Assembly (NCBI GenBank): GCA_035295165.1
Contig: DATGJN010000026.1
Location: forward strand, 1-64,000
Length of the DNA stretch: 64,000 nucleotides
Reading direction: 5' to 3'
Source of the DNA: a bacterium
GTDB lineage: Bacteria; Sysuimicrobiota; Sysuimicrobiia; Sysuimicrobiales; Segetimicrobiaceae
The translations under genes and the position numbers were made by a program. A model generated the notes under the pieces. The model saw only the letters and a list, made by a program, of their open reading frames with translations, did not search any database and was not told the origin of the DNA. Positions 1-64,000 of the stretch are shown one piece after another. Every line of letters starts with the position of its first letter. Position 1 is the first letter of the stretch.

Positions 1-211
1 GGAGCGGGTGGTGCAGGGGGTGCGGGAGGAAGGCCAGGAGGCATGCCGGGAAGCCCCGGAACACCCGGCCAACCCGGGATCTCCGGGCAGCCGGGCCTCT
101 TGTGGAGCGGCCGAGTCAGCGGGTGCGGAATTGGCGGATCGGGCGATATCTTCCGAGCATGGAAGCCCTGACACACGCACGTTCCGGCGTGGCGATCCGG
201 GCGGCGTCGAA

Positions 212-916
212 CTAGTCTAGCGGGTCGTCGGGTACTGGGGGAATGGCCGGTGCGGATCCCTCGTCGCGCGGGTGACTGGGGTGATGCGTCGGCATCACTG
301 CGGCGGTATCGAGGCGCAATCCAGAGATCGTGAATCCTGCCGCGGCGAGTTGTTCCGCGACGGCGAGCGACGTCGAAGCCGCTCGTATGCGAGCCCGATG
401 CTCGAAGCGGTCCAGCCGAACGTTCAACGTAAAGGGCGACAGGGTGGTGCGCAGCGCGATGAGCGCCTTCGAGAGCCGGTGGAGATCCGTCAGGTCGCCC
501 GGAAGCGCGACGGTCATCGTAATGCCCAAGATGTCGGTACCACCCCGGCGGATCAGGCTCCCGATCACATCGCGGCTCGTCACAAGCCCAACGAGCGTTT
601 GCCCGTCCACCACCGGCAACGCCCGAAGGTCGTGCCAGTAGATGGTGCGGGCGGCTTCCTCGATCGGCGCCTCGGCACTGATCACCACCGGGTTCTTCGT
701 CATCACGGTAGCGATCGCGACGTCCGCCGGACTACCCGCGCAGGACGAAGGCACGCGCATCAGGTCTCCCCAGGTCGCGACGCCGACGAGGTGGTCGCCG
801 GCCACAACGCACACGCGTCCCGTGCGCGCGGCCCGCATGGACTCTGCCGCCGCACTCACGGTCGCGTCCGCTCCGATCGTGAGCGGGTCCGTGATCATGC
901 ACTCCTGAACGAGCAT
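212..916 (-). CDS. Two-CBS-domain protein
   Basis: A 234-residue soluble protein with two CBS domains, roughly residues 5-55 and 70-125, each opening with the usual 'M-x-x-x-P' pattern (MITDPLTI, MTKNPVVI) and carrying the turn before 'DVIG' at the end of the second. CBS pairs bind adenine nucleotides and usually act as sensory modules. The last ~100 residues, including ILGITMTVALPGD, look like a separate alpha/beta regulatory domain that I cannot name. The reading frame is open far upstream, but I start at the ATG preceded by a GGGGGAG ribosome site, which leaves a divergent intergenic region facing the LysE-family gene. Family is clear; the physiological partner is unknown. Confidence 0.85.
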   Translation of the reverse strand: MLVQECMITDPLTIGADATVSAAAESMRAARTGRVCVVAGDHLVGVATWGDLMRVPSSCAGSPADVAIATVMTKNPVVISAEAPIEEAARTIYWHDLRALPVVDGQTLVGLVTSRDVIGSLIRRGGTDILGITMTVALPGDLTDLHRLSKALIALRTTLSPFTLNVRLDRFEHRARIRAASTSLAVAEQLAAAGFTISGLRLDTAAVMPTHHPSHPRDEGSAPAIPPVPDDPLD

Positions 917-1184
917 CGCTCCCCCCAATCGCGTGTCATTAACGTAGGCGGAACGGCCCCGTGAGGCAATCGGGTCGTGGCCCGATTCTCCGGTTGCGGA
1001 TTCTCGGCCGATGTACCTGAGCAACATCGTCAACATTCGACCGTGGGGCAGGTGCCGGATGGAACCGGGCGGGTCCGTGCGCGGTAGGGTTTTTGCTGGG
1101 GCGTCGGCGAAGTTGCCGACACGGGACGCTTGCCGCGGATCAGCCCGCCGAGAACACGCAGGGCAGGCTCTTGGGGAGGGTGGA

Positions 1185-1820
1185 ATGCCGGGGTATCCGG
1201 CGATCGGGCTGTTTCTTCTCGCGGCGCTTGTGCTGCTGCTCATCCCGGGTCCAGCCGTCCTCAACATCGTGGCCTGCAGCGCGACCCACGGCCGGCGCGC
1301 GGGGCTGGTCTGCGTGTTGGGTACCCACGCGGCGACCCTCATCCACGTAACGGCGGCGGCCGCCGGGCTCTCGGCGCTCCTCGTGTCGTCGGCGCTCGCA
1401 CTGAGCACCCTGAAGTATGTTGGAGCGGCGTACCTGATCTACCTGGGCGCCCAGGCGCTGCTGACGAAGGACGGAGACGAACAGGCGCCGATGCCCGCGC
1501 CCAAGCGTTCGGGTGAACTGTTCGCCCAAGGCTTCTGGGTCAATCTACTGAACCCGAAGACTGCACTCTTCTTCTTCGCGTTCCTGCCGCAGTTCCTCGA
1601 TCCGGCCAGGGGATCCCCCGCGATCCAGATCTTCATTTTCGGCGCGCTGTTTGTGACGCTGGGATCCTGCACGGACGGCGCCTACGCTCTGCTCGCCGGC
1701 TCGGTGGGACACTGGATCAGAGGCGACGGTCGGTTCCGGCGCGTGCGGCGCGTGGTCACGGGCGGCATCTATATCGGCCTCGGCTTGACGGCCGCGTTTG
1801 CGTCTCCCGAGAAGAAGTAG
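1185..1820 (+). CDS. LysE/RhtB-family amino-acid exporter
   Basis: A 211-residue inner-membrane protein with about six hydrophobic segments and the family signatures IPGPAVLNIVACSATHG near residue 20 and NLLNPKTALFFFAFLPQF near residue 125. LysE/RhtB proteins export amino acids or homoserine-like compounds using the proton gradient. The start is the ATG behind GGGGAGGG; the family signature follows at the normal distance, so the long upstream open frame is not coding. It diverges from the CBS-domain gene. The actual substrate cannot be read from sequence. Confidence 0.9.
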   Translation: MPGYPAIGLFLLAALVLLLIPGPAVLNIVACSATHGRRAGLVCVLGTHAATLIHVTAAAAGLSALLVSSALALSTLKYVGAAYLIYLGAQALLTKDGDEQAPMPAPKRSGELFAQGFWVNLLNPKTALFFFAFLPQFLDPARGSPAIQIFIFGALFVTLGSCTDGAYALLAGSVGHWIRGDGRFRRVRRVVTGGIYIGLGLTAAFASPEKK

Positions 1821-2075
1821 CCACCGATCCACGCGCGGGGCCGACACATCCGTCGCGTGCCCCGAGGCTCGGGACTACGGTGAGCGGGACGTTGCTCGAA
1901 CCCGGCGGCGCCCGAAGCGGGCGTCGGGAGTGCGCGCCCGCGCGGGTTGCGAACACCGCGAGAGTGATCCAGAGCGCCAGCCGCTCCTGACGGAAGAACG
2001 TTGATGCGTGGTCACGGATTGCTCACGGCCGGTGGGTCCGGTCCCCGGGGACCCGCGGCCGGGTCGGTGCGAGCG

Positions 2076-2855
2076 CTATTGGCCTAGCTGATCGAGCCGA
2101 CTCATGTCCTCAGCAGTGATCTCGAAGTCGAAGACCCGCGCGTTCTCGTCGATGTGCTCCGGCCGCTGGGACTTGGGAAGGGCTGTGGTGTGCTTCTGCA
2201 GCGCCCATCGGATGAGAATCTGCGCGGGCGATCGCTCGTAGGCCTGCGATATCGCCAGGAGCCGTCGATCGCGCAGTTGCCGTCCCTTCGTGAGCGGACT
2301 GTACGCCTGAACGGCGATGCCGTGCTCGCGGCAGAAGTCCGCGAGCGCCCGGTCGAAGCCGAATGGGGAGAACTTGATCTGGTTCACGGTGGGCGGGATC
2401 TTCGCCGTGCGCAGGATCTCGCTGAGTTGATCGATGGAATGGTTGCTGACGCCGATGGCCCGGCACCTGCCGTCGCGGCACAGTTCTTCCATCGCCTTCC
2501 AGGTTCGCGTGACCATGCCCGGCGCGGGCCAGTGCACGAGATAGAGATCGACGTACTCGAGGCCGAGCGTCGCGAGGCTCCCCGCGAACGCATCGCTCGC
2601 GTGGGGTTGATCCCCGGTCCACAGTTTGGTCGTTACCCACACGTCCTCTCTGGAAACGCCGCTGTTGCGAACGCCTTCCCCGACGCCCTTCTCGTTGTGA
2701 TAAACTTTCGCGGTGTCGATGTGGCGGTACCCCGCCCGCAAGGCGTACGCGACCGCGTCCGCGGCCGGCTTCCCATCTTCGATCTGCCACGTTCCGAGCC
2801 CCAGCACCGGCATCGCGGTGCCGTTGTTCAGCGTTACGCGGGACTGCAGGTTCAT
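2076..2855 (-). CDS. Aldo/keto reductase (AKR5-like)
   Basis: A 259-residue cytosolic NADPH-dependent reductase of the aldo/keto reductase superfamily. The catalytic tetrad is visible: Asp and Tyr in HIDTAKVYHNE, Lys in VWVTTKLW and His in LYLVHWPAPG. The cofactor-binding segment AIGVSNHSIDQL and the C-terminal LPKSQRPEHIDEN loop are intact, and the length is normal for AKR5 members (2,5-diketo-gluconate or methylglyoxal reductases). The start is the ATG of MNLQSRV behind AGGGAG; the 44 codons upstream do not resemble the family. A GGGTCC/GGACCC hairpin at 2034-2054 lies just past the stop and may help termination. The substrate is not determined. Confidence 0.9.
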   Translation of the reverse strand: MNLQSRVTLNNGTAMPVLGLGTWQIEDGKPAADAVAYALRAGYRHIDTAKVYHNEKGVGEGVRNSGVSREDVWVTTKLWTGDQPHASDAFAGSLATLGLEYVDLYLVHWPAPGMVTRTWKAMEELCRDGRCRAIGVSNHSIDQLSEILRTAKIPPTVNQIKFSPFGFDRALADFCREHGIAVQAYSPLTKGRQLRDRRLLAISQAYERSPAQILIRWALQKHTTALPKSQRPEHIDENARVFDFEITAEDMSRLDQLGQ

Positions 2856-3090
2856 CACGCGTCTCCCTGTCTGCGGCGTCTTTCCAGCGTTCTGGTCGCC
2901 CCGAGGATCTTCCTGTGCGGCGCCCGGGCGACGCCCGCGCTGTCGCGGCCCGTCTGAGAGGCGGCGGCATCTTCGCAACATCTGCATGCTGCATTCACTG
3001 AGTCTTCACTGGGTCTTCACGGGTGACGCTTACGATGGCAGTAGAGGCGGGGAACGAATCCTTCCCGCTCGGGAAGCGAGGAGATCAGCG

Positions 3091-3639
3091 ATGCGACAAC
3101 TGACCGCGGTCGTCACTGTGGTCCTGATCACATGCCTGGGGCTCGCCAGCGTCGGCAGCGCCCAAGCGCAGCAACCGTTGCAGATCCAGGGCACGCTTCA
3201 GGCGGCGAACTGCCAAGCCCAGGAGATCACCGTGAACACGTCCGGCGGCGCCTCGACGTTTCCGGTCACCAACCAAACCGCGATCTACGTGAACGGCACG
3301 TTGACGCCGGTATGTTCGCTCCAAGCGTTCGTCGGAGCCCCCGTGACGGTGTACCTCGTGCCGAGCAACAGCCAGTTCGTCCTGGGTCGGCTGGACGTTA
3401 GCGTGCCGCAGGCCGCATCCCAGCCGGCGCCCTCGAGCGTGGCGGCGCCGTCCAGTTCCTCGACCGCGGTGGGCATCGCGCTCGGCGCGCTGTTCCTCGG
3501 CGGGCTCGCATACGTACTCCTGCACAACGCGAACAACCAACCGGCGCCGGCCTACGACTACAATCGCGGCGGCGACCACCGCTCCGATCAACGGAACCGG
3601 TGCCAAGATCCGAACAGCGGGAACCAGTGGTGCCGGTGA
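3091..3639 (+). CDS. Secreted or membrane-attached hypothetical protein
   Basis: A 182-residue protein I do not recognise. It starts with a clear signal peptide (MRQLTAVVTVVLITCLGLAS, probable cleavage after SAQAQ), continues with a ~75-residue beta-rich domain containing two cysteines, then a Pro/Ala/Ser-rich linker, one hydrophobic segment (VGIALGALFLGGLAYVLL) and a short polar tail with two further cysteines. This suggests an exported domain held to the membrane by a C-terminal helix. The ATG follows AGCGAGGAG. The 235 bp upstream separate it from the divergent aldo/keto reductase; a strong hairpin follows the stop. Confidence 0.6.
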   Translation: MRQLTAVVTVVLITCLGLASVGSAQAQQPLQIQGTLQAANCQAQEITVNTSGGASTFPVTNQTAIYVNGTLTPVCSLQAFVGAPVTVYLVPSNSQFVLGRLDVSVPQAASQPAPSSVAAPSSSSTAVGIALGALFLGGLAYVLLHNANNQPAPAYDYNRGGDHRSDQRNRCQDPNSGNQWCR

Positions 3640-3661
3640 CCGACGGCACGACGCGATGAAC

Positions 3662-3701
3662 GCGGGAGCCGCGGGGCGCGCCACCGCTCCGCGGCTCCCG
3701 C
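3662..3701 (+). terminator. Strong hairpin after the secreted protein gene
   Basis: A perfect 13-bp G+C stem (left arm 3662-3674, right arm 3689-3701) with a 14-nt loop lies 23 bp after the stop at 3639 and before the convergent gene ending at 3733. There is no T-run, so it is terminator-like and could work on both strands, but the call rests on structure only. Confidence 0.5.
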
Positions 3702-3732
3702 TGTAGCGGATCGCCGCCGGGTCCTGTGAGTG

Positions 3733-4248
3733 TTACGGAGGGCGCCGCGGGCCCAACTCCGCGGCCGAGCGCAGCGCCCGGACCATCTCCGCCAATCCCT
3801 GCTGCGCGTCGTCCGGGATGTTGCCCGCGAACGGCAGGAGGATGCCCTGGAACACCTCGTGGGCGTTCAGCCGGACCTGGTCCGGGGCGACCGGCTCGAT
3901 CGAGAACGTCAGCGTGCGTTGCAGGTTGTGGGAGAGCATCCATCCGCCCCAGCTCAACTCTTCGTCGGGCTTCACGCTGAGCACCGTCTCTTCGATCACG
4001 ACCGTTTGGCCACCGCTGTGCAGCGTGAGCTCGAGTTGCGCTCCCTCTTTGAGCTCGCCTTTCGCCGGCGAGATGTATGGGTTCCACACCGCGTAGCCGG
4101 GCAGGTCCGCGAGGAGGCCCCATACCTTCTCCGGGGAGGCGTTGATCACCACATCGGACTGCGCTTCGCGGTGCGTGCTGAGGTTGGGCAGGTTGAACAC
4201 CTGGGCCAGGACCAGGAGGGTCGCGGCGATCCCGGTATAGAGTTTCAC
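3733..4248 (-). CDS. SRPBCC (START-fold) family protein, membrane-anchored
   Basis: A ~171-residue protein with an N-terminal hydrophobic segment (IAATLLVLAQVFNL), which could be a signal anchor, followed by a polyketide-cyclase/dehydrase-type SRPBCC domain. Family features are VVINASPEKVWGLLADLPGY, WNPYISPAKGEL, the beta strands around SWGGWML and the C-terminal helix with GLAEMVRALRSA. Such domains bind hydrophobic ligands. I start at GTG 4248 because GGAG lies 8 nt upstream; an ATG seven codons further up (4269) has no ribosome site. It diverges from the pyrophosphatase gene across ~170 bp. Confidence 0.75.
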   Translation of the reverse strand: MKLYTGIAATLLVLAQVFNLPNLSTHREAQSDVVINASPEKVWGLLADLPGYAVWNPYISPAKGELKEGAQLELTLHSGGQTVVIEETVLSVKPDEELSWGGWMLSHNLQRTLTFSIEPVAPDQVRLNAHEVFQGILLPFAGNIPDDAQQGLAEMVRALRSAAELGPRRPP

Positions 4249-4420
4249 CTCGCGTGCTCCGGGCCGCATCGGCGCAGGCCGCGATCTGCCGTCTTCATGG
4301 CTCCACTATAGCATCCTCGCCCAGACGCCGTCCGCTCCCGGCCGCGGAGGGTTCCAGGAGCCTGCGCCCGCGGGGCGGAACCGTACTCACCAGCCTCCGT
4401 TCCAGGGGTCGAGGTGCGCC

Positions 4421-4951
4421 ATGGCATGGTCGGATGTGCCGATCGGTGACCGGGCTCCCGAGATCGTCAACACGGTCATCGAGATCCCGAAGGGGTCGAG
4501 CAATAAGTACGAGTACGATGAGACGCTGGACATCATACGGCTCGACCGCGTGCTGTTCTCGTCGGTGTACTATCCGACGGACTACGGGTTCATTCCCGAA
4601 ACGCGCTCCCCCGACGGCGACCATTTGGACGTCATGGTGCTGATCTCGCAGCCTACGTTTCCGGGATGTGTCCTCGAGGTCGCACCCGTGGGCATCCTGG
4701 ACATGCGCGATGAGGCGGGTCGCGATTGGAAAGTCATCGGAGTCGCGGTGGGGGACATGCGCGTGGCGTCGATTCGCGCGATCGACCACGTGAACGACCA
4801 CACGCGGCGCGAGATCGAGCATTTCTTCGAGACCTACAAGAACCTTGAGGGGAAGTCGGTGGCGGTGACGGGATGGCTCGGCCGGGACGAGGCCTACCGC
4901 GTGGTGTCCGAGGCGCGCGAGCGTTTCCGCACCGGGGATCAGCGCCGCTAG
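4421..4951 (+). CDS. ppa: Inorganic pyrophosphatase, family I
   Basis: A 176-residue cytosolic enzyme that hydrolyses pyrophosphate to phosphate, pulling biosynthetic reactions forward. Family I motifs are all present: EIPKGSSNKYEYD (residues 21-33), YYPTDYGFIPET (50-61), the metal-binding signature DGDHLDV (65-71), a later acidic cluster at DMRDEAGRDWK, and the C-terminal KNLEGKSVAVTGW. Length matches the bacterial hexameric enzyme. The ATG at 4421 follows GAGGTGCGCC. It stands alone, with convergent ABC permease genes 23 bp downstream. Confidence 0.96.
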   Translation: MAWSDVPIGDRAPEIVNTVIEIPKGSSNKYEYDETLDIIRLDRVLFSSVYYPTDYGFIPETRSPDGDHLDVMVLISQPTFPGCVLEVAPVGILDMRDEAGRDWKVIGVAVGDMRVASIRAIDHVNDHTRREIEHFFETYKNLEGKSVAVTGWLGRDEAYRVVSEARERFRTGDQRR

Positions 4952-4974
4952 CCCGGCCTGCAGGTGCTCGCTGG

Positions 4975-5877
4975 CTACCCGTTGAGGCCGACGTTGGCCT
5001 TGGGGTCCAGAAAGTTTGCCACGGCCTCGCCGAACAGATTGAACGCCAGCACCGCGAGCATGATCACAAGCCCCGGCAGCACCGATTCCCACGGCGCCAT
5101 CATCAGCGACTGCCGGCCTTCGTTGATGATCGCGCCCCACGTCGGCGTGGGAGGCCGGACGCCGAGCCCGAGGTAATCGAGTCCCGCCTCGATCAGGATC
5201 GCGACGGGGATCGAAAACGTCCCGTAGACCGTCAGCACTTGGAAGAGGTTGGGCAGGATGTGACGCAGCATCACGCGGCCCAGTCCGGCGCCGCTCGCCC
5301 GCGCCGCCGAGACGAACTCCATCTCCCGAAGCGATAGCGTGGACGCATGCGTGAGTCTGGCGAATCGGGGCACGTAGGCGATCCCCACGGCAAGCATAAC
5401 GTTCTGTACGCCTTGGCCGAAGAACGCCAGGATCAGGATCGCGAGCAGGATGAACGGAAACGCCAGCGCCACGTCGATGCAGCGCATGATTGCCTGTTCC
5501 CCCCGCCGCCCGCTGATCCCGGCCAGCATACCGAGCAACGTACCGCCGGCGGCGCCGATCGCGACCGCGAGCACGCCCACCAGGAGCGAGAGGCGCGTCC
5601 CGTAGATGACGCGCGATAGAATGTCACGGCCGAACAGGTCCGTGCCGAACGGGTGCTGCCACGTTGGCGCGCGAAAGGACGCCGACGCCGAGATGATCGA
5701 CGGGCCGTAGGGCGCAAGCAACGGTGCAAAGACCGCGACGATGACGAGGAGCCCGATGAACACAAGCGACAGCAACGCGGGGATGTTGCGCCGGAGTGCC
5801 CGCCCGAAGCCGCGCCACCGGGAGCGCACCGCGGGGGCGGTAGGCGTGGATGCGATCGACCGCAACGCGTGTGCCAC
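4975..5877 (-). CDS. ABC transporter permease, DppC/OppC type
   Basis: A 300-residue inner-membrane permease of the dipeptide/oligopeptide/nickel importer family. It has the N-terminal OppC-type helix, a periplasmic HPFGTDLFGRDILSRVIYG segment and the cytoplasmic EAA loop around EFVSAARASGAGLGRVMLRHILPN, which contacts the ATPase. The C-terminal GLGVRPPTPTWG and NLFGEAVANFLDPK are typical. It follows the DppB-type gene by 9 bp, so the two form the usual heterodimer. No ATPase or binding-protein gene is adjacent, which is odd for this family. Confidence 0.92.
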   Translation of the reverse strand: MAHALRSIASTPTAPAVRSRWRGFGRALRRNIPALLSLVFIGLLVIVAVFAPLLAPYGPSIISASASFRAPTWQHPFGTDLFGRDILSRVIYGTRLSLLVGVLAVAIGAAGGTLLGMLAGISGRRGEQAIMRCIDVALAFPFILLAILILAFFGQGVQNVMLAVGIAYVPRFARLTHASTLSLREMEFVSAARASGAGLGRVMLRHILPNLFQVLTVYGTFSIPVAILIEAGLDYLGLGVRPPTPTWGAIINEGRQSLMMAPWESVLPGLVIMLAVLAFNLFGEAVANFLDPKANVGLNG

Positions 5878-5886
5878 GGCGCGCGG

Positions 5887-6846
5887 CTACCGGTACTGGA
5901 TACGCGGGTCCACGACCGCGTAGCACAGGTCGGTGACGAGGTTCATGACCACGAACGAAACGGCGAGGACGATCACGCAGGCTTGAACCTGCACGTAGTC
6001 CCGGCCCGTGACGGAATTCACGAGCAAGCTCCCGATCCCGGGCCGCGCGAACACGGTCTCGATCACGACCGTGCCGCCGACGAGCTCGCCGACCGCGATC
6101 CCGAGGATGCTGAGCACGGGGAGCAGCGCGTTCCGGAGCGCGTGCCGGAACACTACGGCGCTTCGCGCAAGCCCCTTGGCGCGCGCCGTCCGGACGTAGT
6201 CGTCCCGCAGGACCGACAGGAGGGTGGTCCGTGTGATTCGCGTCAGGTAGGCGAGGAGGCCGGCGGACAGCGCGAGCGCCGGGAGGATCGCGTGCAGGAT
6301 GATCGAGCCGGGTTCAGCAAACGAGCCCGCGCCGATCGACGGCAACCACCCGAGTCTGCCTGAGAAAACAATGAGCAGCACGATGCCCACGAGGAAGTTG
6401 GGCGCGGAAACCAGGAGCAGGGACAGGAAGAGCGACAGGCGGTCCACCGGCGTCTCACTCCGCACGGCGGCCGTCACGCCGAGCGGGATGCCGATTCCAA
6501 CCGCGATCGCCAACGCCGCCACGCCCAGGACGATCGTGTAGGGCAGCAGGCTGAGAATCTGCCATGCGGCGGGCGCGCCGGTGAGAAACGAGGTACCAAA
6601 GTCGCCAGCGGCGACGTTCCGGAGGTAGTGAGCGTACTGAATGAGGAGGGGTTGATCAAGCCCCCACATGTGTCGAAGCGCGGTCTCCCGATCGCTCGTC
6701 GCGAACGGACCGAGGAGCACCGCCGCGGGATCGCCCGGGAGCAGGTGAATGACCAGAAACACGCTGGTCACCACCCCCCAGATTAGCGGGATGATGAGCA
6801 GAACCCGGCGGACAAGGTACGGACGCATCGAGATGAATGTGAACAT
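5887..6846 (-). CDS. ABC transporter permease, DppB/OppB type
   Basis: A 319-residue permease with about six transmembrane helices, partner of the DppC-type protein downstream. Diagnostic segments are VFLVIHLLPGDPAAVLLG near the N-terminus, the EAA-type loop YVRTARAKGLARSAVVFRHA, GTVVIETVFARPGIG and the final DLCYAVVDPRIQYR. An internal ATG six codons in (6828) would also give a normal N-terminus; neither start has a strong ribosome site. The gene lies ~100 bp downstream of the DUF3048 gene, possibly in the same transcription unit. Confidence 0.92.
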   Translation of the reverse strand: MFTFISMRPYLVRRVLLIIPLIWGVVTSVFLVIHLLPGDPAAVLLGPFATSDRETALRHMWGLDQPLLIQYAHYLRNVAAGDFGTSFLTGAPAAWQILSLLPYTIVLGVAALAIAVGIGIPLGVTAAVRSETPVDRLSLFLSLLLVSAPNFLVGIVLLIVFSGRLGWLPSIGAGSFAEPGSIILHAILPALALSAGLLAYLTRITRTTLLSVLRDDYVRTARAKGLARSAVVFRHALRNALLPVLSILGIAVGELVGGTVVIETVFARPGIGSLLVNSVTGRDYVQVQACVIVLAVSFVVMNLVTDLCYAVVDPRIQYR

Positions 6847-6948
6847 TCGATGGGCGCGGGCGTTCCGGGAATCCGCGCGCCGTCCGTGAGATTCGACGTC
6901 CCTGGCCTGCGCGTCCTTCTGCTGGCTCCGCGAGGTCCCGGCGCGCCG

Positions 6949-7992
6949 TTAGGGAGAGAAGACCGGGTTGACTTCGGGCGGAACGACTTCGACCCACTCG
7001 GGACCGCGATCGAAGGCGATCTCGTTCCCGGCTTGGTCGAAGAAACGCAGGCGGTCGATGCGGGATGCTTTCCGCCACGTGCCCGTGACCGCGACGCCGT
7101 CCTCGACGACCCACGCCTGTCCCGAGCCCAGGTCGGAGAACGTCCACGTGTCCTCGCCGATCACCGTACGCCCGTGGGTGCGCGGTACGACCGCGATCGC
7201 AATCGACTTGGCGGTCAGGGCCTGTCCGGTCCCCGCGTCGGTGTCCTCGGTGCCCCCGAGCTGCCGGACGTAGTCGTTGCTCGCCGGCCGATAGATCCAC
7301 GAGACCGCGTACTCGGGAAACGAAAACGCGATCGATACGCTCTGATTGGCGGGGCGCTGGGCCGGCGGCGCATCGTCCTTCCAGTGCGGCGCGCCCACCG
7401 TGACGTCTTCGTCCCATCCCGGTTGGGTGACGGCCCGCAGGGCGTCGGTGGAGGTGAACACCGTGTGCTCGAACGCAACATGCGGCGCGAAGATCCGGTG
7501 AAATGCGTCACCGAACCGGAACTCGTTCAGGTCCTTCACCCGCAGCTGCTCGATCAGAGCGAGCGCATCGGCGTTGCCGCCCACGTGCGCCAGCGCGGCG
7601 TCCAGCTCGAGGGTGTAGTTCAGGAACTGTGTGCGCGCGGATCGGACGGGGCCGATGCGGGCCGCGTCATGCTCGGCGAAGATCGCAAGGTAGCGCGTGA
7701 TCCCGCCTTCGGTGATGGCTTCATAGACGCGCGACGCCGCCGAAAGGCCCCATTGCGGCCTCGCTTCCGGAAAGTTGTCGATCATAATCGCGATCGGCCG
7801 GCGGGCCGCCAGCGCACCGGAGACCGGCTCGCCGTCGATCGGATCGGGCACAAACCGTTGCGTGGGCGGTTGCGCTGGCAGGCGTGGTGCGGGCGCGGGT
7901 CGGTGCGCCGGTGCGGTCCACAGGAACGCCCAGACGATCACAAGCGTCAGCCCCGCGAGACCCCACGTTGTACGGTTGACACGGATGCGCAT
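6949..7992 (-). CDS. DUF3048 domain-containing protein, exported
   Basis: A ~347-residue protein with an N-terminal hydrophobic segment (WGLAGLTLVIVWAFLW) and a Pro-rich linker, then the N-terminal DUF3048 domain marked by RPIAIMIDNFPEARPQWGL, YEAITEGGITRYLAIF and GPVRSARTQFLNY, and the C-terminal half-domain from about residue 215 (FSFPEYAVSWIYRPASNDYVR). The family, related to Bacillus YerB, is extracytoplasmic with no settled biochemical role. The start is the ATG of MRIRVN directly ahead of the hydrophobic stretch; no good Shine-Dalgarno is visible. An upstream ATG at 8034 adds 14 residues. It diverges from the next secreted protein gene. Confidence 0.82.
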   Translation of the reverse strand: MRIRVNRTTWGLAGLTLVIVWAFLWTAPAHRPAPAPRLPAQPPTQRFVPDPIDGEPVSGALAARRPIAIMIDNFPEARPQWGLSAASRVYEAITEGGITRYLAIFAEHDAARIGPVRSARTQFLNYTLELDAALAHVGGNADALALIEQLRVKDLNEFRFGDAFHRIFAPHVAFEHTVFTSTDALRAVTQPGWDEDVTVGAPHWKDDAPPAQRPANQSVSIAFSFPEYAVSWIYRPASNDYVRQLGGTEDTDAGTGQALTAKSIAIAVVPRTHGRTVIGEDTWTFSDLGSGQAWVVEDGVAVTGTWRKASRIDRLRFFDQAGNEIAFDRGPEWVEVVPPEVNPVFSP

Positions 7993-8232
7993 AGTGGACC
8001 AGCCCAGTCTACTGAGCGGTGCTCCCATTGGCAAGGCGAACGCGTGTCCAGTGCCGTGTCCCGATCGCCGCGGCGTGTTTCGGGCCGGCGTCCCGACGCG
8101 GTCGTGATATTACCCAATCGCCCTGATCCCGGTGCGTTCGTTACCTGGGGCATCGATGAGGGAAGAGGAGAGATAATCTGGTTCTCCGTATCTTGCAACC
8201 GCGGCGCACGCTGCGGATCGTGGGAGGCGACG

Positions 8233-8844
8233 ATGCGACGTTCGAATTTGCGGGGATGTGTCGCGGTGTTCTCATCCGTATTGGTGTTGACGGGAACACC
8301 GGAGATGCTTCGAGCCCAGCAGGCCCCGGACGCCACGGTGATCCGCCTCTACGCGCCGTTTGCTCCCGGGGCGGTTCGGCCTGGCGTGGAGGTCAGCGGT
8401 CGCGTGACCGGTGAGTGCTTCGCCGCCTCGCTGGCCGATCAGTCGCGAGCTGACGCCTGGCGCTGCATGAGCGCGAACCGGATCCTCGATCCATGCTTCC
8501 AAGGGTTCGAAGGAAGCAAAATCATGCTGGCCTGTCCGGAAAATCCCTGGTCGCCGCGGGTGACTTTGTTGGTGCCGAGTAAGGTGCCACCGCGCGCCCA
8601 GGCCAATAGACCGGGCATTGGACAAGGGCTCCCATGGGCCCTGGAGTTGACCAACGGGACCCGCTGCGTGTTTCTGACCGGGGCCACGTCCGCGGTCGCC
8701 GGCATGCGAGTCAACTACGGGTGTGTCGGCGGCCCGAGCGTCGTGGGCGAGCTGGATCGCACGCTGCCGCAGTGGCGCGCTTTTGTGGATCCAGGCAAGG
8801 GCGTGACCGTCCAGATGCAGGGACTTGCGGTCGTGTGGTACTAG
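8233..8844 (+). CDS. Secreted hypothetical protein with six cysteines
   Basis: A 203-residue exported protein with signal peptide (VAVFSSVLVLTGTPEML, probable cleavage near LRAQQA) and a compact domain holding VSGRVTGECFAASLADQS, WRCMSANRILDPCFQ, LACPENPWSPRVTLL and CVFLTGATSAVAG. The cysteine pattern after export suggests disulfides. I recognise the layout as a conserved family of unknown function in soil bacteria but cannot assign a role. The ATG follows GGGAGGCGACG. Codons far upstream in this frame lie opposite the DUF3048 gene and are not part of it. A perfect hairpin follows the stop. Confidence 0.65.
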   Translation: MRRSNLRGCVAVFSSVLVLTGTPEMLRAQQAPDATVIRLYAPFAPGAVRPGVEVSGRVTGECFAASLADQSRADAWRCMSANRILDPCFQGFEGSKIMLACPENPWSPRVTLLVPSKVPPRAQANRPGIGQGLPWALELTNGTRCVFLTGATSAVAGMRVNYGCVGGPSVVGELDRTLPQWRAFVDPGKGVTVQMQGLAVVWY

Positions 8845-8857
8845 CTGACTTAAAGGC

Positions 8858-8886
8858 GGGGCCGGAAGCCATCGGCTTCCGGCCCC
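8858..8886 (+). terminator. Perfect hairpin terminator-like element
   Basis: A 13-bp perfect stem (8858-8870 with 8874-8886) and a 3-nt loop lies 14 bp after the stop at 8844 and 27 bp before the convergent SelW-like gene ends. It can fold on both transcripts and probably separates the two genes. No strong T-run follows on either strand. Confidence 0.6.
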
Positions 8887-8912
8887 CCAACGGCGGATCG
8901 ATTGGTCGTCGG

Positions 8913-9161
8913 CTACGAGCCGCCGAGGGACAAGGCGGCGAGAATCTCGTCCGCTTCTGGCCGTCTTCCGGTCTGTTTCTTGGAAAAGACCAAACGGCCG
9001 TTGGCTGTCACTTCAAATACCCCGCCGGACGACGGGATCAGCCGCACCGATTCGATTTCAGAGAGGTTCTCTTTGAGGATTCGCTCCGTCACACGGACGG
9101 CGTGGGGAAGATACCCTCAACTCGTGCAGTACTCGATCGCGAGCGCTATCTTGCCAGCCAC
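8913..9161 (-). CDS. SelW/Rdx-family protein with in-frame TGA (probable selenoprotein)
   Basis: Reading through one TGA gives an 82-residue protein that matches the Rdx (SelT/SelW/SelH) thioredoxin-like family along its whole length: IEYCTS-(TGA)-GYLPHAV at the redox site, then SSGGVFEV (residues 44-51) and LVFSKKQTGRRPEADEIL. The TGA (9117-9119) falls exactly where the second Cys of CxxC is expected, giving CxxU, a known form of this family. A small hairpin 16 nt after the TGA resembles a bacterial SECIS. I start at GTG 9161 because GGAGGTG lies 6 nt upstream; an in-frame ATG at 9188 is an alternative. Conventional calling would miss it. The main alternative is a gene killed by a Cys-to-stop change. 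Confidence 0.8.
9086..9100 (-). promoter_or_regulatory. Putative bacterial SECIS hairpin
   Basis: On the minus strand a 5-bp stem CCGTC/GACGG with loop CGTGT starts 16 nt after the in-frame TGA; the loop begins 21 nt after it, with G as its second base. That spacing and a G early in the loop match the loose bacterial SECIS pattern that recruits SelB. The stem is short, so it supports but does not prove recoding. Confidence 0.5.
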
Positions 9162-9875
9162 GAACTTCACCTCCGATGTCCGTTGCATGCACTCTTAGTA
9201 CGCTTTTGATATAACATATGGCGACTCGTTTTGCTAACCCCCTCATGGGCGCCGGGCACGACGCCGGTTCGCGGCAGTCTGAGTGGACGAAGATTGTTGT
9301 CTCGGCACGTTGACCTTCGCGTCTCCATCGCGCATAATTACGTCAGGCGCAATCTCCCGGAGCCCCAACGACCGGCGGATCAGCGCAACCGAATAGTCCA
9401 GCACCGTACTTCCTCGGGCGGCAACCGCAGGTACGCACGATCATTCCGGCGGAGCGATTGAGGAAAGTGTATTTGCGCCGACGCGGGTGCGGCTGAGCAG
9501 CGGAGCGCGTGCCGGAGTCCCGGCGCCAATGGCAGAGAAGAACTCGCCCGTGCCGATGTTGGCAGGTGTGCAGTCGTGGTTGCCCATCGGTGATGGCAAG
9601 TGCGACAGTATGTGTCTCGGACGTTGGCACCTGGGTAGGCGTGGCGAACCGCCGCCGGGTTGGTTACGTTGCTTCGAGTGTAGGATCACGCTGCACCGGG
9701 TAAGTGTCTTGATAAGAGGAAGCGATCGATTGTTCGGCCGAGGAGGGCCCGTGCCGGATTCCGATCGCGGGTGTCTCGGCTGCGCTCGATGGGACGCCCC
9801 GGTTTTGGGTTGTCGCGGTGTACCGGCTACATCGAATGCGTTGGCCACAAGTAGCATTGGATGGAGGGTATGAGG
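9162..9875. other. Gap without a recognised gene
   Basis: About 700 bp between the SelW-like gene and the cold-shock gene. The left end must hold the promoter of the minus-strand SelW-like gene and the right end that of the cold-shock gene, but I see no convincing sigma-70 boxes. A 53-codon minus-strand frame (9243-9404, beginning VLDYSVALIRRSLGLRE) reads more like protein than its surroundings but has no homologue I recognise and may be a gene relic. Confidence 0.4.
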
Positions 9876-10358
9876 ATGTCCGGGCAGTTGGATCGTATCG
9901 AGCAGATGCTACGTGCGCTGTGCGCCCATCTCGGTGTGCACGATCTTGAGCAAGTAGTGGCGACCAACGGGGCGGAGTCCCAAGTCGCTGACGGCCGCCG
10001 CTACACCGGAGTCGTGTCTCGCTTCGAGCACGGATGGGGATTCATCGAATGTGAAGCGATGAACCGCAATTTCTTCGTCCACTACAGCGACATCGAAGGC
10101 ACCGGCCTCCGTTCGCTGGATGCCGGCGAAACCGTGTCGTTCGAGATTGCGCCTGGTAAGGATGGACGTCCGAAGGCGGTCAAGGTGCGGCGGCAAGGAA
10201 CGGTCCGCTCGCCGCTCCGGTCACCGCGCATCGAGGCGATTCCCCGCCGGCCACCCGCCTACGCGAACGGCGACGACGGGCTCGATGCCGAGGAAGGCAC
10301 CGACGAGCATGAAGTGGCGCAACCAACGGGTCCGGCGGTGGGTCCCACGCGACCCTAG
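9876..10358 (+). CDS. Cold-shock-domain protein with N- and C-terminal extensions
   Basis: A 160-residue protein, more than twice the length of CspA. Residues ~1-35 (LDRIEQMLRALCAHLG) form a short amphipathic, probably coiled-coil helix. Residues ~43-107 are a cold-shock domain: YTGVVSRFEHGWGFIE contains the RNP1-like strand and NFFVHYSDIEG the RNP2-like strand, followed by RSLDAGETVSFEI and KAVKVRR. The ~50-residue tail is basic, then proline-rich and acidic. The fold binds single-stranded RNA or DNA. I use the ATG at 9876 because GGAGGG lies 7 nt upstream; ATGs at 9861 and 9870 are in frame. Oligomerisation through the helix is inferred. Confidence 0.85.
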   Translation: MSGQLDRIEQMLRALCAHLGVHDLEQVVATNGAESQVADGRRYTGVVSRFEHGWGFIECEAMNRNFFVHYSDIEGTGLRSLDAGETVSFEIAPGKDGRPKAVKVRRQGTVRSPLRSPRIEAIPRRPPAYANGDDGLDAEEGTDEHEVAQPTGPAVGPTRP

Positions 10359-10550
10359 CATCAATGCCGTTCCGCACCTCTGCTCTGTCCCGGTAGAGAC
10401 CCCGCGCCGCCGCTTTCGGCGCCCATCCATTGTGGCATGGCTGGACTTCGGCGGTTGACGAGCGAGCGCGACGAGGGCGCGGACGCTCGCGCCGCGTCGG
10501 GCGTCGACTGTGCTACACTATGGAAGAATGTCGGCTGAGCAGACCGGCGC

Positions 10551-10626
10551 GGGCCCGTAGCTCAGTGGATAGAGCAGGGGACTCCTAAGCCTCTGGTCGG
10601 GTGTTCGATTCACCCCGGGCCCGCCA
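10551..10626 (+). tRNA. tRNA-Arg(CCT)
   Basis: A 76-nt cloverleaf with encoded CCA. The acceptor stem is GGGCCCG/CGGGCCC, the D arm GCTC-AGTGGATA-GAGC and the T arm GGGTG-TTCGATT-CACCC. Anticodon loop CTCCTAA gives anticodon CCT, reading AGG (Arg). The anticodon stem has one G-T pair and an A-G mismatch at its loop end, slightly irregular but compatible with function. An extended -10-like TGCTACACT (10511-10519) lies upstream. Its 3' end abuts a tyrosine-recombinase remnant, the usual arrangement of an integration site. Confidence 0.95.
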
Positions 10627-10633
10627 AGCCTTA

Positions 10634-10960
10634 TGTCCCACGCGCACCCCCCTGGATGAGGCCGTCGAGGCGTTCCTCCTCACGAAGCGTGTCGCCGGCT
10701 GCACCGCCGAGACCCTGCGCACCTATGATGGGTGGCTTCGGCGTTTTACCGCAGGGGTGCCGGAGACCACGGCGCTGGCGGTTCGCACGTTCTTCGTGGG
10801 GCTGCAGCACCTCAGCGCCAGCCGCCAGCACCAAGCATTCCGCACGTTGCGGACGTTCTTCCGGTGGTGCGTCGAGACAGGCGTGCTCCGGGAGACCCCA
10901 TTCCGCGGCTTCACGATGCGCACCCCCAAGACGCTGCCAGACCTGCCGGCGCTCCCATCT
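10634..10960 (+). pseudogene. Tyrosine recombinase, N-terminal remnant at tRNA-Arg
   Basis: In the frame running through 10646-10951 there is a clean phage-integrase SAM-like N-terminal domain: TPLDEAVEAFLLTKRV, CTAETLRTYDGWLRRF, then RTLRTFFRWCVETGVL and the linker RTPKTLPDLP that normally leads into the catalytic domain. After that the frame loses all similarity; none of the catalytic R-H-R-Y boxes follows on this strand. The fragment begins within ~20 bp of the tRNA-Arg 3' end, where integrase genes of tRNA-targeted elements usually sit, and no start codon with a ribosome site is left. I read it as the remnant of a lost integrative element. Confidence 0.75.
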
Positions 10961-11137
10961 CAACCTCATGGGCAAGGGGCAGCACCGGGCACGCGCACGG
11001 GCTGTACGAATCGCCGCTCACGCCGCGACTGGTCATCGAAATGGTCGGCGCGTGCTCGGCGAACTCCCCACACCGGCGCTGACCGTCGCCGTTGCGCGTG
11101 CGCCGGGAAACCAGCCACCGGGAGGGCAGCAGGTCTA

Positions 11138-11271
11138 CGGGGGCGCGAGCACAGGCGAATACCTGTTCATCGTTGTGCCAATACTAGCAATGACCCAAGA
11201 GTTCTTGCGCGATCCGCGCGTGGGCGCCGTAGCGCAGGAGGAGCGTCGCGCAACAATGTCGGGGATCGTGA
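11138..11271 (-). pseudogene. Tyrosine recombinase C-terminus, frameshifted and inverted
   Basis: On the minus strand one frame reads HDPRHCCATLLLRYGA, then RIAQELLGH (about 11270-11190), which is the HxxR box and conserved LLGH of tyrosine recombinases. The continuation SIGTTMNRYSPV, with the catalytic Tyr, is in another frame (about 11185-11150). Together they form the classical C-terminal ~45 residues, broken by a frameshift near 11188. The fragment faces the N-terminal remnant beside tRNA-Arg, so the two cannot be one simple truncated gene: either an internal inversion or two decayed integrases. Confidence 0.7.
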
Positions 11272-11319
11272 CAACGATTCGGGGCACGACTGCTTGCCGA
11301 CGCTGGGGATGGTGCAGCC

Positions 11320-11742
11320 TTACGGCCCGAACGGAATGCTGAAGTTGCCGAAGGAGGATGCGCTCCATCCATGAGCGGTGCACGAGTCCAAGGGGTTCTT
11401 GCCCTGCCCCACCGGCCCGTTCAAATACATCTGCGCGATCATGAAACAGGTCATCAGCAACCGCTTGGAGTCATCATTTTCTTTCGAGAACATGTTGACC
11501 TGAGTCTGTTGCAGCACGGTCTGCGCCTGTTGCAGTGCAGTGAGTTTTGATTCGATGTTTCCCAGGCGCGTCGAAATGTCGGTAAGGTCTTTGTCCAGTG
11601 CGTACGCTGGGCCCTGTGCCGCAGGTGCGGGCGCCAGCGGTGCTGCGTGCGCGTCCGGCGTTGGAAGATTAACGAGAATCGTACCCAGTTCAAAGGTAAT
11701 TGCAGTCAACAGGACAATCGTCAGAACCTGGAACTGTTTCAT
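11320..11742 (-). CDS. Membrane-anchored coiled-coil hypothetical protein
   Basis: A 140-residue protein with an N-terminal hydrophobic helix (VLTIVLLTAITFELGTILV) acting as signal or anchor, an Ala/Pro-rich linker, and a heptad-rich helix (DISTRLGNIESKLTALQQAQ onward) likely to form a coiled coil, then a C-terminal part with two cysteines. I do not recognise a family. The ATG at 11742 has GGAGG 8 nt upstream. It has the same orientation as the VOC gene upstream but is separated by ~340 bp containing two hairpins, so it is probably transcribed alone. Confidence 0.6.
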   Translation of the reverse strand: MKQFQVLTIVLLTAITFELGTILVNLPTPDAHAAPLAPAPAAQGPAYALDKDLTDISTRLGNIESKLTALQQAQTVLQQTQVNMFSKENDDSKRLLMTCFMIAQMYLNGPVGQGKNPLDSCTAHGWSASSFGNFSIPFGP

Positions 11743-11815
11743 CGACAAAGCCTCCTCAGTTTTCTACGCTCGTTATAAGACGACCTGATCGCGGACTCGC
11801 CCCACGTGTACACAG

Positions 11816-11850
11816 GGTGGCCCGCCGAGGAAGAGCTCCGGCGGGCCACC
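11816..11850 (-). terminator. Strong hairpin between small anchored protein and VOC gene
   Basis: A perfect 12-bp stem (11816-11827 with 11839-11850) around an 11-nt loop. It sits ~70 bp upstream of the start at 11742, within the intergenic space after the VOC gene. It is terminator-like but without a T-run, and a role in either direction is possible. Confidence 0.4.
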
Positions 11851-12041
11851 TGAATGCCTGGGCCGCACGGTCATCGCTGGTCGCGCGTCCGACCAGTTTC
11901 TGTTACGGGTCGACTGCCTTGATCGCGGTACCGCCGCAAACGGCGATCGCGAGGCACTTCACCATCGACGACCCTCTGGGATAGCGTGACGCCCGCCGGC
12001 CCCCCCCGGCCAAAGCGCCTGTGCCCTTCCGCACCCACCCC

Positions 12042-12069
12042 ACCCGGAGGAGTCCGACTCCCTCCGGGT
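12042..12069 (-). terminator. Hairpin just after the VOC gene
   Basis: A 9-bp stem (12042-12050 with 12061-12069) lies 18 bp beyond the stop of the minus-strand VOC gene, the expected place for a terminator. It lacks a clear T-run. Confidence 0.45.
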
Positions 12070-12086
12070 CCGCCACGCCGGCTATG

Positions 12087-12878
12087 CTAGAGGGTGCGGA
12101 GATCGGGGCGGTCGAGTAGTTCAATCCTGACACCATCGGGGTCGCGAATGATCCCAATGCGACCGATGCCGTTGCCTGCGGGCTTGGGGGTACCCGGCTC
12201 GGCGGCAACACCCAGCGCAGCCACGCGTTCAAGCGCTCTGTCCACATTCTCGACCCTTAGGGCGATGTGGCCAAAGATGTCGCCGGTGTCGGGTGTCGGT
12301 CGGTGCAGGAGCTCGACCACATCGTAGTTGAGATTAAAATACAGGATGTCGAGTTGTCTTTGCTCGATGTACATCTGCTTCAGGAGATTCATGCCCAAGC
12401 GGCGGCCGTAGAAGTCCCGTGCCGCGACGAGATCATTCGCGCGCACCGAGTAGTGGTCAAGAGACTTGACGACTCCGTGCTCGATGGGCGCCGTCCGATA
12501 GTCGACGTCGCGCTGGATGAGCTCAACGCGAGCTCCGTTTGGGTCCCCCAGGAAGCCGAGGCGCCCCACCCCCGACCCAGCGACCTTGGGCGCCACCAAT
12601 GACTCGCAGCCGGTGTCGACGAGCGCTCGGTAGTCGGCGTCGAGGTCATCGGTCATGAACGCGATGTGCGTGATCCCGAAGACCTCGTGGGCCGCTGGCT
12701 CACGACGGTGCAGCAATTCGATCAGGCCCCCGGCGATCTGCAGGTAGACGATATCGGTTTGGCTGGAAGGGATGCGGTTTCGGACCGCCACCTTGCCACC
12801 AAGCACGTCCTGGTAGAAGGCGACGGACTTGTCCAAGTCTCTGATGACGATCCCGACGTGGTTGAGTTCGTAGATCAT
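12087..12878 (-). CDS. Two-domain VOC (glyoxalase/dioxygenase fold) protein
   Basis: A 263-residue cytosolic protein made of two vicinal-oxygen-chelate domains. Domain 1 (about 1-125) has NHVGIVIRDLDKSVAFYQDV, the metal-ligand region IELLHR and DPNGARVELIQ. Domain 2 (about 138-258) has LDHYSVRANDLVAARDFY and DPDGVRIELLDRP. Metal ligands His and Glu are present in each half (NHVGI/VELI; DHYSV/IELL). Members include glyoxalase I, methylmalonyl-CoA epimerase and extradiol dioxygenases; the exact reaction cannot be told. The ATG follows AGAAGGGG. It lies 277 bp past the upstream SDR operon and is probably separate from it. Confidence 0.85.
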   Translation of the reverse strand: MIYELNHVGIVIRDLDKSVAFYQDVLGGKVAVRNRIPSSQTDIVYLQIAGGLIELLHRREPAAHEVFGITHIAFMTDDLDADYRALVDTGCESLVAPKVAGSGVGRLGFLGDPNGARVELIQRDVDYRTAPIEHGVVKSLDHYSVRANDLVAARDFYGRRLGMNLLKQMYIEQRQLDILYFNLNYDVVELLHRPTPDTGDIFGHIALRVENVDRALERVAALGVAAEPGTPKPAGNGIGRIGIIRDPDGVRIELLDRPDLRTL

Positions 12879-13154
12879 TGTGGCACCCCTTCTCCGTCTC
12901 TCGGTGCGCAGGCGCGGAAGGGCGTGGCGTTCCGACCTGCCCCTTCGGGCCGGACGAGGTCTGCCCTCGGCGACGCGCCGCGTGCAGCCCGCTCATCCGG
13001 CAGCCGTCGACTGTAGCAGGGTTCCCGCCGGCCCGCCTCGCCCCCTTTTGATGCAGGGGGTCAATCGATCTTCTTCAGTCCCTGCGATGCGGCGGTTTGC
13101 CGCGAACCCGCGCCGATGACGTCCGCTGAGCCTGGTTCATCCGGTGCTCGTCAC

Positions 13155-13913
13155 TCAACTGGTGCCGGCCCACGGTCTCACCGTGATGTCAGGAATGTGG
13201 AGCCGGCTCGGACGATCCAACAGCCAGGCGACGATTTCTGCGATGTCTGACGGGTGCAACATCAGCGCCCGCTCGTCTTGCGACGGCGGCTTAATCTTAT
13301 GATCCCAGATGGTCGTATTGACCGGGCCGGGGCTGACCGATGTGATACGAATGCCGGAGTTGCGGTATTCTTCGATCAGGGCTTCGGTCAGCGCTCTGGC
13401 CCCAAACTTGGACGCTGCATAGAGGCTCACACCCGCCGTGCTCCTGAATGCGGCGGTCGACAGGACATTGAGGATGTACCCACCCCCGGCCGCCTCGAGA
13501 TGGGGCAACACCGACCGGCACATTAGATACGTGCCGGTCAGGTTCGTGTCGATGAGCCGATTCCACTCGTCGGTGGTCGTGTCTACCAGGCGCCGACGCG
13601 CGTTCATGCTCACACCGGCGCAGTTGACCAACACATCGATGCGGCCGAATCGCTTCATGACCTCGGCGACCGTGGCCGCGACCTCGTGCTCACGGGTGAC
13701 ATCTGCCGGGAGGCCCACGACCCGGCCGCGTAGCTCGGCGCCGAGGCTGTTGAGGGCGGTCTCGAGGCGCTTCGGGTCGCGGGCGACGGCTATCACGTGC
13801 ATCCCCCGACCCGCGAGCACGCCGACGGTGGCGAACCCGATCCCCTGGCTCCCACCGGTCACGATCGCGACCTGGTCCGACAGGTTCCCCGCGCGTCTGT
13901 CCGGTAGCGCCAT
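13155..13913 (-). CDS. Short-chain dehydrogenase/reductase
   Basis: A 252-residue classical SDR. It has the nucleotide-binding TGGSQGIG (about residues 19-26), NCAG, the catalytic Ser in NVLSTAAF, the YAASK motif (Tyr and Lys) and SPGPVNT. It oxidises or reduces a hydroxyl or keto group with NAD(P). The start ATG overlaps the stop of the upstream permease gene (TGATG at 13911-13915), so it is translationally coupled to the sugar ABC operon and probably acts on the imported sugar or its product. It is the last gene of that operon. Confidence 0.92.
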   Translation of the reverse strand: MALPDRRAGNLSDQVAIVTGGSQGIGFATVGVLAGRGMHVIAVARDPKRLETALNSLGAELRGRVVGLPADVTREHEVAATVAEVMKRFGRIDVLVNCAGVSMNARRRLVDTTTDEWNRLIDTNLTGTYLMCRSVLPHLEAAGGGYILNVLSTAAFRSTAGVSLYAASKFGARALTEALIEEYRNSGIRITSVSPGPVNTTIWDHKIKPPSQDERALMLHPSDIAEIVAWLLDRPSRLHIPDITVRPWAGTS

Positions 13914-14821
13914 CAGCCCCTGAGCGCTCCCTCGCTGAGCCCTCGGACGAGCAACCTCTGCGAGAACGTGAACACGATGACCGCGGGGATGCTCATCAAG
14001 AGCGACGCCGCCATCAGATCGCCCCACCGGATGCCGTTCTCGTCGATGAAAAAGGCGAGGGCGACCGACAGCAGGCGTTTGTCCAACCCTTGCGTGAACA
14101 CGAGCGCGAACAGGAACTCGTTCCACGCGAGGATGAACGAGTACATGGCGACCGCAACCAATGCGGGCTTCGCCATCGGCAGGACGATCCGCCACAGGAG
14201 ACGCGGGATCGTGCAGCCGTCGACCACCGCCGCCTCTTCGATCTCAACCGGGAGGCTGTCGAAGAAGCCCTTGATCAACCAGATGGAGACCGGGAAGACC
14301 ACCATGAGATACACGAGGACCAATCCCGGCAAGGTGTTCATCAGGTGCAGGTGGCGGAGGGTGATGAAGAACGGGACGATCACGACCACGCGGGGAAACA
14401 ACTGCGTGAAGAGGACGGACCAGAGCAGCGTGTTGCGACCCGGAAAGCGGAAGCGGGAGAACCCGTAGCCTCCGAGGATCCCCACTGCGAGGGCGATCGC
14501 GGTGGTCGAGGTCGCCACGATCACCGTATTGACGAACCCGCGAATGATCGCCGCGTTGTGGAGCACCGAGATGAAGTGTTCGAAGGTCACCGGGTCGGGG
14601 ATCCACTTCGGCGGATACGCGTACTGGTCGTTCGTCGTCTTCAGCGCCGTGCTCACGCCCCAGATCAGCGGCACGACGCTGAAGCACACGAAGAAGAGCC
14701 CGCACGCATACACCAACACGTACCGTCCGACACGGGCGGTCTGCTTTTTTGTGATCCGCGGCCCGGCCGCCGTGAGGCCCCGTGCCTGGGCCGGACGCCC
14801 GTGGGTCTCCAGGGGCGTCAT
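13913..14821 (-). CDS. Carbohydrate ABC transporter permease, MalG type
   Basis: A 302-residue inner-membrane permease of the CUT1 sugar-importer family. It carries the long N-terminal cytoplasmic lead, six helices, the conserved SRFRFPGRNTL, and the EAA loop VEIEEAAVVDGCTIPRLLWR that docks on the ATPase; it ends with the family's RGLSEGALRG. Its ATG overlaps the upstream MalF-type stop as ATGA (14818-14821) and its stop overlaps the SDR start. The ATP-hydrolysing subunit is not encoded in the operon, as in systems served by a shared MsmX-like ATPase. Confidence 0.93.
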   Translation of the reverse strand: MTPLETHGRPAQARGLTAAGPRITKKQTARVGRYVLVYACGLFFVCFSVVPLIWGVSTALKTTNDQYAYPPKWIPDPVTFEHFISVLHNAAIIRGFVNTVIVATSTTAIALAVGILGGYGFSRFRFPGRNTLLWSVLFTQLFPRVVVIVPFFITLRHLHLMNTLPGLVLVYLMVVFPVSIWLIKGFFDSLPVEIEEAAVVDGCTIPRLLWRIVLPMAKPALVAVAMYSFILAWNEFLFALVFTQGLDKRLLSVALAFFIDENGIRWGDLMAASLLMSIPAVIVFTFSQRLLVRGLSEGALRG

Positions 14822-15810
14822 CGCCAAGCCTGCTTGACTTGGCCGCCCCGGTTGGCGGCGCTGTAGACTGCAAGCAGCACGAGCGCACCAAGAAACATGA
14901 GCACGCTTAGCGCGGAGGCCCCACCCAGGTTGAAGTCGACGAATCCGGCCCTGTAGATCGCGAGGCTCCACGTCTGTGTCGCGTTCGCGGGGCCGCCGCC
15001 GGTCATCACGGTCAGCGTGTCAAAGGAGTTGACCGCGCTGACCGTTTCCAGGATGAGGGCGATGGCGAGTACACCCTTCACCGCGGGCACCGTGATGAAA
15101 CGGAACAGCTGCCACCAGTTGGCACCATCGACCGAGGCCGCTTCGTATTGCTCCCCGGGCACGCCGCGCAGCCCGGCGAGGATCAGCAGCATGATGAAGG
15201 GGAATCCCGCCCACGAGTAGGCGATCATGACGGCAGGAAGCGCGGTGTGGGGATTGCCAAGCCAGTTGCGGGCCCAGCCAGTTAGGCCCCACGCCGTGAG
15301 GCTCTGGTCGAGGATCCCGCTGTCGCTCTGCAGGATCCAGCGCCAGAGGTTGGCGGCAACGACCGCCGGAATCGTCCAGGGCAGGAGGACCAAGACGCGC
15401 ATCCAGGTCGTCCCCCGCACCTTAGCATTGAACACGAGGGCGGCCAAAAACCCGAGGACGAAACGGAGGACGACCGTGCCTACCACCCACCAAATGGTGC
15501 GTTCGAGGAGCAGGCCGGTCGCAGAATCACCGATGACGGCGGCAAAGTTGGCGAGCCCGACGAACGTCGTCTCGAAGGTCGGCAACCGAACCGCGGAGAT
15601 GCTGAAGCGTAGGGTCTGAAGCGTCGGATAGATCATCATGACCGCGATGAGCACCGTGGCGGGTAGCACGAGGACGTACCCGGGCCCCCATTTCTGGAGC
15701 GCGACGCGGCGCCGACGCGCACGGGACGCCGCGAGCCGCTGCTGGAGGGCGTGCGGCGCGCCCCCAGGCCGGACGTCCGTGGCCCCACCGTCAGGAGGCG
15801 TCCGGATCAC
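14818..15810 (-). CDS. Carbohydrate ABC transporter permease, MalF type
   Basis: A 330-residue permease, partner of the MalG-type protein. Segments include WGPGYVLVLPATVLIAVMM, VLLPWTIPAVVAANLWRW, the EAA loop GEQYEAASVDGANWWQLFRF and VMTGGGPANATQTW. I begin at GTG 15810, which overlaps the stop of the isomerase gene (GTGA) with GGGGAGG just upstream; the open frame extends further but runs into the isomerase gene. Third gene of the five-gene sugar operon. Confidence 0.9.
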   Translation of the reverse strand: MIRTPPDGGATDVRPGGAPHALQQRLAASRARRRRVALQKWGPGYVLVLPATVLIAVMMIYPTLQTLRFSISAVRLPTFETTFVGLANFAAVIGDSATGLLLERTIWWVVGTVVLRFVLGFLAALVFNAKVRGTTWMRVLVLLPWTIPAVVAANLWRWILQSDSGILDQSLTAWGLTGWARNWLGNPHTALPAVMIAYSWAGFPFIMLLILAGLRGVPGEQYEAASVDGANWWQLFRFITVPAVKGVLAIALILETVSAVNSFDTLTVMTGGGPANATQTWSLAIYRAGFVDFNLGGASALSVLMFLGALVLLAVYSAANRGGQVKQAWR

Positions 15811-16622
15811 ATCCTCCCCGACATGTACCGAGCAAAGTGCGGGATGGCCACTTCCGGCTCCTCGATCTCCGGGTGCCAGGCCTTCTCCCACTCGAAGTCC
15901 ACGTATCCGTTGTAGTTTGCCGTCTTGAGAACCTCGAGAAACGAAGGGATCGGCGCCGTTCCTTCACCCGTCAAGACGAGATCGAATCCCTCCGCGGATG
16001 ATTTGGCCGAGTCCTTCACGTGGACGTGCTTGATGTGTGGACCGAGCTGCGCCCACGTGTGCGCGCCCGACTCTCCGTGCCGGTAGGTGTGCAGCGTGTC
16101 CCAGAGGATCCCGAGATGCCGGCTCGCCCCACGAGAGAACAGATCGAGGATGCTCTTCGACGTGGAGAAATGATCGTGCGTCTCGAGCAAGGCGGTCACG
16201 CCGCGGGCATGGGTTTCGTCTGCTACTTCGCTGAGCCCCTTGACGATGGCGGTGATGGTCGCCTCCCGGTCCTGGTTCGCCGGGATCGGGCCCCCGTAGA
16301 CGCGAAGGTACCGAGCCCCCAGTCCTTCCGCAATGGCGCAGTTGGCCCGCGACGACTCCAACTGCTTCCGTCGTTCGCCCTCGTCGAGGGAGTTCATTCG
16401 CACGCTGGTGTCGATGCAGACGACCTCGATGCCGCTGTTGTCGAAGCGCCGCCGAGTCTTGCCGATCGATGCCTGCGAGAACTCTTCCAGCTTCGGCAAG
16501 TCCACCTCGCCGCGAAGGAAACGAATCTCCACGCCGGAGAAGTCGTTGGTCTTCGCGAGTGCAATGACCTGGTCGATGTCGTAGTTGGGACACCCCAGGG
16601 TGCTGAATCCGAGTTTGAACAC
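15807..16622 (-). CDS. Sugar phosphate isomerase/epimerase (xylose-isomerase-like TIM barrel)
   Basis: A 271-residue cytosolic protein of the AP-endonuclease-2/xylose-isomerase-like barrel family. Conserved barrel elements are FKLGFSTLGCPN at the N-terminus, GVEIRF, ARYLRVYGG, the metal-ligand Glu in ALLETHDHF, GILWDTLHTY, HIKHVHVKD and the final Glu in VDFEWEK. Members isomerise or epimerise keto sugars or inositols using a divalent metal. The start GTG at 16622 has AAGGA 8 nt upstream and follows the binding-protein gene by 17 bp. Its place inside the importer operon suggests it processes the imported sugar. Confidence 0.9.
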   Translation of the reverse strand: MFKLGFSTLGCPNYDIDQVIALAKTNDFSGVEIRFLRGEVDLPKLEEFSQASIGKTRRRFDNSGIEVVCIDTSVRMNSLDEGERRKQLESSRANCAIAEGLGARYLRVYGGPIPANQDREATITAIVKGLSEVADETHARGVTALLETHDHFSTSKSILDLFSRGASRHLGILWDTLHTYRHGESGAHTWAQLGPHIKHVHVKDSAKSSAEGFDLVLTGEGTAPIPSFLEVLKTANYNGYVDFEWEKAWHPEIEEPEVAIPHFARYMSGRM

Positions 16623-16639
16623 GGCGCGTATCCTTCCCG

Positions 16640-17875
16640 CTATTTTTTCGCCAACAAGGCGTCGATCTGCGTGGCCATCGCGTCCGCGGCTTGCTGCGGC
16701 GTCATCTGTCCGACGAGGATCTTCTGCGCATCGGTGATGATCACGGTCTGAATGCTGGCCCAGTTGCCAACCGTAGGCAGCGACCTCGCATCCCGCAGCG
16801 CCTTCGCGAAGATGACGTACTTTGGGTCGTTCCACGGGGGCGCGTTGTAGACGGACAGACGCGCAGGGGTGCGGTTCATGATCTTGCCCATATTCGCCGG
16901 TTTCGCGAGCCACAGGAGAAAGACCTGAGCGGCAGCCGCGTTCTGCGCGCCGACCGGCACTCCCATCGTCCACCCGCCGGACCGGTTGACCTTGCTCGGT
17001 GAGAGCACCACGCCCCATCGGAGGTCTTTGTGCTTCGATAACTCGTCGAAGATGTTCGAGGAGCCCGTGATCATCCCGACCTTGTTCGCCTCAAACAAGG
17101 GGAGGAGGTCGCGGGTCGTCGTGAAGTTGGGAGTCCCCTCCGGGGCGACGTGGTACTTGGTGTAGAGGTCAGCCCAGAAGGTTAGGGCCTGGACGCTCTT
17201 GGGGGAGTTGATCGTCGCTTTGGTGCTGTCCTTGTTGAGGAAATCCCCCCCATACGCCCAGATCACGGCGGACAACAGGTCCATGGCATTGGACGGGTCG
17301 CTGAGGTCGGCGGCGACGCCGACACCGTACTGGCCCGCGGTCGTGACTTTCCTCGCAATCTGCAGCATGTCGCCGAAGGTCCAAGTGTCGGTGGGGTAGG
17401 CGGCCCCCGCCTTGTCGAAGACGGTCTTGTTGTAGTAGAACACGTTGGCTGACGCTCGATTCGGGATCGCGTACTGATGGCCGTTGTAGCGGCTGGAGGC
17501 CCAGACCGAGGGCGAGTAGTCCTTCACATCCAGGCTCTTCGTGAGCGCGTCGAGCGGCTGCAGAAGGCCTTTGGCGGCTGCCGTGGACACCCAGGTCGCG
17601 TCGAGGTCGATCACGTCCGGTGGGGTGCCTCCGAGCGCGGACGCGACGAACTTATCGAGGTACCCGTTGATGGGCAGCGGCTCGATCTTGAGCGTGACCC
17701 CCGGGTAGTCTTGCGCCCACATCTGCGTGGCGATCGGGATCTGGGGTTCCCACCAACTCCCGACCCACACCGTCACCGTGCCGCTCGCCGTGGCGGCGAA
17801 CGTCGACACGTTCCACGTGAGCATCCAAGCAAGGGCGAGCAGGACGACGGTGCGCAGAACCGGTTTGGTCCGCAT
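16640..17875 (-). CDS. Extracellular sugar-binding protein of ABC importer (family 1)
   Basis: A 411-residue exported binding protein. The signal peptide is KPVLRTVVLLALAWMLTWN with cleavage near STFAATA. The mature part follows the family 1 layout: TVTVWVGSWWEPQ, ALGGTPPDVIDLDATWV, the hinge region VFYYNKTVFDKAG, TFGDMLQIARKV and GGWTMGVPVGAQN. There is no lipobox Cys, so it may be released or held by an uncleaved signal. The ATG has GGAGGAGAG upstream. First gene of the operon that continues with isomerase, two permeases and SDR; about 300 bp of non-coding DNA upstream holds the promoter. Confidence 0.92.
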   Translation of the reverse strand: MRTKPVLRTVVLLALAWMLTWNVSTFAATASGTVTVWVGSWWEPQIPIATQMWAQDYPGVTLKIEPLPINGYLDKFVASALGGTPPDVIDLDATWVSTAAAKGLLQPLDALTKSLDVKDYSPSVWASSRYNGHQYAIPNRASANVFYYNKTVFDKAGAAYPTDTWTFGDMLQIARKVTTAGQYGVGVAADLSDPSNAMDLLSAVIWAYGGDFLNKDSTKATINSPKSVQALTFWADLYTKYHVAPEGTPNFTTTRDLLPLFEANKVGMITGSSNIFDELSKHKDLRWGVVLSPSKVNRSGGWTMGVPVGAQNAAAAQVFLLWLAKPANMGKIMNRTPARLSVYNAPPWNDPKYVIFAKALRDARSLPTVGNWASIQTVIITDAQKILVGQMTPQQAADAMATQIDALLAKK

Positions 17876-18175
17876 GCGCGGCTCTCCTCCTCGATCGACG
17901 CCACGATCTCGACTGCGGGGCGGGGCCCATCCGGTCGCGGCGCCACGCGGCATTTGTTCGCCCATTCGAGTTTCGGCGCAAGACTCCCTGTCGAAGATGC
18001 GCTCCGGCCGGGCGCGCCTCAACAGACGAAGACCCGGCATCGAGCTGGATACGACTCGGAGTTCATCGAGCGCCAGAGGGGGCGAGCACGCACCACGCGT
18101 GCTTCTGTGAGCCTTGGACAGGCCATATGCCCGGCTGAGGTGATAGGGGGTCCGCCCATCGAGTCGCGCCCCGAG
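17876..18175. other. Intergenic region upstream of the sugar-binding protein
   Basis: Three hundred bases between the antiporter stop and the start of the sugar operon, both on the minus strand. It contains a 7-bp hairpin (18085-18091 with 18097-18103) that may terminate the antiporter transcript. I cannot pick out a convincing promoter or operator for the sugar operon. Confidence 0.4.
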
Positions 18176-19378
18176 CTAATCTCCGTCGGGAACGAGCACC
18201 GCGCCCGTTTCGTTTTCCGGCAGCATGGCTTGCGGCAGGTGGTGATGCGGCAGGAAGAACCGGTTCGCCACCCAAGTCGGGACCACCGCACTCGCAATCA
18301 CGGTTGCGACCAGAAAGGAGTATTGACTCTGCGAGATGATTCGGTGGGATAGCCCATACAGCGACGAGATCGTCCCGAACGTCAAGCCGGTCGACATCAA
18401 CAACGTTGTGTACATGGCCTCGTCCCATCTGTACTGGAGGCGCAGCGTCAGCGGATAGAGCGCGACGAACTTACTGACGGCCTTGGCGAGGAAGAGCAGC
18501 ACGAAGATGCCGATCCCTGCGACCAACACGGGAATTTGCACAAACGACCCCGCGCGAAGGAAGTAGAATGGCGTCAGCAGGCCGAGGCTCAGCGTCCGTA
18601 GGCGCCTGACGAAGGCAAGGTCTCTCCCGACCGTCCCGGCGAGCACCATACCGATGAGATACGCCGGCAATACCGGTTCCGATCCAGACCACGCGGCGAG
18701 GCCGCCGAGCAAGAACAGCGTGAACAACAGATATTTAGTTTCGAACTCCGACGGTCGACCGCCGAACCTCCGAAACAGGCCGGCCGTGCCGATGAGCAGC
18801 GCCCCGAGACTCAGCACGACGGCTGCGAGAAAGGCAAGGGTACGCCACGTGAACGGGGCGAAGATGAGGCCGAGCGCGATCACGGTGCCGAGGTCGTTCA
18901 CGAAGCACGCGGCGAGGATCACCTTTCCGAAATGGGTTCGGTTCAGACCAAGTTCGAGCATCACCGCATACACGACGGCGACCGACGTCGTCGACAGCGC
19001 AACACCCGCGAGCCAGGACGCCGACGAATTCCATCCGAGAAAGAGGCGAGCCACCGCTGCGGCTCCGAGGAAGGGCGCAACGAACCCGATGAGACCGAGG
19101 AGGGTCGTTTCCTTCCAACTCTGGCGAATCGCGACTGGGTCGAGTTCCGCCCCGGCGAGGAAGGTCAGCATGATCGAACCCAACCCCGCCACGAATACAA
19201 TCCAGCCATCGTTGGCGCCGAGGACGCTGGCGCCCCATGTGCGGGAAATCACGAAGGCCCCGAGCACGCCCACGACGATCTCTGTGAGCGCGATGGACAC
19301 GCGGAGCCAGAACGACAGGAGCACGGCGACGAGCGCAAGCCCGAGCCAGGTCGATGCGGTGAGCCAGACGTTGTCCAC
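18176..19378 (-). CDS. CPA2-family cation/proton antiporter under fluoride riboswitch
   Basis: A 400-residue inner-membrane protein with about 12 hydrophobic segments. The Na+/H+ exchanger domain features LAGAELDP in helix 3-4, TTSVAVVYAVMLELGLN, and the ion-binding pair in CFVNDLGTVIALG (Asn-Asp, as in electroneutral members). The soluble KTN/NAD-binding domain of KefC-like proteins is absent. I start at GTG 19378 because GGAGGGAG lies 6 nt upstream; an ATG at 19405 sits right behind the riboswitch terminator with no ribosome site. Control by a fluoride aptamer suggests it helps tolerate fluoride or the acidification that HF entry causes; that role is inferred from the RNA. Confidence 0.88.
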   Translation of the reverse strand: MDNVWLTASTWLGLALVAVLLSFWLRVSIALTEIVVGVLGAFVISRTWGASVLGANDGWIVFVAGLGSIMLTFLAGAELDPVAIRQSWKETTLLGLIGFVAPFLGAAAVARLFLGWNSSASWLAGVALSTTSVAVVYAVMLELGLNRTHFGKVILAACFVNDLGTVIALGLIFAPFTWRTLAFLAAVVLSLGALLIGTAGLFRRFGGRPSEFETKYLLFTLFLLGGLAAWSGSEPVLPAYLIGMVLAGTVGRDLAFVRRLRTLSLGLLTPFYFLRAGSFVQIPVLVAGIGIFVLLFLAKAVSKFVALYPLTLRLQYRWDEAMYTTLLMSTGLTFGTISSLYGLSHRIISQSQYSFLVATVIASAVVPTWVANRFFLPHHHLPQAMLPENETGAVLVPDGD

Positions 19379-19408
19379 GACGATCTCCCTCCGGGGTGCG
19401 GGCATACG

Positions 19409-19444
19409 AAAAGCCCCTACCCGACTACGGTCTGGGTAGGAGCT
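19409..19444 (-). terminator. Intrinsic terminator forming the riboswitch expression platform
   Basis: Stem of 11 bp with one G-U pair (19444-19434 with 19422-19412), an 11-nt loop and a TTTT run (19412-19409). Its left arm AGCUCCUACCC reuses the 3' strand of the aptamer, so aptamer and terminator exclude each other: fluoride should stop termination and let the antiporter be transcribed. Confidence 0.85.
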
Positions 19445-19484
19445 ATCAGCCCCGGCAGGGCGGTTTCGGCGAGCTCCATCGCCG
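19436..19484 (-). ncRNA. Fluoride riboswitch (crcB motif) aptamer
   Basis: The minus-strand RNA aligns base for base with the fluoride riboswitch: P1 arms CGGCG (19484-19480) and CGCCG, the inner AUGGAGC, the conserved AAAC (19466-19463 region), the hairpin GCCC-ugccg-GGGC, the signature CUGAUAG and the 3' arm GCUCCUAC, where GGAGC pairs with GCUCC. It lies ~60 nt upstream of the antiporter start. Binding of Mg2+-bound fluoride stabilises this fold. All core positions I remember from the Thermotoga petrophila structure are kept. Confidence 0.9.
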
Positions 19485-19584
19485 CACGCGGCTTCAAGCG
19501 GCAGTATATCGGCGCTCAGAGTCCGTTGTCAAATCACCGTGCCAACCGCAGCGTGTCAGGGGCCCGCCGCGTGTCGATCCCGCG

Positions 19585-19745
19585 TGAATCACCGATGGGT
19601 CGTCTTGACGGCGGTCTTTTTGGACCGCTTTCATGGTCACGAGGGCCGGGTAAGGGACGCGGCCTCGCTCAAGTACGCGCTCGGCGATCTTCCGTCGGCG
19701 GCGCGGCCGAAGATCTTTGGCGAGAACGCTGCCCGCGTCTATTGA
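19585..19745 (+). pseudogene. Possible C-terminal remnant of an amidohydrolase
   Basis: A short plus-strand frame ends with SLKYALGDLPSAARPKIFGENAARVY and a TAG stop; the last ~20 residues match the typical C-terminus of amidohydrolase family 2 enzymes (K-I-L/F-G-x-N-A-A-R). No active-site part of such an enzyme lies upstream, where the riboswitch and antiporter leader are found. Likely a relic of a gene otherwise deleted; the similarity is short, so confidence is low. Confidence 0.35.
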
Positions 19746-19761
19746 CTGCCGCCGCCGGTTT

Positions 19762-20571
19762 CTACGCCCGCGCAACCGGCACCTGAATCTCGGTGACGTA
19801 GGTTTCGTCGTCCTGACGGACGGGTTGCCCGCAGTGTAGGTATAGTTCGCGGATCGGCCCCGCGACACGATAGCCGTTCGTTTCGATCCAACGGAGGATG
19901 GCCTCGTACGACTGGTTCAGTCGGTTGTAGGCGCCGTGGTGCACCGTGCAGGCCATGAGCGCCGCCGGAAGTTGATAAACGCGCGCGCGTCCGCTTATCG
20001 ACGCGGGATTCGCGAGGTACACGGCCGCCTCGGCGTCCACATCGCGTTCCTTGTGCTCAGCATCGTGCCAGATCGCGACCGCTAGGGCCCCGTCGGCCTG
20101 GCGGCCTAGATCAGCAAAAACGTGCGGGAACAAGCGGCCGACGTCCGGATAGGCGGGCAGGACCTCGCGCACGGAGGCCACCCATTGCGGATCAACTTCC
20201 TTCAGGACGACTTCGGTGCCCATCGTTCTTCCCTCCCTCTCGATCAGGTGTAGGTAGGCGTCGATGCGAGTCAGGCGGGAGCGTTCGTCGGACAGACGAG
20301 TTTCCTGCTCCGCGCGGCGCAATCGCAGCATGCCGCGGAGTTGTTCGGCCGTCACTCCGTCGCGGAGCAGCGAGGCGACCTGGCCGAGCGAAAACCCGAG
20401 ATCCTTGAGCGCGAGAATGCGGTGAAGAACGGCGAGCTGGGACGCCGCGTAGTACCGGTACCCCGTTGCCGGGTCGACGCGCGCCGGTGTCAGCAGGCCG
20501 AGTTCGTCGTAGTGTCGGAGGGTCTTCACCGAGACGCGGCACAGCGCCGAGAAGTCGCCGATCTTGATCAT
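19762..20571 (-). CDS. MerR-family regulator with GyrI-like effector domain (BmrR type)
   Basis: A 269-residue activator. Residues 1-70 are a MerR winged helix (MIKIGDFSALCRVSVKTLRH, YDELGLLTPARVDPATGYRY), followed by the dimerising coiled coil (about 75-120) and a GyrI/BmrR-like ligand-binding domain (about 120-265; GTEVVLKEVDPQWVASVRE onward). Such proteins bind drugs or cationic lipophiles and activate promoters with long spacers. The promoter directly upstream is of that type and its predicted transcription start coincides with the ATG, so the mRNA is probably leaderless; no ribosome site at normal spacing is seen. It diverges from the FadR-like gene. Confidence 0.9.
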   Translation of the reverse strand: MIKIGDFSALCRVSVKTLRHYDELGLLTPARVDPATGYRYYAASQLAVLHRILALKDLGFSLGQVASLLRDGVTAEQLRGMLRLRRAEQETRLSDERSRLTRIDAYLHLIEREGRTMGTEVVLKEVDPQWVASVREVLPAYPDVGRLFPHVFADLGRQADGALAVAIWHDAEHKERDVDAEAAVYLANPASISGRARVYQLPAALMACTVHHGAYNRLNQSYEAILRWIETNGYRVAGPIRELYLHCGQPVRQDDETYVTEIQVPVARA

Positions 20572-20577
20572 GATGAT

Positions 20578-20608
20578 GTTTTACACCCTCCCCCGAACGG
20601 AGAGTCAA
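20578..20608 (-). promoter_or_regulatory. MerR-type promoter with 19-bp spacer
   Basis: Minus-strand -35 TTGACT (20608-20603), 19-bp spacer, -10 TAAAAC (20583-20578). The spacer holds an imperfect dyad (CTCTCC ... GGGGAG) as in BmrR/MerR operators, where the protein untwists the overlong spacer. The expected start site, 6-8 nt after the -10, falls on the ATG at 20571. This indicates autoregulation by the MerR-type protein. Confidence 0.75.
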
Positions 20609-20683
20609 CCTCCTTCCGGCCGCCCGGGCGGGTCCAGCGTCTCGGCAGGAACCGCCGTTGCCGCCGGAGAATTTGTAGGTTGT

Positions 20684-21439
20684 ATGATGACCGATAAATC
20701 TGCTGGCTCCTCACGGCCTGTCGCGCTCGAGCGCCTGCAGCCCTCGGCCGTCCACGTGCGCATTCGGGACCGGATCCGCCGGTACATCGTTGATAATCGG
20801 CTCCGGCCGGGGGACCGACTTCCTACCGAGGGGACCTTAGCGGCTCAACTCGGGGCCTCGCGAACTGCCGTTCGCGAGGCGCTGCGGTCCCTCGAGGCTG
20901 TCGGCGTGATCAACACACGCCAGGGTTCCGGCCGGTACGTCGGCGCGTTTGACCTCCGCGCCCTGGTTCACGGGCTCTCGTATGCGCTCGTGTTCGATGC
21001 CGCGAGCATCCGGGAGCTGTTGCAAGTACGGCGGGCGCTCGAAGCGTCGTTCCTCGGCGCGGCGCAGAAGACGCTTGACCGGGGCACGCTTGATGAGCTG
21101 GACGCGCTCGTGGGCGCGATGCGCGCCAATGCCGCGGAGGGCGCGCTGTTCATCGCGGAGGACCGGGCGTTTCACCGGACGTTGTTCCGCGGGCTGCACA
21201 ACGGTGTGCTCAATACGTTGCTGGAGGCGTTTTGGAGTCTGTTCGAGACGGCCCTAGCAGAGCCGCTCCGACGCTCGACCGACCTGCTCCGCACGGTGCA
21301 CCACCACGAGGCCATCGTCCGCGCGCTCAGGGGCGGACACCTCGGCGACGCGCAACTCGCGTTGGAACGGCACTTCGACGACGTCCAGGGCCGTCTCACG
21401 GGCCGGACCTTGTCCCATCCGCTGGAGCGTCTGAGCTGA
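20684..21439 (+). CDS. FadR-subfamily GntR transcriptional regulator
   Basis: A 251-residue regulator with an N-terminal winged helix (about 18-85: IRDRIRRYIVDNRLRPGDRL, PTEGTLAAQLGASRTAVREA, GVINTRQGSGRYV) and a C-terminal all-helical FCD effector domain (about 95-240), with the metal-binding His pattern in EDRAFHRTLF, HHHEAIVRAL and ALERHFDDV. FCD regulators answer to small carboxylates or sugar acids and usually repress their own cluster. It heads the co-directional operon of sugar importer, transketolase and oxidoreductase, which is presumably its target. ATG 20684 or the overlapping ATG 20687 is used. Confidence 0.9.
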   Translation: MMTDKSAGSSRPVALERLQPSAVHVRIRDRIRRYIVDNRLRPGDRLPTEGTLAAQLGASRTAVREALRSLEAVGVINTRQGSGRYVGAFDLRALVHGLSYALVFDAASIRELLQVRRALEASFLGAAQKTLDRGTLDELDALVGAMRANAAEGALFIAEDRAFHRTLFRGLHNGVLNTLLEAFWSLFETALAEPLRRSTDLLRTVHHHEAIVRALRGGHLGDAQLALERHFDDVQGRLTGRTLSHPLERLS

Positions 21440-21495
21440 TGTTCATTGATCCGAACCGATGTTGGGGGGGTGGCCGAATGATCAGGAGTTCGTGG

Positions 21496-22740
21496 ATGCG
21501 GAGTATCCGTCCCGCCGTGTTGTGCCTTGCGTTGTGCGCCCTATTGGTCGCGCCGACGTTCAGCCAGGCCCAGGCGCCGACGACGGTCTCGTACTGGTTG
21601 TGGTTGGATGATCCGACCGATCCGATGTTCCCAGCGGTCATCAAGGAGTTCAACGACTCGCACCCCGGGATCCGCGTCGTGCCGCAGGTGATTCCACTCG
21701 ACCAGTTTCACGACAAGCTGGTGACCGCGATCTCCGCCGGGAGCGGCCCCGACGCCTCGCGGTTCAAGGACTGGTGGCTCGGTGAGTTCGTGCAGGCGGG
21801 CGCGCTGGAACCGCTGTCGCCGTACGTCGCGCACTGGGGCGGCCGGACCGATGTGATCGCCAACCTGTGGAACACCGGCCGCATCTCGCCCACCGGCCTG
21901 ATCTACATGATGCCGCACCAGTTCATCACGTTCTACTTGTACTACCGGAAGGACTGGTTCCAGCAGGCCGGGCTGCAGCCGCCGCGGACGTTCGACGAGT
22001 TCGTAGCCGCGGCGAAGCGCCTCACCGACCCGGCGCACAACCGATACGGGTTTGGGCTGCGCGGCGGTGGCGGCGGCCAGGACCAGTGGTTGGCGTTCAT
22101 GGTGGCGGGCGGCGCCCGGATGGTGGACGCGCTCGGCCATGTCGTCATCAATTCGCCGAAGGCCGTGGCGGTCAATCAGTGGTACATCGATCTGTACCGG
22201 ACGCAGAAAGTCGCGCCGCCGAGCGCGCCGAGCGACGCGTACGCGCAGGTGCTGGGGGCGTTCGAAGGCGGGATTACCGCCATGTTTGCGCACCACGTCG
22301 GGTCGTCGGTGCTGGTCACCGATAAGCTCGGCGCCAGCGCGGTTGGCGTGATCCCGATCCCGGTCGCGGACCCGAAGGCGCCGGCCACGATGGCGACGAT
22401 GGCGGGGAACGTGGTGCTCCGCGGGTCGAAGAACAAGGCGGCGGCGTGGACATTCATCTCCTGGCTGACCGAACGCAAGGCGATGGACGAGTGGAGCCGG
22501 TCGCGGCAGGGACAGCTGCCCGTCCTCACGTCGCTGGCGGCCAGCCCCTCCTACCAGAACAACCCGTTCTTTAAGACATCGTTCGACGAGGCGAAGTACG
22601 CGATCACCTGGCCAGGGCTGCCGGGGGTGGGGTATGTCTCCGCGCAACTGTGGCAGCAGTTGATGCAGCAGGCGCTGCTCGGACAGATTTCGAGCCAACA
22701 GATGCTTGATCGCATCGCGACGGCGCTCGCGTCCAAGTAA
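21496..22740 (+). CDS. Extracellular sugar-binding protein of ABC importer (family 1)
   Basis: A 414-residue exported binding protein: signal peptide MRSIRPAVLCLALCALLVAP, cleavage near SQAQA, then VSYWLWLDDPTDPMFPAVIK, AISAGSGPDASRFKDWW, FYLYYRKDWFQQAGL, TFDEFVAAAKRLTDP and the hinge-proximal GNVVLRGSKNKAAAWTFISW. ATG 21496 is preceded by AGGAG at 7 nt; an in-frame ATG six codons upstream (21478) is possible. Its stop overlaps the permease start (TAATG). Receptor of the importer encoded by the next two genes; the sugar is unknown. Confidence 0.92.
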   Translation: MRSIRPAVLCLALCALLVAPTFSQAQAPTTVSYWLWLDDPTDPMFPAVIKEFNDSHPGIRVVPQVIPLDQFHDKLVTAISAGSGPDASRFKDWWLGEFVQAGALEPLSPYVAHWGGRTDVIANLWNTGRISPTGLIYMMPHQFITFYLYYRKDWFQQAGLQPPRTFDEFVAAAKRLTDPAHNRYGFGLRGGGGGQDQWLAFMVAGGARMVDALGHVVINSPKAVAVNQWYIDLYRTQKVAPPSAPSDAYAQVLGAFEGGITAMFAHHVGSSVLVTDKLGASAVGVIPIPVADPKAPATMATMAGNVVLRGSKNKAAAWTFISWLTERKAMDEWSRSRQGQLPVLTSLAASPSYQNNPFFKTSFDEAKYAITWPGLPGVGYVSAQLWQQLMQQALLGQISSQQMLDRIATALASK

Positions 22741-23666
22741 TGGTCAGTGCGGCGCGGGGCGCCGTGCTCCGCCCCCCGGCGTCCCGTGCGCGGTCCGATC
22801 GGGCGCGCGCGTACCTGCTGCTGGCGCCCGCGTGTGCGCTGTTGCTCGGGCTGATCGCCTATCCGTTGCTGCGGGCGGTCTGGCTGAGCGTGCACGACGT
22901 TCGGCTGCTCCAACTCGGGACTGCGACGTACGTGGGCGGGGCCCAGTACGTGGCCTCGTGGGCCGACCCGACGTTTTGGATCGGGGTGCGCCAGACCGTG
23001 ATTTGGACCGTTGGGGTCGTGGGCGCACAACTCGTCTTCGGGATGTGCGGGGCGCTCCTGCTGAACAAGCCCTTCCGCGGGCGGGCGTTCTGGCGGGGGG
23101 TTGCCCTCGTTCCTTGGGCCAGTTCAAGCGTCCTGGTGGCCCTGATGTGGCTGTGGCTGCTCGACAGCAACTACGGGGTGCTGAACGATGTCTTGCGCCG
23201 CCTCGGGCTGCTCCACACGGCGTTTGCTTGGCTCGCCGAGCCGAGGACGGCGCTCCCGGCCGTGATGCTGGCGGCGATATGGCAGGGGACCCCGTTCTTC
23301 GCGGTCATGCTGTTGGCCGGTCTCCAGGCGATTCCGGAGGACCTGTACGAGGCCGCGCGGATCGACGGCGGCAATGCGTGGGCCGCGTTTCGGTACGTCA
23401 CGCTGCCGCTGCTCCGCCCGACGATCCTGATCACGACCATGCTCCGCACGATGTGGGTGGCCAACTACATGGACCTGACGTTTGTCATGACGGGAGGCGG
23501 TCCGGGTGTGGCCACGCTGACCGTCCCGCTGTACGCGTACTTCGCCGCGTACAAGCGACTGGCGATCGGCTCCGGGGCGGCCGTCGCGATGCAACTGGCC
23601 GTGGTGCTGGCGGGCGCCGTGCTCATTTACATGCGGCTCCTGGGTTCGGTCGAGGCCGCCGAATGA
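22740..23666 (+). CDS. Carbohydrate ABC transporter permease, MalF type
   Basis: A 308-residue membrane permease with six helices: AYLLLAPACALLLGLIAYPL, VPWASSSVLVALMWLWLLD, the ATPase-docking EAA loop IPEDLYEAARIDGGNAWAAF and VMTGGGPGVATLTVP. Start overlaps the binding-protein stop, end overlaps the next permease (ATGA, 23663-23666), so all three are translationally coupled. No ATPase is encoded nearby. Confidence 0.93.
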   Translation: MVSAARGAVLRPPASRARSDRARAYLLLAPACALLLGLIAYPLLRAVWLSVHDVRLLQLGTATYVGGAQYVASWADPTFWIGVRQTVIWTVGVVGAQLVFGMCGALLLNKPFRGRAFWRGVALVPWASSSVLVALMWLWLLDSNYGVLNDVLRRLGLLHTAFAWLAEPRTALPAVMLAAIWQGTPFFAVMLLAGLQAIPEDLYEAARIDGGNAWAAFRYVTLPLLRPTILITTMLRTMWVANYMDLTFVMTGGGPGVATLTVPLYAYFAAYKRLAIGSGAAVAMQLAVVLAGAVLIYMRLLGSVEAAE

Positions 23667-24490
23667 GTCGGACCCTTCGCAACCTACCGCACCGGGTGCT
23701 ACTCACCGCGTGGTTGGGCATGGTGATCCTCCCGTACCTCTGGATGCTGGTGACCTCCCTGAAGGAGCCACGCGAGCTATACGTCTTTCCGGTGCGATAC
23801 TGGCCCGCGCACCCAACGCTCGCGGGGTTCGCGCAGCTGTTTCAGACCACCCCGTTCCCGCGCTACATGTTGAACAGCTTTGTCGTCGCGACCGGCACCT
23901 GCGTCATCGCGCTCACTGCCGCGACGGCGGCCAGCTACGCGCTCTCCCGTCTCCCGATGCGCGGGAAGCGGGTGCTGTTGTTCGTCTTCTTGGCGACGCA
24001 GCTGTTCCCGGCGATCCTGCTCGTCATTCCGCTCTTCGTGATCATGCGCTCGCTGCACCTGTTGAACACGTACGGCTCGTTGATCCTCGCGGACGCGGCG
24101 TTTGCGGTGCCGTTCTCGACGTGGTTGATGACCGGGTTCTTCAACGCGCTGCCCCGAGAGCTCGACGAGGCGGCGACGATCGATGGGTGCGGGCGGCTGC
24201 AGGCGTTTCGCTATGTCCTGTTGCCCCTGGTGGCCCCCGGATTCGCGGCCGCGGGCACGTACATCTTCCTGTACTCCTGGAACGAGTTCATCTACGCGCT
24301 GACCTTCACCGCGGACGCGAGCGCGCGGACCATCCCGGTCGGCCTCCAAACGTTCATGGGCGAGTTCATCATCCGCTGGGATCTGCTGATGGCCGGCGGT
24401 GTGATCACCGCGGTGCCGGTCATCGTCCTGTTCATGGTTGTGCAACGGGAACTCATCGCCGGGCTCACCGCCGGCGCTGTCAAGGGATAG
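23663..24490 (+). CDS. Carbohydrate ABC transporter permease, MalG type
   Basis: A 275-residue permease, second membrane subunit of the importer. It contains LPYLWMLVTSLKEPRELY, YALSRLPMRGKRVLL, ATQLFPAILLVIPLF, the EAA loop PRELDEAATIDGCGRLQAFR and the C-terminal RELIAGLTAGAVKG. The next gene starts 10 bp after its stop, making transport and transketolase one unit. Confidence 0.93.
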   Translation: MSRTLRNLPHRVLLTAWLGMVILPYLWMLVTSLKEPRELYVFPVRYWPAHPTLAGFAQLFQTTPFPRYMLNSFVVATGTCVIALTAATAASYALSRLPMRGKRVLLFVFLATQLFPAILLVIPLFVIMRSLHLLNTYGSLILADAAFAVPFSTWLMTGFFNALPRELDEAATIDGCGRLQAFRYVLLPLVAPGFAAAGTYIFLYSWNEFIYALTFTADASARTIPVGLQTFMGEFIIRWDLLMAGGVITAVPVIVLFMVVQRELIAGLTAGAVKG

Positions 24491-24500
24491 GAGGACGCTC

Positions 24501-25367
24501 GTGCCCAGTACGCGATCGTACGCGGCCCTCCCGCTCGAGCGGGCTGCCGCGCAGATTCGGCGCGATGTCATCGCGCAGACGGTGGTGGCCGCCAGCGGAC
24601 ACCCCGGCGGGGCGCTCGGGGCCGCGGAGATTCTGGCGACGCTGTATTTTCGCGAGTTGCGACACGATCCGGCCGCGCCGGACTGGCCCGATCGCGACCG
24701 CTTCGTTCTGAGCAACGGGCATTTGTGCGCGGGCCTGTATTCCGCGCTGGCCCGCACCGGATACTTCCCGCCGGCAGAGCTCCTGACGTTCCGGCGGATC
24801 GGGTCCCGCCTGCAGGGGCATCCCTCGCACGTCGATCTTCCCGGCATCGAGACGTCGGGCGGGCCGCTGGGGCAGGGGTTGTCCGTGGCCAACGGGATCG
24901 CGCTCGGCGTGCGGCTGAGGCGGGTGCCCGCCCGCGTGTATTGTCTGGTGGGAGACGGGGAGCTGCAGGAGGGCCAGATCTGGGAAGCGGCCATGACCGC
25001 GGCCCACTACCGCCTCGATCGCGTCTGCCTGATCGTGAACGACAACGGGCTGCAGATCGACGGCGCTACGTCGCTCGTGAAGCGGGTCGATCCGATCGCC
25101 CCACGCTTCCAGGCGTTTGGCTGGCGCGTCCACGAGATCGACGGACACGACCTCGACGCGATCGCGGGCGCGTTTGAACGATTTCACGAAACGCAGGACC
25201 TGCCGACGGCGATCGTCGCGAAGACGGTGATGGGGAGGGGGGTGTCCTTCATGGAAGGGGATGCCAAGTGGCACGGGACCGCGCCGTCCGAAGACCAGGC
25301 GGTGCAGGCGTTGCGAGAACTGCCGTCCGGGTTCGCCGCCGATCTGTGGGGTGGTGCACCCGCATGA
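24501..25367 (+). CDS. Transketolase, N-terminal (TPP-binding) subunit
   Basis: A 288-residue protein equal to the N-terminal third of transketolase. It has ASGHPGGALGAAEILATLYF, the catalytic His regions SNGHLCAGLY and LQGHPS, PLGQGLSVANGIA and the thiamine-diphosphate motif GDGELQEGQIW ending in NDN. GTG 24501 follows GGAGG at 6 nt. The stop overlaps the start of the C-terminal subunit gene. Two-subunit transketolases transfer two-carbon ketol units between sugar phosphates; placed in a sugar-import operon this one likely serves catabolism of the imported sugar rather than the housekeeping pentose pathway. Confidence 0.94.
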   Translation: MPSTRSYAALPLERAAAQIRRDVIAQTVVAASGHPGGALGAAEILATLYFRELRHDPAAPDWPDRDRFVLSNGHLCAGLYSALARTGYFPPAELLTFRRIGSRLQGHPSHVDLPGIETSGGPLGQGLSVANGIALGVRLRRVPARVYCLVGDGELQEGQIWEAAMTAAHYRLDRVCLIVNDNGLQIDGATSLVKRVDPIAPRFQAFGWRVHEIDGHDLDAIAGAFERFHETQDLPTAIVAKTVMGRGVSFMEGDAKWHGTAPSEDQAVQALRELPSGFAADLWGGAPA

Positions 25368-26332
25368 CCGTGGAATTGGCGGCCCGCGAACGGAAGGCGA
25401 TGCGCGATGCCTTCGGGGAAGCGCTCGTCGACCTGGCCCAGGTCGACGAGCGGATCGTTGCGCTGACAGCCGATCTCGCCGAGTCGGTGCGCGTGCACCA
25501 TTTCGCGGCACGATTTCCCGACCGGTTCTTCCAGATGGGCGTCGCCGAGCAGGACATGATCGGTACCGCCGCCGGCTTGGCGCTCGCGGGATTCATTCCG
25601 TTCGCGACCACCTTTGCCGTGTTCGCGACCAGCCGCGCCAATGAGCAGGTACGTCTCGCCGTCGCCTACAACCGGGCCAATGTGAAGATCGCGGTCAGCC
25701 ACGGCGGCCTGAGCGTCGGGGAGGACGGCGCGACACATCAAGCCCTCGAGGACCTCAGCGCGATGCGGGAGCTCCCGGGGATGACCGTTGTCGCACCGGC
25801 GGATGCGTACGAGGCCGCGAAAGCCACACGGGCGGCGGCCGCGCATCTTGGCCCGGTGTATCTCCGCCTCGGCCGTACCGCCACGCCGATCGTGACCGAT
25901 CCGGACACGCCGTTTGAGTTGGGGAAGGGCTACGTGATGCGCCGGGGGGACGATCTCACCGTGGCGGCGACGGGCACCATGGTGCCCGTCGCGCTCGATG
26001 CCGCAGCGCTGTTGAGCCGATCTGGCATCGGCGCTCGCGTCGTGAACTTGCACACGATCAAGCCGTTCGATCTTGCGCTCGTGGGACGCGCGGCGCGGGA
26101 GACCGGCGCGATCGTCACGGTCGAGGAGCATTCGATCCTCGGCGGCCTCGGGAGTGCGGTGTGCGAAGCTGTGGCCGGTCTAAGACCGGTGCCGGTCGAG
26201 CGCGTGGGCATTCAGGATACCTTCGGCGAGTCCGGCACGCCGGACGCACTGTGGCAGAAGTACGGCCTAACTCCCGCGGCGATCGTTGACGCGGCCCACC
26301 GGGTGCTCGCGCGAAAGGGTACGCGCGCGTGA
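25364..26332 (+). CDS. Transketolase, C-terminal subunit
   Basis: A 322-residue protein with the pyrimidine-binding domain (about 10-180), where the catalytic Glu that activates thiamine diphosphate lies in FQMGVAEQDMIG, plus GFIPFATTFAVFATSRANEQ and SHGGLSVGEDGATHQALEDL. The C-terminal transketolase domain (about 190-315) has VNLHTIKPFD and VEEHSILGGLGSAV. ATG 25364 overlaps the preceding stop as ATGA. It completes the enzyme with the upstream subunit. Confidence 0.94.
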   Translation: MTVELAARERKAMRDAFGEALVDLAQVDERIVALTADLAESVRVHHFAARFPDRFFQMGVAEQDMIGTAAGLALAGFIPFATTFAVFATSRANEQVRLAVAYNRANVKIAVSHGGLSVGEDGATHQALEDLSAMRELPGMTVVAPADAYEAAKATRAAAAHLGPVYLRLGRTATPIVTDPDTPFELGKGYVMRRGDDLTVAATGTMVPVALDAAALLSRSGIGARVVNLHTIKPFDLALVGRAARETGAIVTVEEHSILGGLGSAVCEAVAGLRPVPVERVGIQDTFGESGTPDALWQKYGLTPAAIVDAAHRVLARKGTRA

Positions 26333-26408
26333 TTCGGGCGGTGGAGCGGTCGGGATCCGGGCGGAGGGTCGCCGGCGCCGCCGTCCGTGGACGGCGGGTG
26401 CCGTAGCC

Positions 26409-27461
26409 ATGTGCGCCGCGTCGGCGCAACGTCCTGTGCGCCTTGCCGTGATTGGGTGCGGCGCTCATTCCGTCACGAGCCTGCAGCCGTGCATCCCGCT
26501 GATCCCCGCGTTCGAGTACGTTGCGGCCTATGACCGCCATCCCGAGCGTGCGGCCTTGGGCTTGCGTTTCGGGGCGCGACGATGGTACCAGGACGTCGCC
26601 CGGATGTTCGCGGACGAAGCGATCGACGCCGCCGTCGTGGCCGGGCCGGCGTCGATGAATCACGAAATGGGGCTCGCCTGCGCCGAGGCCGGCGTCCATC
26701 TGTTTGTCGAGAAGCCGATGGCACCGACGGTTGAAGGTGCTCGTCAGTTGGCCGATGCGATTCGCGCGCGCGGGCGGGTCGGGATGGTCGGGACGATGTG
26801 GCGCCACGCGCCCGCGATCCGCGTGCAAAAGACGATCGTCGAGAGCCCGGCGTTCGGTCGGGCCGTCGCGTTCCACGGTACGCATCTGGCACCGGGTGAG
26901 TTCGTCAGCGGGCCGGGTGGAAGGGGTGGCGGATCACTGGGCTGGCGCTTCATGTTGGACCAGGGATGCCACATGGCCGACTGCATGCGGTTTCTCATGG
27001 GCCCGGTGCGCGGTGTCACCGCGGCGACCTCGGCGACGACAACGCGTCGCGACCAGTTTGGTCTCTCGGCGCTGGTGCTCTTTGTCGGCGGCGCCACCGG
27101 GACGCTGTTGTTGGCGTCGCACGCGTCCGTGATGAGCCCGTCCCTGACCATCGTCGGGGACGCGGGACAGGCCGTGACGGTACGCCACCTCGTCTCGCTT
27201 GAGAGGTACCCGTTGCCCGATGAGCTCGCCGACCCCGCCCTGCGGGCACGGGTCACCCAGACCTGGGCCCACGGGGCCAACTATCGTGGCGTGAGCCGTC
27301 CGGGACACCTGGAGGCGCTGGAGCATTTTGCCCACGCGATCAACACGGGAACGGCGCCGACCCCGTCCCTCGATGATGGCTGGCGCGCCCTGCGGTTGTG
27401 CCAGGCGATGCTTGAGAGCACCGAAGGCGGGCGTTCGGTGTCCCTCGCGATCGGCGAGTAG
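26409..27461 (+). CDS. Gfo/Idh/MocA family oxidoreductase
   Basis: A 350-residue NAD(P)-dependent oxidoreductase. The N-terminal Rossmann fold has RLAVIGCGAHSVTSLQPCI, with VVAGPASMNHEMGLACAEAG, then the EKP motif in HLFVEKPMAP, which holds the catalytic Lys; the C-terminal alpha/beta domain includes the HMADCMRFLMGPV stretch. Typical substrates are polyols, inositols and sugar derivatives. It follows the transketolase by 76 bp and probably ends the operon. The ATG at 26409 has only a weak ribosome site; no better in-frame start fits. Confidence 0.9.
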   Translation: MCAASAQRPVRLAVIGCGAHSVTSLQPCIPLIPAFEYVAAYDRHPERAALGLRFGARRWYQDVARMFADEAIDAAVVAGPASMNHEMGLACAEAGVHLFVEKPMAPTVEGARQLADAIRARGRVGMVGTMWRHAPAIRVQKTIVESPAFGRAVAFHGTHLAPGEFVSGPGGRGGGSLGWRFMLDQGCHMADCMRFLMGPVRGVTAATSATTTRRDQFGLSALVLFVGGATGTLLLASHASVMSPSLTIVGDAGQAVTVRHLVSLERYPLPDELADPALRARVTQTWAHGANYRGVSRPGHLEALEHFAHAINTGTAPTPSLDDGWRALRLCQAMLESTEGGRSVSLAIGE

Positions 27462-27563
27462 GCGACGCGCGTCGCCGTGGGTGTCTTTGGACACGGGCAC
27501 GGCGTTGCGACTCACCCTTCCGATCCTCGCGCGCCGTGCCGCGCTTTGACGGAAGGAGTGCAG

Positions 27564-28304
27564 GTGCCCAAATGGAAATGTCAGCACGCGTCCGCGCTCG
27601 CGGGCAGGAGTGTTGTCCGGGCCTCTCGCCCGGCCCTCGGGATCTGCGTCGTAGCCAAATTCGAGGGGGAATCCACGTCAGTCACGACCGCGCTCCTCGC
27701 GTTCATGGCCGCAAGCGCCGTGGTGATTGTGGCCCCCGGTCCGGATACCGCGTTGATCCTGCGCACCACCGCCGTTGAGGGACCGCGCCGCGGCGCGTAC
27801 ACCTCGGCCGGCATATTGTGTGGACTACTGCTGTGGGGCCTGGCCGCGGCGCTCGGCTTGAGCGCAGTGGTGGCGGCCTCCCATCTCGCCTACACGGTGC
27901 TGCGCGTCATCGGCGCCGCCTGGCTCGTCTGGTTGGGTCTCCACCTCCTGCTGCGGCCGCGCAGCGAGGTCCCCGCGGCGGGCGCGATGGGGGCCGCGAA
28001 CGGCAGCGACTCCACGTGGTTTGTGCGCGGGCTCTTGTCCAATCTCACGAATCCCAAAGTCGGCGTGTTCTTTGTGACGTTCCTTCCGCAATTCGTGCCG
28101 GGAGGGGTTGCCGTCGCGCCGTTCATCGTGCTTCTCGTGTTGATCAACGTCGCGGAAAGCGTGATCTGGCTGGGCTTTCTGATCCTGGCGACGCGGCCGA
28201 TCGCGCGTGCCCTGCGCCCCGCGGTCGCCCGCGCGCTCGACCGAACCACCGGTGCCGTCCTCGTCGGCGCCGGACTCAGCCTCGCCGCTGAGGGGCACCG
28301 GTGA
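27564..28304 (+). CDS. LysE/RhtB-family exporter with N-terminal extension
   Basis: A 246-residue membrane protein. The family core begins around residue 42 (TTALLAFMAASAVVIVAPGP) and contains NLTNPKVGVFFVTFLPQFVP near residue 160. The best ribosome site (GGAAGGAG before GTG 27564) gives ~40 extra N-terminal residues with three cysteines, unusual for the family; the in-frame ATG at 27705 would cut into the first helix, so the longer start is preferred. Amino-acid or related export is expected. It stands ~100 bp after the sugar operon. Confidence 0.82.
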   Translation: MPKWKCQHASALAGRSVVRASRPALGICVVAKFEGESTSVTTALLAFMAASAVVIVAPGPDTALILRTTAVEGPRRGAYTSAGILCGLLLWGLAAALGLSAVVAASHLAYTVLRVIGAAWLVWLGLHLLLRPRSEVPAAGAMGAANGSDSTWFVRGLLSNLTNPKVGVFFVTFLPQFVPGGVAVAPFIVLLVLINVAESVIWLGFLILATRPIARALRPAVARALDRTTGAVLVGAGLSLAAEGHR

Positions 28305-28560
28305 CCGAAATGCGGTGATGGCAGCGTGCCACCATGAGAGCGCCCGTTCGCCAAATCACCCCGATGTGGCCCGGTCGTGTGAACGTTGGTACCGCGATCG
28401 CTGCCGCCTTGAGGATTCGCGGAATTGTCCCATCGGTTGCCGCTTACTTCCGTGTAAGTTTGGTGCAACGCAATCAACCCCCCGCCCGATACTGAAGCGG
28501 CCTCGTGATTAGTAGTATCCGGGTAGACCTAATCGCGTCTGGGACGGGAGAGAGAGGATC

Positions 28561-28848
28561 ATGCGAGCGTGCCAGCTCCGTTCGACCACCGGGGCGATTC
28601 CGGTGACGAATCGCAAGGCCGCGAGCCAGAAGCGGGACCGGAGCGGCGCCGGCGTGGCGCGGCGGCCGCGATTTGGTGAATCGCTGGTTCTGCTGCGCGC
28701 GTTGGGGTTGTCTCCCGCTGCAGTCGATCGCGATCGCCACTTGGCTGCGCGCAAATGGTCATATGAGCTGTTGGGTACCATGGTCGAGTATCCGGCCGGG
28801 GACGGGATACCGACGGTCGTCGTCATGAGCGGCGGCGCTGCCGCATAG
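28561..28848 (+). CDS. Small hypothetical protein
   Basis: A 95-residue basic protein I do not recognise. Its first half is rich in Arg/Lys/Ser/Thr (possibly disordered) and the second half (ESLVLLRALGLSPAAVDRDR and following) could form a short helical domain. The ATG has GGGAGAGAGG upstream and the stop lies 10 bp ahead of the next gene, which supports a two-gene unit. No signal peptide or membrane segment. Confidence 0.45.
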   Translation: MRACQLRSTTGAIPVTNRKAASQKRDRSGAGVARRPRFGESLVLLRALGLSPAAVDRDRHLAARKWSYELLGTMVEYPAGDGIPTVVVMSGGAAA

Positions 28849-28858
28849 GGCAACGGAG

Positions 28859-29203
28859 ATGGCGTTACACCCGGCGTGTCACGTGGTTGAGGACTACCTC
28901 GCGGCTACGTTTCCGTTGAGCGTGATCGAAGAGTTTGAATGGACGGCGCAGCGGTCCTGGGCCTTCAAGGTCAGCGTTCCCCAATTGTTCCCCCGATTGC
29001 ACTTCCAGTTGCTGGTGAGTACCCATTTCTTGGACAGAACGGATGACCATGAAATCGAACGCCTCCTGCGAGACTGGTATGTGGCCAACCGAATGCGGAT
29101 GGTGGGTGCGAAAGAGTGGGTCTATGTCGCGGACAGCGGTGTCAGTCTCGGAGTGCCTGAACCCGCATACGCGTCACTCGGTCCCGGCCGGCCACTCAGG
29201 TAG
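28859..29203 (+). CDS. Hypothetical protein with a degenerate partial copy downstream
   Basis: A 114-residue soluble protein of unknown family. It reads like a folded alpha/beta domain (HVVEDYLAATFPLSVIEEFE, then VPQLFPRLHFQLLVSTHFL, HEIERLLRDWYVANRMRM). GGGCAACGGAG precedes the ATG. A second, damaged copy of its C-terminal part lies at 30747-30866, on the far side of the cupin and MarR genes, which shows that the segment was once duplicated and that this is a real evolving gene. Confidence 0.55.
   Translation: MALHPACHVVEDYLAATFPLSVIEEFEWTAQRSWAFKVSVPQLFPRLHFQLLVSTHFLDRTDDHEIERLLRDWYVANRMRMVGAKEWVYVADSGVSLGVPEPAYASLGPGRPLR
29041..29160 (+). repeat. Imperfect direct repeat, copy 1
   Basis: One hundred and twenty bases inside the hypothetical gene 28859-29203 that recur, ungapped and in the same orientation, at 30747-30866 with 19 mismatches by hand count (about 84% identity). 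The two copies bracket the cupin-MarR cassette. Confidence 0.85.
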
Positions 29204-29491
29204 GTTCGCGCGCTCCTGAGGCGTCTTCCCCCTCGCCCACCGCGCCGTGCCGTTCGTCTCGGCTTCGCTGCCCGCTCCTGCACCGCCGCGCGCGCCTCAG
29301 GGCAGCGCACCAATCTCCCAGCCTGGGTGATGGTAACCGCGGCGCCTCAGAACCCTAACGATGGCGCATTCGCCGAACCACCTTTGCGTGCAGGGCATAT
29401 CCACGGCAAGGCTGTTCCGCATTCCCTTCGCCCCAACAACGACAGGCACGACGGGAGGATAACCTGAGGCTTGCACATCGCAACAGCGGTG

Positions 29492-29520
29492 TTGACATCC
29501 TAGTAAATGGCGTTTATAAT
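29492..29520 (+). promoter_or_regulatory. Consensus sigma-70 promoter of the cupin gene
   Basis: Perfect -35 TTGACA (29492-29497) and perfect -10 TATAAT (29515-29520) with a 17-bp spacer, 40 bp ahead of the cupin ATG. A promoter this strong normally needs repression, and two palindromes overlap and follow it. The rest of the gap after 29203 holds nothing I recognise. Confidence 0.9.
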
Positions 29521-29545
29521 TCTGACTCAGTAAATCTCATTTACT
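29502..29545 (+). promoter_or_regulatory. Paired 17-bp palindromes, probable MarR operators
   Basis: Perfect inverted repeat AGTAAAT-CTC-ATTTACT at 29529-29545, just after the expected transcription start, and a related imperfect one starting with the same AGTAAAT at 29502-29518, inside the promoter spacer. Their centres are 27 bp apart. Size and symmetry fit a MarR dimer; the MarR gene two steps downstream is the obvious candidate. Confidence 0.75.
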
Positions 29546-29560
29546 ATACGGAGGCACAAC

Positions 29561-30037
29561 ATGGCACCGCAGATCGTCGACCTCCACGCCAATCCTTCTG
29601 ACGAAATAATCCATCTCGGGCCGCTCACGGTGCGTTTCTTGATCACCCGAGAAGACTCGAACGGCAGTGTCGCGGCATTTGAGCTCCTTGTCCCGGGCGC
29701 GCAGCGCCTACCGGCGCCAGCGCATAGCCACGACCGCTACGAGGAGACGATCTACGGCCTCGACGGCGTGTTGACATGGACCGTCGACGGAACACAAATC
29801 GACGTTGGCCCCGGTCAGGCATTGTGCATTCCGCGCGGCGCCATGCACCGATTCGATAACAACGGACACCGGGACGTGAAGGCGCTCTGTGTGATCACGC
29901 CAGCTGTACTGGGTCCGCAGTATTTCCGGGAGGTTGCCGAGGTGTTCAATGCACCGGCCGGTGGTTCGCCGGACCGAGCAAAGATGGCGGAGGTCATGCG
30001 CCGCCACGGCCTCACGCCGGCCCCGCCTCAAGCGTAG
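29561..30037 (+). CDS. Cupin-domain protein
   Basis: A 158-residue protein with a single cupin barrel (about residues 30-125). Motif 1 is seen in PAHSHDRYEETIYGLDG, with two His and Glu as likely metal ligands, and motif 2 in PRGAMHRFDNNG. A helical tail (REVAEVFNAPAGG onward) completes it. Single-domain cupins include dioxygenases, isomerases and sugar-binding proteins; the reaction is not determined. Strong ribosome site GGAGG, consensus promoter and palindromic operators upstream; the MarR gene follows after ~235 bp. Confidence 0.87.
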   Translation: MAPQIVDLHANPSDEIIHLGPLTVRFLITREDSNGSVAAFELLVPGAQRLPAPAHSHDRYEETIYGLDGVLTWTVDGTQIDVGPGQALCIPRGAMHRFDNNGHRDVKALCVITPAVLGPQYFREVAEVFNAPAGGSPDRAKMAEVMRRHGLTPAPPQA

Positions 30038-30272
30038 CGCCTGCCGACGACGGCGACCCCATCTCATTTCAAGAATGCGGCGCAAGGCGATCAGCGGCGA
30101 TAGGGGTCCACTTCCCGATGCCACAGGCGGGCGTGCACAACCCCGCGGGTCGTTCCAGGCGCGGGTGCGTGCGCCGAGACGGCCGGCTGACCCTCACCGC
30201 CGAGATCTCGATCGCAGTCGTTCGGCCTCGCTGATCTCGGGCGTGACAGGCTCACCCGTCCAAACGAGAGAT

Positions 30273-30695
30273 ATGCGCATCGGCGCGCTGTTGCGCGTTC
30301 CGGCTCAGGTGATCCAGCGCCGCATCATCAAGGGGCTCAACGCCGCCGGTTTTGCGGAGCTGCGCGTGCCGCATATGGCGGTGCTGCAATATCCAGGCCC
30401 GGATGGGGTTCGCCCAGGCATTCTCGCCGGGCGCGCAGGCATGAGCAAGCAGGCCATGAACCAGTTACTCCGGAGCCTCGAAAGTCTCGGCTACATCGTC
30501 CGGTCAGATGCCCCCGACGAGGGTCGCGCGCGAATCGTCCGCTTTACCAATCGCGGACGCGCCGCGTTCTCAAAAATCTACGACATACTCGGCGATCTCG
30601 AGCGCGAATGGCGCGCTGAGCTGGGGCCAGAGCGGTTCGACCAGCTCAAAGAGTTGCTGTTCCGCGTGTGGGAGAGCCCGTTGACCCGCTCGTAG
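30273..30695 (+). CDS. MarR-family transcriptional regulator
   Basis: A ~140-residue winged-helix regulator. Segments are LRVPHMAVLQYPG (helix 2), AGRAGMSKQAMNQLLRSLES (recognition helix), LGYIVRSDAPDEGRARIVRF (wing, with the D-x-R-x-R pattern) and the C-terminal dimer helices. MarR dimers bind ~17-bp palindromes and let go on ligand binding; such palindromes lie at the promoter of the cupin gene. The frame is open further upstream, with other possible starts; the ATG at 30273 has a weak GAGAG. Confidence 0.85.
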   Translation: MRIGALLRVPAQVIQRRIIKGLNAAGFAELRVPHMAVLQYPGPDGVRPGILAGRAGMSKQAMNQLLRSLESLGYIVRSDAPDEGRARIVRFTNRGRAAFSKIYDILGDLEREWRAELGPERFDQLKELLFRVWESPLTRS

Positions 30696-30729
30696 GCGAG
30701 AACGCGGCACACCTGCCCGAGGATGCCAT

Positions 30730-31017
30730 CGACTCCTTGGAGTAGCGGACGACCATGAAATCGAACGCTTCTTGCGAGACTGGCCTGCGGCCAGCCATAC
30801 TCGGATGGTCGGTGCGAAAGAGTGGGGCTATGTCGCAGCGAGCAGTGTCAGTCTCGGAGTCCCCGAGCCACGTGAGCACATCCAAGATGGCACGGCCGTT
30901 CCGCACGTCCCTCGGAACCGTTTGGAACCGAATGGACTAAGGCCCCCCGAGTTAGCGAGGGCGATCCAGAGACGTCAGGGCGCAATTGCCACACCAGATA
31001 AGGCGTTCCGGGGATAG
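30730..31017 (+). pseudogene. Truncated second copy of the 28.9-kb hypothetical gene
   Basis: The plus-strand frame reads DDHEIERFLRDW, then RMVGAKEWGYVA and SVSLGVPEP, matching residues ~62-102 of the protein at 28859-29203, then continues in unrelated sequence to a stop at 31015-31017. The N-terminal ~60 residues of the family are missing and there is no start with a ribosome site. It is a degenerate duplicate. Confidence 0.7.
30747..30866 (+). repeat. Imperfect direct repeat, copy 2
   Basis: Second copy of the 120-bp repeat at 29041-29160, without indels; it forms the recognisable part of the truncated gene copy here. Confidence 0.85.
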
Positions 31018-31165
31018 TCAGGGATCCGAAGGACCGAAAAGATAACACGGCGTTAATCCATTCACCACCTCGCCTTGCTACGGTGCGTCGAGGCGCGCCG
31101 CCGCCGCTCGGTGTTGCGTCCGCGTGCGGCGTCGGCTGCGACGCGTTGAACACCGGAGGACACAC

Positions 31166-33112
31166 ATGTCTCGAGGCGATCTCCTGATCGTCGCCACCTC
31201 GGTCGCGCTGCTGTCGGGCTTCCCCGCGACCGCCGCGGTGTCGGCGGACCCGGACGGGATCGCGACGGCGACCCCGATCAAGCACCTCGTCGTGATCTTC
31301 GACGAGAACAACTCCTTCGACCACTACTTCGGTACGTATCCATACGCCGCCAATCCGCCAGGGGAGCCGCCGTTTGTTGCGAGGCCCGATACGCCGACCG
31401 TCGACGGGCTCACCCTGGAGCTGCGATTCCACAATCCGAACGCAGCGGCGCCGTTCCGGCTGGATCGCGCGCAGGCCAGGACGTGCGACAACGACAATCA
31501 CTACAAGGACGAACAGACGGCGTACGACGGTGGTCTGCTCGATGGGTTCGTGACGCTCAGCGCCGCCGCGGCGGAGTGCACGCCCCATCTGGCGATGGGC
31601 TACTATGACGGCAATACCGTCACCGCGCTGTGGAACTACGCCCAGCACTTCGCGATGAGCGACCGGTTCTTTGCGTCCACGTTTGGTACGACCGTGATGG
31701 GCCATCTCAACCTGGTGGCCGGCCAGACTCACGGTGCGGACCCGGCGTCGATCCCCGGCGCGGTGGTCAACGGGTCGGTGATCGGGAACGTGGATCCGGC
31801 GGCCGATGACTGCGCCGCCGGCCGGACCGTGCAGATGGGCAACCGGAACATCGGCGATCTCCTAAACGCCAAGGGCGTCTCGTGGGGCTGGTTCTACGGC
31901 GGCTGGGCGCCGACCGGCAGCAGGAACGGTAAGGCGGTGTGCCGCGGCGACTACAATGCGCACTACGCGCCGTTTCAGTACTATGGGTCGACCGCGAACC
32001 CTCACCACCTGCCGCCGGCGTCGGTGACGTCGATCGGACGGACGGATCAGGCCAACCACCAATACGACGCCGCGGACTTGTGGCGCGCGGCGTCGAACGG
32101 CACGGTACCCGCGGTGATCTTTCTCAAGGCCCCGCGGATCCAGACCGGGCATCCCGAAGACTCGGACCCTCTGGCGGAGCAGCAGTTCCTGGTCGACACG
32201 ATCAACCGCTTAGAGCGTCTTCCCCAGTGGCGCTCGATGGCGATCCTGATCACATACGACGACTCGGACGGATGGTACGATCACGTCATGCCGCCGATCA
32301 TGAGCCGATCTCACGATCCGGCGAACGATGCGCTGCTGGGCCCGACCGGCCTGTGCGGGGCGCCCCCGGCGGGGGCGTATCCGGACCGGTGCGGGTATGG
32401 GCCGCGCCTGCCCCTTCTGGCGATCTCGCCCTTCGCCAGGCAAAACTACGTCGCGCACACGACAACCGACGTCGCGTCGATCATCCGCCTCATTGAGGAC
32501 AACTGGCGCCTGGGACGGCTCGGGGACCAGTCCTTCGATGCGATCGCCGGACCGATGCTTGATCTCTTCGACTTCGGCGGCCAACGGGCGCCTGCGCTGT
32601 TTCTCGATCCCAGGACCGGAGAGCCCGTGCCCGGGCACTGCGCGAGGGCGCGGCGTTCGACGAACCGGGAACCCAGAGCTCCGGCCGGGGACGCGTCACG
32701 GCGCGTCGGTTTCGACCTCATACCACAGCGTCCGGTACTGCGGCCCGATGTCGACGATCGCGCGGCCCTGTTCGACGTGCACGGGGACCGGTTCTCTCTG
32801 CTGGCCGCGTTCGTCGAGCGCCCAGACCCGCACCCGCCCGCTGTTCGCGGTCAGGGTGACGCGCGCAGGCACGCCCTCCGCCAACACGGGAGGACCGCCC
32901 CAGTGGTTGCCGAGCGTGACCGAGACGCCGTCGGGAGGCGGCCCCGTACCCGCGGGGCGGTCCGGGTAGATCGTCCACCGCGCGTCGGTGTTCTGGGAGT
33001 ACCCGAGTGCGACGACGATCATGCGCCGCGCTCGGTCCAGCGGTGCGGATCCGTCCATCGCCGTCACCGCCCACACGCCGAACCCGTGTTGGTTCGTGGC
33101 CCCCGGCTGTAG
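31166..33112 (+). CDS. Secreted phosphoesterase (phospholipase C / acid phosphatase family)
   Basis: An exported enzyme with a signal peptide (LLIVATSVALLSGFPATAAV) and the family's metal-binding start HLVVIFDENNSFDHYFGTYP. Later conserved blocks are MGYYDGNTVTALWNYAQHFA, SDRFFASTFGTTVMGHLNLV, FLKAPRIQTGHPEDSDPLAE, ITYDDSDGWYDHVMPP and the terminal LFLDPRTGEPVP near residue 490. Relatives hydrolyse phospholipids or phosphomonoesters outside the cell. After that point the frame stays open for another ~155 codons, overlapping the convergent glycosidase gene by 417 bp; this basic, low-complexity tail looks like antisense sequence, so the real gene may have lost its stop. The ATG follows GGAGG. 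Confidence 0.85.
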   Translation: MSRGDLLIVATSVALLSGFPATAAVSADPDGIATATPIKHLVVIFDENNSFDHYFGTYPYAANPPGEPPFVARPDTPTVDGLTLELRFHNPNAAAPFRLDRAQARTCDNDNHYKDEQTAYDGGLLDGFVTLSAAAAECTPHLAMGYYDGNTVTALWNYAQHFAMSDRFFASTFGTTVMGHLNLVAGQTHGADPASIPGAVVNGSVIGNVDPAADDCAAGRTVQMGNRNIGDLLNAKGVSWGWFYGGWAPTGSRNGKAVCRGDYNAHYAPFQYYGSTANPHHLPPASVTSIGRTDQANHQYDAADLWRAASNGTVPAVIFLKAPRIQTGHPEDSDPLAEQQFLVDTINRLERLPQWRSMAILITYDDSDGWYDHVMPPIMSRSHDPANDALLGPTGLCGAPPAGAYPDRCGYGPRLPLLAISPFARQNYVAHTTTDVASIIRLIEDNWRLGRLGDQSFDAIAGPMLDLFDFGGQRAPALFLDPRTGEPVPGHCARARRSTNREPRAPAGDASRRVGFDLIPQRPVLRPDVDDRAALFDVHGDRFSLLAAFVERPDPHPPAVRGQGDARRHALRQHGRTAPVVAERDRDAVGRRPRTRGAVRVDRPPRVGVLGVPECDDDHAPRSVQRCGSVHRRHRPHAEPVLVRGPRL

Positions 33113-35563
33113 CGTGACCGGACCGAACGGAAACGTACGCCCGCCGCCGAATCCGATCACCGCCTTCGTGCGCGGAGTGTCGACCGTCACGACGCCGCGT
33201 CCTTCTTCCCGCACCGCCCACGCGAGTTGACCGGTGTCGCTCACGGCACGTCCGGTCTCCGGACGAGGTTCCGCGGGCGCCGGAGGCGCACCGCTCGCGA
33301 CGGCGACGCGGTGCCGAAGCGGCAGGATCTCCGCCCCCCGGCCGATGGTCTCATACGCACGGCCGATATCCGTGGACCGGGCGATCTCCTGCTCCTGCTC
33401 GGCCGTGGAGCCGACCGTCACCAGCCGCACGCCCGGTGCCACGTCCTCCCGCCTGAACATCACCGCCCCCAGCCAGGCGCTCAGCAACCGGACGGGGTCG
33501 GTGTCGAGGGCGAAGTAGTTGCGGATCACCGGCCTGGCCCAATCCTCCTGCGACAACCACTGGGATCCCCAACCCTCCCGGTACGCCCATCCCGCGACGC
33601 CATCCCAGTCCTGGAGCGATCCATAGGCGGAGGCTAGCATGAACGCCTCGGCCCCGAAGGTGTTCGGTTGTGGATGGTTGTACTCGTCGACGACGAGCGG
33701 CCTGCCGGGTCGGCGGTAGAAGGCGATCCGGTTGAGCGGGTACCACCCATCGCGGGCGCCCGTCATGCTCCGGTTTCGCACAAACCAATTGTCGGGATCC
33801 CACGGACGGCCGGGAAAGACGGGATGCGACCAGTAGCCGTGCATGGATGTGACGTCTGACTCTACCTGTGTGTCAGTCGGGCTGTAGTCCGCCTGCGAGC
33901 CCACGAGCAGCGACCGCACGTGCAGCTCGTCCCGGAGAAACCGAAACTGGTCGGCAAAGAACGCCCGTTGGGTCTCGAAGAGGAACGCCACCCAATCGCG
34001 TTGAGCGCCGAGCGTGCGCCCGGTCAGCGCCGCGTGGGCGAGCGGGGGCACCGTTCCTCGCGTGGCGCTCTCGTCGTCGCCGAGACCGACGACCGCATCC
34101 TGGAGGAGTGACACGCCGGTCACCGATACCGTCGCGGGTTGATAGCCCACGACGAGATTGAGCTTCGCGTCCGGCTCGGATTCGGTCGCGGTCAGCTCCG
34201 CCGCGTATTCATGCCACGCGTCGGTGAGCGTCCAGTCGACGGACTGCGTGACCACACGGTAGGGGGGATGCGCCTGTTGGACGTTGACCGTGATCCGGAT
34301 GCCGGGCCGGACCGCGCGGGCCCACAGGGTCAGCCGGTACGGACGGTCTTTCTGCAACCGCAGTCGGTTCTGGGAAACGGTGACGTGCCAGCCTTCGGCG
34401 TCGACGCGGGCGACCCGCACGTCCATCCGCGGCGCCCCCGGTTGGGGGCCGCCCGCCCCGACCTCCGTCTGAGCGCTCGCATCGCCGTGCAGATCGAGGC
34501 GCCAGCCGGTCGTCCCACGCTCGAACCCGCCGTTTGCCAGGAGTTCTGGGCCCGCCGCGGAGGCGCCCGCGGTCCACGCGGCGCGCAGCGCCGCGTCGTC
34601 TCGGTAACGCGCGCGCAGCCACCGGTTCCACCTCATCTGGAGTTCCTCGGTGAGGGGATGCAGCGCCGGCGCCGCTCCGGTGATGAGAGGATCGAGCGCG
34701 CCTTGATCCCACGAACTCAGCAGCCCGTCCTCGTTGGTCACCTCCACGATCGCAATCGCCGGGTCTTCAGCGTAGGTCAACCCCGTGCGGGGATTGCGGT
34801 GCGTCAGGAGCTGCCGGGCGAGCGCCTGGTTCTCGGCGATCACGGGCGTATAGAACGCCGTCACGCCCGTGCCGTCAGACGGCCATCCCTCCGGCACGCT
34901 CTGCTGCGCGCCGAGGACGCCGGACGGGTACGCGCTGCGGAAATGGTTCAGCACCAGGTGCACGTAGATGCCGTGGTTGCGGAGTGCCGCAACGACCTCG
35001 TCGAGACGGCTGAGCGCGTCGGGGTCCAGCGTTCGCGTGACGGGGTTGAGCCATCCCGAGGGCGCCAGATTGGAGTTTTGGGCGATGCGGACGTAGTTCA
35101 CGCCCATCCGGGCGAGCCGGGCGGCGACCCGCTCGGCCGTGGCACGGTCGGTGAGCGCCGCGCCGCTCGCGAGGTCGAACCCCCACAGGCGCACGCGCTC
35201 GTCGCCCCGGTACAGATGGCCGTCCGAGCCGGCGCGCAGGCGGTCCGCCTCGCCCTCGATCGGCCGGTTCCACCCGCTGAGGTCCGTCGGTCCTGGCGAC
35301 GCGTCGTCCCACGGCATCGTAAATGGAAAGAGGTTGTCCGCGCCATGAGAGCGCGGCGGCGGAGTCATAGACACGAGCGCCGCCACCAGCCCCACCGCGA
35401 GCGCGCGTACGGCCCACAGGGATGCGCGTCCGGACCGAGCCGGGCGAGCTGGCGTTTGACTATCGTTCCACGGTCGCAGAACCGCACCACCCCACCAGGC
35501 GTCTCCGCATCGTCGAGGTGCCCCCGGAAGATGCCTCCTGCACGAGCAACAACGTCCAAACAC
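32696..35563 (-). CDS. Secreted glycosidase with internal carbohydrate-binding module
   Basis: A ~900-residue protein. An N-terminal hydrophobic stretch (AVRALAVGLVAALVSM) precedes a cellulase-like TIM barrel: YRGDERVRLWGFDLASGA, RMGVNYVRIAQNSN, YVHLVLNHF, and the probable acid/base Glu in IVEVTNEDG. A beta-sandwich module of CBM4/9 type follows (LANGGFERGTTGW to LTLWARA), then the second half of the barrel with the probable nucleophile Glu in LVVDEYNHPQPNTFG, and beta-rich C-terminal domains. It cleaves an unknown polysaccharide. The start is uncertain: GTG 35563 is my choice, but in-frame ATGs at 35704 and 35761 exist and none has a good ribosome site. Confidence 0.8.
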   Translation of the reverse strand: MFGRCCSCRRHLPGAPRRCGDAWWGGAVLRPWNDSQTPARPARSGRASLWAVRALAVGLVAALVSMTPPPRSHGADNLFPFTMPWDDASPGPTDLSGWNRPIEGEADRLRAGSDGHLYRGDERVRLWGFDLASGAALTDRATAERVAARLARMGVNYVRIAQNSNLAPSGWLNPVTRTLDPDALSRLDEVVAALRNHGIYVHLVLNHFRSAYPSGVLGAQQSVPEGWPSDGTGVTAFYTPVIAENQALARQLLTHRNPRTGLTYAEDPAIAIVEVTNEDGLLSSWDQGALDPLITGAAPALHPLTEELQMRWNRWLRARYRDDAALRAAWTAGASAAGPELLANGGFERGTTGWRLDLHGDASAQTEVGAGGPQPGAPRMDVRVARVDAEGWHVTVSQNRLRLQKDRPYRLTLWARAVRPGIRITVNVQQAHPPYRVVTQSVDWTLTDAWHEYAAELTATESEPDAKLNLVVGYQPATVSVTGVSLLQDAVVGLGDDESATRGTVPPLAHAALTGRTLGAQRDWVAFLFETQRAFFADQFRFLRDELHVRSLLVGSQADYSPTDTQVESDVTSMHGYWSHPVFPGRPWDPDNWFVRNRSMTGARDGWYPLNRIAFYRRPGRPLVVDEYNHPQPNTFGAEAFMLASAYGSLQDWDGVAGWAYREGWGSQWLSQEDWARPVIRNYFALDTDPVRLLSAWLGAVMFRREDVAPGVRLVTVGSTAEQEQEIARSTDIGRAYETIGRGAEILPLRHRVAVASGAPPAPAEPRPETGRAVSDTGQLAWAVREEGRGVVTVDTPRTKAVIGFGGGRTFPFGPVTLQPGATNQHGFGVWAVTAMDGSAPLDRARRMIVVALGYSQNTDARWTIYPDRPAGTGPPPDGVSVTLGNHWGGPPVLAEGVPARVTLTANSGRVRVWALDERGQQREPVPVHVEQGRAIVDIGPQYRTLWYEVETDAP

Positions 35564-35821
35564 GGTCCGATGGTTCCAGGCGCCGTCCGGACATCGCTCC
35601 GGGCCGTCCCGCACTCGTCGCCGATCCGCGCCGCGGTGCGGACCGCCCGGGAGGGAACGGAGATACCGTGCCGTAATAGTGTGCAATTCCGAAGTCCCGA
35701 ACATCAATCCGCGATGAGGTGACGCATGACGCAACGCCACTGGCCCGCCTGTCCCAGACACGCGCCTCGGTCAGACGGGTCGTTGGGGATCGCGTCGGCG
35801 GGCGCCCGCATAGCCGGCGCG

Positions 35822-36856
35822 ATGAATCGGCGTACCTTCCTCCGCACGGGGGCGCGAACGGTCGTGGGCGCGGCCGCGATCGCAGCGGGGAGCGGCTGGC
35901 TCGAGGGGGTGCGGGACACCGCAGCCGCGGCGCCCGCGGTCAAGGCGGCCGTCCAGTTCGGCTGGGTCAAGACCGTCGAATTCGCCGGGAGCTTCATCGC
36001 AGATGACCGCGGGTACTACACGTCCGAGGGGCTGGACATCGACATGCTCTCGGGCGGTCCGGGGGTGGACGTCGTCACCGCGATCGTGTCCGGGAAGGCC
36101 ACGTTCGGTTGCGGCACCGGCGCGCAGATCCTGGCGAAAGCGAGGCAGCAGGGCGCCCCGATCAAGGTGCTCGGTGTGCTGTACCAGAAGAGCCCGCTCG
36201 CGGTGCTCTCGTTGAAGAAGAGTCCGATCCGAACGCCGCAGGAGTTGCTCGGGAAGCGGGTTGGCGTTGCGGCCGCGGACAGCATTCCGTGGACGACGTG
36301 GTTGGCGCTCAACCACCTGGATGCGTCCAAGATCACGCGCGTGCCCGTGCAGTTCGATCCGGCGCCGCTCGTGACGGGTCAGGTGGATGCGTTCCTGTCG
36401 TTTGCGACCGAACAGCCGGTGGAGCTACAGGTCGCGGGGGTGCCGGTCGAGTTCTTTTTGCTGGCCGACTATGGGTACGCGTCGTACTCGGGATGCTACT
36501 ACGTCCTCGAGGACACGCTCAAGAACCGCCGCGACGACGTCGTACGTTTCATGCGCGCCGAGGTTCGCGGGTGGGAGGCGAACGCGGCGAACCCGTCGCT
36601 CGGCGCCAAGCTCACGGTCGAGAAGTACGGGAAGGCACTCGGGCTGAGCTACATGTCCCAATATCTGGGGAACAAGGTGACGGTCGAAAAACTAATGCAG
36701 ACCCCGGTGACCAAACAGCACGGGCTGCTGTGGATGGGGGATGCCGAAATCGCCGCCAACGTGTCCCTGTTCAAGCAGACCGGCATCACGGTCGGCCCGG
36801 AGCTGTTCACCTCGGAGGTGCTCCAGGAGATCTACCGCGGGCGGAACCGGGTGTGA
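35822..36856 (+). CDS. Tat-exported NMT1/THI5-like ABC substrate-binding protein
   Basis: A 344-residue binding protein with a twin-arginine signal (MNRRTFLRTGARTVVGAAAI). The mature part is of the NrtA/SsuA/ThiY group: QFGWVKTVEFAGSFIADDRG, YYTSEGLDIDMLSGGPGVD, FGCGTGAQILAKARQQGAPI and the lobe-2 start RVGVAAADSIPWTTWLAL. This group brings in nitrate, sulfonates, thiamine precursors, pyrimidines or similar small molecules. It is followed by its ATPase and a double permease, and then by adenine deaminase, which hints at a nucleobase or precursor as ligand. Confidence 0.9.
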   Translation: MNRRTFLRTGARTVVGAAAIAAGSGWLEGVRDTAAAAPAVKAAVQFGWVKTVEFAGSFIADDRGYYTSEGLDIDMLSGGPGVDVVTAIVSGKATFGCGTGAQILAKARQQGAPIKVLGVLYQKSPLAVLSLKKSPIRTPQELLGKRVGVAAADSIPWTTWLALNHLDASKITRVPVQFDPAPLVTGQVDAFLSFATEQPVELQVAGVPVEFFLLADYGYASYSGCYYVLEDTLKNRRDDVVRFMRAEVRGWEANAANPSLGAKLTVEKYGKALGLSYMSQYLGNKVTVEKLMQTPVTKQHGLLWMGDAEIAANVSLFKQTGITVGPELFTSEVLQEIYRGRNRV

Positions 36857-36896
36857 CCGCACCGGCCGCAGCCGCGCGGCCGGCGGTGGGTGAGCG

Positions 36897-37724
36897 GTGA
36901 CAGCCGGCGATGTCGGCGCCGCGACGTCCGCGGCGCGTCCCCCCGCGGGGTTGGTGCTCGACGGCGTCCGCAAGACCTATCGCCTCGGCGGACGGGAGAT
37001 TCAGGCGATCGGCCGCATGGACCTCCGCGTCGCGGCGGGCGCGTTTGTCGCGCTGTTGGGCCCGTCGGGGTGCGGCAAGTCCACCGCGCTCCGGCTGCTG
37101 GCGGATCTCGAGACGCCCACCGAAGGCGTCGTGCTCGTGGAGGGCGCACCGCCGGCGGCCGCGCGCGCGCAGCGCCGCCTGGCCATCGCGTTCCAGGATC
37201 CCGCGCTGCTGCCGTGGCGGACGGTCTACGGCAACGTGACGCTCCCGCTCGAGGTCACGGGTATTCGTGTTCCGAAGCACGAGGTGCTCGATCTGATCGC
37301 GCTCGTTGGCCTGCGCGGGTTCGAGAGCGCGCGCCCCGGGCAGCTCTCGGGCGGCATGCGGCAGCGCGCCGCCATCGCGCGCGCGCTGGTGACGCGTCCG
37401 CGGGTGCTGTTGCTGGACGAGCCGTTCGGCGCGCTCGACGAGATGACGCGTCAACGGATGAACTTGGAGCTCCTGCGAATTTGGGGCGAGCAGGCCCCGA
37501 CGACGCTGCTCGTCACCCACTCGATCGCCGAGGCGGTGTTTCTGGCAGACCGGGTGGTGGTCATGACCCCGCATCCGGGCACCGTCCGCGCCGAGGTGCC
37601 GATCGATCTCGCGCGTCCGCGAGGGCCGGCGCTCCTGCGCAGCCCCTCGTTCCACGCCCTTTGCGACCGGCTCAGCGAGCTGTTGTTTACGGGCGCCGAG
37701 ACCGATGACGTCGCTGGGCGGTGA
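36897..37724 (+). CDS. ABC transporter ATP-binding protein (SsuB/TauB type)
   Basis: A 275-residue ATPase with Walker [10 protein letters not shown] (about residues 57-65), Q-loop in [12 protein letters not shown], signature LSGGMRQR, Walker [13 protein letters not shown] and switch His in VTHSIAEAV. The Q-loop and [12 protein letters not shown] sequence are typical of the nitrate/sulfonate/taurine importer ATPases. GTG start. It lies 40 bp after the binding protein and overlaps the permease gene by 20 bp. It is the only importer ATPase gene in the window. Confidence 0.95.
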
Positions 37725-39357
37725 GGGACCGGCCGCGGATGTGCCGGCGGCCGGCGCCCGGTCGCACGCCCGCGGCCTGGGGCGGCTTCCCGCGTGGAGC
37801 GACGCGATCCTGGGACCGGTCGCGCTCGCGGGGCTGTGGCAACTCGCCGGAACGGTGCTGCCGTGGGCACGCTACACGCTGTCGAGTCCGTCCGCGATCG
37901 CGCTCCGCGCGTGGCACGACCTGGCGATCTACCCGACGAACGTGGCCACGACCCTCTCGGAGGCGGGGCGCGGGTTTCTGTGGGGGAACGTGGTCGCGAT
38001 CGTGCTCGCGCTCGTGATCGTGCAGGCGCCACGGATCGAGGCGCTCCTCATGCAAGTGGCGATCGTGATCTACGCCACGCCGCTGCTCGCGATCGCACCG
38101 ATCATCGCGGTCGTGCTCCCCGGCGACGAGCCCAAGGTGGTGCTGGCGGCGCTGGCCGTCTTCTTTCCGACCGTGATCGCCGCGCTGATCGGCCTCCGTT
38201 CGGCGGACGCCGCGTCGCTCGATCTCATCCACACGCTTGGCGGCCGATCATGGGACGTGCTCCGCAAGGTGCGCGTGCCCGCGAGCGTGCCTTGGATCTT
38301 CGCGGGGCTCCGCATCGCCGCGCCGGCGGCCGTGCTCGGCGCCGTGCTCGGCGAGTTCCTCGGGGGGGACCGCGGACTCGGTGTCGCGATGGTAAACGCC
38401 ATGGCGACGCTGGACACGCCGCGGGTGTGGGGGCTCGCGATCGCGTCCAGCGCGCTCGCCGGCGCCGGGTTCGTGATGGCGGCCGTCGCCGCCCGCGCGC
38501 TCGTGACCTGGTCGCCGCCGCTCGACGTGGCAGTGGCATCGATCGGCCGGCTCGCCGGGTCGGCCGTTGGGCTGCCGTGGGCGGCCCGCCGGGCGGGACT
38601 GCTGGTGCTCTCGATCGGGGTGATGCTGGGCCTGTGGACGGCGTTCATCACGATCTTCCATCTCAATCCGTTCTTCGCGAAAGACCCCGGCGCGGTCGCG
38701 CGCGACCTGTTCGCGGGGCCGCAAGCGCCGGGGGAGCGGGGCGCGCTCGCGCAGGCCCTCGCGATGACGCTCGCCGACGCCGCGGTCGGATTTGCGGCCG
38801 GCACGGCTGCCGCGGCGCTCGTGGCCGTCGTCTTCGTGGTGCACCCGCGCCTCGAGCGGGCGTTCATGCCGGTGGCGATCGCGCTCCGCTCCGTGCCGGT
38901 GATCGCGATGACGCCGCTGTTGGTGTTGCTGTTCGGCCGGGGGCTCCTTGGCACCACCGTCATCACCGGGATCATCACGTTCTTTCCGACGTTGGTAAAT
39001 GTGCTGCAGGGGCTCCGCTCCGCGTCGCCGCAGGCCGTCGAGGTGCTGACGTTGTACGGGGCCGCGCCATGGACGGTCGTGTGGAAGGTACGGCTCCCGA
39101 GCGCCCTGCCAAGCCTCTTCGCGTCGGTGCGTATCTCGGCGCTCGGTTCGATCCTGGGCGCGATCGTCGCCGAGTGGCTGGCGACCGGGCGCGGTCTCGG
39201 GTATTTGATGATCATCTCGCGGGCGCAGTTCCAGTTTCCGATGTTGTGGGCCGCGGGAATGCTCGTCACGGTCGTGTCGGTGGTCATCTACGGGATCATC
39301 TCGTGGATCGAGATCCCGGTCCTCCGGCGCTACGCGCCCGGTCAGGTCGATCAATGA
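37705..39357 (+). CDS. Fused double ABC permease (two SsuC-type domains in one chain)
   Basis: A 550-residue membrane protein made of two complete permease domains of the SsuC/TauC type. Repeat 1 (about 30-275) has an EAA loop at [20 protein letters not shown]; repeat 2 (about 295-540) has one at [20 protein letters not shown]. Each is followed by the same pattern ([20 protein letters not shown] versus [20 protein letters not shown]). One chain thus supplies both halves of the transmembrane dimer that normally comes from two identical subunits. It is coupled to the ATPase by overlap. Confidence 0.93.
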
Positions 39358-39390
39358 CGCGGGACGACGCAGGATGAAACGGGGTGGCGC

Positions 39391-41205
39391 ATGGCGATGA
39401 CGTGGAGCGGCGAGCCGGTCTACGATCGGAAGGCGCTGATCGACGCGGCGGCCGGGCGGCGCGAACTGGACCTCGTGGTGCGGGGCGTTTCCGTTGTCAA
39501 CGTGTTCACCGGCGAGGTGCGTCCGGGCGACATTGGGATCAGCGGAGGGCGGATCGCGCATGTCACCGGGCCGGGGGAGCCCCCGCTTGCCGGGCGCGAG
39601 ATGGTGGACCGCCCGGACTGGTTCGCGATTCCCGGGCTGATCGACACGCACGTGCACATCGAGAGCAGCATGATCACGGCGCGGCACTACAGCGAGGTGG
39701 TGCTGCCTCACGGCACCACCACCGTGCTCATCGACCCGCACGAGCTCGCCAACGTGATGGGCCTGCGAGGCGTCCGGTACATGGTGGACGATTCCGCTGC
39801 CACACCGCTCCGTGTGCTCGTGACGGCACCGTCCTGCGTGCCGTCGGCGCCGTCGGTGGAGACCGCGGGCGCCAGTTTCGGCCGCCGGGAGATCGAGGAG
39901 ATGCTGACGTGGCCGCGGGTCGTCGGGCTGGCGGAGGTGATGGACTATCCCGCGGTGATCCGGGGCGACGACCGGATGCTGGGGTTGATCGAGGCGGCGG
40001 AGGCGGCGGGCGGAATCGTCCAGGGACACGCGCCGCGCGTCCGCGGGCGACTGTTGTCGGCGTATGTTGCGGCCGGGATCGATTCCGACCACGAGAATCG
40101 CGAGGCGGTCGACGCGCTCGCCAAGCTTCGCGCCGGCCTCTACCTCGACGTGCGGGAGAGTTCGCTGTCGCCGAACGCCGCGGCCATGGCCGAGGCGCTT
40201 CGAGGCCGCGGGTATCTGCCGACCGTCACGCTCTGCACGGACGACGTCGTGCCTGAGGACCTGCTGCGATACGGCCACATCGATCATGTTGCCCGGCGGC
40301 TCGTCGAGGAGGGGCTGGACCCCGTGGATGTCGTGCGGTTCGCGACGCTCAACGCGGCCAACCGGATCCGCCGGCACGACCTCGGCGCGTTGAGCCCCGG
40401 TCGGATCGCCGACGTGGTGCTGTTGTCCGACATCGGGCGGTTTGACGTTCGCGAGGTCTACCGCGCGGGCCGCCTCGTGGCGCAGGACGGGCGATGCGTC
40501 GTCGTGCCGCCGGCGGAGCGCCTTCGCGCCGAGAGCGCCGCCGTGGAGCGCGAGAACACGATCCATCTGCCGGCCGGTCTCGGCGCCGACGCGTTCCGGC
40601 TACGCGTCCCGGGAACGCCGGACGGCGACGCGGTAATCCGCGTGATCGACTTCAACGGCCGCAGCGCGCCCGTGCGGACGACCTACGGTACGATGCGGGT
40701 CCGGATCGCAGGCGGCGAGGTGACGCTGCCCGCGGGCGACGGACGGCCCGCCGTGACCCTCGCGGTCGTCGAACGCCACGGCCGGCACGGGGGCGTGACC
40801 TGCGCCGTCCTCCGCGGCTTCGGTCCGAGCGAGGGGGCGCTCGCCAGTTCGGTGTCCCACGACTCGCACAATCTGACGGTGGTAGGGACCGATCGGGACG
40901 ACATGCTCGCGGCATGCCGCGCGCTCGCCGAGTGCGGCGGTGGCATCGTGCTCGTGCGCCGCGGGGCGGTGGTCGCAAAGATCGACCTGCCGGTTGCCGG
41001 GCTCCTGTCGTTGCGTCCGGCCGAGGATGTCGCCCGCGAGGTCGCGGCGTTCCGGCGCGCGGCCGAGGCGGCCGGGATGGTGGGGGAGCGACCGTTCACC
41101 GGTATCGTCTCGCTCACGCTCGCGGTGAGCCCGGAAGCCAAGCTGTCCGACCTCGGACTGATCGACGTGGAGCGCCAGACGCTGCTGCCGATGGTCGTGG
41201 GGTAA
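39391..41205 (+). CDS. ade: Adenine deaminase
   Basis: A 604-residue amidohydrolase that turns adenine into hypoxanthine and ammonia. The metal site starts with DTHVHIESSM, followed by GTTTVLIDPHELANVMG, AEVMDYPAVIRGD, QGHAPRVRG, GIDSDHE and LCTDD. The C-terminal adenine-deaminase domain shows SVSHDSHNLTVVGTDRDDM and SLTLAVSPEAKLSDLG. Length matches bacterial Ade. The ATG follows GGGGTGG. Thirty-three bases after the permease, it belongs to the ABC operon, which suggests purine salvage from imported material; that link is inferred. Confidence 0.95.
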   Translation: MAMTWSGEPVYDRKALIDAAAGRRELDLVVRGVSVVNVFTGEVRPGDIGISGGRIAHVTGPGEPPLAGREMVDRPDWFAIPGLIDTHVHIESSMITARHYSEVVLPHGTTTVLIDPHELANVMGLRGVRYMVDDSAATPLRVLVTAPSCVPSAPSVETAGASFGRREIEEMLTWPRVVGLAEVMDYPAVIRGDDRMLGLIEAAEAAGGIVQGHAPRVRGRLLSAYVAAGIDSDHENREAVDALAKLRAGLYLDVRESSLSPNAAAMAEALRGRGYLPTVTLCTDDVVPEDLLRYGHIDHVARRLVEEGLDPVDVVRFATLNAANRIRRHDLGALSPGRIADVVLLSDIGRFDVREVYRAGRLVAQDGRCVVVPPAERLRAESAAVERENTIHLPAGLGADAFRLRVPGTPDGDAVIRVIDFNGRSAPVRTTYGTMRVRIAGGEVTLPAGDGRPAVTLAVVERHGRHGGVTCAVLRGFGPSEGALASSVSHDSHNLTVVGTDRDDMLAACRALAECGGGIVLVRRGAVVAKIDLPVAGLLSLRPAEDVAREVAAFRRAAEAAGMVGERPFTGIVSLTLAVSPEAKLSDLGLIDVERQTLLPMVVG

Positions 41206-41215
41206 CGCGGCAGAC

Positions 41216-41413
41216 CTGAATCTCGCGACGCTGGGCCTGCTGCTGTCGGCGGCCACCGGTGTGATCGGCGGCACGTCGATCCTCGCCGTACTGGAGCGCC
41301 TGCAGACGATCCGCAGCGTCTCGCAGACGGGGAAGCAGACGCTGCGCGGCGCAACCGTACTCGGGTTGACGTGGATCTACGCCCGGACCGCGGACGCTCA
41401 ATGGAAGGAGTAG
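41216..41413 (+). CDS. Possible small membrane protein, start unclear
   Basis: The 240 bp between adenine deaminase and the next isomerase hold a frame that reads like a real small membrane protein: LGLLLSAATGVIGGTSILAV, then RSVSQTGKQTLRGATVLGL and a TAG at 41411. It has one or two hydrophobic stretches separated by a basic loop. There is no ATG, GTG or TTG at the right place; CTG 41216 is the nearest conceivable start. It could be a non-canonically started gene, a relic, or chance. Confidence 0.35.
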   Translation: MNLATLGLLLSAATGVIGGTSILAVLERLQTIRSVSQTGKQTLRGATVLGLTWIYARTADAQWKE

Positions 41414-41446
41414 ACGACGGTGGACGCAACGGCAGGAGGCGGACCG

Positions 41447-42367
41447 ATGCAACTGGGGTTTGTGAGCGCCATTCTTGCGGATCTCTCGCTCGAGGCCGTG
41501 TTCCATGTTGCGGCCCAGGCTGGGTTCGATTGCATCGAGGTGATGTGCTGGCCGCGCGGGAAGGCGGAGCGGCGATACGCCGGGGTGACCCATATCGACG
41601 TCACGGCGCTGGACGCCCGGACCGTCGCGGACGTGCACGGGTTGATACGATGGAGCCGCGTGCAGATCTCCGCGCTCGGATACTACCCGAATCCCCTTGC
41701 GCCCGATGAGACCGAGCGCCGCGTCGCCCTCGACCATCTTCACGCGGTCATCGACGCAGCCCAGCGCCTGGGGCTCTCCCGCGTCAATACGTTCGTCGGG
41801 CGGGACCCCCACCGCTCGATCGACGATCAGTGGCCGTTGTTCCGGGAGGTGTGGCCGCCGCTCGTTCAGTACGCCGCGGAGCGGAACGTCTGCCTCGGGG
41901 TCGAGAACTGCCCGATGCTGTTCACGCAGGACGAGTGGCCGGGCGGCAAGAACTTGGCGATCAGCCCGGCGGTCTGGCGGCGGATGTTCGAGGAGATCCC
42001 CGACCCGCACTTCGGCCTCAACTACGACCCGTCGCACATGATCTGGCAGCAGATGGACGAGATCCGGCCGATCGCGGAGTTCCGCGCGCGGCTGCACCAC
42101 GTGCACGCGAAGGACGCCAGGCTCGACCGGCGCCGGCTCGACGACGTCGGGGTGCTCGCGGTCCCGCTTGCGTTCCACACGCCGAAGCTCCCGGGGCTGG
42201 GCGACGTGCGGTGGGGGCCGTTCTTTTCCGCGCTGACGGACGCGGGCTACGCGGGGCCGGTCTGCGTCGAGGTCGAGGACCGCGCGTACGAAGCCACCCT
42301 CGACGATCGCAAGCGCGCGCTGCGGCAGTCCGCGGCGTACTTGAGACAGTTCATCCCGCGGGGCTGA
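41447..42367 (+). CDS. Sugar phosphate isomerase/epimerase (TIM barrel)
   Basis: A 306-residue xylose-isomerase-like barrel protein: [42 protein letters not shown], metal-ligand Glu in [36 protein letters not shown] and the last Glu of [11 protein letters not shown]. It probably interconverts keto sugars or polyol derivatives. ATG 41447 has AGGAGG 7 nt upstream. The next gene, an oxidoreductase, starts 30 bp after its stop, a common pairing in inositol or rare-sugar catabolism. Confidence 0.9.
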
Positions 42368-42397
42368 GGTCGGCGGGCCGCGGAAGGAGAGGCCGAG

Positions 42398-43567
42398 ATG
42401 CCCGAGGGTCCGAACCTTCCCATTCGCGTCGGCGTCATCGGCGCCGGCTTCATCGGCCCCGCGCACATCGAGTCGCTCCGCCGCCTTGGGTTCGTGCGCG
42501 TCGTTGCGCTGGCCGGGAGCAGTCAGGCGTCGGCCGAGCACAAGGCCGCGTCGCTGTTCGTCCCCGCGGCGTACGGGGACTATCGCCGCCTGATCGAGGC
42601 CCCCGACGTGGACGTCGTGCACATCACCGCCGCCAACGTCCACCACTACCCGGCGGCCAAGGCGGCGCTCGAGGCCGGCAAGCATGTCGTGTGCGAGAAA
42701 CCGCTGGCGATGACGACCGCGGAATCCGCGGAGCTCGTTCGCCTTGCGGAGGCGAGCGGGCTGGTCAACGCCGTCACGTTCAACATCCGCTTCTATCCGC
42801 TGCTCCAGCACGCCCGCGCGCTCATCGGACGCGGCGATCTCGGCCCGGTGTATCTCGTGCACGGCGGCTACTGGCAGGACTGGCTGCTGCTCGACACCGA
42901 CTACAACTGGCGGGTCGATCCGGTGGAAGGGGGCGCGTTGCGCGCCGTCGGCGACATCGGTTCCCACTGGCTCGATCTCGCGCAGCACCTGACCGGCCTG
43001 CCGATTCGCGCGGTGCTCGCCGACCTCACCACGGTGCTGCCCTTGCGCCGGAGGCCGTCGAGGCCGCTCGACGCGTTTGCGACCGCCGCCGTCGAGCGCA
43101 CGCCCGTGCGGGTGGAGACCGAAGACGCCGCGACCGTGATGCTGCGGCTCGGCGATGCCGCGCGCGGTGTCATGATGGTCTCGCAGGTGAGCGCCGGGCG
43201 CAAGAACCGTCTCGCGATCGAGGTGAACGGCGCGCGCGGCTCGATCGCGTGGGACGGGGAGCGCCCGAACGAACTGTGGCTCGGGCACCGCGACCGGCCG
43301 AACGAGACGTTGATCAAGGACCCCGCCCTGCTGGACCCTGCGGCGAGGCCCTACGCACGGTATCCGGGGGGCCATGCGGAGGGATTTGCCGACAGCCACA
43401 CCGCGATCAACCGCGCGATCTACGACTACCTTCGTGCGGGCGGCCGGCGGTCGGGACGCCCGCCGGAGTTCCCGACGTTCGCCGACGGCCACCGCGAGAA
43501 CGTCATCGCCGAGTGCATCCTGGCGAGCGCCCACGCGGCCCGGTGGGTTGAGGTGCCGGCGTCGTGA
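42398..43567 (+). CDS. Gfo/Idh/MocA family oxidoreductase
   Basis: A 389-residue NAD(P)-dependent dehydrogenase: Rossmann start RVGVIGAGFIGPAHIESL, VVHITAANVHHYPAAKAALE, catalytic EKP in HVVCEKPLAMT, and the C-terminal domain with NWRVDPVEGGALRAVGDIGS-H-W, whose Asp and His are the usual catalytic residues. Ribosome site GGAAGGAGAGG. Partner of the TIM-barrel isomerase just upstream. Its stop overlaps the GTG of a 33-codon relic of another member of the same family. Confidence 0.93.
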   Translation: MPEGPNLPIRVGVIGAGFIGPAHIESLRRLGFVRVVALAGSSQASAEHKAASLFVPAAYGDYRRLIEAPDVDVVHITAANVHHYPAAKAALEAGKHVVCEKPLAMTTAESAELVRLAEASGLVNAVTFNIRFYPLLQHARALIGRGDLGPVYLVHGGYWQDWLLLDTDYNWRVDPVEGGALRAVGDIGSHWLDLAQHLTGLPIRAVLADLTTVLPLRRRPSRPLDAFATAAVERTPVRVETEDAATVMLRLGDAARGVMMVSQVSAGRKNRLAIEVNGARGSIAWDGERPNELWLGHRDRPNETLIKDPALLDPAARPYARYPGGHAEGFADSHTAINRAIYDYLRAGGRRSGRPPEFPTFADGHRENVIAECILASAHAARWVEVPAS

Positions 43568-43665
43568 CCCCGGTCGGCACTCTGGGCGCGGGCTTCATGC
43601 GCGAGATCCACAGCGCCGCATGGCAGAACGCCCCGCAGGCGCATGTCGTCGAGGTGGAGGGATGA
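43564..43665 (+). pseudogene. N-terminal relic of another Gfo/Idh/MocA oxidoreductase
   Basis: A GTG that overlaps the preceding stop as GTGA opens a 33-codon frame reading VGTLGAGFMREIHSAAWQNA and APQAHVVEVEG before TGA. This is the Rossmann glycine motif and first helix/strand of a Gfo/Idh/MocA dehydrogenase, with one change (R where G is usual). Everything after the first ~33 residues is gone, and the beta-lactamase-fold gene begins 2 bp later. A deletion probably removed the rest; the translational coupling has survived. Confidence 0.7.
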
Positions 43666-43667
43666 CG

Positions 43668-44558
43668 ATGGACGGGCTGACGGCCCGCTTGAACGGGCTC
43701 TGCGACGCGCAGCCGTTCGAGACGGGCTGGTACCTGAAAGACCTGGCGACGGGGTCGACGGCGCACCGCGGCGGGGACGTCGTGGTGCCGTCGGCGAGTA
43801 CGCGCAAGATCGCGATTCTGATGACGGCGTTGCGCGCCGTCGAGGCGGGGCGGCTGTCGTTGACCCAGCCCGTGCTGATCCAGGCGAAGCACCAGACCAG
43901 CAACAGCGGATGCTTCCAGTTCTTCCTGCCGGATTTCACGCTGCCGCTGCGGGACGTGCTCGTGATGATGATCATCGTGAGCGACAACGCCTGTACCGGC
44001 ACCGTGGTCGAGATGCTCGGGCTCGACGCGATCAACGAGTTCAGCCGGTCCGTGGGGATGACGGGCACCGCGCACCGCCAACCGGTCCCGCCGAACGTCG
44101 ATCTCGGCGTGGAGGCGAACCGCGACATCCCGCCCGACCTCAACCGCCTCAACGTGACGACGCCCGCCGACGCGGGCCGGCTGCTCGAGCTGATCTGGCT
44201 CGGGACGCACGATGCGGCGGCGGCGGCCCGCCTGGGGTGCAGCCAGGCGCTCTGCCGGCTTGCGCTCGATATCCTCGGCTGGCAGCGGCTTCAGCAGCGC
44301 CTCCCCTCGCTGCTCCCGGTCGGGACCAAGGTGGCGCACAAAACGGGCACGGCGGCGCGGAACTTCAACGATGCCGGGATCGTTTTCGAACACGACCGGC
44401 CGTTGTTCATCCTCACCGTGTACACTGGGCGCGTCCCGTGGACGCTACCCGACGGCACTCCCGGCAAGGCGGGGGCGAGCCACCACATCGGGCGGCTGTG
44501 CCGGGCGTGCTGGGACGTGCTCAGCACCGAGGAGGGCCCGGCCTACACCGGATCCTAG
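43668..44558 (+). CDS. Serine beta-lactamase-fold hydrolase (class A-like), no signal peptide
   Basis: A 296-residue enzyme with class A active-site boxes in order: S-x-x-K in SASTRKIAILM (about residue 42), SDN in VSDNACTGTVVEML (about 105) and KTG in VAHKTGTAARN (about 225). A Glu equivalent to Glu166 is not obvious. There is no signal peptide, so the product should stay in the cytoplasm, unlike true beta-lactamases; relatives hydrolyse other amides or esters. ATG 43668 has GGAGG at 7 nt. It is the last gene of the plus-strand cluster and its stop is 1 bp from the convergent gene's stop. Confidence 0.87.
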   Translation: MDGLTARLNGLCDAQPFETGWYLKDLATGSTAHRGGDVVVPSASTRKIAILMTALRAVEAGRLSLTQPVLIQAKHQTSNSGCFQFFLPDFTLPLRDVLVMMIIVSDNACTGTVVEMLGLDAINEFSRSVGMTGTAHRQPVPPNVDLGVEANRDIPPDLNRLNVTTPADAGRLLELIWLGTHDAAAAARLGCSQALCRLALDILGWQRLQQRLPSLLPVGTKVAHKTGTAARNFNDAGIVFEHDRPLFILTVYTGRVPWTLPDGTPGKAGASHHIGRLCRACWDVLSTEEGPAYTGS

Positions 44559-44559
44559 C

Positions 44560-46884
44560 TCACGAGCCCCTCACGAGGCGCCACAGTTTCTCGCCGGTCA
44601 GCGGCAGGTCGACGCCGCGCACGCCGAGGGGCGCCAGCGCATCCAGGACCGCGTTGGCCAGCGCGGGCGGCGCGCCGACGGTGCCGGCTTCGCCGATGCC
44701 CTTCGCACCCAACGAGGTGTACGGGGTCGGCGTTTCAGTGAATTCCGCGGCGATCGCCGGGACGTGCGGCGCACGGAGCATGGCGTAGTCCGTGAACGTC
44801 GCAGTGAGCAGCTGGCCGGTGTCGTCGTAGACGACTTCCTCGACCAGCGTCTGGCCGAGCCCCTGGACGATTGCGCCGATTACCTGACCCTCGGCGAGCA
44901 GCGGATTGACGATCCGGCCGGCATCGTCCACGGCCACGAACTTCAGGATCCGTACCTCTCCGGTGTCGCGTGCGATCTCGACGACGGCGGCGTACGCACC
45001 GAACGGGTAGACCATGTCCGGCAGCGAGAAGGTGCCTGAGGTCTCGAGCCCCGGCTCGATGGTGGCCGGGAGGCGGGCCGGTTGGTGCGCCGCCGCAGCC
45101 ACCTGCCGGAACGTCACCGCGCGGGCGGGCGCCCCTCGGACGGACAGACGGCCGTCGCCCCACTGGAGGTCCGCGTCCGACGCTTCCAGGAGATGCGCGG
45201 CGATGCGTCGCATTTTGGTCTTGATCTTTTCCAGCTCGCCCACCAGCGCGGCGCCGCCGACCGCAATCGAGCGGCTGCCGAAGGTGCCGACGCCCGTGGG
45301 CATGAGCGCGGTGTCGCCCTGCTGAACCACGATCGTGTCCATCGGCACCTGGAGAACGTCGGCCGCGATCTGCCCGAACGTCGTGTCGTGTCCTTGACCG
45401 TGCGCGGTCGACCCGGTGCGAACAATCACCTGTCCGTCGGCGTGCACTGAGACGGCCGCGCTCTCCCATAACAGTCCGCCCGCGGGCTCCACGTACACGG
45501 AGAGGCCAATGCCGAGGAGTCTCCCAGCGGCCCGCGCACGCCGCTGCGCTTCCCGCCACCTGCCGTAGTCCACGAGCTCGCACGCGCGGTCGAGCGCCTG
45601 AGCGTAGTTGCCGGAGTCGTAGACTGATCCCAACGCGGAGCGGTACGGCAACCGGTCAGGCGGGATCAGGTTGCGCCGGCGCGCCGCGACGGGGTCCACG
45701 TTCAACTCGCGCGCCACGAGATCGACCATGCACTCGATCAGGTACGCGGCCTCGGGGCGCCCGGCGCCCCGGTACGCAGAGGTCGGCACCTTGTTGGTCG
45801 CGGCCCCGATGATGTCGATCCTGGCCGCGGGGATGTCGTAGACGCCCGTGACGAGCTCGGCCACGCGCGCCGTCGGCATCGCGGTCGCCGGGTACAGGTA
45901 CGCGCCCGCGTCCGCGACGACCGTGCCCCGCAGCGCCGTGATTTTCCCGTCGGGCCCGACTGCGACCTCGAGGTCCGCGTCGAAGCCGCGTCCGTGGGTG
46001 GACGCGATGAAGTTGTCGCGGCGCTGCTCGATCCACTTGACCGGCCGCCCCGTCTCGATCGCGAGGTGCGCCGCCACCACCGCCCCGGATGCCAGGGCCC
46101 CCTTGCTGCCGAACGCGCCTCCGACGTCGGGCACAACGACCCGGATGCGGTCTTCCGGACGGCCGAGCATGCGGCTCAGCTGGGCGCGCGGCCGGTAGGG
46201 CTCTTGGGCGGAGACCCACAGGGTCAGCAGATCGCCCGCCGGATCATACACCGCGACGGCCGCGCGGGACTCCATCGGCGCCGGCACCACGCGCGGGATG
46301 TGGAACCGCCCGCTGACCACGCACGCCGCCGCAGCAAACGCGCCGGCGACATCCCCGCTGCCGCGCGTCATTCGGATGAGGACGTTGTCGCCGAGCGCCT
46401 CATGAAGGAGCACGGGCGACCCGAGGGCTGCGCGCGCATCGGAGAGGGCCGGCAGCGGATCGTAGTCCACCACCACCAGCGCCGCCGCGTCGATCGCGGC
46501 GGCAAGACTGTCGGCCAGGACGCCCACGACCGGCTCGCCGACGTAGCGGACCTTTTCCACCGCCAGCACGGGGTGCGGCGTGTTTGCCAGTTCGGCGTTC
46601 CGCAGGGGGTTCACGGGCATGGGACGGACCCGGCCCGCGAGATCACCAGCCGCGACGACCGCGATCACCCCCGGCGCACGCCCCGCGTCGTCGATGTGGA
46701 CGCCGCGCAAGCGCGCGTGGGCGTGGGCGCTCGGCACGAGCACGAGATGAGCCATGTTGGGCAGCACGATGTCGTCGACGTACCGCCCCCGGCCTTGCAG
46801 GAATCGCAGATCCTCGCGGCGCTTCAGGTGTCGTCCGATCAACCGGCCTTCCGGGCGCGCCGCGTCCGATGTGCGGTCGGGCAC
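44560..46884 (-). CDS. Molybdopterin hydroxylase large subunit (xanthine dehydrogenase / CoxL-like, form II)
   Basis: A 774-residue molybdenum-cofactor subunit with an N-terminal aldehyde-oxidase a/b hammerhead (RREDLRFLQGRGRYVDD) and cofactor motifs GGAFGSKGALASG, AYRGAGRPEAAYLIE, GSTAHGQGHDTTF and the catalytic Glu in GAKGIGEAGTVGAPPA. The loop AYRGAGR, not AYRCSFR, places it with form II CoxL-like hydroxylases rather than aerobic CO dehydrogenase. The FAD and 2Fe-2S subunits that normally accompany it are not next to it. GTG start with GGAGG at 7 nt. It is downstream of the peptide-type ABC operon. Confidence 0.92.
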   Translation of the reverse strand: MPDRTSDAARPEGRLIGRHLKRREDLRFLQGRGRYVDDIVLPNMAHLVLVPSAHAHARLRGVHIDDAGRAPGVIAVVAAGDLAGRVRPMPVNPLRNAELANTPHPVLAVEKVRYVGEPVVGVLADSLAAAIDAAALVVVDYDPLPALSDARAALGSPVLLHEALGDNVLIRMTRGSGDVAGAFAAAACVVSGRFHIPRVVPAPMESRAAVAVYDPAGDLLTLWVSAQEPYRPRAQLSRMLGRPEDRIRVVVPDVGGAFGSKGALASGAVVAAHLAIETGRPVKWIEQRRDNFIASTHGRGFDADLEVAVGPDGKITALRGTVVADAGAYLYPATAMPTARVAELVTGVYDIPAARIDIIGAATNKVPTSAYRGAGRPEAAYLIECMVDLVARELNVDPVAARRRNLIPPDRLPYRSALGSVYDSGNYAQALDRACELVDYGRWREAQRRARAAGRLLGIGLSVYVEPAGGLLWESAAVSVHADGQVIVRTGSTAHGQGHDTTFGQIAADVLQVPMDTIVVQQGDTALMPTGVGTFGSRSIAVGGAALVGELEKIKTKMRRIAAHLLEASDADLQWGDGRLSVRGAPARAVTFRQVAAAAHQPARLPATIEPGLETSGTFSLPDMVYPFGAYAAVVEIARDTGEVRILKFVAVDDAGRIVNPLLAEGQVIGAIVQGLGQTLVEEVVYDDTGQLLTATFTDYAMLRAPHVPAIAAEFTETPTPYTSLGAKGIGEAGTVGAPPALANAVLDALAPLGVRGVDLPLTGEKLWRLVRGS

Positions 46885-46991
46885 TGCTCCGCCTCCTTGG
46901 CCGACCCGTGCTCAGTCGATCTTCTACTCAATACGTACAGGACCCATTCGCGGACCGCGTCGTCGGCGGGGAACGTTCGGGACCGGGCGTG

Positions 46992-47948
46992 TCAGCGGTC
47001 CGCCGAGGGATCGAGCGCGTCGCGCATGCCGTCGCCGACGAAGTTGAGGCTCAGCAGCGTCACGGCCAGCACGAGCGCCGGGGCGATGACCAGAAGCGGA
47101 TAGGATTCGATCGCGTCCACGCCTTCCGCGATCATGAGGCCCCAACTCGGCGTCGGCGGCTGGACGCCGAGTCCGAGGAAGCTCAGCCCCGCCTCGGCGA
47201 TGATGAAGTATGGAATGAGCAGGGTGGCCATGATGATGATCGGTGCCGCGACGTTGGGGAGGAGGTGGGCGGCGAGGACGTGCTGTTCCGACGCGCCCAG
47301 GCTCTTCGCGGCTTGCACGAACTCGCGGTGCCGCAGCGCGAGTGCCTGTCCCCGCACGATGCGGGCGACGTCCAGCCATCCGACGAGCGACAGCGCGAGC
47401 ACGATCGCGGCGACACCGCCGGTGTCCTGATTCAACGTCCGCAGCCAGACAAGGGGGCCAGATCGAATGGCCGGCAGGAACGCCGTGAAGAAAGTCTGCA
47501 ACAGCACGACGAGCAGCAGGTTCGGAATCGCATACGCGATGTCCACGACCCGCATCAGCAGCAGGTCGAACGTGCCCCCGAAATAGCCCGCGGTGAGGCC
47601 CATCGGCACGCCCACCATGAGGACGATGACGGTGGTGGCGAGGCCGACGCTCATGGAGACCCGGGCGCCGTAGACCATCCGGCTCAGCATGTCCCTGCCC
47701 AGCGCGTCGGTGCCGGCCAGGTGGTGCGCGTCCGGCGCCGCGTACGTTGAGAGCAGATCCTGTTTGTCGTACCGATAGGGCGCGAGCGTCGGCGCTCCGA
47801 CGGCAATCAGGACGACGGCGGCGAGAAACAGGGCGCCGACCGCGGCCATGCGGTGCCGCGCAAACCGGGCGAGGGCACGACGGTAGCCCCGGCGCGCCTC
47901 GGCACGTCGAGCGGGGAGCCCCGCCTCGAGGAGCGACGTGCTACCCAT
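46992..47948 (-). CDS. ABC transporter permease, DppC/OppC type
   Basis: A 318-residue permease with HHLAGTDALGRDMLSRMVYG, the EAA loop EFVQAAKSLGASEQHVLAAH and the end GLGVQPPTPSWG / NFVGDGMRDALDP. Compared with most relatives it has ~20 extra residues in the middle (around SGPLVWLRTLNQDTGG). Its start lies 8 bp inside the end of the DppB-type gene, so they are coupled. Confidence 0.93.
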   Translation of the reverse strand: MGSTSLLEAGLPARRAEARRGYRRALARFARHRMAAVGALFLAAVVLIAVGAPTLAPYRYDKQDLLSTYAAPDAHHLAGTDALGRDMLSRMVYGARVSMSVGLATTVIVLMVGVPMGLTAGYFGGTFDLLLMRVVDIAYAIPNLLLVVLLQTFFTAFLPAIRSGPLVWLRTLNQDTGGVAAIVLALSLVGWLDVARIVRGQALALRHREFVQAAKSLGASEQHVLAAHLLPNVAAPIIIMATLLIPYFIIAEAGLSFLGLGVQPPTPSWGLMIAEGVDAIESYPLLVIAPALVLAVTLLSLNFVGDGMRDALDPSADR

Positions 47949-48867
47949 AGCGCACTTGTGGATCGAGTGCGGCGTACGATAGGTCGACCAGGATGTTCAT
48001 CGTGATAATGATGAGGGCGAACAGCAACGCGAGCGCCAGCAGCACGGGGTAGTCGCGTCCGGTCGTCGCGGTGACGAAATAGCGCCCGATCCCTGGGACG
48101 CGCGTGATTGTCTCCACGAAGAACGATCCCGTGATGACGTCGGCGACGAGGATGCCGGAGACGGTGGCGACCGGTGTCAACGCGTTCCTAAGGCCGTGGC
48201 GCAGGATCACGCGCGAGCCGGCGAGTCCCTTCGCCCGCGCCGTGCGGATGTAGTCCTGGTGCAGTACCTCGAGCAGGGACGTTCGGAGATACCGCGCGAG
48301 TATCGTCGCGGGTCGAAACCCGATCGCGACCATCGGGATGAGCACGCGGATGTCGAGCAGGCCCCGCCACCCACCCGTGGGTACCCAATGGAGCGCAACC
48401 GCGAACACGGTCACGAGCAGCGTGGCCATGACGTAGTTCGGAATCGATATGCCCAGCACCACGGCGCCCATCGCCGCGTAGTCCACGGGGGTGTTGCGGT
48501 ACACCGCCGCCAGCGTGCCGAGCGGGATCCCGACGGCGATCGCGAACAGCATCGCCGCCGCTCCGAGCTGCATCGAGACCGGAAAGAACTCCGCGATGAT
48601 CTCGGAGACGTCCTGCGATGTGTTGACGTACGACGGTCCGAGCGATCCGTGCACGGCGTTATCGAGGTAGAGCACGTACTGCGTCCACAGCGGCGCGTCG
48701 AGATGGTACTTGGCCTTGAGGTTCGCGATCACCTGAGGCGCGAGCGGCTTCTCGGCGTTGTCCCAGGGACCGCCCGGCGTTGCGTGCACCAGCAGGAACG
48801 CGAGGGTGTAGACGATCACCATCGTGGGGACCGCGAGCAAGAGGCGTCGGGCCAGGTAGGCGCCCAT
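47941..48867 (-). CDS. ABC transporter permease, DppB/OppB type
   Basis: A 308-residue permease: MGAYLARRLLLAVPTMVIVY, FLLVHATPGGPWDNAEKPL, the EAA loop QDYIRTARAKGLAGSRVILR, GSFFVETITRVPGIG and the final YAALDPQVRYG. The ATG at 48867 follows a perfect 13-bp hairpin that separates it from the binding-protein gene. Works with the DppC-type subunit in importing peptides or similar solutes; no ATPase gene nearby. Confidence 0.93.
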   Translation of the reverse strand: MGAYLARRLLLAVPTMVIVYTLAFLLVHATPGGPWDNAEKPLAPQVIANLKAKYHLDAPLWTQYVLYLDNAVHGSLGPSYVNTSQDVSEIIAEFFPVSMQLGAAAMLFAIAVGIPLGTLAAVYRNTPVDYAAMGAVVLGISIPNYVMATLLVTVFAVALHWVPTGGWRGLLDIRVLIPMVAIGFRPATILARYLRTSLLEVLHQDYIRTARAKGLAGSRVILRHGLRNALTPVATVSGILVADVITGSFFVETITRVPGIGRYFVTATTGRDYPVLLALALLFALIIITMNILVDLSYAALDPQVRYG

Positions 48868-48878
48868 GGGCGGGGACG

Positions 48879-48907
48879 TCGGGGGCCGCGCGCAGCGCGG
48901 CCCCCGA
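48879..48907 (-). terminator. Intercistronic hairpin between binding protein and permease
   Basis: Perfect 13-bp G+C stem (48879-48891 with 48895-48907) and a 3-nt loop, inside the 50-bp gap of one operon. Such hairpins protect or partially terminate mRNA so that the binding protein is made in excess over the membrane subunits. No T-run, so full termination is unlikely. Confidence 0.7.
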
Positions 48908-48917
48908 GCGCTCGATG

Positions 48918-50621
48918 TCAGTGATCCAGGATCTTGACCCGTCCGAACGTTCCGTACCAGGCGGCGGCGGCCGGCGGGAGCGCGAACCCCTGCACCCAGG
49001 GCTTGATCGCGATGATCACGCCGAGGTGAAAGATCGGAATCGCCGGCAGCTCGGTGTTCAGGATCTTCTCCGCGGACTCGTACAGCTGTTTGCGCTTCGC
49101 CGCGTTCCCCTCGGCGGAGCCCGCGCGCACGGCCGTGTCGTACGCCGCGTTGCGCCACTTGGTGTGGAAGAAGTCCTGCTCGGAATCGAACAGAATGTTG
49201 GCCCAGTTGGCGGGGTCCTCGTAGTCCGACCCCCACCGGTTGATGTACGCTTCGTACGGCTGCGTCGCGTACGAGTTGAATGCGGCTTGGAACTCCTTCG
49301 CCTCCATCCGCTGCAGCGTGACGTTGATCTTCAGCGTGTCCTGCCACATCTGCTGCAGCGCCTGCGCCACCAGGTCGAACGTCACGAGCTTCGGCCACGA
49401 GATCTTGAAGCCCGGGAATCCCTTGCCGTCCGGGTATCCGGCCTCGGACAGCAACTGGCGCGCATGGGCGACGCCGCCGGTGAGGGGAGGATTCGCGAGG
49501 TAACCGATCGTGCCCGGCGGCGTGATCGTGAGGGCCGGATCGTAGATGCCGCGGAGGACCTGGCTGGCGATCCGCGTATGGTCGGTCGCCAGGTACAGCG
49601 CCTGGCGGACCTTAGGGTTGCTGAGCGGCGACTTCGTGTTGGTGGTGTCGCAGAACATCATCGCCGTGCCCGACCACCGGTACTTGTGGGTCTGCTTGCC
49701 AAGCGTCGCGTCGCCGCGGACCCGCACGATGTCGGCTGGCTGGATCTGGTCGGTGACGTCGAGCTCGTTGTTCTCGTACGCGGGCAGGCTGGTGCGGAAC
49801 GGATCATCGGTCAGTGTGAACACGACCTTCTGCAGCGTCGGCTTGGGTCCCCAGTAGCGCGGGTTCGCAACGATCGTCAGCTCCTTGTCGTGCTCCCACG
49901 ACTGCAACTTGAACATGCCGTTGCCGACGTGGTTGCCGGCTTCCACCCACTTCTTGTCGTACTTCTCGACCTGCCACCGGGGCACCGGCATGAAGTTCCA
50001 CGTGGACACGAGGCGTGGGAAGTACGCGGCGGGCGCGGCCATGGTGGCCTGCAGGGTCAGGGTGTTCACCGCCTTCACCGCGACGTTGTCGGCGGTCTTG
50101 GTCTTGCCCTTGTTGTAGTCGAGCGCGCCCTTGATCGGGTAGAACGCGGACGCGTAGTCGCTCGCCACCGCCGGGTCGAGCACGCGCTTCCACGAGTACT
50201 CGTAGTCCGACGCCGTGACAGGGTGCCCGTCGGACCACTGCATCCCCGGCCGCAGGTGGAACGTGTACGTCAGCCCGTCCGCGGAGACGCTCCACGAGCG
50301 CGCGGCGAGCGGGATGATGTTGCCGTTGCCGTCGAAGGTGATCAGCGGGTCGAACAGCGCCATGCCGATGAGGATCTCGGGGCGGGCTTCCATCGTGGCC
50401 GGGTCGAAATGGAGCGGTTCCTGGTCCGGGTAACGGAGGACTTGCTTCGCCGGCGCCGCGAGGGCGGCTGCGGCCGGTTCAGGACGCGCGAACGACGCTG
50501 CGCTTGCGCCGACCGCAGCGGTACTTCCGATCATCGCGCTGAGCTTCAGGAACTGACGGCGAGAGATCAACCCGGACCGATAGTACGCCTCCCAGGGAAA
50601 CCGCATCGACCGATTCGCCAC
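48918..50621 (-). CDS. Tat-exported peptide/solute-binding protein (family 5)
   Basis: A 567-residue binding protein with a twin-arginine signal (ISRRQFLKLSAM, about residues 19-30, then a short hydrophobic stretch) and the OppA-like family 5 body: YPDQEPLHFDPATMEARPEI, MQWSDGHPVTASDYEYSWKR, FKLQSWEHDKELTIVANPRY and KVRQALYLATDHTRIASQVL. It probably binds oligopeptides. GTG start with GGGGGTGAG upstream. The downstream permeases complete the importer except for ATPases; two oxidoreductase genes lie upstream in the same direction. Confidence 0.93.
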   Translation of the reverse strand: MANRSMRFPWEAYYRSGLISRRQFLKLSAMIGSTAAVGASAASFARPEPAAAALAAPAKQVLRYPDQEPLHFDPATMEARPEILIGMALFDPLITFDGNGNIIPLAARSWSVSADGLTYTFHLRPGMQWSDGHPVTASDYEYSWKRVLDPAVASDYASAFYPIKGALDYNKGKTKTADNVAVKAVNTLTLQATMAAPAAYFPRLVSTWNFMPVPRWQVEKYDKKWVEAGNHVGNGMFKLQSWEHDKELTIVANPRYWGPKPTLQKVVFTLTDDPFRTSLPAYENNELDVTDQIQPADIVRVRGDATLGKQTHKYRWSGTAMMFCDTTNTKSPLSNPKVRQALYLATDHTRIASQVLRGIYDPALTITPPGTIGYLANPPLTGGVAHARQLLSEAGYPDGKGFPGFKISWPKLVTFDLVAQALQQMWQDTLKINVTLQRMEAKEFQAAFNSYATQPYEAYINRWGSDYEDPANWANILFDSEQDFFHTKWRNAAYDTAVRAGSAEGNAAKRKQLYESAEKILNTELPAIPIFHLGVIIAIKPWVQGFALPPAAAAWYGTFGRVKILDH

Positions 50622-50698
50622 CGTGCTCTCACCCCCGGACCAGAGTAGTGGTGCCTAGCAGCGATTCGGCCGGGTAGGCGGAAACCCTTTCGCCGCGG

Positions 50699-51676
50699 TC
50701 ACACCGTGATCGTGTCCCCGCGTGTCGCGGACGCCTTCACTGCGTCCATCAGGCCGACCACACGCCGAAAGTGTTCGAAGTGGTTTGGACGCGGCGCCTC
50801 TCCGGCGGCGATGCGCACGCCCTCGTGGAGCATCGAGACGACCGGTTCATCCATCCAGGGAAGGCGCGCCGCGTCCCGCTCCCCGTGGAAGCGGACCGCC
50901 GTCCGGTAGGGCTCGAGGCGCAGCGCGTCGCGCGATCCGATCAGCTCGATTTCGACCTCGCCTTGCGGCACCGTGGGGATCGACGCGGGCAGGCAGCGCG
51001 ACAGGTCGATCGTGGCGATGGTGTCATCCCCGAGTCGCGCGACGATCGCCGCCGTGTCCTCGGTGCCGCCGAAGAGGCCGGCGACCGTGGCGTGCACCCG
51101 GCGGAGCGCGTGGGGCACGGCCGTGCACAGCGTGTCGAACAGATCCCAGCCCAGCCGGTCGAGGATCGAGTCGTCGCCGGAGCCGCGGTCGGGGACCCGC
51201 AGCCGGACGGCGGCATAGATCGAGTGCAACCTGCCGAGTCCTCCCGCCACGGCCAGCGCAACCGCACGGGCCCCCGCGGGCGTGTACCGGATCTCGCCGG
51301 GTGCGAGCAGCACTCCGTGTCCCCTCGTCTGCGCGGCGGAGAGGCGATCGAGGGCCTCCGTGGTCGTGGCCGCAGGAGCGGGGCACACGACGATCTTGTC
51401 CGCACCCAGGGCGGCTTCGACCGCTGCGCTGCGCCCCGGATCGTCGCTCGCGACCAGCACGACCCCGACCGCCGGATGCCGGGCCACCGAACCCCAGTCA
51501 CGTTCGAACCCGGCCCGCAGGGATCGCGCCAGGGCGGCGGCGGCCGTTCGGTCGCGCCCGTTGGGGCTGGGGGCGATCGCCGACACCTCGGCACCCGCGG
51601 GCGGCGCTGCGTAGTCCGCCAGCGCTGCGGCGTACCGGTTTGCGCCGATGATGCCCATCCCGATGGGAGACGTCAC
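50699..51676 (-). CDS. Gfo/Idh/MocA-like oxidoreductase, divergent
   Basis: A 325-residue protein with the family Rossmann start (GMGIIGANRYAAALADYAAP) but several departures: the usual EKP motif is replaced by VVCPAPAATT, so the catalytic Lys appears to be missing. The C-terminal domain retains GTEDTAAIVARLGD and a HFEHFRRVVGLMDAV ending. It may bind but not oxidise a sugar, or act as a partner of the upstream paralogue, to which it is coupled by a GTGA overlap (51673-51676). Confidence 0.78.
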   Translation of the reverse strand: MTSPIGMGIIGANRYAAALADYAAPPAGAEVSAIAPSPNGRDRTAAAALARSLRAGFERDWGSVARHPAVGVVLVASDDPGRSAAVEAALGADKIVVCPAPAATTTEALDRLSAAQTRGHGVLLAPGEIRYTPAGARAVALAVAGGLGRLHSIYAAVRLRVPDRGSGDDSILDRLGWDLFDTLCTAVPHALRRVHATVAGLFGGTEDTAAIVARLGDDTIATIDLSRCLPASIPTVPQGEVEIELIGSRDALRLEPYRTAVRFHGERDAARLPWMDEPVVSMLHEGVRIAAGEAPRPNHFEHFRRVVGLMDAVKASATRGDTITV

Positions 51677-52743
51677 GCTTGAGCCCTCCCGCCCTCGATC
51701 GGGCTGCCGGCGGCGAGATGTACGACCCGGCCCGAGCGCCCCGACTCGACGCCCGCGAGGGCGAGTCGGAGCGCGGCGCGGGCGTCCTCCGGAGGCATCG
51801 GCACCGGAGTGTCGCGCCGCACCGCCTCGACGAACGCCGCGTGCTCACGCACGTACGCGGGCAGATTGTGCAGGAGGATCTCGTAGCCTCCGGGGAACTC
51901 CGCCGCGCCCTCGCGGAATCGTGTGATGCTGATCAGGTCGTGATCCTTCGCGCGCAGCGCGCCGCGATCACCGTACAGCTCGAACTGATGGAACGCCGGG
52001 TACCCGGGCGGCAGGCAGTTGCTGAGCTCGCTCGACCCGATGGCGCCGTTGGCGAAGCGGACGGTGTACGTCAAGAAGTCCGGCACCCCGCGGTTCCCCT
52101 CCATCGTGATCTTGTGCTCGCAGGAGACGGAGACCGGTTCCGCCCCGACGAACCATCGCAGGAGGTCGGTTTCGTGCACGCCGTTGAGGATCGCCGCGCC
52201 CACCGTGACGTTCGGATCGCCCGACCAGTGGGTGGCCGAATAGTAGCCGCCGGTCTCGCCCGTCCGCGCGCGACTCCGGCGCTCGTTCTCGCGCACGAGG
52301 CGCACGGCCCCGACGTCGCCGCGATCGACCGCCCGCCGCACCTGCATGTACCGCATCGTGAACCGGCGGCTGTGGGCGATCATGAGGTGGACCCCGGCCC
52401 GGCGGCACGCGGCGATCATCGCGTCCGCGTCCTCCACCGACGTGGCCATCGGCTTCTCGCACAAGACGTGCCGGCCGGTCGCGGCGGCTGCCTCGGTCCA
52501 CTCGCGGTGGGCTTTCTCCGGCGTCGCGATCACGACGACATCGATGTCCTTCCGCGCGATCAGCTGATGACCGTCCGCGTACGCGTCGGCGCCCCACGGC
52601 GCCGCGGCGGCGCGCGCGGCCTCCACGTTCACGTCGGCGGCGGCGACGAGCGTGACCTGCTCTCTCAGGTGCTGCATGGCGGGGAGGTGCGCGCTGCGGG
52701 CGATGCCGCCGCAGCCGATCAGGCCGATCCGGATTCGTGCCAC
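51673..52743 (-). CDS. Gfo/Idh/MocA family oxidoreductase
   Basis: A 356-residue NAD(P)-dependent dehydrogenase with all family marks: RIGLIGCGGIARSAHLPAMQ, VVVIATPEKAHREWTEAAAA, EKP in HVLCEKPMATS, and GVHETDLLRWFVGAEP with the catalytic His. GTG start behind CGGAGGTG. First gene of the minus-strand series of two oxidoreductases, binding protein, permeases and molybdopterin enzyme. Sugar or polyol substrate presumed. Confidence 0.92.
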   Translation of the reverse strand: MARIRIGLIGCGGIARSAHLPAMQHLREQVTLVAAADVNVEAARAAAAPWGADAYADGHQLIARKDIDVVVIATPEKAHREWTEAAAATGRHVLCEKPMATSVEDADAMIAACRRAGVHLMIAHSRRFTMRYMQVRRAVDRGDVGAVRLVRENERRSRARTGETGGYYSATHWSGDPNVTVGAAILNGVHETDLLRWFVGAEPVSVSCEHKITMEGNRGVPDFLTYTVRFANGAIGSSELSNCLPPGYPAFHQFELYGDRGALRAKDHDLISITRFREGAAEFPGGYEILLHNLPAYVREHAAFVEAVRRDTPVPMPPEDARAALRLALAGVESGRSGRVVHLAAGSPIEGGRAQA

Positions 52744-52933
52744 TCGCCACCTCCGGGAAGGCTGCGGTCGCCGCGGACATGTTCGCCGCCCTGGCGACGC
52801 GCGGTTGCGCAGTGTCTCGGGGACATCGGCACAATACCACGCCGTCGGCGCGCTTCCTGCCCGGGGCGACCGCCGGCCGGTTCCGAAGCGCCGGTGGAGG
52901 ATCTGGTCGCCGCGATTCCCAAGCCCTTACAGT

Positions 52934-54079
52934 GTGGACGCGCGACGCATCTCTTGGCCTCTCCTCGCGCTGTTATGGATCATGGGGGCGGATCTGCGCC
53001 TGACGATTCTCGCGGTGCCGCCGGTTCTCACGCTGATCCATCGCGACCTGCATCTGTCCGAGGCCGGCGTCGGCGCGCTGACGGCGTTGCCGGTGTTTCT
53101 CCTGGCGGCCGCGGCGATCCTCGGGTCACTGCTGATCGCGCACACGAGCGCCGTCCGCGCCGCCGCGGCCGGGTTGTTGCTCGTCGCGGTGGCGTCCGCC
53201 CTCCGCGGCGTCGGTCCGTCGGCGGTCATGCTCTTCGCGATGACTCTGCTGATGGGGATCGGGGTGGCGGTCACGCAGCCGGCGATGCCCTCGCTCGTGG
53301 GGCGATGGTTTGCATCCCGCGTCGGCCTCGCGACGGCAGTGTACACGAGCGGGCTCTTGATCGGAGAAGCCCTGAGCGCGGCGCTCACGCTGCCGTTCGT
53401 GCTCCCGCTCGTCGGGGGGAGTTGGGAGCGGAGCTTCGTCGTCTGGTCGCTGCCCGTGCTGCTCACCGCGCTCGTCCTCGGCGCGCTGCCGGCCCCGCCG
53501 CCCGCCGCGGCATCCTCGCGCCGTTGGTGGCCCGACTGGCGCGGGGGACCGACGCTGCGGTTGGGTCTGACGTTGGGCGGCGCCTCGGCCGCGTACTTCG
53601 GATCCAACGCGTTCATCCCTGAGTTCCTGCGCGCCACGGGGCGGTCCGACATGATCGGCCCGTGCCTCACCGCGCTGAATACGGGGCAACTGCCCGCGTC
53701 GGTCGCGGTCGCGTGCCTGGCGCCCCGGATGATCGGGCGGCGCGGGCCGCTGATGGCGAGCGGGGCGCTGATCCTGGCCGGGTTGGCGATCTTCCTCCTC
53801 GCACCGGGACCGGGCCTCGTGCTCGGAGCGGTGGTGATCGGATTCTTTACCGCGCAGATCCTAGTGCTGACGCTGGCGATGCCCCCCCTGCTGACGGAGG
53901 CGCACGACGTGCACCGGCTTTCGGCGGGCATGCTCGCGATCGCCTACGCCTGCACGTTTGTGTTTCCCCTGCTCGCGGGTGCGGCGTGGGATGCGACCCG
54001 ACTCCCCGCCACGGCGTTCTTGACCGTTGCCGCCGGCTCCGTGATCTCCGTGGCCGCGGCGGCCGGGCTGCGACGTTGA
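52934..54079 (+). CDS. MFS transporter (CynX/NimT-like)
   Basis: A 381-residue major-facilitator permease with about 12 helices. The N-terminus follows the cyanate/nitroimidazole-type pattern (WPLLALLWIMGADLRLTILA, VPPVLTLIHRDLHLSEAGVG, ALTALPVFLLAAAAILGSLL). GTG 52934 is chosen because it restores the full first helix; the ribosome site is weak and ATG 52976 would remove half of that helix. It diverges from the oxidoreductase gene. Substrate unknown, perhaps an organic anion. Confidence 0.85.
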   Translation: MDARRISWPLLALLWIMGADLRLTILAVPPVLTLIHRDLHLSEAGVGALTALPVFLLAAAAILGSLLIAHTSAVRAAAAGLLLVAVASALRGVGPSAVMLFAMTLLMGIGVAVTQPAMPSLVGRWFASRVGLATAVYTSGLLIGEALSAALTLPFVLPLVGGSWERSFVVWSLPVLLTALVLGALPAPPPAAASSRRWWPDWRGGPTLRLGLTLGGASAAYFGSNAFIPEFLRATGRSDMIGPCLTALNTGQLPASVAVACLAPRMIGRRGPLMASGALILAGLAIFLLAPGPGLVLGAVVIGFFTAQILVLTLAMPPLLTEAHDVHRLSAGMLAIAYACTFVFPLLAGAAWDATRLPATAFLTVAAGSVISVAAAAGLRR

Positions 54080-54331
54080 CGGCCGCCGCCCGCCCGTCGG
54101 CCCGTGAAGGAACGGTTGGTCCCCCCGCGTATTCAGTGGGCGTCGCCGTGTCCGCGCCAGGGGGGGGCGTCGAGCAGGTGCACAGGGGAGCCGCCGTGCG
54201 ATGAGTCGGTCCGCGACCGTGTTGGCCAGGTTTCCACTGTCGGCGACCGCGGCCGTCGTCGACTCTTGTGGGGCGGTTCGCACCCGAGCCGGCACGCGGG
54301 GCCGGGGCTCCGCCGCGGCCACGGGTCCGTG

Positions 54332-55357
54332 ATGCGTCTCGGGGTCGTGTTGCGAGATCTTCTGCCGTCGCCGGGACCGGCCCCCAGCATCCCCGCGCGC
54401 CGGATGGTGGAGCTGGCCAGCGAGGCCGAAGGCCTCGGCTACGACAGCGTCTGGATCACCGAGGGGACCGGCAAGGAGAGCTTCGCGATGCTCGGGGCGA
54501 TGGCGATGGCCACCTGCCGCGTCGCGCTCGGGACGAGCATTCTGCCGATCCTCTCGCGGCCGGTCACGGTGACGGCGATGGCCGCGGCCACGCTGGATGA
54601 TCTCTCGGGCGGTCGCGTCAGGCTCGGGCTCGGGACCGGCCACCCCGCGATCAGCGAGATGGCCCACGGGATCGCGTTGCCGCGTCCGGTCCGCGCGATG
54701 CGCGAATACGTCGAGGCGCTGCGCCTCGCGCTCTCGGGCGACTCGACGCACTACGATGGGGAGACGCTCCAGATTCGCCGGTTCCGGCTGGAGTTCGCGC
54801 CGTCGTGTCGCGTGCCGATATTCATCGCGGGGCTCGGCCGCACGATGCTGCGCCTCGCCGGGGCGCTGGGCGACGGTGTGATCGTGACGTGGGTGCCGCC
54901 TTCCCGCGTCTCGTGGGTGCGCGAGCAGGTAGCGGACGGCGCGCGGCGGGCCGGGCGGGATCCGAGAGCGGTGACCGTTGTCGCGACCGTCCGCGCGTGC
55001 GTGTCGGACGACCCGGAGGCGCGTGACGCGGGCCGCCGACAGCTCGCCTGGTACGCGCGGTTGCCGGTGTACGCGCGGATGTGGCGGGAGAGCGGATTTG
55101 GCGACGCGGTCGACCGCGTCACCGAGGCGCTCGGTGCGGGCGTGGAGGCCGCCGCGGGGGTCGTGCCGGACGAGATGCTCGACGCGCTCATCGCCTTCGG
55201 GGGGACGACGCGGCTGCGGACGCATCTCTCAGCGTACCGGACGGCCGGAGTAGATCTTCCGCTGGTGTATCCGGTGCCGGCCGGCGCCGATGCCCCGTTG
55301 ACGGCGCTTGAGACGATGCGGGCCGCGGCGCCCGCGCGAGGGGAGGGCGGGGCGTGA
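54332..55357 (+). CDS. LLM-class (luciferase-like) F420- or flavin-dependent oxidoreductase
   Basis: A 341-residue bacterial-luciferase-fold TIM barrel: MRLGVVLRDLLPSPGPAPSI, AEGLGYDSVWITEG, ATCRVALGTSILPILSRP, AMAAATLDDLSGGRVRLGLG and the VPIFIAGLGRTMLRLAGALG region. F420-dependent members such as Mer-like and Fgd-like proteins share this layout; the cofactor cannot be decided here. No clear ribosome site. Its stop overlaps the next gene's GTG (GTGA, 55354-55357). Confidence 0.88.
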   Translation: MRLGVVLRDLLPSPGPAPSIPARRMVELASEAEGLGYDSVWITEGTGKESFAMLGAMAMATCRVALGTSILPILSRPVTVTAMAAATLDDLSGGRVRLGLGTGHPAISEMAHGIALPRPVRAMREYVEALRLALSGDSTHYDGETLQIRRFRLEFAPSCRVPIFIAGLGRTMLRLAGALGDGVIVTWVPPSRVSWVREQVADGARRAGRDPRAVTVVATVRACVSDDPEARDAGRRQLAWYARLPVYARMWRESGFGDAVDRVTEALGAGVEAAAGVVPDEMLDALIAFGGTTRLRTHLSAYRTAGVDLPLVYPVPAGADAPLTALETMRAAAPARGEGGA

Positions 55358-56349
55358 TTCGGGTCGCGATGCTGGACGACTACCAGGGTGTGGCGTTGAC
55401 GATGGCCGATTGGGGCGCGCTGGGCTCAGGGGTCGGCGTGGAGGTGTTTCGCGATCACCTGAGCGACGAGGGGGAGATCGCCGCGCGCCTCGCGCCGTTC
55501 GCGGCGGTCGTCGCGATGCGCGAGCGGACGCCCTTCGGCGCGTCGTTGCTCGAGCGGCTGCCGGACCTGCGGCTGCTCGTGACGACCGGCATGGGCAACG
55601 CCTCGATCGACCTGGACGCGGCGACTCGGTTGGGGATCGTGGTGACCGGCACGCCGATGCTTCCCTACCCGACCGCGGAGCTGACGTGGGGTCTGATCCT
55701 GGCCCTCGCGCGGCGGATTCCGCAGGAGCACGCGTCGGTCCGACGCGGCGACTGGCAGGCGACCGTCGGCGTCGGCCTCCGCGGCAAGACGCTCGGCGTC
55801 ATCGGCCTCGGCCGGTTGGGGGCGCAGGTCGCCTCGATCGGGCGCGGGTTCGGCATGGTCGTGACGGCTTGGAGCCAGAACCTGACCGCGGCGCGTGCAG
55901 AGGAGTGCGGCGCGACGCTCGCGACCAAGGACGAACTGCTGCGCACGGCGGACGTCGTCACCATTCACCAGCGGCTGAGCCCGCGCACCCGAGGGATGAT
56001 CGGAGCGCGGGAGCTTGCGCTGATGCGGCCGACCGCGTACCTCATCAACACGTCGCGGGGTCCGATCGTGGACGAGCGCGCGCTCCTCGACGCGCTCGCG
56101 CGCGGCACGATCGCGGGCGCGGCGCTCGACGTGTACGACGAGGAGCCGCTCCCGGTCGACCATCCGCTGCGGCGCGCGAACAACCTCGTCACGACTCCAC
56201 ACCTCGGGTACGTCACGGTGGAAGGGTATCGAGAAGCCTACGGCGGCGCGGTCGAGGACATCCGTGCGTTTCTCGACGGGCGTCCGGTGCGCGTCCTGAA
56301 CGAGCCCGTCCTCGCGTCGCCGGCGCTGCGCGCTCGACGTCCCGACTAG
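55354..56349 (+). CDS. D-2-hydroxyacid dehydrogenase (NAD-binding)
   Basis: A 331-residue dehydrogenase of the D-isomer-specific family. The NAD-binding GVIGLGRLGAQVASIGRGFG lies near residue 150; catalytic Arg is in INTSRGPIVDERAL, Glu in LDVYDEEPLP and His in TTPHLGYVT. It reduces 2-keto acids or oxidises D-hydroxyacids (glycerate, phosphoglycerate, lactate types). It is coupled to the luciferase-like gene by a 4-bp overlap, so the two enzymes may act in one pathway. Confidence 0.93.
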   Translation: MIRVAMLDDYQGVALTMADWGALGSGVGVEVFRDHLSDEGEIAARLAPFAAVVAMRERTPFGASLLERLPDLRLLVTTGMGNASIDLDAATRLGIVVTGTPMLPYPTAELTWGLILALARRIPQEHASVRRGDWQATVGVGLRGKTLGVIGLGRLGAQVASIGRGFGMVVTAWSQNLTAARAEECGATLATKDELLRTADVVTIHQRLSPRTRGMIGARELALMRPTAYLINTSRGPIVDERALLDALARGTIAGAALDVYDEEPLPVDHPLRRANNLVTTPHLGYVTVEGYREAYGGAVEDIRAFLDGRPVRVLNEPVLASPALRARRPD

Positions 56350-56457
56350 GCGGAGTGCCGGAGTTCTTGCCGTTGCGGCGGGGGGTGAGCGCGGTCCTCA
56401 CCGGGCCGTCGGCACAACGTGCCTCCACCGTGGCTGAAACTTCCGCGGCGAGAGTCC

Positions 56458-56919
56458 CTATCCCCACAGCGCCGGCTTCGTCACCATCATGAACACGATG
56501 ACCACGACGACGACGGCGAGGGCGATGCCGAGCTGCGTGCTGAGGGCCTCGAGCTTCCGATATTCGGGCGACGCGGCGCCGCCGGCCTCGAGCGCGGCGA
56601 TCTGCCGTCGTAGTGTCGGCGTATAGCCCACGGCGGCGATCACGACGAGGATCACATAGAGGATCAGGCTCGTCAGCAGCCACGGGGTCGTCACGGGGAT
56701 CCTTCCTAGATAGGCCATGGCCAGCCCGGTGATGAGGAGCAAACCATAGGCCGGATTGGCAAGGCGATCGTCCAGGACCTTAATGCCTCGAAGCGTGAAG
56801 GGGAGGTACTGAGGCTCTCGTGCCGCTCGTGAGAGCCAGACACCATACGTGATGTTCGTCCCCAGCGCGGTGATGGCCATCAGCACGTGGACCCATTTCA
56901 GGATCGGATAGGCTGCCAT
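56458..56919 (-). CDS. Small integral membrane protein, DUF2269-like
   Basis: A 153-residue protein with four hydrophobic helices: ILKWVHVLMAITALGTNITY at the start, NPAYGLLLITGLAMAYLG, WLLTSLILYVILVVIAAVGY and LGIALAVVVVVIVFMMVT at the end. The K-W-x-H start with the later PTLRRQ loop fits DUF2269/CopD-related membrane proteins; the His in helix 1 could bind heme or metal. Function unknown. ATG behind GGGGAGGG. Convergent with the dehydrogenase. Confidence 0.75.
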   Translation of the reverse strand: MAAYPILKWVHVLMAITALGTNITYGVWLSRAAREPQYLPFTLRGIKVLDDRLANPAYGLLLITGLAMAYLGRIPVTTPWLLTSLILYVILVVIAAVGYTPTLRRQIAALEAGGAASPEYRKLEALSTQLGIALAVVVVVIVFMMVTKPALWG

Positions 56920-57317
56920 GCGTCCCTCCCCGCAGCGTGATCAGGCATATCCTCCCGTCCAAGATCGAGGAGGAGGCGTCTCGGGCGAGTTCAGGCGCCA
57001 CGGTTTTATTGCGCCCGCGCCGCCTACCGGCATCCGCACGACGTTGGCAGCGCTACCTGGCTCGCGGCGGCAGTCCTCCCAAAACGTCAACGGGCCGGTT
57101 GCCCGGCCCGCTGCTCGAGGATCACAAAAACATGATCTCAAGAAACGCGTCTTCTGTCAAGAGCCGCTGCGCGCCAGGTAGATCAAGGGCCCGCCGGCGG
57201 GGCAGATTGGAACCGCCCTCCCGATAGACGAGGTCATCACCCCGCTTATCGAACCGCCAGAATCAACCGACCGTCGAACGGGCGCAATCCGGCGGCTCAA
57301 CGGCGAACGGGTGCTCG
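56920..57317. other. Intergenic region with one hairpin
   Basis: About 400 bp between the DUF2269-like gene and the FAD-oxidoreductase stop, both minus strand. An 8-bp perfect hairpin with TTGC loop (57091-57110) is the best candidate for a terminator of the operon that ends at 57318, though it lies ~210 bp past the stop. The stretch around 57110-57170 is less G+C-rich than its surroundings. No gene recognised. Confidence 0.45.
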
Positions 57318-58718
57318 TCATGCCCCGACGTTGACGCGGGAGCGGATCCGCTCCCCGAGGTATGCGCCCTGCCGTACCAGGCGCGTCTGCAGCTCCGGCA
57401 CCGGGACGCGGCGCGGCGGGATTCCGAGCGACACCGCGATCGCGGCGGCGGTGCCGGCCGCTTCGCCCATCGCCATCGCCGGCGGCATCACGCGCACCGC
57501 CGCGAGCGCCTCGTGCGTCGCCGCGAGCGACCGCCCGGCCACCAGCAACTGCTCCACCTTGAGCGGTACGAGCGAGCGGTACGGGATTTGGTAGATGTTT
57601 GCCGTCTTGAGTTCCCCGGTGACGCCGCCGCCGTCGCTGGTCGGGCTGTGGATGTCGACCGGATACCCGGCCAGGGCGATTACGTCCTCGAACTCGCGTC
57701 CATCCGCCAGATCCTGGAGCGTGAGCGTGTACTCGCCGGCGATCCGGCGCGTCTCGCGAACGCCGATCTGCGTCGCGGTGTCGAGCAACTCGCATCGCTC
57801 GAACCCCGGCACCCACTTGCGGAAGAACGCCATCAGCGTCTTCATCTGCCGGCGCCCCTCGATCTCCGCCTGCGTCAGGTCGCGCGCGCTCGTGCCGACG
57901 AGACGCTGGACGCGGGTGGTGTTGATCCGCCAGACGCCCGGTTCCAGCGTCTTGTACATGCCGATCCCGCGGCGGGGGATCGGGAACTCGCCGCGCTCCC
58001 GCGCCTGCTGCACCAGCGACGAGAACGGGCGGTAATCGTCGGGGTGGGCCTTGATGTACGCCTTCACGCGTTCGTCGTCCACGTTGGCGACGCGGAAGAA
58101 CAGCGTCATCGGCTGCGTCAGCCCGTCCTCGGGCCGGCCGATCTCGAACGGCACGCCCGCCCGCGCCGCGACGTCGCCGTCGGCCGAGCAGTCCACCGTG
58201 ACCGTGCCGCGCAGCACCTCGAGCCCGGACTTGCTCGCGGCCACGACCCCGGCCAGCGCATCCCCGCTCGTCACCGCGTCCACAACGAATGTGTGCAGCC
58301 GGAGCTCGACGCCGGCTTCGAGGCACATCTCCATGGCCACCTGTTTGACGGCCTCCGGGTTGAACGGGGTGACCTTGTCATGCCCGTACTCGATGAACCC
58401 GCAGTACTCCGTGGACGCCGCCACCTTCGACGGGTGGATCGCGCCGCCGATCCCTACCATCCGCAGGACCATCTCCTCGAAGATGCCCTTGATGAGCTGC
58501 GTCGTGCCGTCGAGGCTGTAGGACGTCATGCACGGGCCGACGAGGCCGGCTGTGAGATTGCCGCCGAGAAACCCGTACCGCTCGACCAGCAGCGTGCGCG
58601 CCCCGTTGCGGGCGCTCGCGATCGCGGCCCCCAGCCCCGCGGGTCCGCTCCCGACGACCAGGACGTCGGCGTCTTCCACGACCGGCAGTTCCTTTCGGTA
58701 TGCGATCGATGCGCTCAT
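57318..58718 (-). CDS. FAD-dependent oxidoreductase (FAD_oxidored family)
   Basis: A 466-residue flavoprotein with the N-terminal dinucleotide motif DVLVVGSGPAGLGAAIASAR, the GFLGGNLTAGLVGPCM segment after the ADP-binding fold typical of the FAD_oxidored (PF12831-like) family, TVDCSADGDVAARAG, and the C-terminal FAD-binding LLVAGRSLAATHEALAAVRV. Substrate unknown. ATG follows GGAGG. Last gene of the minus-strand operon that includes aldo/keto reductase and a peptide-type importer. Confidence 0.9.
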   Translation of the reverse strand: MSASIAYRKELPVVEDADVLVVGSGPAGLGAAIASARNGARTLLVERYGFLGGNLTAGLVGPCMTSYSLDGTTQLIKGIFEEMVLRMVGIGGAIHPSKVAASTEYCGFIEYGHDKVTPFNPEAVKQVAMEMCLEAGVELRLHTFVVDAVTSGDALAGVVAASKSGLEVLRGTVTVDCSADGDVAARAGVPFEIGRPEDGLTQPMTLFFRVANVDDERVKAYIKAHPDDYRPFSSLVQQARERGEFPIPRRGIGMYKTLEPGVWRINTTRVQRLVGTSARDLTQAEIEGRRQMKTLMAFFRKWVPGFERCELLDTATQIGVRETRRIAGEYTLTLQDLADGREFEDVIALAGYPVDIHSPTSDGGGVTGELKTANIYQIPYRSLVPLKVEQLLVAGRSLAATHEALAAVRVMPPAMAMGEAAGTAAAIAVSLGIPPRRVPVPELQTRLVRQGAYLGERIRSRVNVGA

Positions 58719-58777
58719 GGCGTATCCTCCTGCGTGACGTGTGCGCGGGATGGGCCCGCGTTGTGCCCGGTTCGGCG

Positions 58778-59767
58778 CTACGTCGGCAGCACCGCCGACA
58801 GCCCCGCGGCATCGTGCATGATCGTCTCGATCTCGTGCAGCACCTGCTCAGAGAGCCGGACGCCCGTCGCCCCGGCCGCGTCGGCGATCTCCGCCGGCGT
58901 TCTGGCGCCGATCAGCGCCACGGTGACAGGGGGCCGGGACAGCACCCATGCCACGGCGAGCTGTGGCAGCGTGGCTCCGCACCGGCGGGCCACCGCCGCC
59001 AGCCGATCGACGACGTCCAAGTTGCGCTCGAAATTCCCGGGCGTCAGCAACGCCTGGCCGAACAGGGTGCCGCTCTTTCGCCAATCGGCGTCGTCGAACA
59101 CGGTCGCCCGCGTCAACGCGCCGGTCAGCAGCCCGTGCGCGAGGGGGCCGTACGCCATGACCCCGATTCCGAGCTCGCGGCACGTCGAGAACGTCTCACG
59201 GAGCCACCGTTGATCGAACAGGTTCACGCTGACCTGGTTCGCGGTGAGACGCGCGCCGCGGAGCGCAGAGGCGCACGCCCGGAGCTGGGCGCCGGTGAAG
59301 TTGGAGACGCCGACGTGCCGCGCCTTGCCCGTCCGGACGAATCCCTCGAGCGTCGCCGCGACGTCGTCGAGCGGCACGGTCGGGTCCGGCCAGTGCACGA
59401 GGTACAGATCGATGTAGTCGGTCTGGAGCCGTTTGAGGCTCGCCGCGATGTGTTCGCTGAGCGCGTCGCGCCGGCTGTCCCGCCCGAGCACCTGGCTCTG
59501 CGCGTTCCAGATCAGGCCGCCCTTGGTCACGACCACCGCGTCCGCCCGGCGCGGGCCGAGCGCCCGTCCGAGCAGTTCCTCGGCGTGGCCGTTCCCGTAC
59601 GACGGCGCCGTGTCGAAGCACGTGACGCCCGCGTCGAGCGCCGCGGCGATCGTCCGGATCGCGTCGCGGTCGTCGCTCGGTCCATACCGCGCGCCGCCGA
59701 TCGGCCACGTGCCGAGGCCGATCGCCGACGACCGCAGCGTGCTCTGCCCGAACGTTCGCAACTCCAC
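58778..59767 (-). CDS. Aldo/keto reductase
   Basis: A 329-residue NADPH-dependent reductase of the AKR11-13 type. Tetrad: Asp and Tyr in CFDTAPSYGNGHAEELLG, Lys in VVVTKGGLIW and His in LYLVHWPDPT. It also has HVGVSNFTGAQL, GVMAYGPLAHGLLTG and ALIGARTPAEIADAAGA near the end. GTG start behind GGGGAGG. It lies between the ABC permeases and the FAD enzyme, so probably acts on the same imported compound. Confidence 0.92.
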   Translation of the reverse strand: MELRTFGQSTLRSSAIGLGTWPIGGARYGPSDDRDAIRTIAAALDAGVTCFDTAPSYGNGHAEELLGRALGPRRADAVVVTKGGLIWNAQSQVLGRDSRRDALSEHIAASLKRLQTDYIDLYLVHWPDPTVPLDDVAATLEGFVRTGKARHVGVSNFTGAQLRACASALRGARLTANQVSVNLFDQRWLRETFSTCRELGIGVMAYGPLAHGLLTGALTRATVFDDADWRKSGTLFGQALLTPGNFERNLDVVDRLAAVARRCGATLPQLAVAWVLSRPPVTVALIGARTPAEIADAAGATGVRLSEQVLHEIETIMHDAAGLSAVLPT

Positions 59768-59795
59768 CGTGCGACCTCCCCTCGATGTCGTCCCG

Positions 59796-60683
59796 CTATC
59801 TCGACGCCGTGTGGGGATCCAAATAGTCCCGCACGGCGTCGCCGAACTGCCCGACGGTCACCACGACCACGCTGAGCGCGAGGCCTGGAATCGTGGAGAT
59901 CCACCAGCCGGTGGTCAGGTAGTCCCGCCCGTTGGCGATGATGAGGCCCCACGACGGGTGGGCCGGCGTCGTGCCGAGTCCGAGGAAGCTCAACGACGCC
60001 TCGGCCAGGATGACCAGGCCGAGCTCGACCGTGGCGACCACGACGAGCGGCGTGACCGTGAACGGCACGATGTGGCGCCACACCAGCCGGAGCGTGCCCG
60101 CGCCCGTGGCCAGCGCGGCCGTGACGAACTCCCGTTCTTTCGTGACCAGCGAGGACGCCCGCGCGATCCGCGCGAACGTCACCCAGCGCGTCACGGACAG
60201 CGTGATGATCACGTTCGCGACGCTCCGACCGAGCACCGCCGCGATCAGGATCGCGAGCAGGATCGACGGGAACGCCAGCTGCAGGTCGGCGAGGCGCATC
60301 AGCACCGCGTCCAGCACCCCGCCGCGGTACCCGGCCGCGACGCCCGCGGCGAGGCCGACCGCGCCGGCCGCGAGCACGGTGGCGACACCGACGATGAGCG
60401 AGATGCGCGCGCCCTGGAGCACCTGCGCGACGAGGTCCTTGCCGACCTGATCCGTCCCGAGCCACGCCCGCGGCCCGTCCGGCAAGAGCGTCCCCGGGGG
60501 CGCCAGGCGGTCCGCGAGGCGGACCGTGACCGGGTCGTACGGCACCAACATCGGACCGACCACGGCCACGAACGCAAACGCCGCCAGCGGCGCGCTCCAC
60601 CACAGGAGACGCCGGCGCGCACGGCCGACCGCGGCGGGCACAGACGACATCGAGACCGGTGCGCTCATCGCCGCGGCGGTCAT
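59796..60683 (-). CDS. ABC transporter permease, DppC/OppC type
   Basis: A 295-residue permease with AWLGTDQVGKDLVAQVLQGA, the EAA loop EFVTAALATGAGTLRLVWRH and the end SFLGLGTTPAHPSWG / GQFGDAVRDYLDPHTA. Its ATG overlaps the preceding stop as ATGA (60680-60683). Second membrane subunit of the importer. Confidence 0.93.
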   Translation of the reverse strand: MTAAAMSAPVSMSSVPAAVGRARRRLLWWSAPLAAFAFVAVVGPMLVPYDPVTVRLADRLAPPGTLLPDGPRAWLGTDQVGKDLVAQVLQGARISLIVGVATVLAAGAVGLAAGVAAGYRGGVLDAVLMRLADLQLAFPSILLAILIAAVLGRSVANVIITLSVTRWVTFARIARASSLVTKEREFVTAALATGAGTLRLVWRHIVPFTVTPLVVVATVELGLVILAEASLSFLGLGTTPAHPSWGLIIANGRDYLTTGWWISTIPGLALSVVVVTVGQFGDAVRDYLDPHTASR

Positions 60684-61600
60684 CGGTAGCGAATCCGTGG
60701 GTCGATGTACGCGTAGCTCACGTCGACGAGCAGGTTGATCAGGATGAACCCCGCGGTGATGCACAGGACCCCGACCTGCACAACCGGATAGTCGCGATTG
60801 CTGATCGCATCGACGAGCAGGCGCCCCGCGCCCGGCCACGCGAACACGGTCTCGACGATCACCGCCCCGGCCAGCAGGTTGCCCAACTGCAGCCCCACGA
60901 TGGTGACGACCGGGATCAGTACGTTGGGGAGCGCGTGCCGGGCGATGACGGCGCGCCGGGTCAGCCCCTTGGCGTACGCCGACCGGATGTAGTCCTCGTC
61001 CACGACTTCCAGCAGGCCGCTGCGCACGAGGCGCGTGAGCACGCCGATCAGCAGGAGCGCGAGCGTCACGGCCGGCAGCACGAGATGCTGCATCCCGCCG
61101 ATCCCGGCGCTCGGCAGCCAGCGAAACTGGCGCGCGAAGATCAGGATGAACATGATCCCGAGCCAAAAGTTCGGCACGGACTGTCCGAGGAGCGAGGCGA
61201 TCGACACCACGTAGTCGACCGCCGACCGGATGCGAATCGCGGCCAGGATGCCGAGCGGGAGGCCGACCGCGACGGCTAGCGCCATCGCGCTCCCGGCCAG
61301 GAGCGCCGTCGCCGGCAGCCGCTCGGACACGGCCTGCGTCGCCGGTTCCTCCAGCCGCAGCGACGCGCCGAAGTCCAACCGGGTCGCGCCCGCCAGATAC
61401 CGCGTGTACTGGGTCGCGAGCGGCTGGTCGAGCCCCAGGCGGTGGCGCAGCGCCTCCACGTCCTGGCGCGTGCCCTCCGAGCCGATCATCATCTGTGCGG
61501 GGTCCCCGGGGATCACCCGGACCGCGACGAACACGATCGTCAGCGCGCCCCACAGTACGAACAGGGCATAGACCAGCCGGCCGCCGAGATACGACGTCAC
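60680..61600 (-). CDS. ABC transporter permease, DppB/OppB type
   Basis: A 306-residue permease: LGGRLVYALFVLWGALTIVF, VRVIPGDPAQMMIGSEGTRQ, the EAA loop EDYIRSAYAKGLTRRAVIAR, GAVIVETVFAWPGAGRLLVD and the end VSYAYIDPRIRYR. GTG start. It follows the binding-protein gene by 39 bp and overlaps the DppC-type gene. Confidence 0.93.
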   Translation of the reverse strand: MTSYLGGRLVYALFVLWGALTIVFVAVRVIPGDPAQMMIGSEGTRQDVEALRHRLGLDQPLATQYTRYLAGATRLDFGASLRLEEPATQAVSERLPATALLAGSAMALAVAVGLPLGILAAIRIRSAVDYVVSIASLLGQSVPNFWLGIMFILIFARQFRWLPSAGIGGMQHLVLPAVTLALLLIGVLTRLVRSGLLEVVDEDYIRSAYAKGLTRRAVIARHALPNVLIPVVTIVGLQLGNLLAGAVIVETVFAWPGAGRLLVDAISNRDYPVVQVGVLCITAGFILINLLVDVSYAYIDPRIRYR

Positions 61601-61639
61601 GGGTTCATGCCCGGTCGCTGCGCACCGCGCGCCCGCCCG

Positions 61640-63211
61640 TTACCGTTTCACGGTGACGGAGGTAAACGTCGGGAACGTCGGCGTCGGGACAAATCCCTGC
61701 ACCGACTTGCGCGACACGTAGGTCTCGATCAGCTCAAACGGGTACACACCGACCGCGTCGTCCCACAGGATCTCGCACACCTGGCCGTAGTAGACCTTCC
61801 GGTTGTTCTGGTCCACCGACTGGGCGGCCAAATCGAGCAGGTGGTCCACCTGCGGGTTGGCGTACCCCATGCGGTTCGCCTGGGTCGTGTACAGACGGTG
61901 CAGGACGAAATCCGAGTCGCCGGTGATGACGATGTTCGTCTGGAGGTCGAGATCCCAATCCAGCTTGAGGAGCCGGTCGAGCCACTGCGCCCGCTCCGCC
62001 TGCGCGTCCTTGACCCGCACGCCGACCGCGTTCCAGTACGAGAACAGCGCCTGCGCGACCTCACGGTCCTGCGGTCCGGAGCCGGGGTTCCAAATCATCG
62101 AGGTGTCGAACCCGTTGGCGTGGCCGGCCGCGGCCAGCAACTGCTTGGCCTTCGCCGGGTCGTACCCGTACGGGCGCTGTGGTGCGTACCCGAACACCGT
62201 GGACGGGATCGGCGCGGTCATCGGCCGCGCAATGCCCTTCAACAACGTGTTCAGCATCGTGTTGATGTCCAGCGCGTAGATCATCGCCTGCCGCACGCGC
62301 TTGTCGGTGAACGGACTGCGCTTGACGTTCATCCAGATGAAGTAGTAGCGGTACGAGGGGGTGGTCTGGACATTGAGGTCCGCGTTACTCCGCAGCGAAG
62401 CGAGCTGATCCGGCGGCAATCCGTACGTGAGGTCGACCTCGCCCGTGATCAACGCCGTGACGCGCGCGGCGATCTCCGGGATGTCTCGGAACCGGAGGGT
62501 CTTGATCCCGGGCGGCGTCGCCCAGTATCCGGGGTTCGCGTCCAGGACCAGCTCGCTGTCCGGCCGGTAGGATGTCACGCGGAACGGGCCGGACCCGATC
62601 GGACGGTTGAAGAAGCCGGCGTTGTTCATCGAGGCGGCCGGCAGGATCGAGAGCAGCGATAAGTTGGCCAGCATCGTCCCGACGGGTGTCTTCGTCTTGA
62701 CGCGAACTGTGGTGTCGTTGGGCGCGTCGACGGTGTCGATCGCCACCCACAACGGCGCAAACGGTCCCTTCTGCGCGATCATTCGCTCCAGCGACGCCTT
62801 GACGTCCCGGGCGCTGAGCGTCGTGCCGTCGTGAAACTTGACCCCGGGGCGGAGCGTGAACACCCAGGTGGTTGGGTCCGGTGTCTCCCATTTGACGGCG
62901 AGCGCCGGGCGGTACCCTCGGGTGCGCGTGTCGCGCGCAACGAGCGTATCGAAGACGTGGGCCGATACGACGCGCACCGATTCCTCGGCGGCTTGGGCGC
63001 CCATCGGGTCCAGCGCGACGATGCGCGCGGGAAGCGAGACGCGCAACTCCCCGGTCGGCGCGGCCGCAGCCGCGTAGGCTGACGGTACCGCCCGGCCGTA
63101 CGCGCCGAGCAGCACACCGCCGGCCGCGGCGCCTGCCGCGAGAGCCGCGTTGTCGAGGAACTGCCGGCGGGTCACCCGCCGCATTCCGTGTTCTCTCCGA
63201 TCGCGTGCCAT
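61640..63211 (-). CDS. Tat-exported peptide/solute-binding protein (family 5)
   Basis: A 523-residue binding protein with a twin-arginine signal (VTRRQFLDNAALAAGAAAGG) and the family 5 fold: RVSLPARIVALDPMGAQAAE, FTLRPGVKFHDGTTLSARDV, IGSGPFRVTSYRPDSELVLD and KRVRQAMIYALDINTMLNTL. ATG 63211 has GAGGAGGTG 6 nt upstream. It begins the minus-strand importer; the gene before it (PLP enzyme) is only 16 bp away. Confidence 0.93.
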   Translation of the reverse strand: MARDRREHGMRRVTRRQFLDNAALAAGAAAGGVLLGAYGRAVPSAYAAAAAPTGELRVSLPARIVALDPMGAQAAEESVRVVSAHVFDTLVARDTRTRGYRPALAVKWETPDPTTWVFTLRPGVKFHDGTTLSARDVKASLERMIAQKGPFAPLWVAIDTVDAPNDTTVRVKTKTPVGTMLANLSLLSILPAASMNNAGFFNRPIGSGPFRVTSYRPDSELVLDANPGYWATPPGIKTLRFRDIPEIAARVTALITGEVDLTYGLPPDQLASLRSNADLNVQTTPSYRYYFIWMNVKRSPFTDKRVRQAMIYALDINTMLNTLLKGIARPMTAPIPSTVFGYAPQRPYGYDPAKAKQLLAAAGHANGFDTSMIWNPGSGPQDREVAQALFSYWNAVGVRVKDAQAERAQWLDRLLKLDWDLDLQTNIVITGDSDFVLHRLYTTQANRMGYANPQVDHLLDLAAQSVDQNNRKVYYGQVCEILWDDAVGVYPFELIETYVSRKSVQGFVPTPTFPTFTSVTVKR

Positions 63212-63227
63212 CGACACACCTCCTCGA

Positions 63228-64000
63228 TTACTGGGCCGTCCCGGCGCGGTGCGCCTGGCCCAGCGGTCCCGCCAGATGCGCCGCGTTCGCAAAGATGAGC
63301 GGATCTCCGCCGGTGTTGATGAAGACCACCGTGCTCCCCGGGGCGACGGTTCCCTGCGCGACATCACGGAGCAGCGCGGCGAACGCCTTACCGGTGTAGA
63401 CGGGGTTGAAGATGAGCGCTTCCGACATGGCGGCGGTTCGGATCGCGGCAAGGGCGGCGGCCGTGGGGACGCCGTACGCGTCGCCGCGCTCCCCGTCGTC
63501 GAGCCGCAGGGGCTCGTTGGGCACGGGCGCGCCGAGCAGCGCGGCCGCGGCTCGGGCGAACTCCCGCACCTTTGTGTCCACGACGTCTGAGAGGGCGCCG
63601 ACACACACGCCGGTGATACACGTAGATGCGAGGCCCTCGGCCGGACCCCGCGCCCCCACGAGCAGGCCGGCGAGTGTGCTCCCGGAGCCGACGGCCACGT
63701 AGAGGTGGTCCGGATGTATCCCCCCGGCGCGACACTGGGCGTCGAGCTCCACGGCGGCCTGCACATACGCCGCCGCGGCGAGCGCCCCGGCGTGCGAGCC
63801 GCCGTGGAGATAGATCAGGTACGGTCTCTCTCCGCGGGCGCGTTCCTCTTCGACCCACGCGTCGAGACGGCGTCGAGTGCCCTCCGCGTACGGATCCATC
63901 TGATCCGTGAAGCGGATTTCCGCGCCGAGCAGATGGTCCAGGAGCAGGTTGCCTTGGATGGGTTCCGTGCCGGTGCCGCGCAGGAGCAGACCCACTCGGA
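63228..64000 (-). CDS. PLP-dependent D-cysteine desulfhydrase / ACC deaminase family, 5' end outside window
   Basis: The C-terminal ~257 residues of a fold-type II PLP enzyme; the N-terminus with the PLP lysine lies beyond the window. Seen here are GNLLLDHLLGAEIRF, YLHGGSHAGALAAAAYVQAA (the G-G-S substrate loop), VAVGSGSTLAGLLVG (phosphate-binding glycine loop), FNPVYTGKAFAALL and FINTGGDPLIFANAAHL. These fit D-cysteine desulfhydrase or 1-aminocyclopropane-1-carboxylate deaminase-like proteins, which deaminate small amino acids. It is directly upstream of the binding-protein gene and co-directional, so the importer may supply amino-acid-like substrates. Confidence 0.88.
   Translation of the reverse strand, partial: RVGLLLRGTGTEPIQGNLLLDHLLGAEIRFTDQMDPYAEGTRRRLDAWVEEERARGERPYLIYLHGGSHAGALAAAAYVQAAVELDAQCRAGGIHPDHLYVAVGSGSTLAGLLVGARGPAEGLASTCITGVCVGALSDVVDTKVREFARAAAALLGAPVPNEPLRLDDGERGDAYGVPTAAALAAIRTAAMSEALIFNPVYTGKAFAALLRDVAQGTVAPGSTVVFINTGGDPLIFANAAHLAGPLGQAHRAGTAQ

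Follow-up and report, generated by a model that had tools for sequence, protein, structure and literature searches.

A SelW-like gene with a predicted selenocysteine codon and bacterial SECIS element in an uncultured member of the Sysuimicrobiota

RESULTS

Organization of the selW-like locus

We analysed a stretch of 64000 nucleotides (the window) from the draft genome (4.79 Mb, 98% complete) of a member of the Segetimicrobiaceae, in the phylum Sysuimicrobiota (formerly CSP1-3). Its minus strand contains a reading frame that starts with a GTG at 9161, ends with a TAG at 8915–8913 and specifies 82 residues plus the stop when its sole in-frame TGA, at offset 42 of the frame (residue 15), is read through. 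A sequence-only reading of the window had proposed that such read-through restores a complete Rdx-family protein containing the motifs SSGGVFEV and FSKKQTGR and preceded by a textbook ribosome-binding site. Both motifs are indeed present in the read-through protein and the GGAGGTG element lies 6 nt before the GTG (Table 1), with the selW genes of relatives having an ATG or GTG at the equivalent position and a similar ribosome-binding site before it. A search of the source genome revealed no second Rdx gene, the selW-like gene being the only one found.

Table 1 Features at the selW-like locus of the window
Feature	Position	Strand	Remarks
selW-like gene	9161..8913	minus	predicted 82-residue Rdx-family selenoprotein; GTG start, TAG stop, CTSU
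In-frame TGA, predicted to be read as selenocysteine (residue 15)	9117..9119	minus	conserved in relatives
Ribosome-binding site GGAGGTG	9168..9174	minus	6 nt 5' of GTG
Predicted bSECIS, apical hairpin	9086..9100	minus	stem CCGUC (9100–9096)/GACGG (9090–9086), loop CGUGU (9095–9091)
Extended hairpin, UGA paired at base	9074..9119	minus	−18.5 kcal/mol, z −2.7
Terminator-like hairpin, weak U tract (CCUUUAAGU)	8855..8888	minus	24 nt 3' of stop codon
Cold-shock-domain protein gene	9861..10358	plus	PF00313, E=3.1e-16; divergent from selW

The terminator-like hairpin behind the gene has a folding energy of −33 kcal/mol (z −5.1) and is absent from the output of the consensus terminator scan, probably because its T run is short. 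On the other side lies the divergently oriented cold-shock-domain gene, a neighbour that also adjoins selW in two other loci (L104, 2238–2735, and L023, 2133–2606). Given this divergent neighbour and the strong hairpin 3' of the stop codon, the selW-like gene probably forms a separate unit. In addition, the window contains at 10601–11374 a frame with only the N-terminal SAM domain of a phage integrase (PF13495), which is perhaps what is left of a mobile element adjacent to selW and the cold-shock gene.

Family membership and predicted fold

The assignment to the Rdx family was borne out by profile searches, in which the read-through frame matched PF10262 (Rdx) with E=1.5e-20 (73.6 bits against a cut-off of 22.6) and TIGR02174 with E=1e-17 (64.2 bits against a cut-off of 34.2). 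With Sec read as Cys, the frame also matched NF041051 (SelTWH_Campy; E=9.7e-25, 86.6 bits), missing the equivalog cut-off of 88 bits in this profile scan by 1.4 bits, which by the curated rule would place the protein outside that exact subfamily.

An AlphaFold2 model built from 36 family members had a mean pLDDT of 82.5, and its best PDB matches were bacterial SelW-related structures with TM scores of 0.82–0.93, thioredoxins ranking lower down; the model thus predicts the thioredoxin-like fold of the Rdx family. Cys-containing Rdx proteins of solved structure (2fa8, 2p0g and 2obk; 28–38% identity) share this fold, with TM scores of 0.86–0.93, but carry Cys where the window protein would have Sec. 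Their CxxC motif aligns with the CTSU of residues 12–15 (Cys12 and Sec15), which sets the TGA codon opposite the second redox Cys, exactly where the sequence-only reading had put it. Mouse SelW (2npb) is also an Rdx-family protein with a CxxU motif, although more remote from the window protein (E=9e-4, TM 0.66). Eukaryotic SECIS elements are located in the 3' UTR and are of a different kind from those of bacteria (cf. PMC1088965).

Conservation of the in-frame TGA and of the protein behind it

We searched the genomes of 61 relatives and found a homolog in 20, with a TGA inside the gene in 19 of these. Within the family to which the window belongs, the redox codon is TGA in all 7 other homologs found (8/8 with the window), and the same holds for 80 of the 80 loci fetched from contigs of other genomes, which span Bacillota, Chloroflexota, Verrucomicrobiota, Desulfobacterota and others. 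When relatives were inspected for disabling changes, they were found to have kept the TGA and to show none of these. The lone Cys form (TGC) comes from a different family of the same order (L114, G019:C3:19818-20045); it has AAGG for SSGG, and its genome retains selA and selC despite the Cys form. Most genomes with the TGA form have selA above the cut-off; at this level selA was not found in two of them, G011 (68% complete) and G018 (93% complete, with selC).

Downstream of the TGA, dN is 0.2–0.3 whereas dS is at least 1.4; the part of the protein behind the stop codon is therefore judged, from these substitution rates, to be under purifying selection and to form part of a working protein. The closest named records are MAGs labelled ‘Terrabacteria group bacterium ANGP1’ (Candidatus Segetimicrobium genomatis), and among the SelW proteins of same-family genomes one is identical with that of Centralia_MAG_45 and two with those of ANGP1 MAGs.

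A covarying hairpin follows the UGA

A hairpin of SECIS-like spacing had been suggested to follow the TGA, and the interval 9080–9120 of the minus strand does contain one. It has a 5-bp apical stem, with the loop lying 21 nt after the UGA and carrying G then U at its second and third positions. The published bSECIS model specifies an upper stem of 4–16 bp, a loop of 3–9 nt, a distance of 16–37 nt from the UGA, a G at loop position 1 or 2 with a G or U directly behind it, and an MFE of ≤−7.5 (PMC13188914), all of which apply to the window hairpin. The 50 nt from the TGA form the extended hairpin at the energy given in Table 1, and 25 nt fold with −8.0 kcal/mol. Folds like the extended hairpin occur in most same-family members, and covariation backs its apical part only. 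A thermodynamic fold of 9126–9077 gave no signal (z 0.19), because this stretch cut the base of the hairpin on the 3' side, and an Rfam scan at the selW locus returned nothing of note. Across 89 loci, the 50-nt stretch from the TGA was more structured, with a mean z of −1.18, than control stretches of the same genes, with −0.04.

The evidence for the stem comes from an alignment of 58 gap-free sequences, in which positions 20–24 pair with positions 30–34 in 95.2% of cells, a value that falls to 32–60% when the partner is shifted by 1–3 columns. The covariation score of the stem was 0.570 compared with 0.216 after shuffling (0 of 500 shuffles), with compensatory changes at four of the five pairs and the closing pair changing from C-G to G-C, U-A and A-U. 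RNAalifold, unprompted, recovered the same stem minus its outermost pair and plus one pair within the loop. At the codon level, GCC-GTC-CGT-GTG over the apical hairpin is identical in 8 family members, and conserved residues in these 8 genes have invariant codons at 5 of 11 positions over the hairpin compared with 1 of 23 elsewhere (Fisher p=0.008). A GC3-matched synonymous recoding test was weak for the window sequence (p 0.22) and strong across 81 sequences. In the window sequence the covarying stem is slightly less stable than an alternative pairing, UCCGU-GUG-ACGGA; the exact pairing is therefore taken from the relatives, which favour the covarying stem. On the strength of this alignment, we identify the hairpin after the UGA as a predicted bacterial SECIS element. 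The Tissierella-like selW loci (L028, L035, L036, L039, L043 and L051) have a loop 17 nt from the UGA, in AGAGC-AGUU-GCUCU, compared with approximately 22 nt.

Selenocysteine machinery and further selenoprotein genes

We looked for selA, selB, selC and selD in the source genome and all four are present. The selC gene (tRNA-Sec) scores 70.6 bits against an Rfam cut-off of 47 and is called tRNA-SeC with anticodon TCA by ARAGORN; selA (E=5e-161) adjoins selB (E=3e-98), and selD was found with E=1e-114. The encoded SelB has C-terminal winged-helix (SelB-wing) domains, the part by which known SelB proteins bind SECIS hairpins. In this draft genome selC does not share a contig with selA and selB and has a tyrosine-integrase gene as its neighbour (selC at 1497–1591 of L001, integrase at 1643–2836; G000:C76), whereas it lies approx. 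5 kb from selA in G002, a genome of the same genus (L132), and approx. 19 kb from it in G001; a mobile element may have been inserted between selB and selC in the source genome.

The selD gene (L018, G000:C80:6495-7415, minus strand) in turn contains a single in-frame TGA, located at the redox site of its product (CAG-U-ASK), a position at which many SelD proteins carry Sec. Two formate-dehydrogenase-like genes (FdhA) on one contig (L123, G000:C69:30079-31956, minus strand; L126, G000:C69:3827-4618, plus strand) also have a TGA inside, in TUHAPSV and VUHGPTV, which is the usual Sec position. Selenoprotein genes were sought family by family and their count is a lower bound; the genome probably encodes at least four selenoproteins, namely the SelW-like protein, SelD and two FdhA proteins. 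Among the other genomes, G028 (94% complete) has a strong tRNA-Sec match (81 bits, G028:C14:31379-31467) and no selA was found in it, so that this selC is either an orphan or its selA contig is missing. In addition, G008 has selA in two copies and two good matches to selC, one pair each on C11 and C34, reflecting either a true duplication or contamination (6%).

DISCUSSION

The gene described here almost certainly encodes a SelW-like (Rdx-family) selenoprotein, its UGA being decoded as Sec through SelB and the hairpin. That this lineage reads UGA as selenocysteine had been proposed by the sequence-only reading, and is supported by the sel genes, the conserved TGA and the putative bSECIS. The sequences themselves provide the gene, its family, the Sec machinery, the covarying hairpin and the signature of selection. 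For the cell, we infer that SelB with Sec-tRNA(Sec), bound to the hairpin just past the UGA, would insert selenocysteine in place of termination by release factor 2. The product would adopt a thioredoxin-like fold with Cys12 and Sec15 between the first strand and the first helix, where the two residues would most likely be joined in a reversible selenenylsulfide and serve to reduce a substrate, either a thiol or a peroxide.

A lone TGA in an otherwise open frame is also what would be seen if a Cys codon had been changed by pseudogenization or sequencing error, leaving the gene dead or misread. However, the same TGA recurs in all 7 homologs found elsewhere in the family and in 80 loci of several phyla, purifying selection persists past it and the hairpin covaries; with the TGA conserved in independent genomes we rejected this explanation, which we regard as extremely unlikely. 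The frame would likewise be open under a code in which UGA stood genome-wide for a standard amino acid (Trp, Gly or Cys), but TGA ends more genes in the window than any other stop codon (20 of the 36 likely genes), so the codon has not been reassigned as a whole. As the TGA position also aligns with the Cys of the Cys forms, and tRNA-Sec and the full Sec machinery are present, a genome-wide change of code is scarcely conceivable and was rejected given the use of TGA as a terminal stop.

Selenium limitation makes Sec insertion inefficient, and the sequence is compatible with a UGA that is read by occasional insertion of Cys or by near-cognate insertion, or that yields mainly a truncated peptide of 14 residues. 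Against this, the TGA and a covarying SECIS have been maintained over TGC or TGT, which would be needless for the insertion of Cys, and we consider such an outcome very unlikely. Decoding of the UGA as Sec is the reading that we prefer.

SelW-like proteins with a CxxU motif are a catalogued family of bacterial selenoproteins (PMC1088965, PMC1794560, PMC9312934, PMC13188914), listed in reviews as PF10262 CxxU (PMC9312934, PMC13188914), and outnumbered all other selenoprotein families in the Sargasso Sea data (PMC1088965). The window gene has the family, the length, the CxxU and the downstream bSECIS in common with them and shows no essential difference. Sec is also the usual form, Cys homologs being very rare among Sec users (PMC1794560), likewise in the present study. 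What is new is the host lineage: the gene adds one more member to a selenoprotein family that has been recorded from bacteria since 2005, here from an uncultured phylum of soil bacteria. The SelW of Epsilonproteobacteria (PMC4607533; NF041051 SelTWH_Campy) belongs to the same family and provides an earlier case of selW genes being overlooked in genome annotation (PMC4607533).

The paper describing the phylum Sysuimicrobiota does not mention selenium (PMC11604079), and in the open-access literature we found no paper containing both ‘CSP1-3’ and ‘selenocysteine’; the lineage has apparently not yet been noted as a Sec user. It seems fairly likely that the uncultured Sysuimicrobiota are a Sec-using lineage so far undescribed as such, that the present genome has four or more selenoprotein genes and that the SelW-like selenoprotein is the preferred form in the Segetimicrobiaceae.

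For the family, which a 2026 review (PMC13188914) continues to class as predicted, the alignment of 58 sequences provides a clear covarying bSECIS. For the organism, gene finders would miss the selW-like gene, as its active-site Sec is written as a stop codon. The fdhA gene belongs to the CO2 fixation proposed for the Sysuimicrobiota (PMC11604079), and annotations or metabolic models of this phylum that take TGA as a stop will break both the SelW-like and the Fdh genes.

Follow-up and report, generated by a model that had tools for sequence, protein, structure and literature searches.

A predicted fluoride ON switch ahead of a NapA/CPA2-like antiporter gene in a bacterial genome without Fluc or CLC-F

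In riboswitches of the fluoride class, fluoride together with Mg2+ stabilises the aptamer, and transcription proceeds. The aptamer is known as the crcB motif (RF01734; Weinberg 2010, PMC2864571; Baker 2012, described in PMC7266159). By 2010, terminators overlapping the motif had been seen, ligand binding was expected to raise expression, and K+ transport genes were already listed among those carrying it (PMC2864571). After the fluoride exporters, Na+/H+ antiporters are the next most common class linked to fluoride riboswitches, a link that has been interpreted as pH homeostasis (PMC11139923). An earlier note on the DNA described here called antiporters a minority target, which undersells them. 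Another system of interest is the fluoride operon of Enterobacter cloacae FRM, a riboswitch-controlled set of six genes that includes UspA, enolase and CrcB, with no antiporter named (PMC5533749).

The usual centre of fluoride defence is an exporter, Fluc or CLC-F. According to a review, an exporter is found in >85% of representative bacteria, and the exceptions are mostly reduced symbionts. In the literature searched, what the riboswitch-linked Na+/H+ antiporters contribute to fluoride resistance has so far been a matter of conjecture. The same search, with most subscription papers outside its reach, found no experiments on a riboswitch-linked CPA2 protein, no family-wide count of aptamer–antiporter pairs and no account of whole lineages that have the antiporter but lack both known exporters.

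The window, which is the whole stretch of 64,000 nucleotides analysed here, is one of the contigs of a draft genome of 4.79 Mb (97.9% complete). The features of the locus are as follows:

19503–19532, minus strand: promoter-like element (-35 TTGACA, 18 bp, -10 TATACT), sigma-70-like by consensus match alone (11 of 12 bases)
19430–19492, minus strand: fluoride riboswitch aptamer (RF01734, crcB motif), from the Rfam covariance model (51 bits, E = 3.5e-11)
19409–19444, minus strand: intrinsic-terminator-like hairpin and short U-run, its left arm overlapping the 3' pseudoknot strand of the aptamer
19385–19392, minus strand: ribosome-binding-site-like GGAGGGAG, by sequence reading, 6 bases 5' of the GTG
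18176–19378, minus strand: Na+/H+-exchanger-type (CPA2-like) antiporter (PF00999) of 400 aa with a GTG start at 19378, the predicted riboswitch-controlled gene

About 10 bases separate the promoter-like element from the start of the aptamer. Upstream of the antiporter is a gene for a MerR regulator with a GyrI-like domain (19762–20571, minus strand), and downstream are genes for a sugar-type ABC transporter and for a TIM-barrel isomerase/epimerase-like protein (18040–13913, minus strand); none of these shows any sign of a fluoride role. Co-transcription of the antiporter with the sugar ABC genes from 18040 downwards is unlikely, because the gap is 135 bp and the functions are unrelated, and no gene in the window is evidently a co-transcribed partner of the antiporter.

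The leader is almost certainly a fluoride riboswitch, to judge from its sequence. The RF01734 match spans the entire model (positions 1–64) at 19492–19430 on the minus strand, including the pseudoknot, and scores well above the gathering threshold (51 versus 34 bits). It is the sole RF01734 aptamer in the 4.79 Mb genome. The earlier note, which had recognised the crcB motif from the sequence alone, placed the riboswitch at 19378–19484; this span correctly takes in the expression platform up to the start codon and leaves out the first 8 bases of the aptamer. Overlapping the 3' end of the aptamer is a hairpin at 19444–19412 formed by AGCUCCUACCC and GGGUAGGGGCU and followed by U, with a folding energy of -22.8 kcal/mol (z = -5.0) that none of 200 shuffled sequences equalled. 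The whole terminator element (19444–19409) reads AGCUCCUACCCAGACCGUAGUCGGGUAGGGGCU-UUU. The CUCC in its left arm is the same strand that pairs with the loop GGAG in the aptamer pseudoknot. A simple terminator scan did not list this hairpin; its U-run is short (UUUUCGU). With a terminator that overlaps the 3' strand of the aptamer and a transport gene downstream, the leader differs in nothing essential from those described, and the riboswitch itself is an ordinary member of its class.

Both structures are conserved in an alignment of 14 leaders that precede genes of the antiporter family, taken from the window and from related genomes of the same order. The pseudoknot is paired in 100% of the cells, with both partners exchanged in two of its four pairs (GGAG/CUCC versus GAGG/CCUC), and the terminator is paired in 99.4%, again with both partners exchanged in two pairs. 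Shifting either structure by a single column brings pairing down to 51–66%. Since pseudoknot and terminator are both conserved with paired changes, a single strand is kept complementary to two alternative partners, which matches what a transcriptional ON switch needs. Hairpin stability and covariation thus bear out the earlier proposal of an OFF-type terminator that shares the 3' strand of the aptamer. They indicate an expression platform that excludes the aptamer, and an ON switch of this mutually exclusive kind is well supported as a prediction. In one of the 14 leaders (L006) the hairpin is present and the U-run absent, so the read-out may differ there. It might be argued that the motif is a chance match or a decayed aptamer without function and that the antiporter regulates pH as an ordinary housekeeping protein, as could fit a genome with one aptamer only. 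However, the E value of 3.5e-11, the correctly placed promoter and terminator, and the paired changes by which orthologous leaders keep both alternative structures make this extremely improbable.

The 400-aa product matches the PF00999 Na_H_Exchanger family over residues 14–366 (105.2 bits versus a gathering threshold of 26.2, E = 4.6e-30). The Na+/H+-exchanger part of the original CPA2 assignment therefore holds, and CPA2 itself is a matter of similarity: TIGR00932, the NCBI CPA2 model, is the best NCBIfam match, yet its 83.7 bits fall below the cut-off of 238.3, so the protein is termed CPA2-like and not filed as a CPA2 member. The KefB model NF002973 also matches weakly. When a profile of the family was searched against the PDB, only entries of NapA (4bwz, 5bz2 and 5bz3) matched, with E values of about 1e-10. 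NapA 4bwz (E = 1.1e-10) can be aligned over residues 38–364, although at only 44 bits. In this alignment, the Asp-Asp pair of NapA falls on N161-D162 and its TM10 Lys on K303. We take these positions to be those of the ion-site aspartates and of the TM10 lysine, respectively, by the residue roles in NapA.

The second Asp and the Lys thus correspond to NapA, while the first Asp is replaced. D162, K299 and K303 are invariant across 90 family members, and position 161 is Asn in 62 and Thr in 28 of them, so that none has the NapA-type Asp-Asp pair. Because of this replacement, neither the ion nor the stoichiometry can be read from the sequence. The motifs STTSVAVVY and MSTGLTFG are also invariant, which is set aside as evidence, as the scan of the collection was seeded on both. 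The genome encodes one further PF00999 protein, a distant paralogue (L192) that also has ND at the ion site. In related genomes, the same aptamer precedes orthologues with 63–74% identity. Overall, the protein seems to belong to a distinct NapA/CPA2-like subfamily.

The link between this subfamily and fluoride extends well beyond the window. The 80 nearest relatives were chosen by protein similarity alone, among the matches listed, from 84,980 species genomes. In 62 of them, a same-strand RF01734 match at gathering score lies ≤2 kb upstream of the gene, and in 37 of these it lies within 400 bp. For four of the remaining 18, the record contains <150 bp of DNA upstream. The 80 listed loci also encode DUF190 proteins (51 loci), UspA-like proteins (50, nearly always just downstream of the antiporter), Fluc (38), enolase (9) and MFS transporters (8), where all partner names except Fluc were assigned by reading representative sequences. 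The antiporter family thus has, in other genomes, the same kinds of partners as the E. cloacae FRM operon. Its hosts include Pseudomonadota, Acidobacteriota, Nitrospirota, Planctomycetota, Thermodesulfobacteriota, Actinomycetota and Armatimonadota, and in a quick tree the riboswitch-linked members are scattered over branches and several phyla. Within the order of the window genome, 14 of the 15 genomes that have the antiporter also have the aptamer. The aptamers at 62 of the 80 listed loci and the frequent Fluc/CrcB, DUF190 and UspA partners mark this as a fluoride-response antiporter family, and a role across many phyla is well supported by these associations.

Two further observations concern neighbouring genes. 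In G009 and G007, a ChrA-like gene (chromate transporter family, by eye) starts 50–64 bp behind the antiporter (L165 and L167) and possibly shares its riboswitch-controlled transcript. A separate link between exchangers and the riboswitch is seen in G060 (L019, from position 1613 onward), where a fluoride aptamer and a long terminator stand ahead of another Na+/H+-exchanger-like protein, which has extra C-terminal sequence and lies outside the subfamily.

Known exporters were identified as PF02537 matches (Fluc) or as CLC proteins with the CLC-F signatures GREGT/V and GEVTP, taken from PMC11139923. No PF02537 match was found anywhere in the 4.79 Mb genome, and its two CLC proteins are both canonical, with GREGP and neither GREGT/V nor GEVTP. 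The earlier statement that the window holds no other fluoride gene can thus be extended to the whole genome. While the pairing of riboswitch and antiporter is a documented class, in which this genome joins the 62 of 80 listed relatives, the lineage context without Fluc and CLC-F is the new point.

Among 43 genomes of the order (G000–G042), Fluc is present in three (G014, G022 and G025). The few CLC proteins in these genomes have no CLC-F signature, and that of G025 is broken in two. In a draft assembly Fluc might be overlooked in one genome, but hardly in 40 of 43. Aptamers above the cut-off occur in 20 of the 43, and all 20 of these genomes carry the antiporter (14), an MFS transporter of the type found in riboswitch operons, or both; of the remaining 23, G017 alone has either. 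In G000, G007 and G009, all of them without Fluc, CLC-F or a riboswitch-type MFS transporter, the antiporter sits behind the single aptamer of the genome. Outside the order, 43 antiporter genomes had no Fluc detected at the locus among the matches listed, and 22 of these have no Fluc anywhere and no CLC-F signature. These 22 are mostly drafts, although the Thermoleophilia genome (L096) is nearly one contig of 4.6 Mb. A strict anticorrelation between antiporter and Fluc was considered and dropped, as many loci carry both and the order is poor in Fluc with or without the antiporter.

The reading that we consider highly probable is that of a transcriptional fluoride ON switch governing a fluoride-response NapA/CPA2-like antiporter, most likely a cation/H+ exchanger, in a setting without Fluc or CLC-F. 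In the absence of fluoride, the nascent leader would fold the hairpin at 19444–19412 and transcription would stop. With Mg2+ and F- bound, the CUCC strand would be held in the pseudoknot, blocking the terminator, so that the antiporter gene would be transcribed. The antiporter would then exchange a monovalent cation for H+, which may counter the load of acid, or the difference in pH across the membrane, on which the entry of HF and the trapping of F- depend, and in this lineage it would do so without Fluc or CLC-F. That the product is a fluoride-induced cation/H+ antiporter is the most likely interpretation, with the transport chemistry suggested by NapA homology, the invariant D162 and K303, and the published pH-homeostasis view.

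The simplest form of the cation/H+ reading sits badly with one aspect of the data. If protons were just pumped out, the pH gradient would grow steeper and, without an exporter, more F- would be trapped, an ill fit to the absence of Fluc. In lineages of this sort, acidifying exchange and direct export therefore deserve weight. A Kef-like acidifier would take H+ in against K+ or Na+, giving a flatter pH gradient and less HF trapped as F-, and this would account for protection where Fluc and CLC-F are missing. The antiporter does fall in the same broad superfamily as KefB and KefC, as the weak NF002973 match indicates. However, it stops at 400 aa and lacks a Kef-type regulatory domain at its C terminus, and the direction of transport is not readable from the sequence. 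We regard such an acidifier as unlikely, if worth keeping in mind.

Alternatively, the antiporter might itself export fluoride, coupled to H+ or to a cation, as a third class that replaces Fluc and CLC-F here. Its own genome without either exporter, the contrast between three Fluc-bearing genomes among 43 in the order and the >85% of the review, the three single-aptamer genomes and the 22 of 43 listed genomes outside the order that lack any Fluc or CLC-F signature all point this way. So does the loss of the acidic partner of the conserved Lys (N/T161) with K299 and K303 invariant. Against this, Fluc is encoded at 38 of the 80 listed loci, where the antiporter is found beside a real exporter; the protein shares its fold family and its invariant Asp with cation/H+ exchangers; and the first Asp is missing in other exchangers as well, including the paralogue L192. 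Direct export is thus rather improbable, as is the wider idea that the fluoride-linked subfamily is a third exporter class able to take the place of Fluc and CLC-F across whole lineages of bacteria.

In the window genome, with both known exporters missing, the antiporter is the only recognisable fluoride-regulated transporter. Such genomes offer clean settings for learning whether this antiporter can protect a cell on its own and which of H+, a cation or fluoride it carries, and the family is worth testing as a stand-alone fluoride defence.

Other fluoride aptamers in the order precede different genes. One of these genes encodes an MFS transporter (PF07690; L151 in G001:C10, about 2505–3671, L157 in G026 and L159 in G021). 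In a genome of the same genus, with no Fluc, no CLC-F and no antiporter, it follows a fluoride aptamer directly; elsewhere it is found behind or next to the antiporter itself, which makes it a second candidate fluoride transporter. Aptamer matches in L152, L154 and L151, some just under the cut-off, precede genes for a MoxR-type ATPase and a DUF58 protein, and also a MutS-domain-V protein and a membrane hydrogenase/NuoH-like gene. In G001, a stretch of 6 kb contains a cluster of four aptamers. Finally, in L160 (G031:C13:79688–79622, minus strand), L157 and L156, aptamers that do not all reach the cut-off lie ahead of an operon for small Pfam-less proteins and a DUF6062 protein, an arrangement that recurs in several families of the order.
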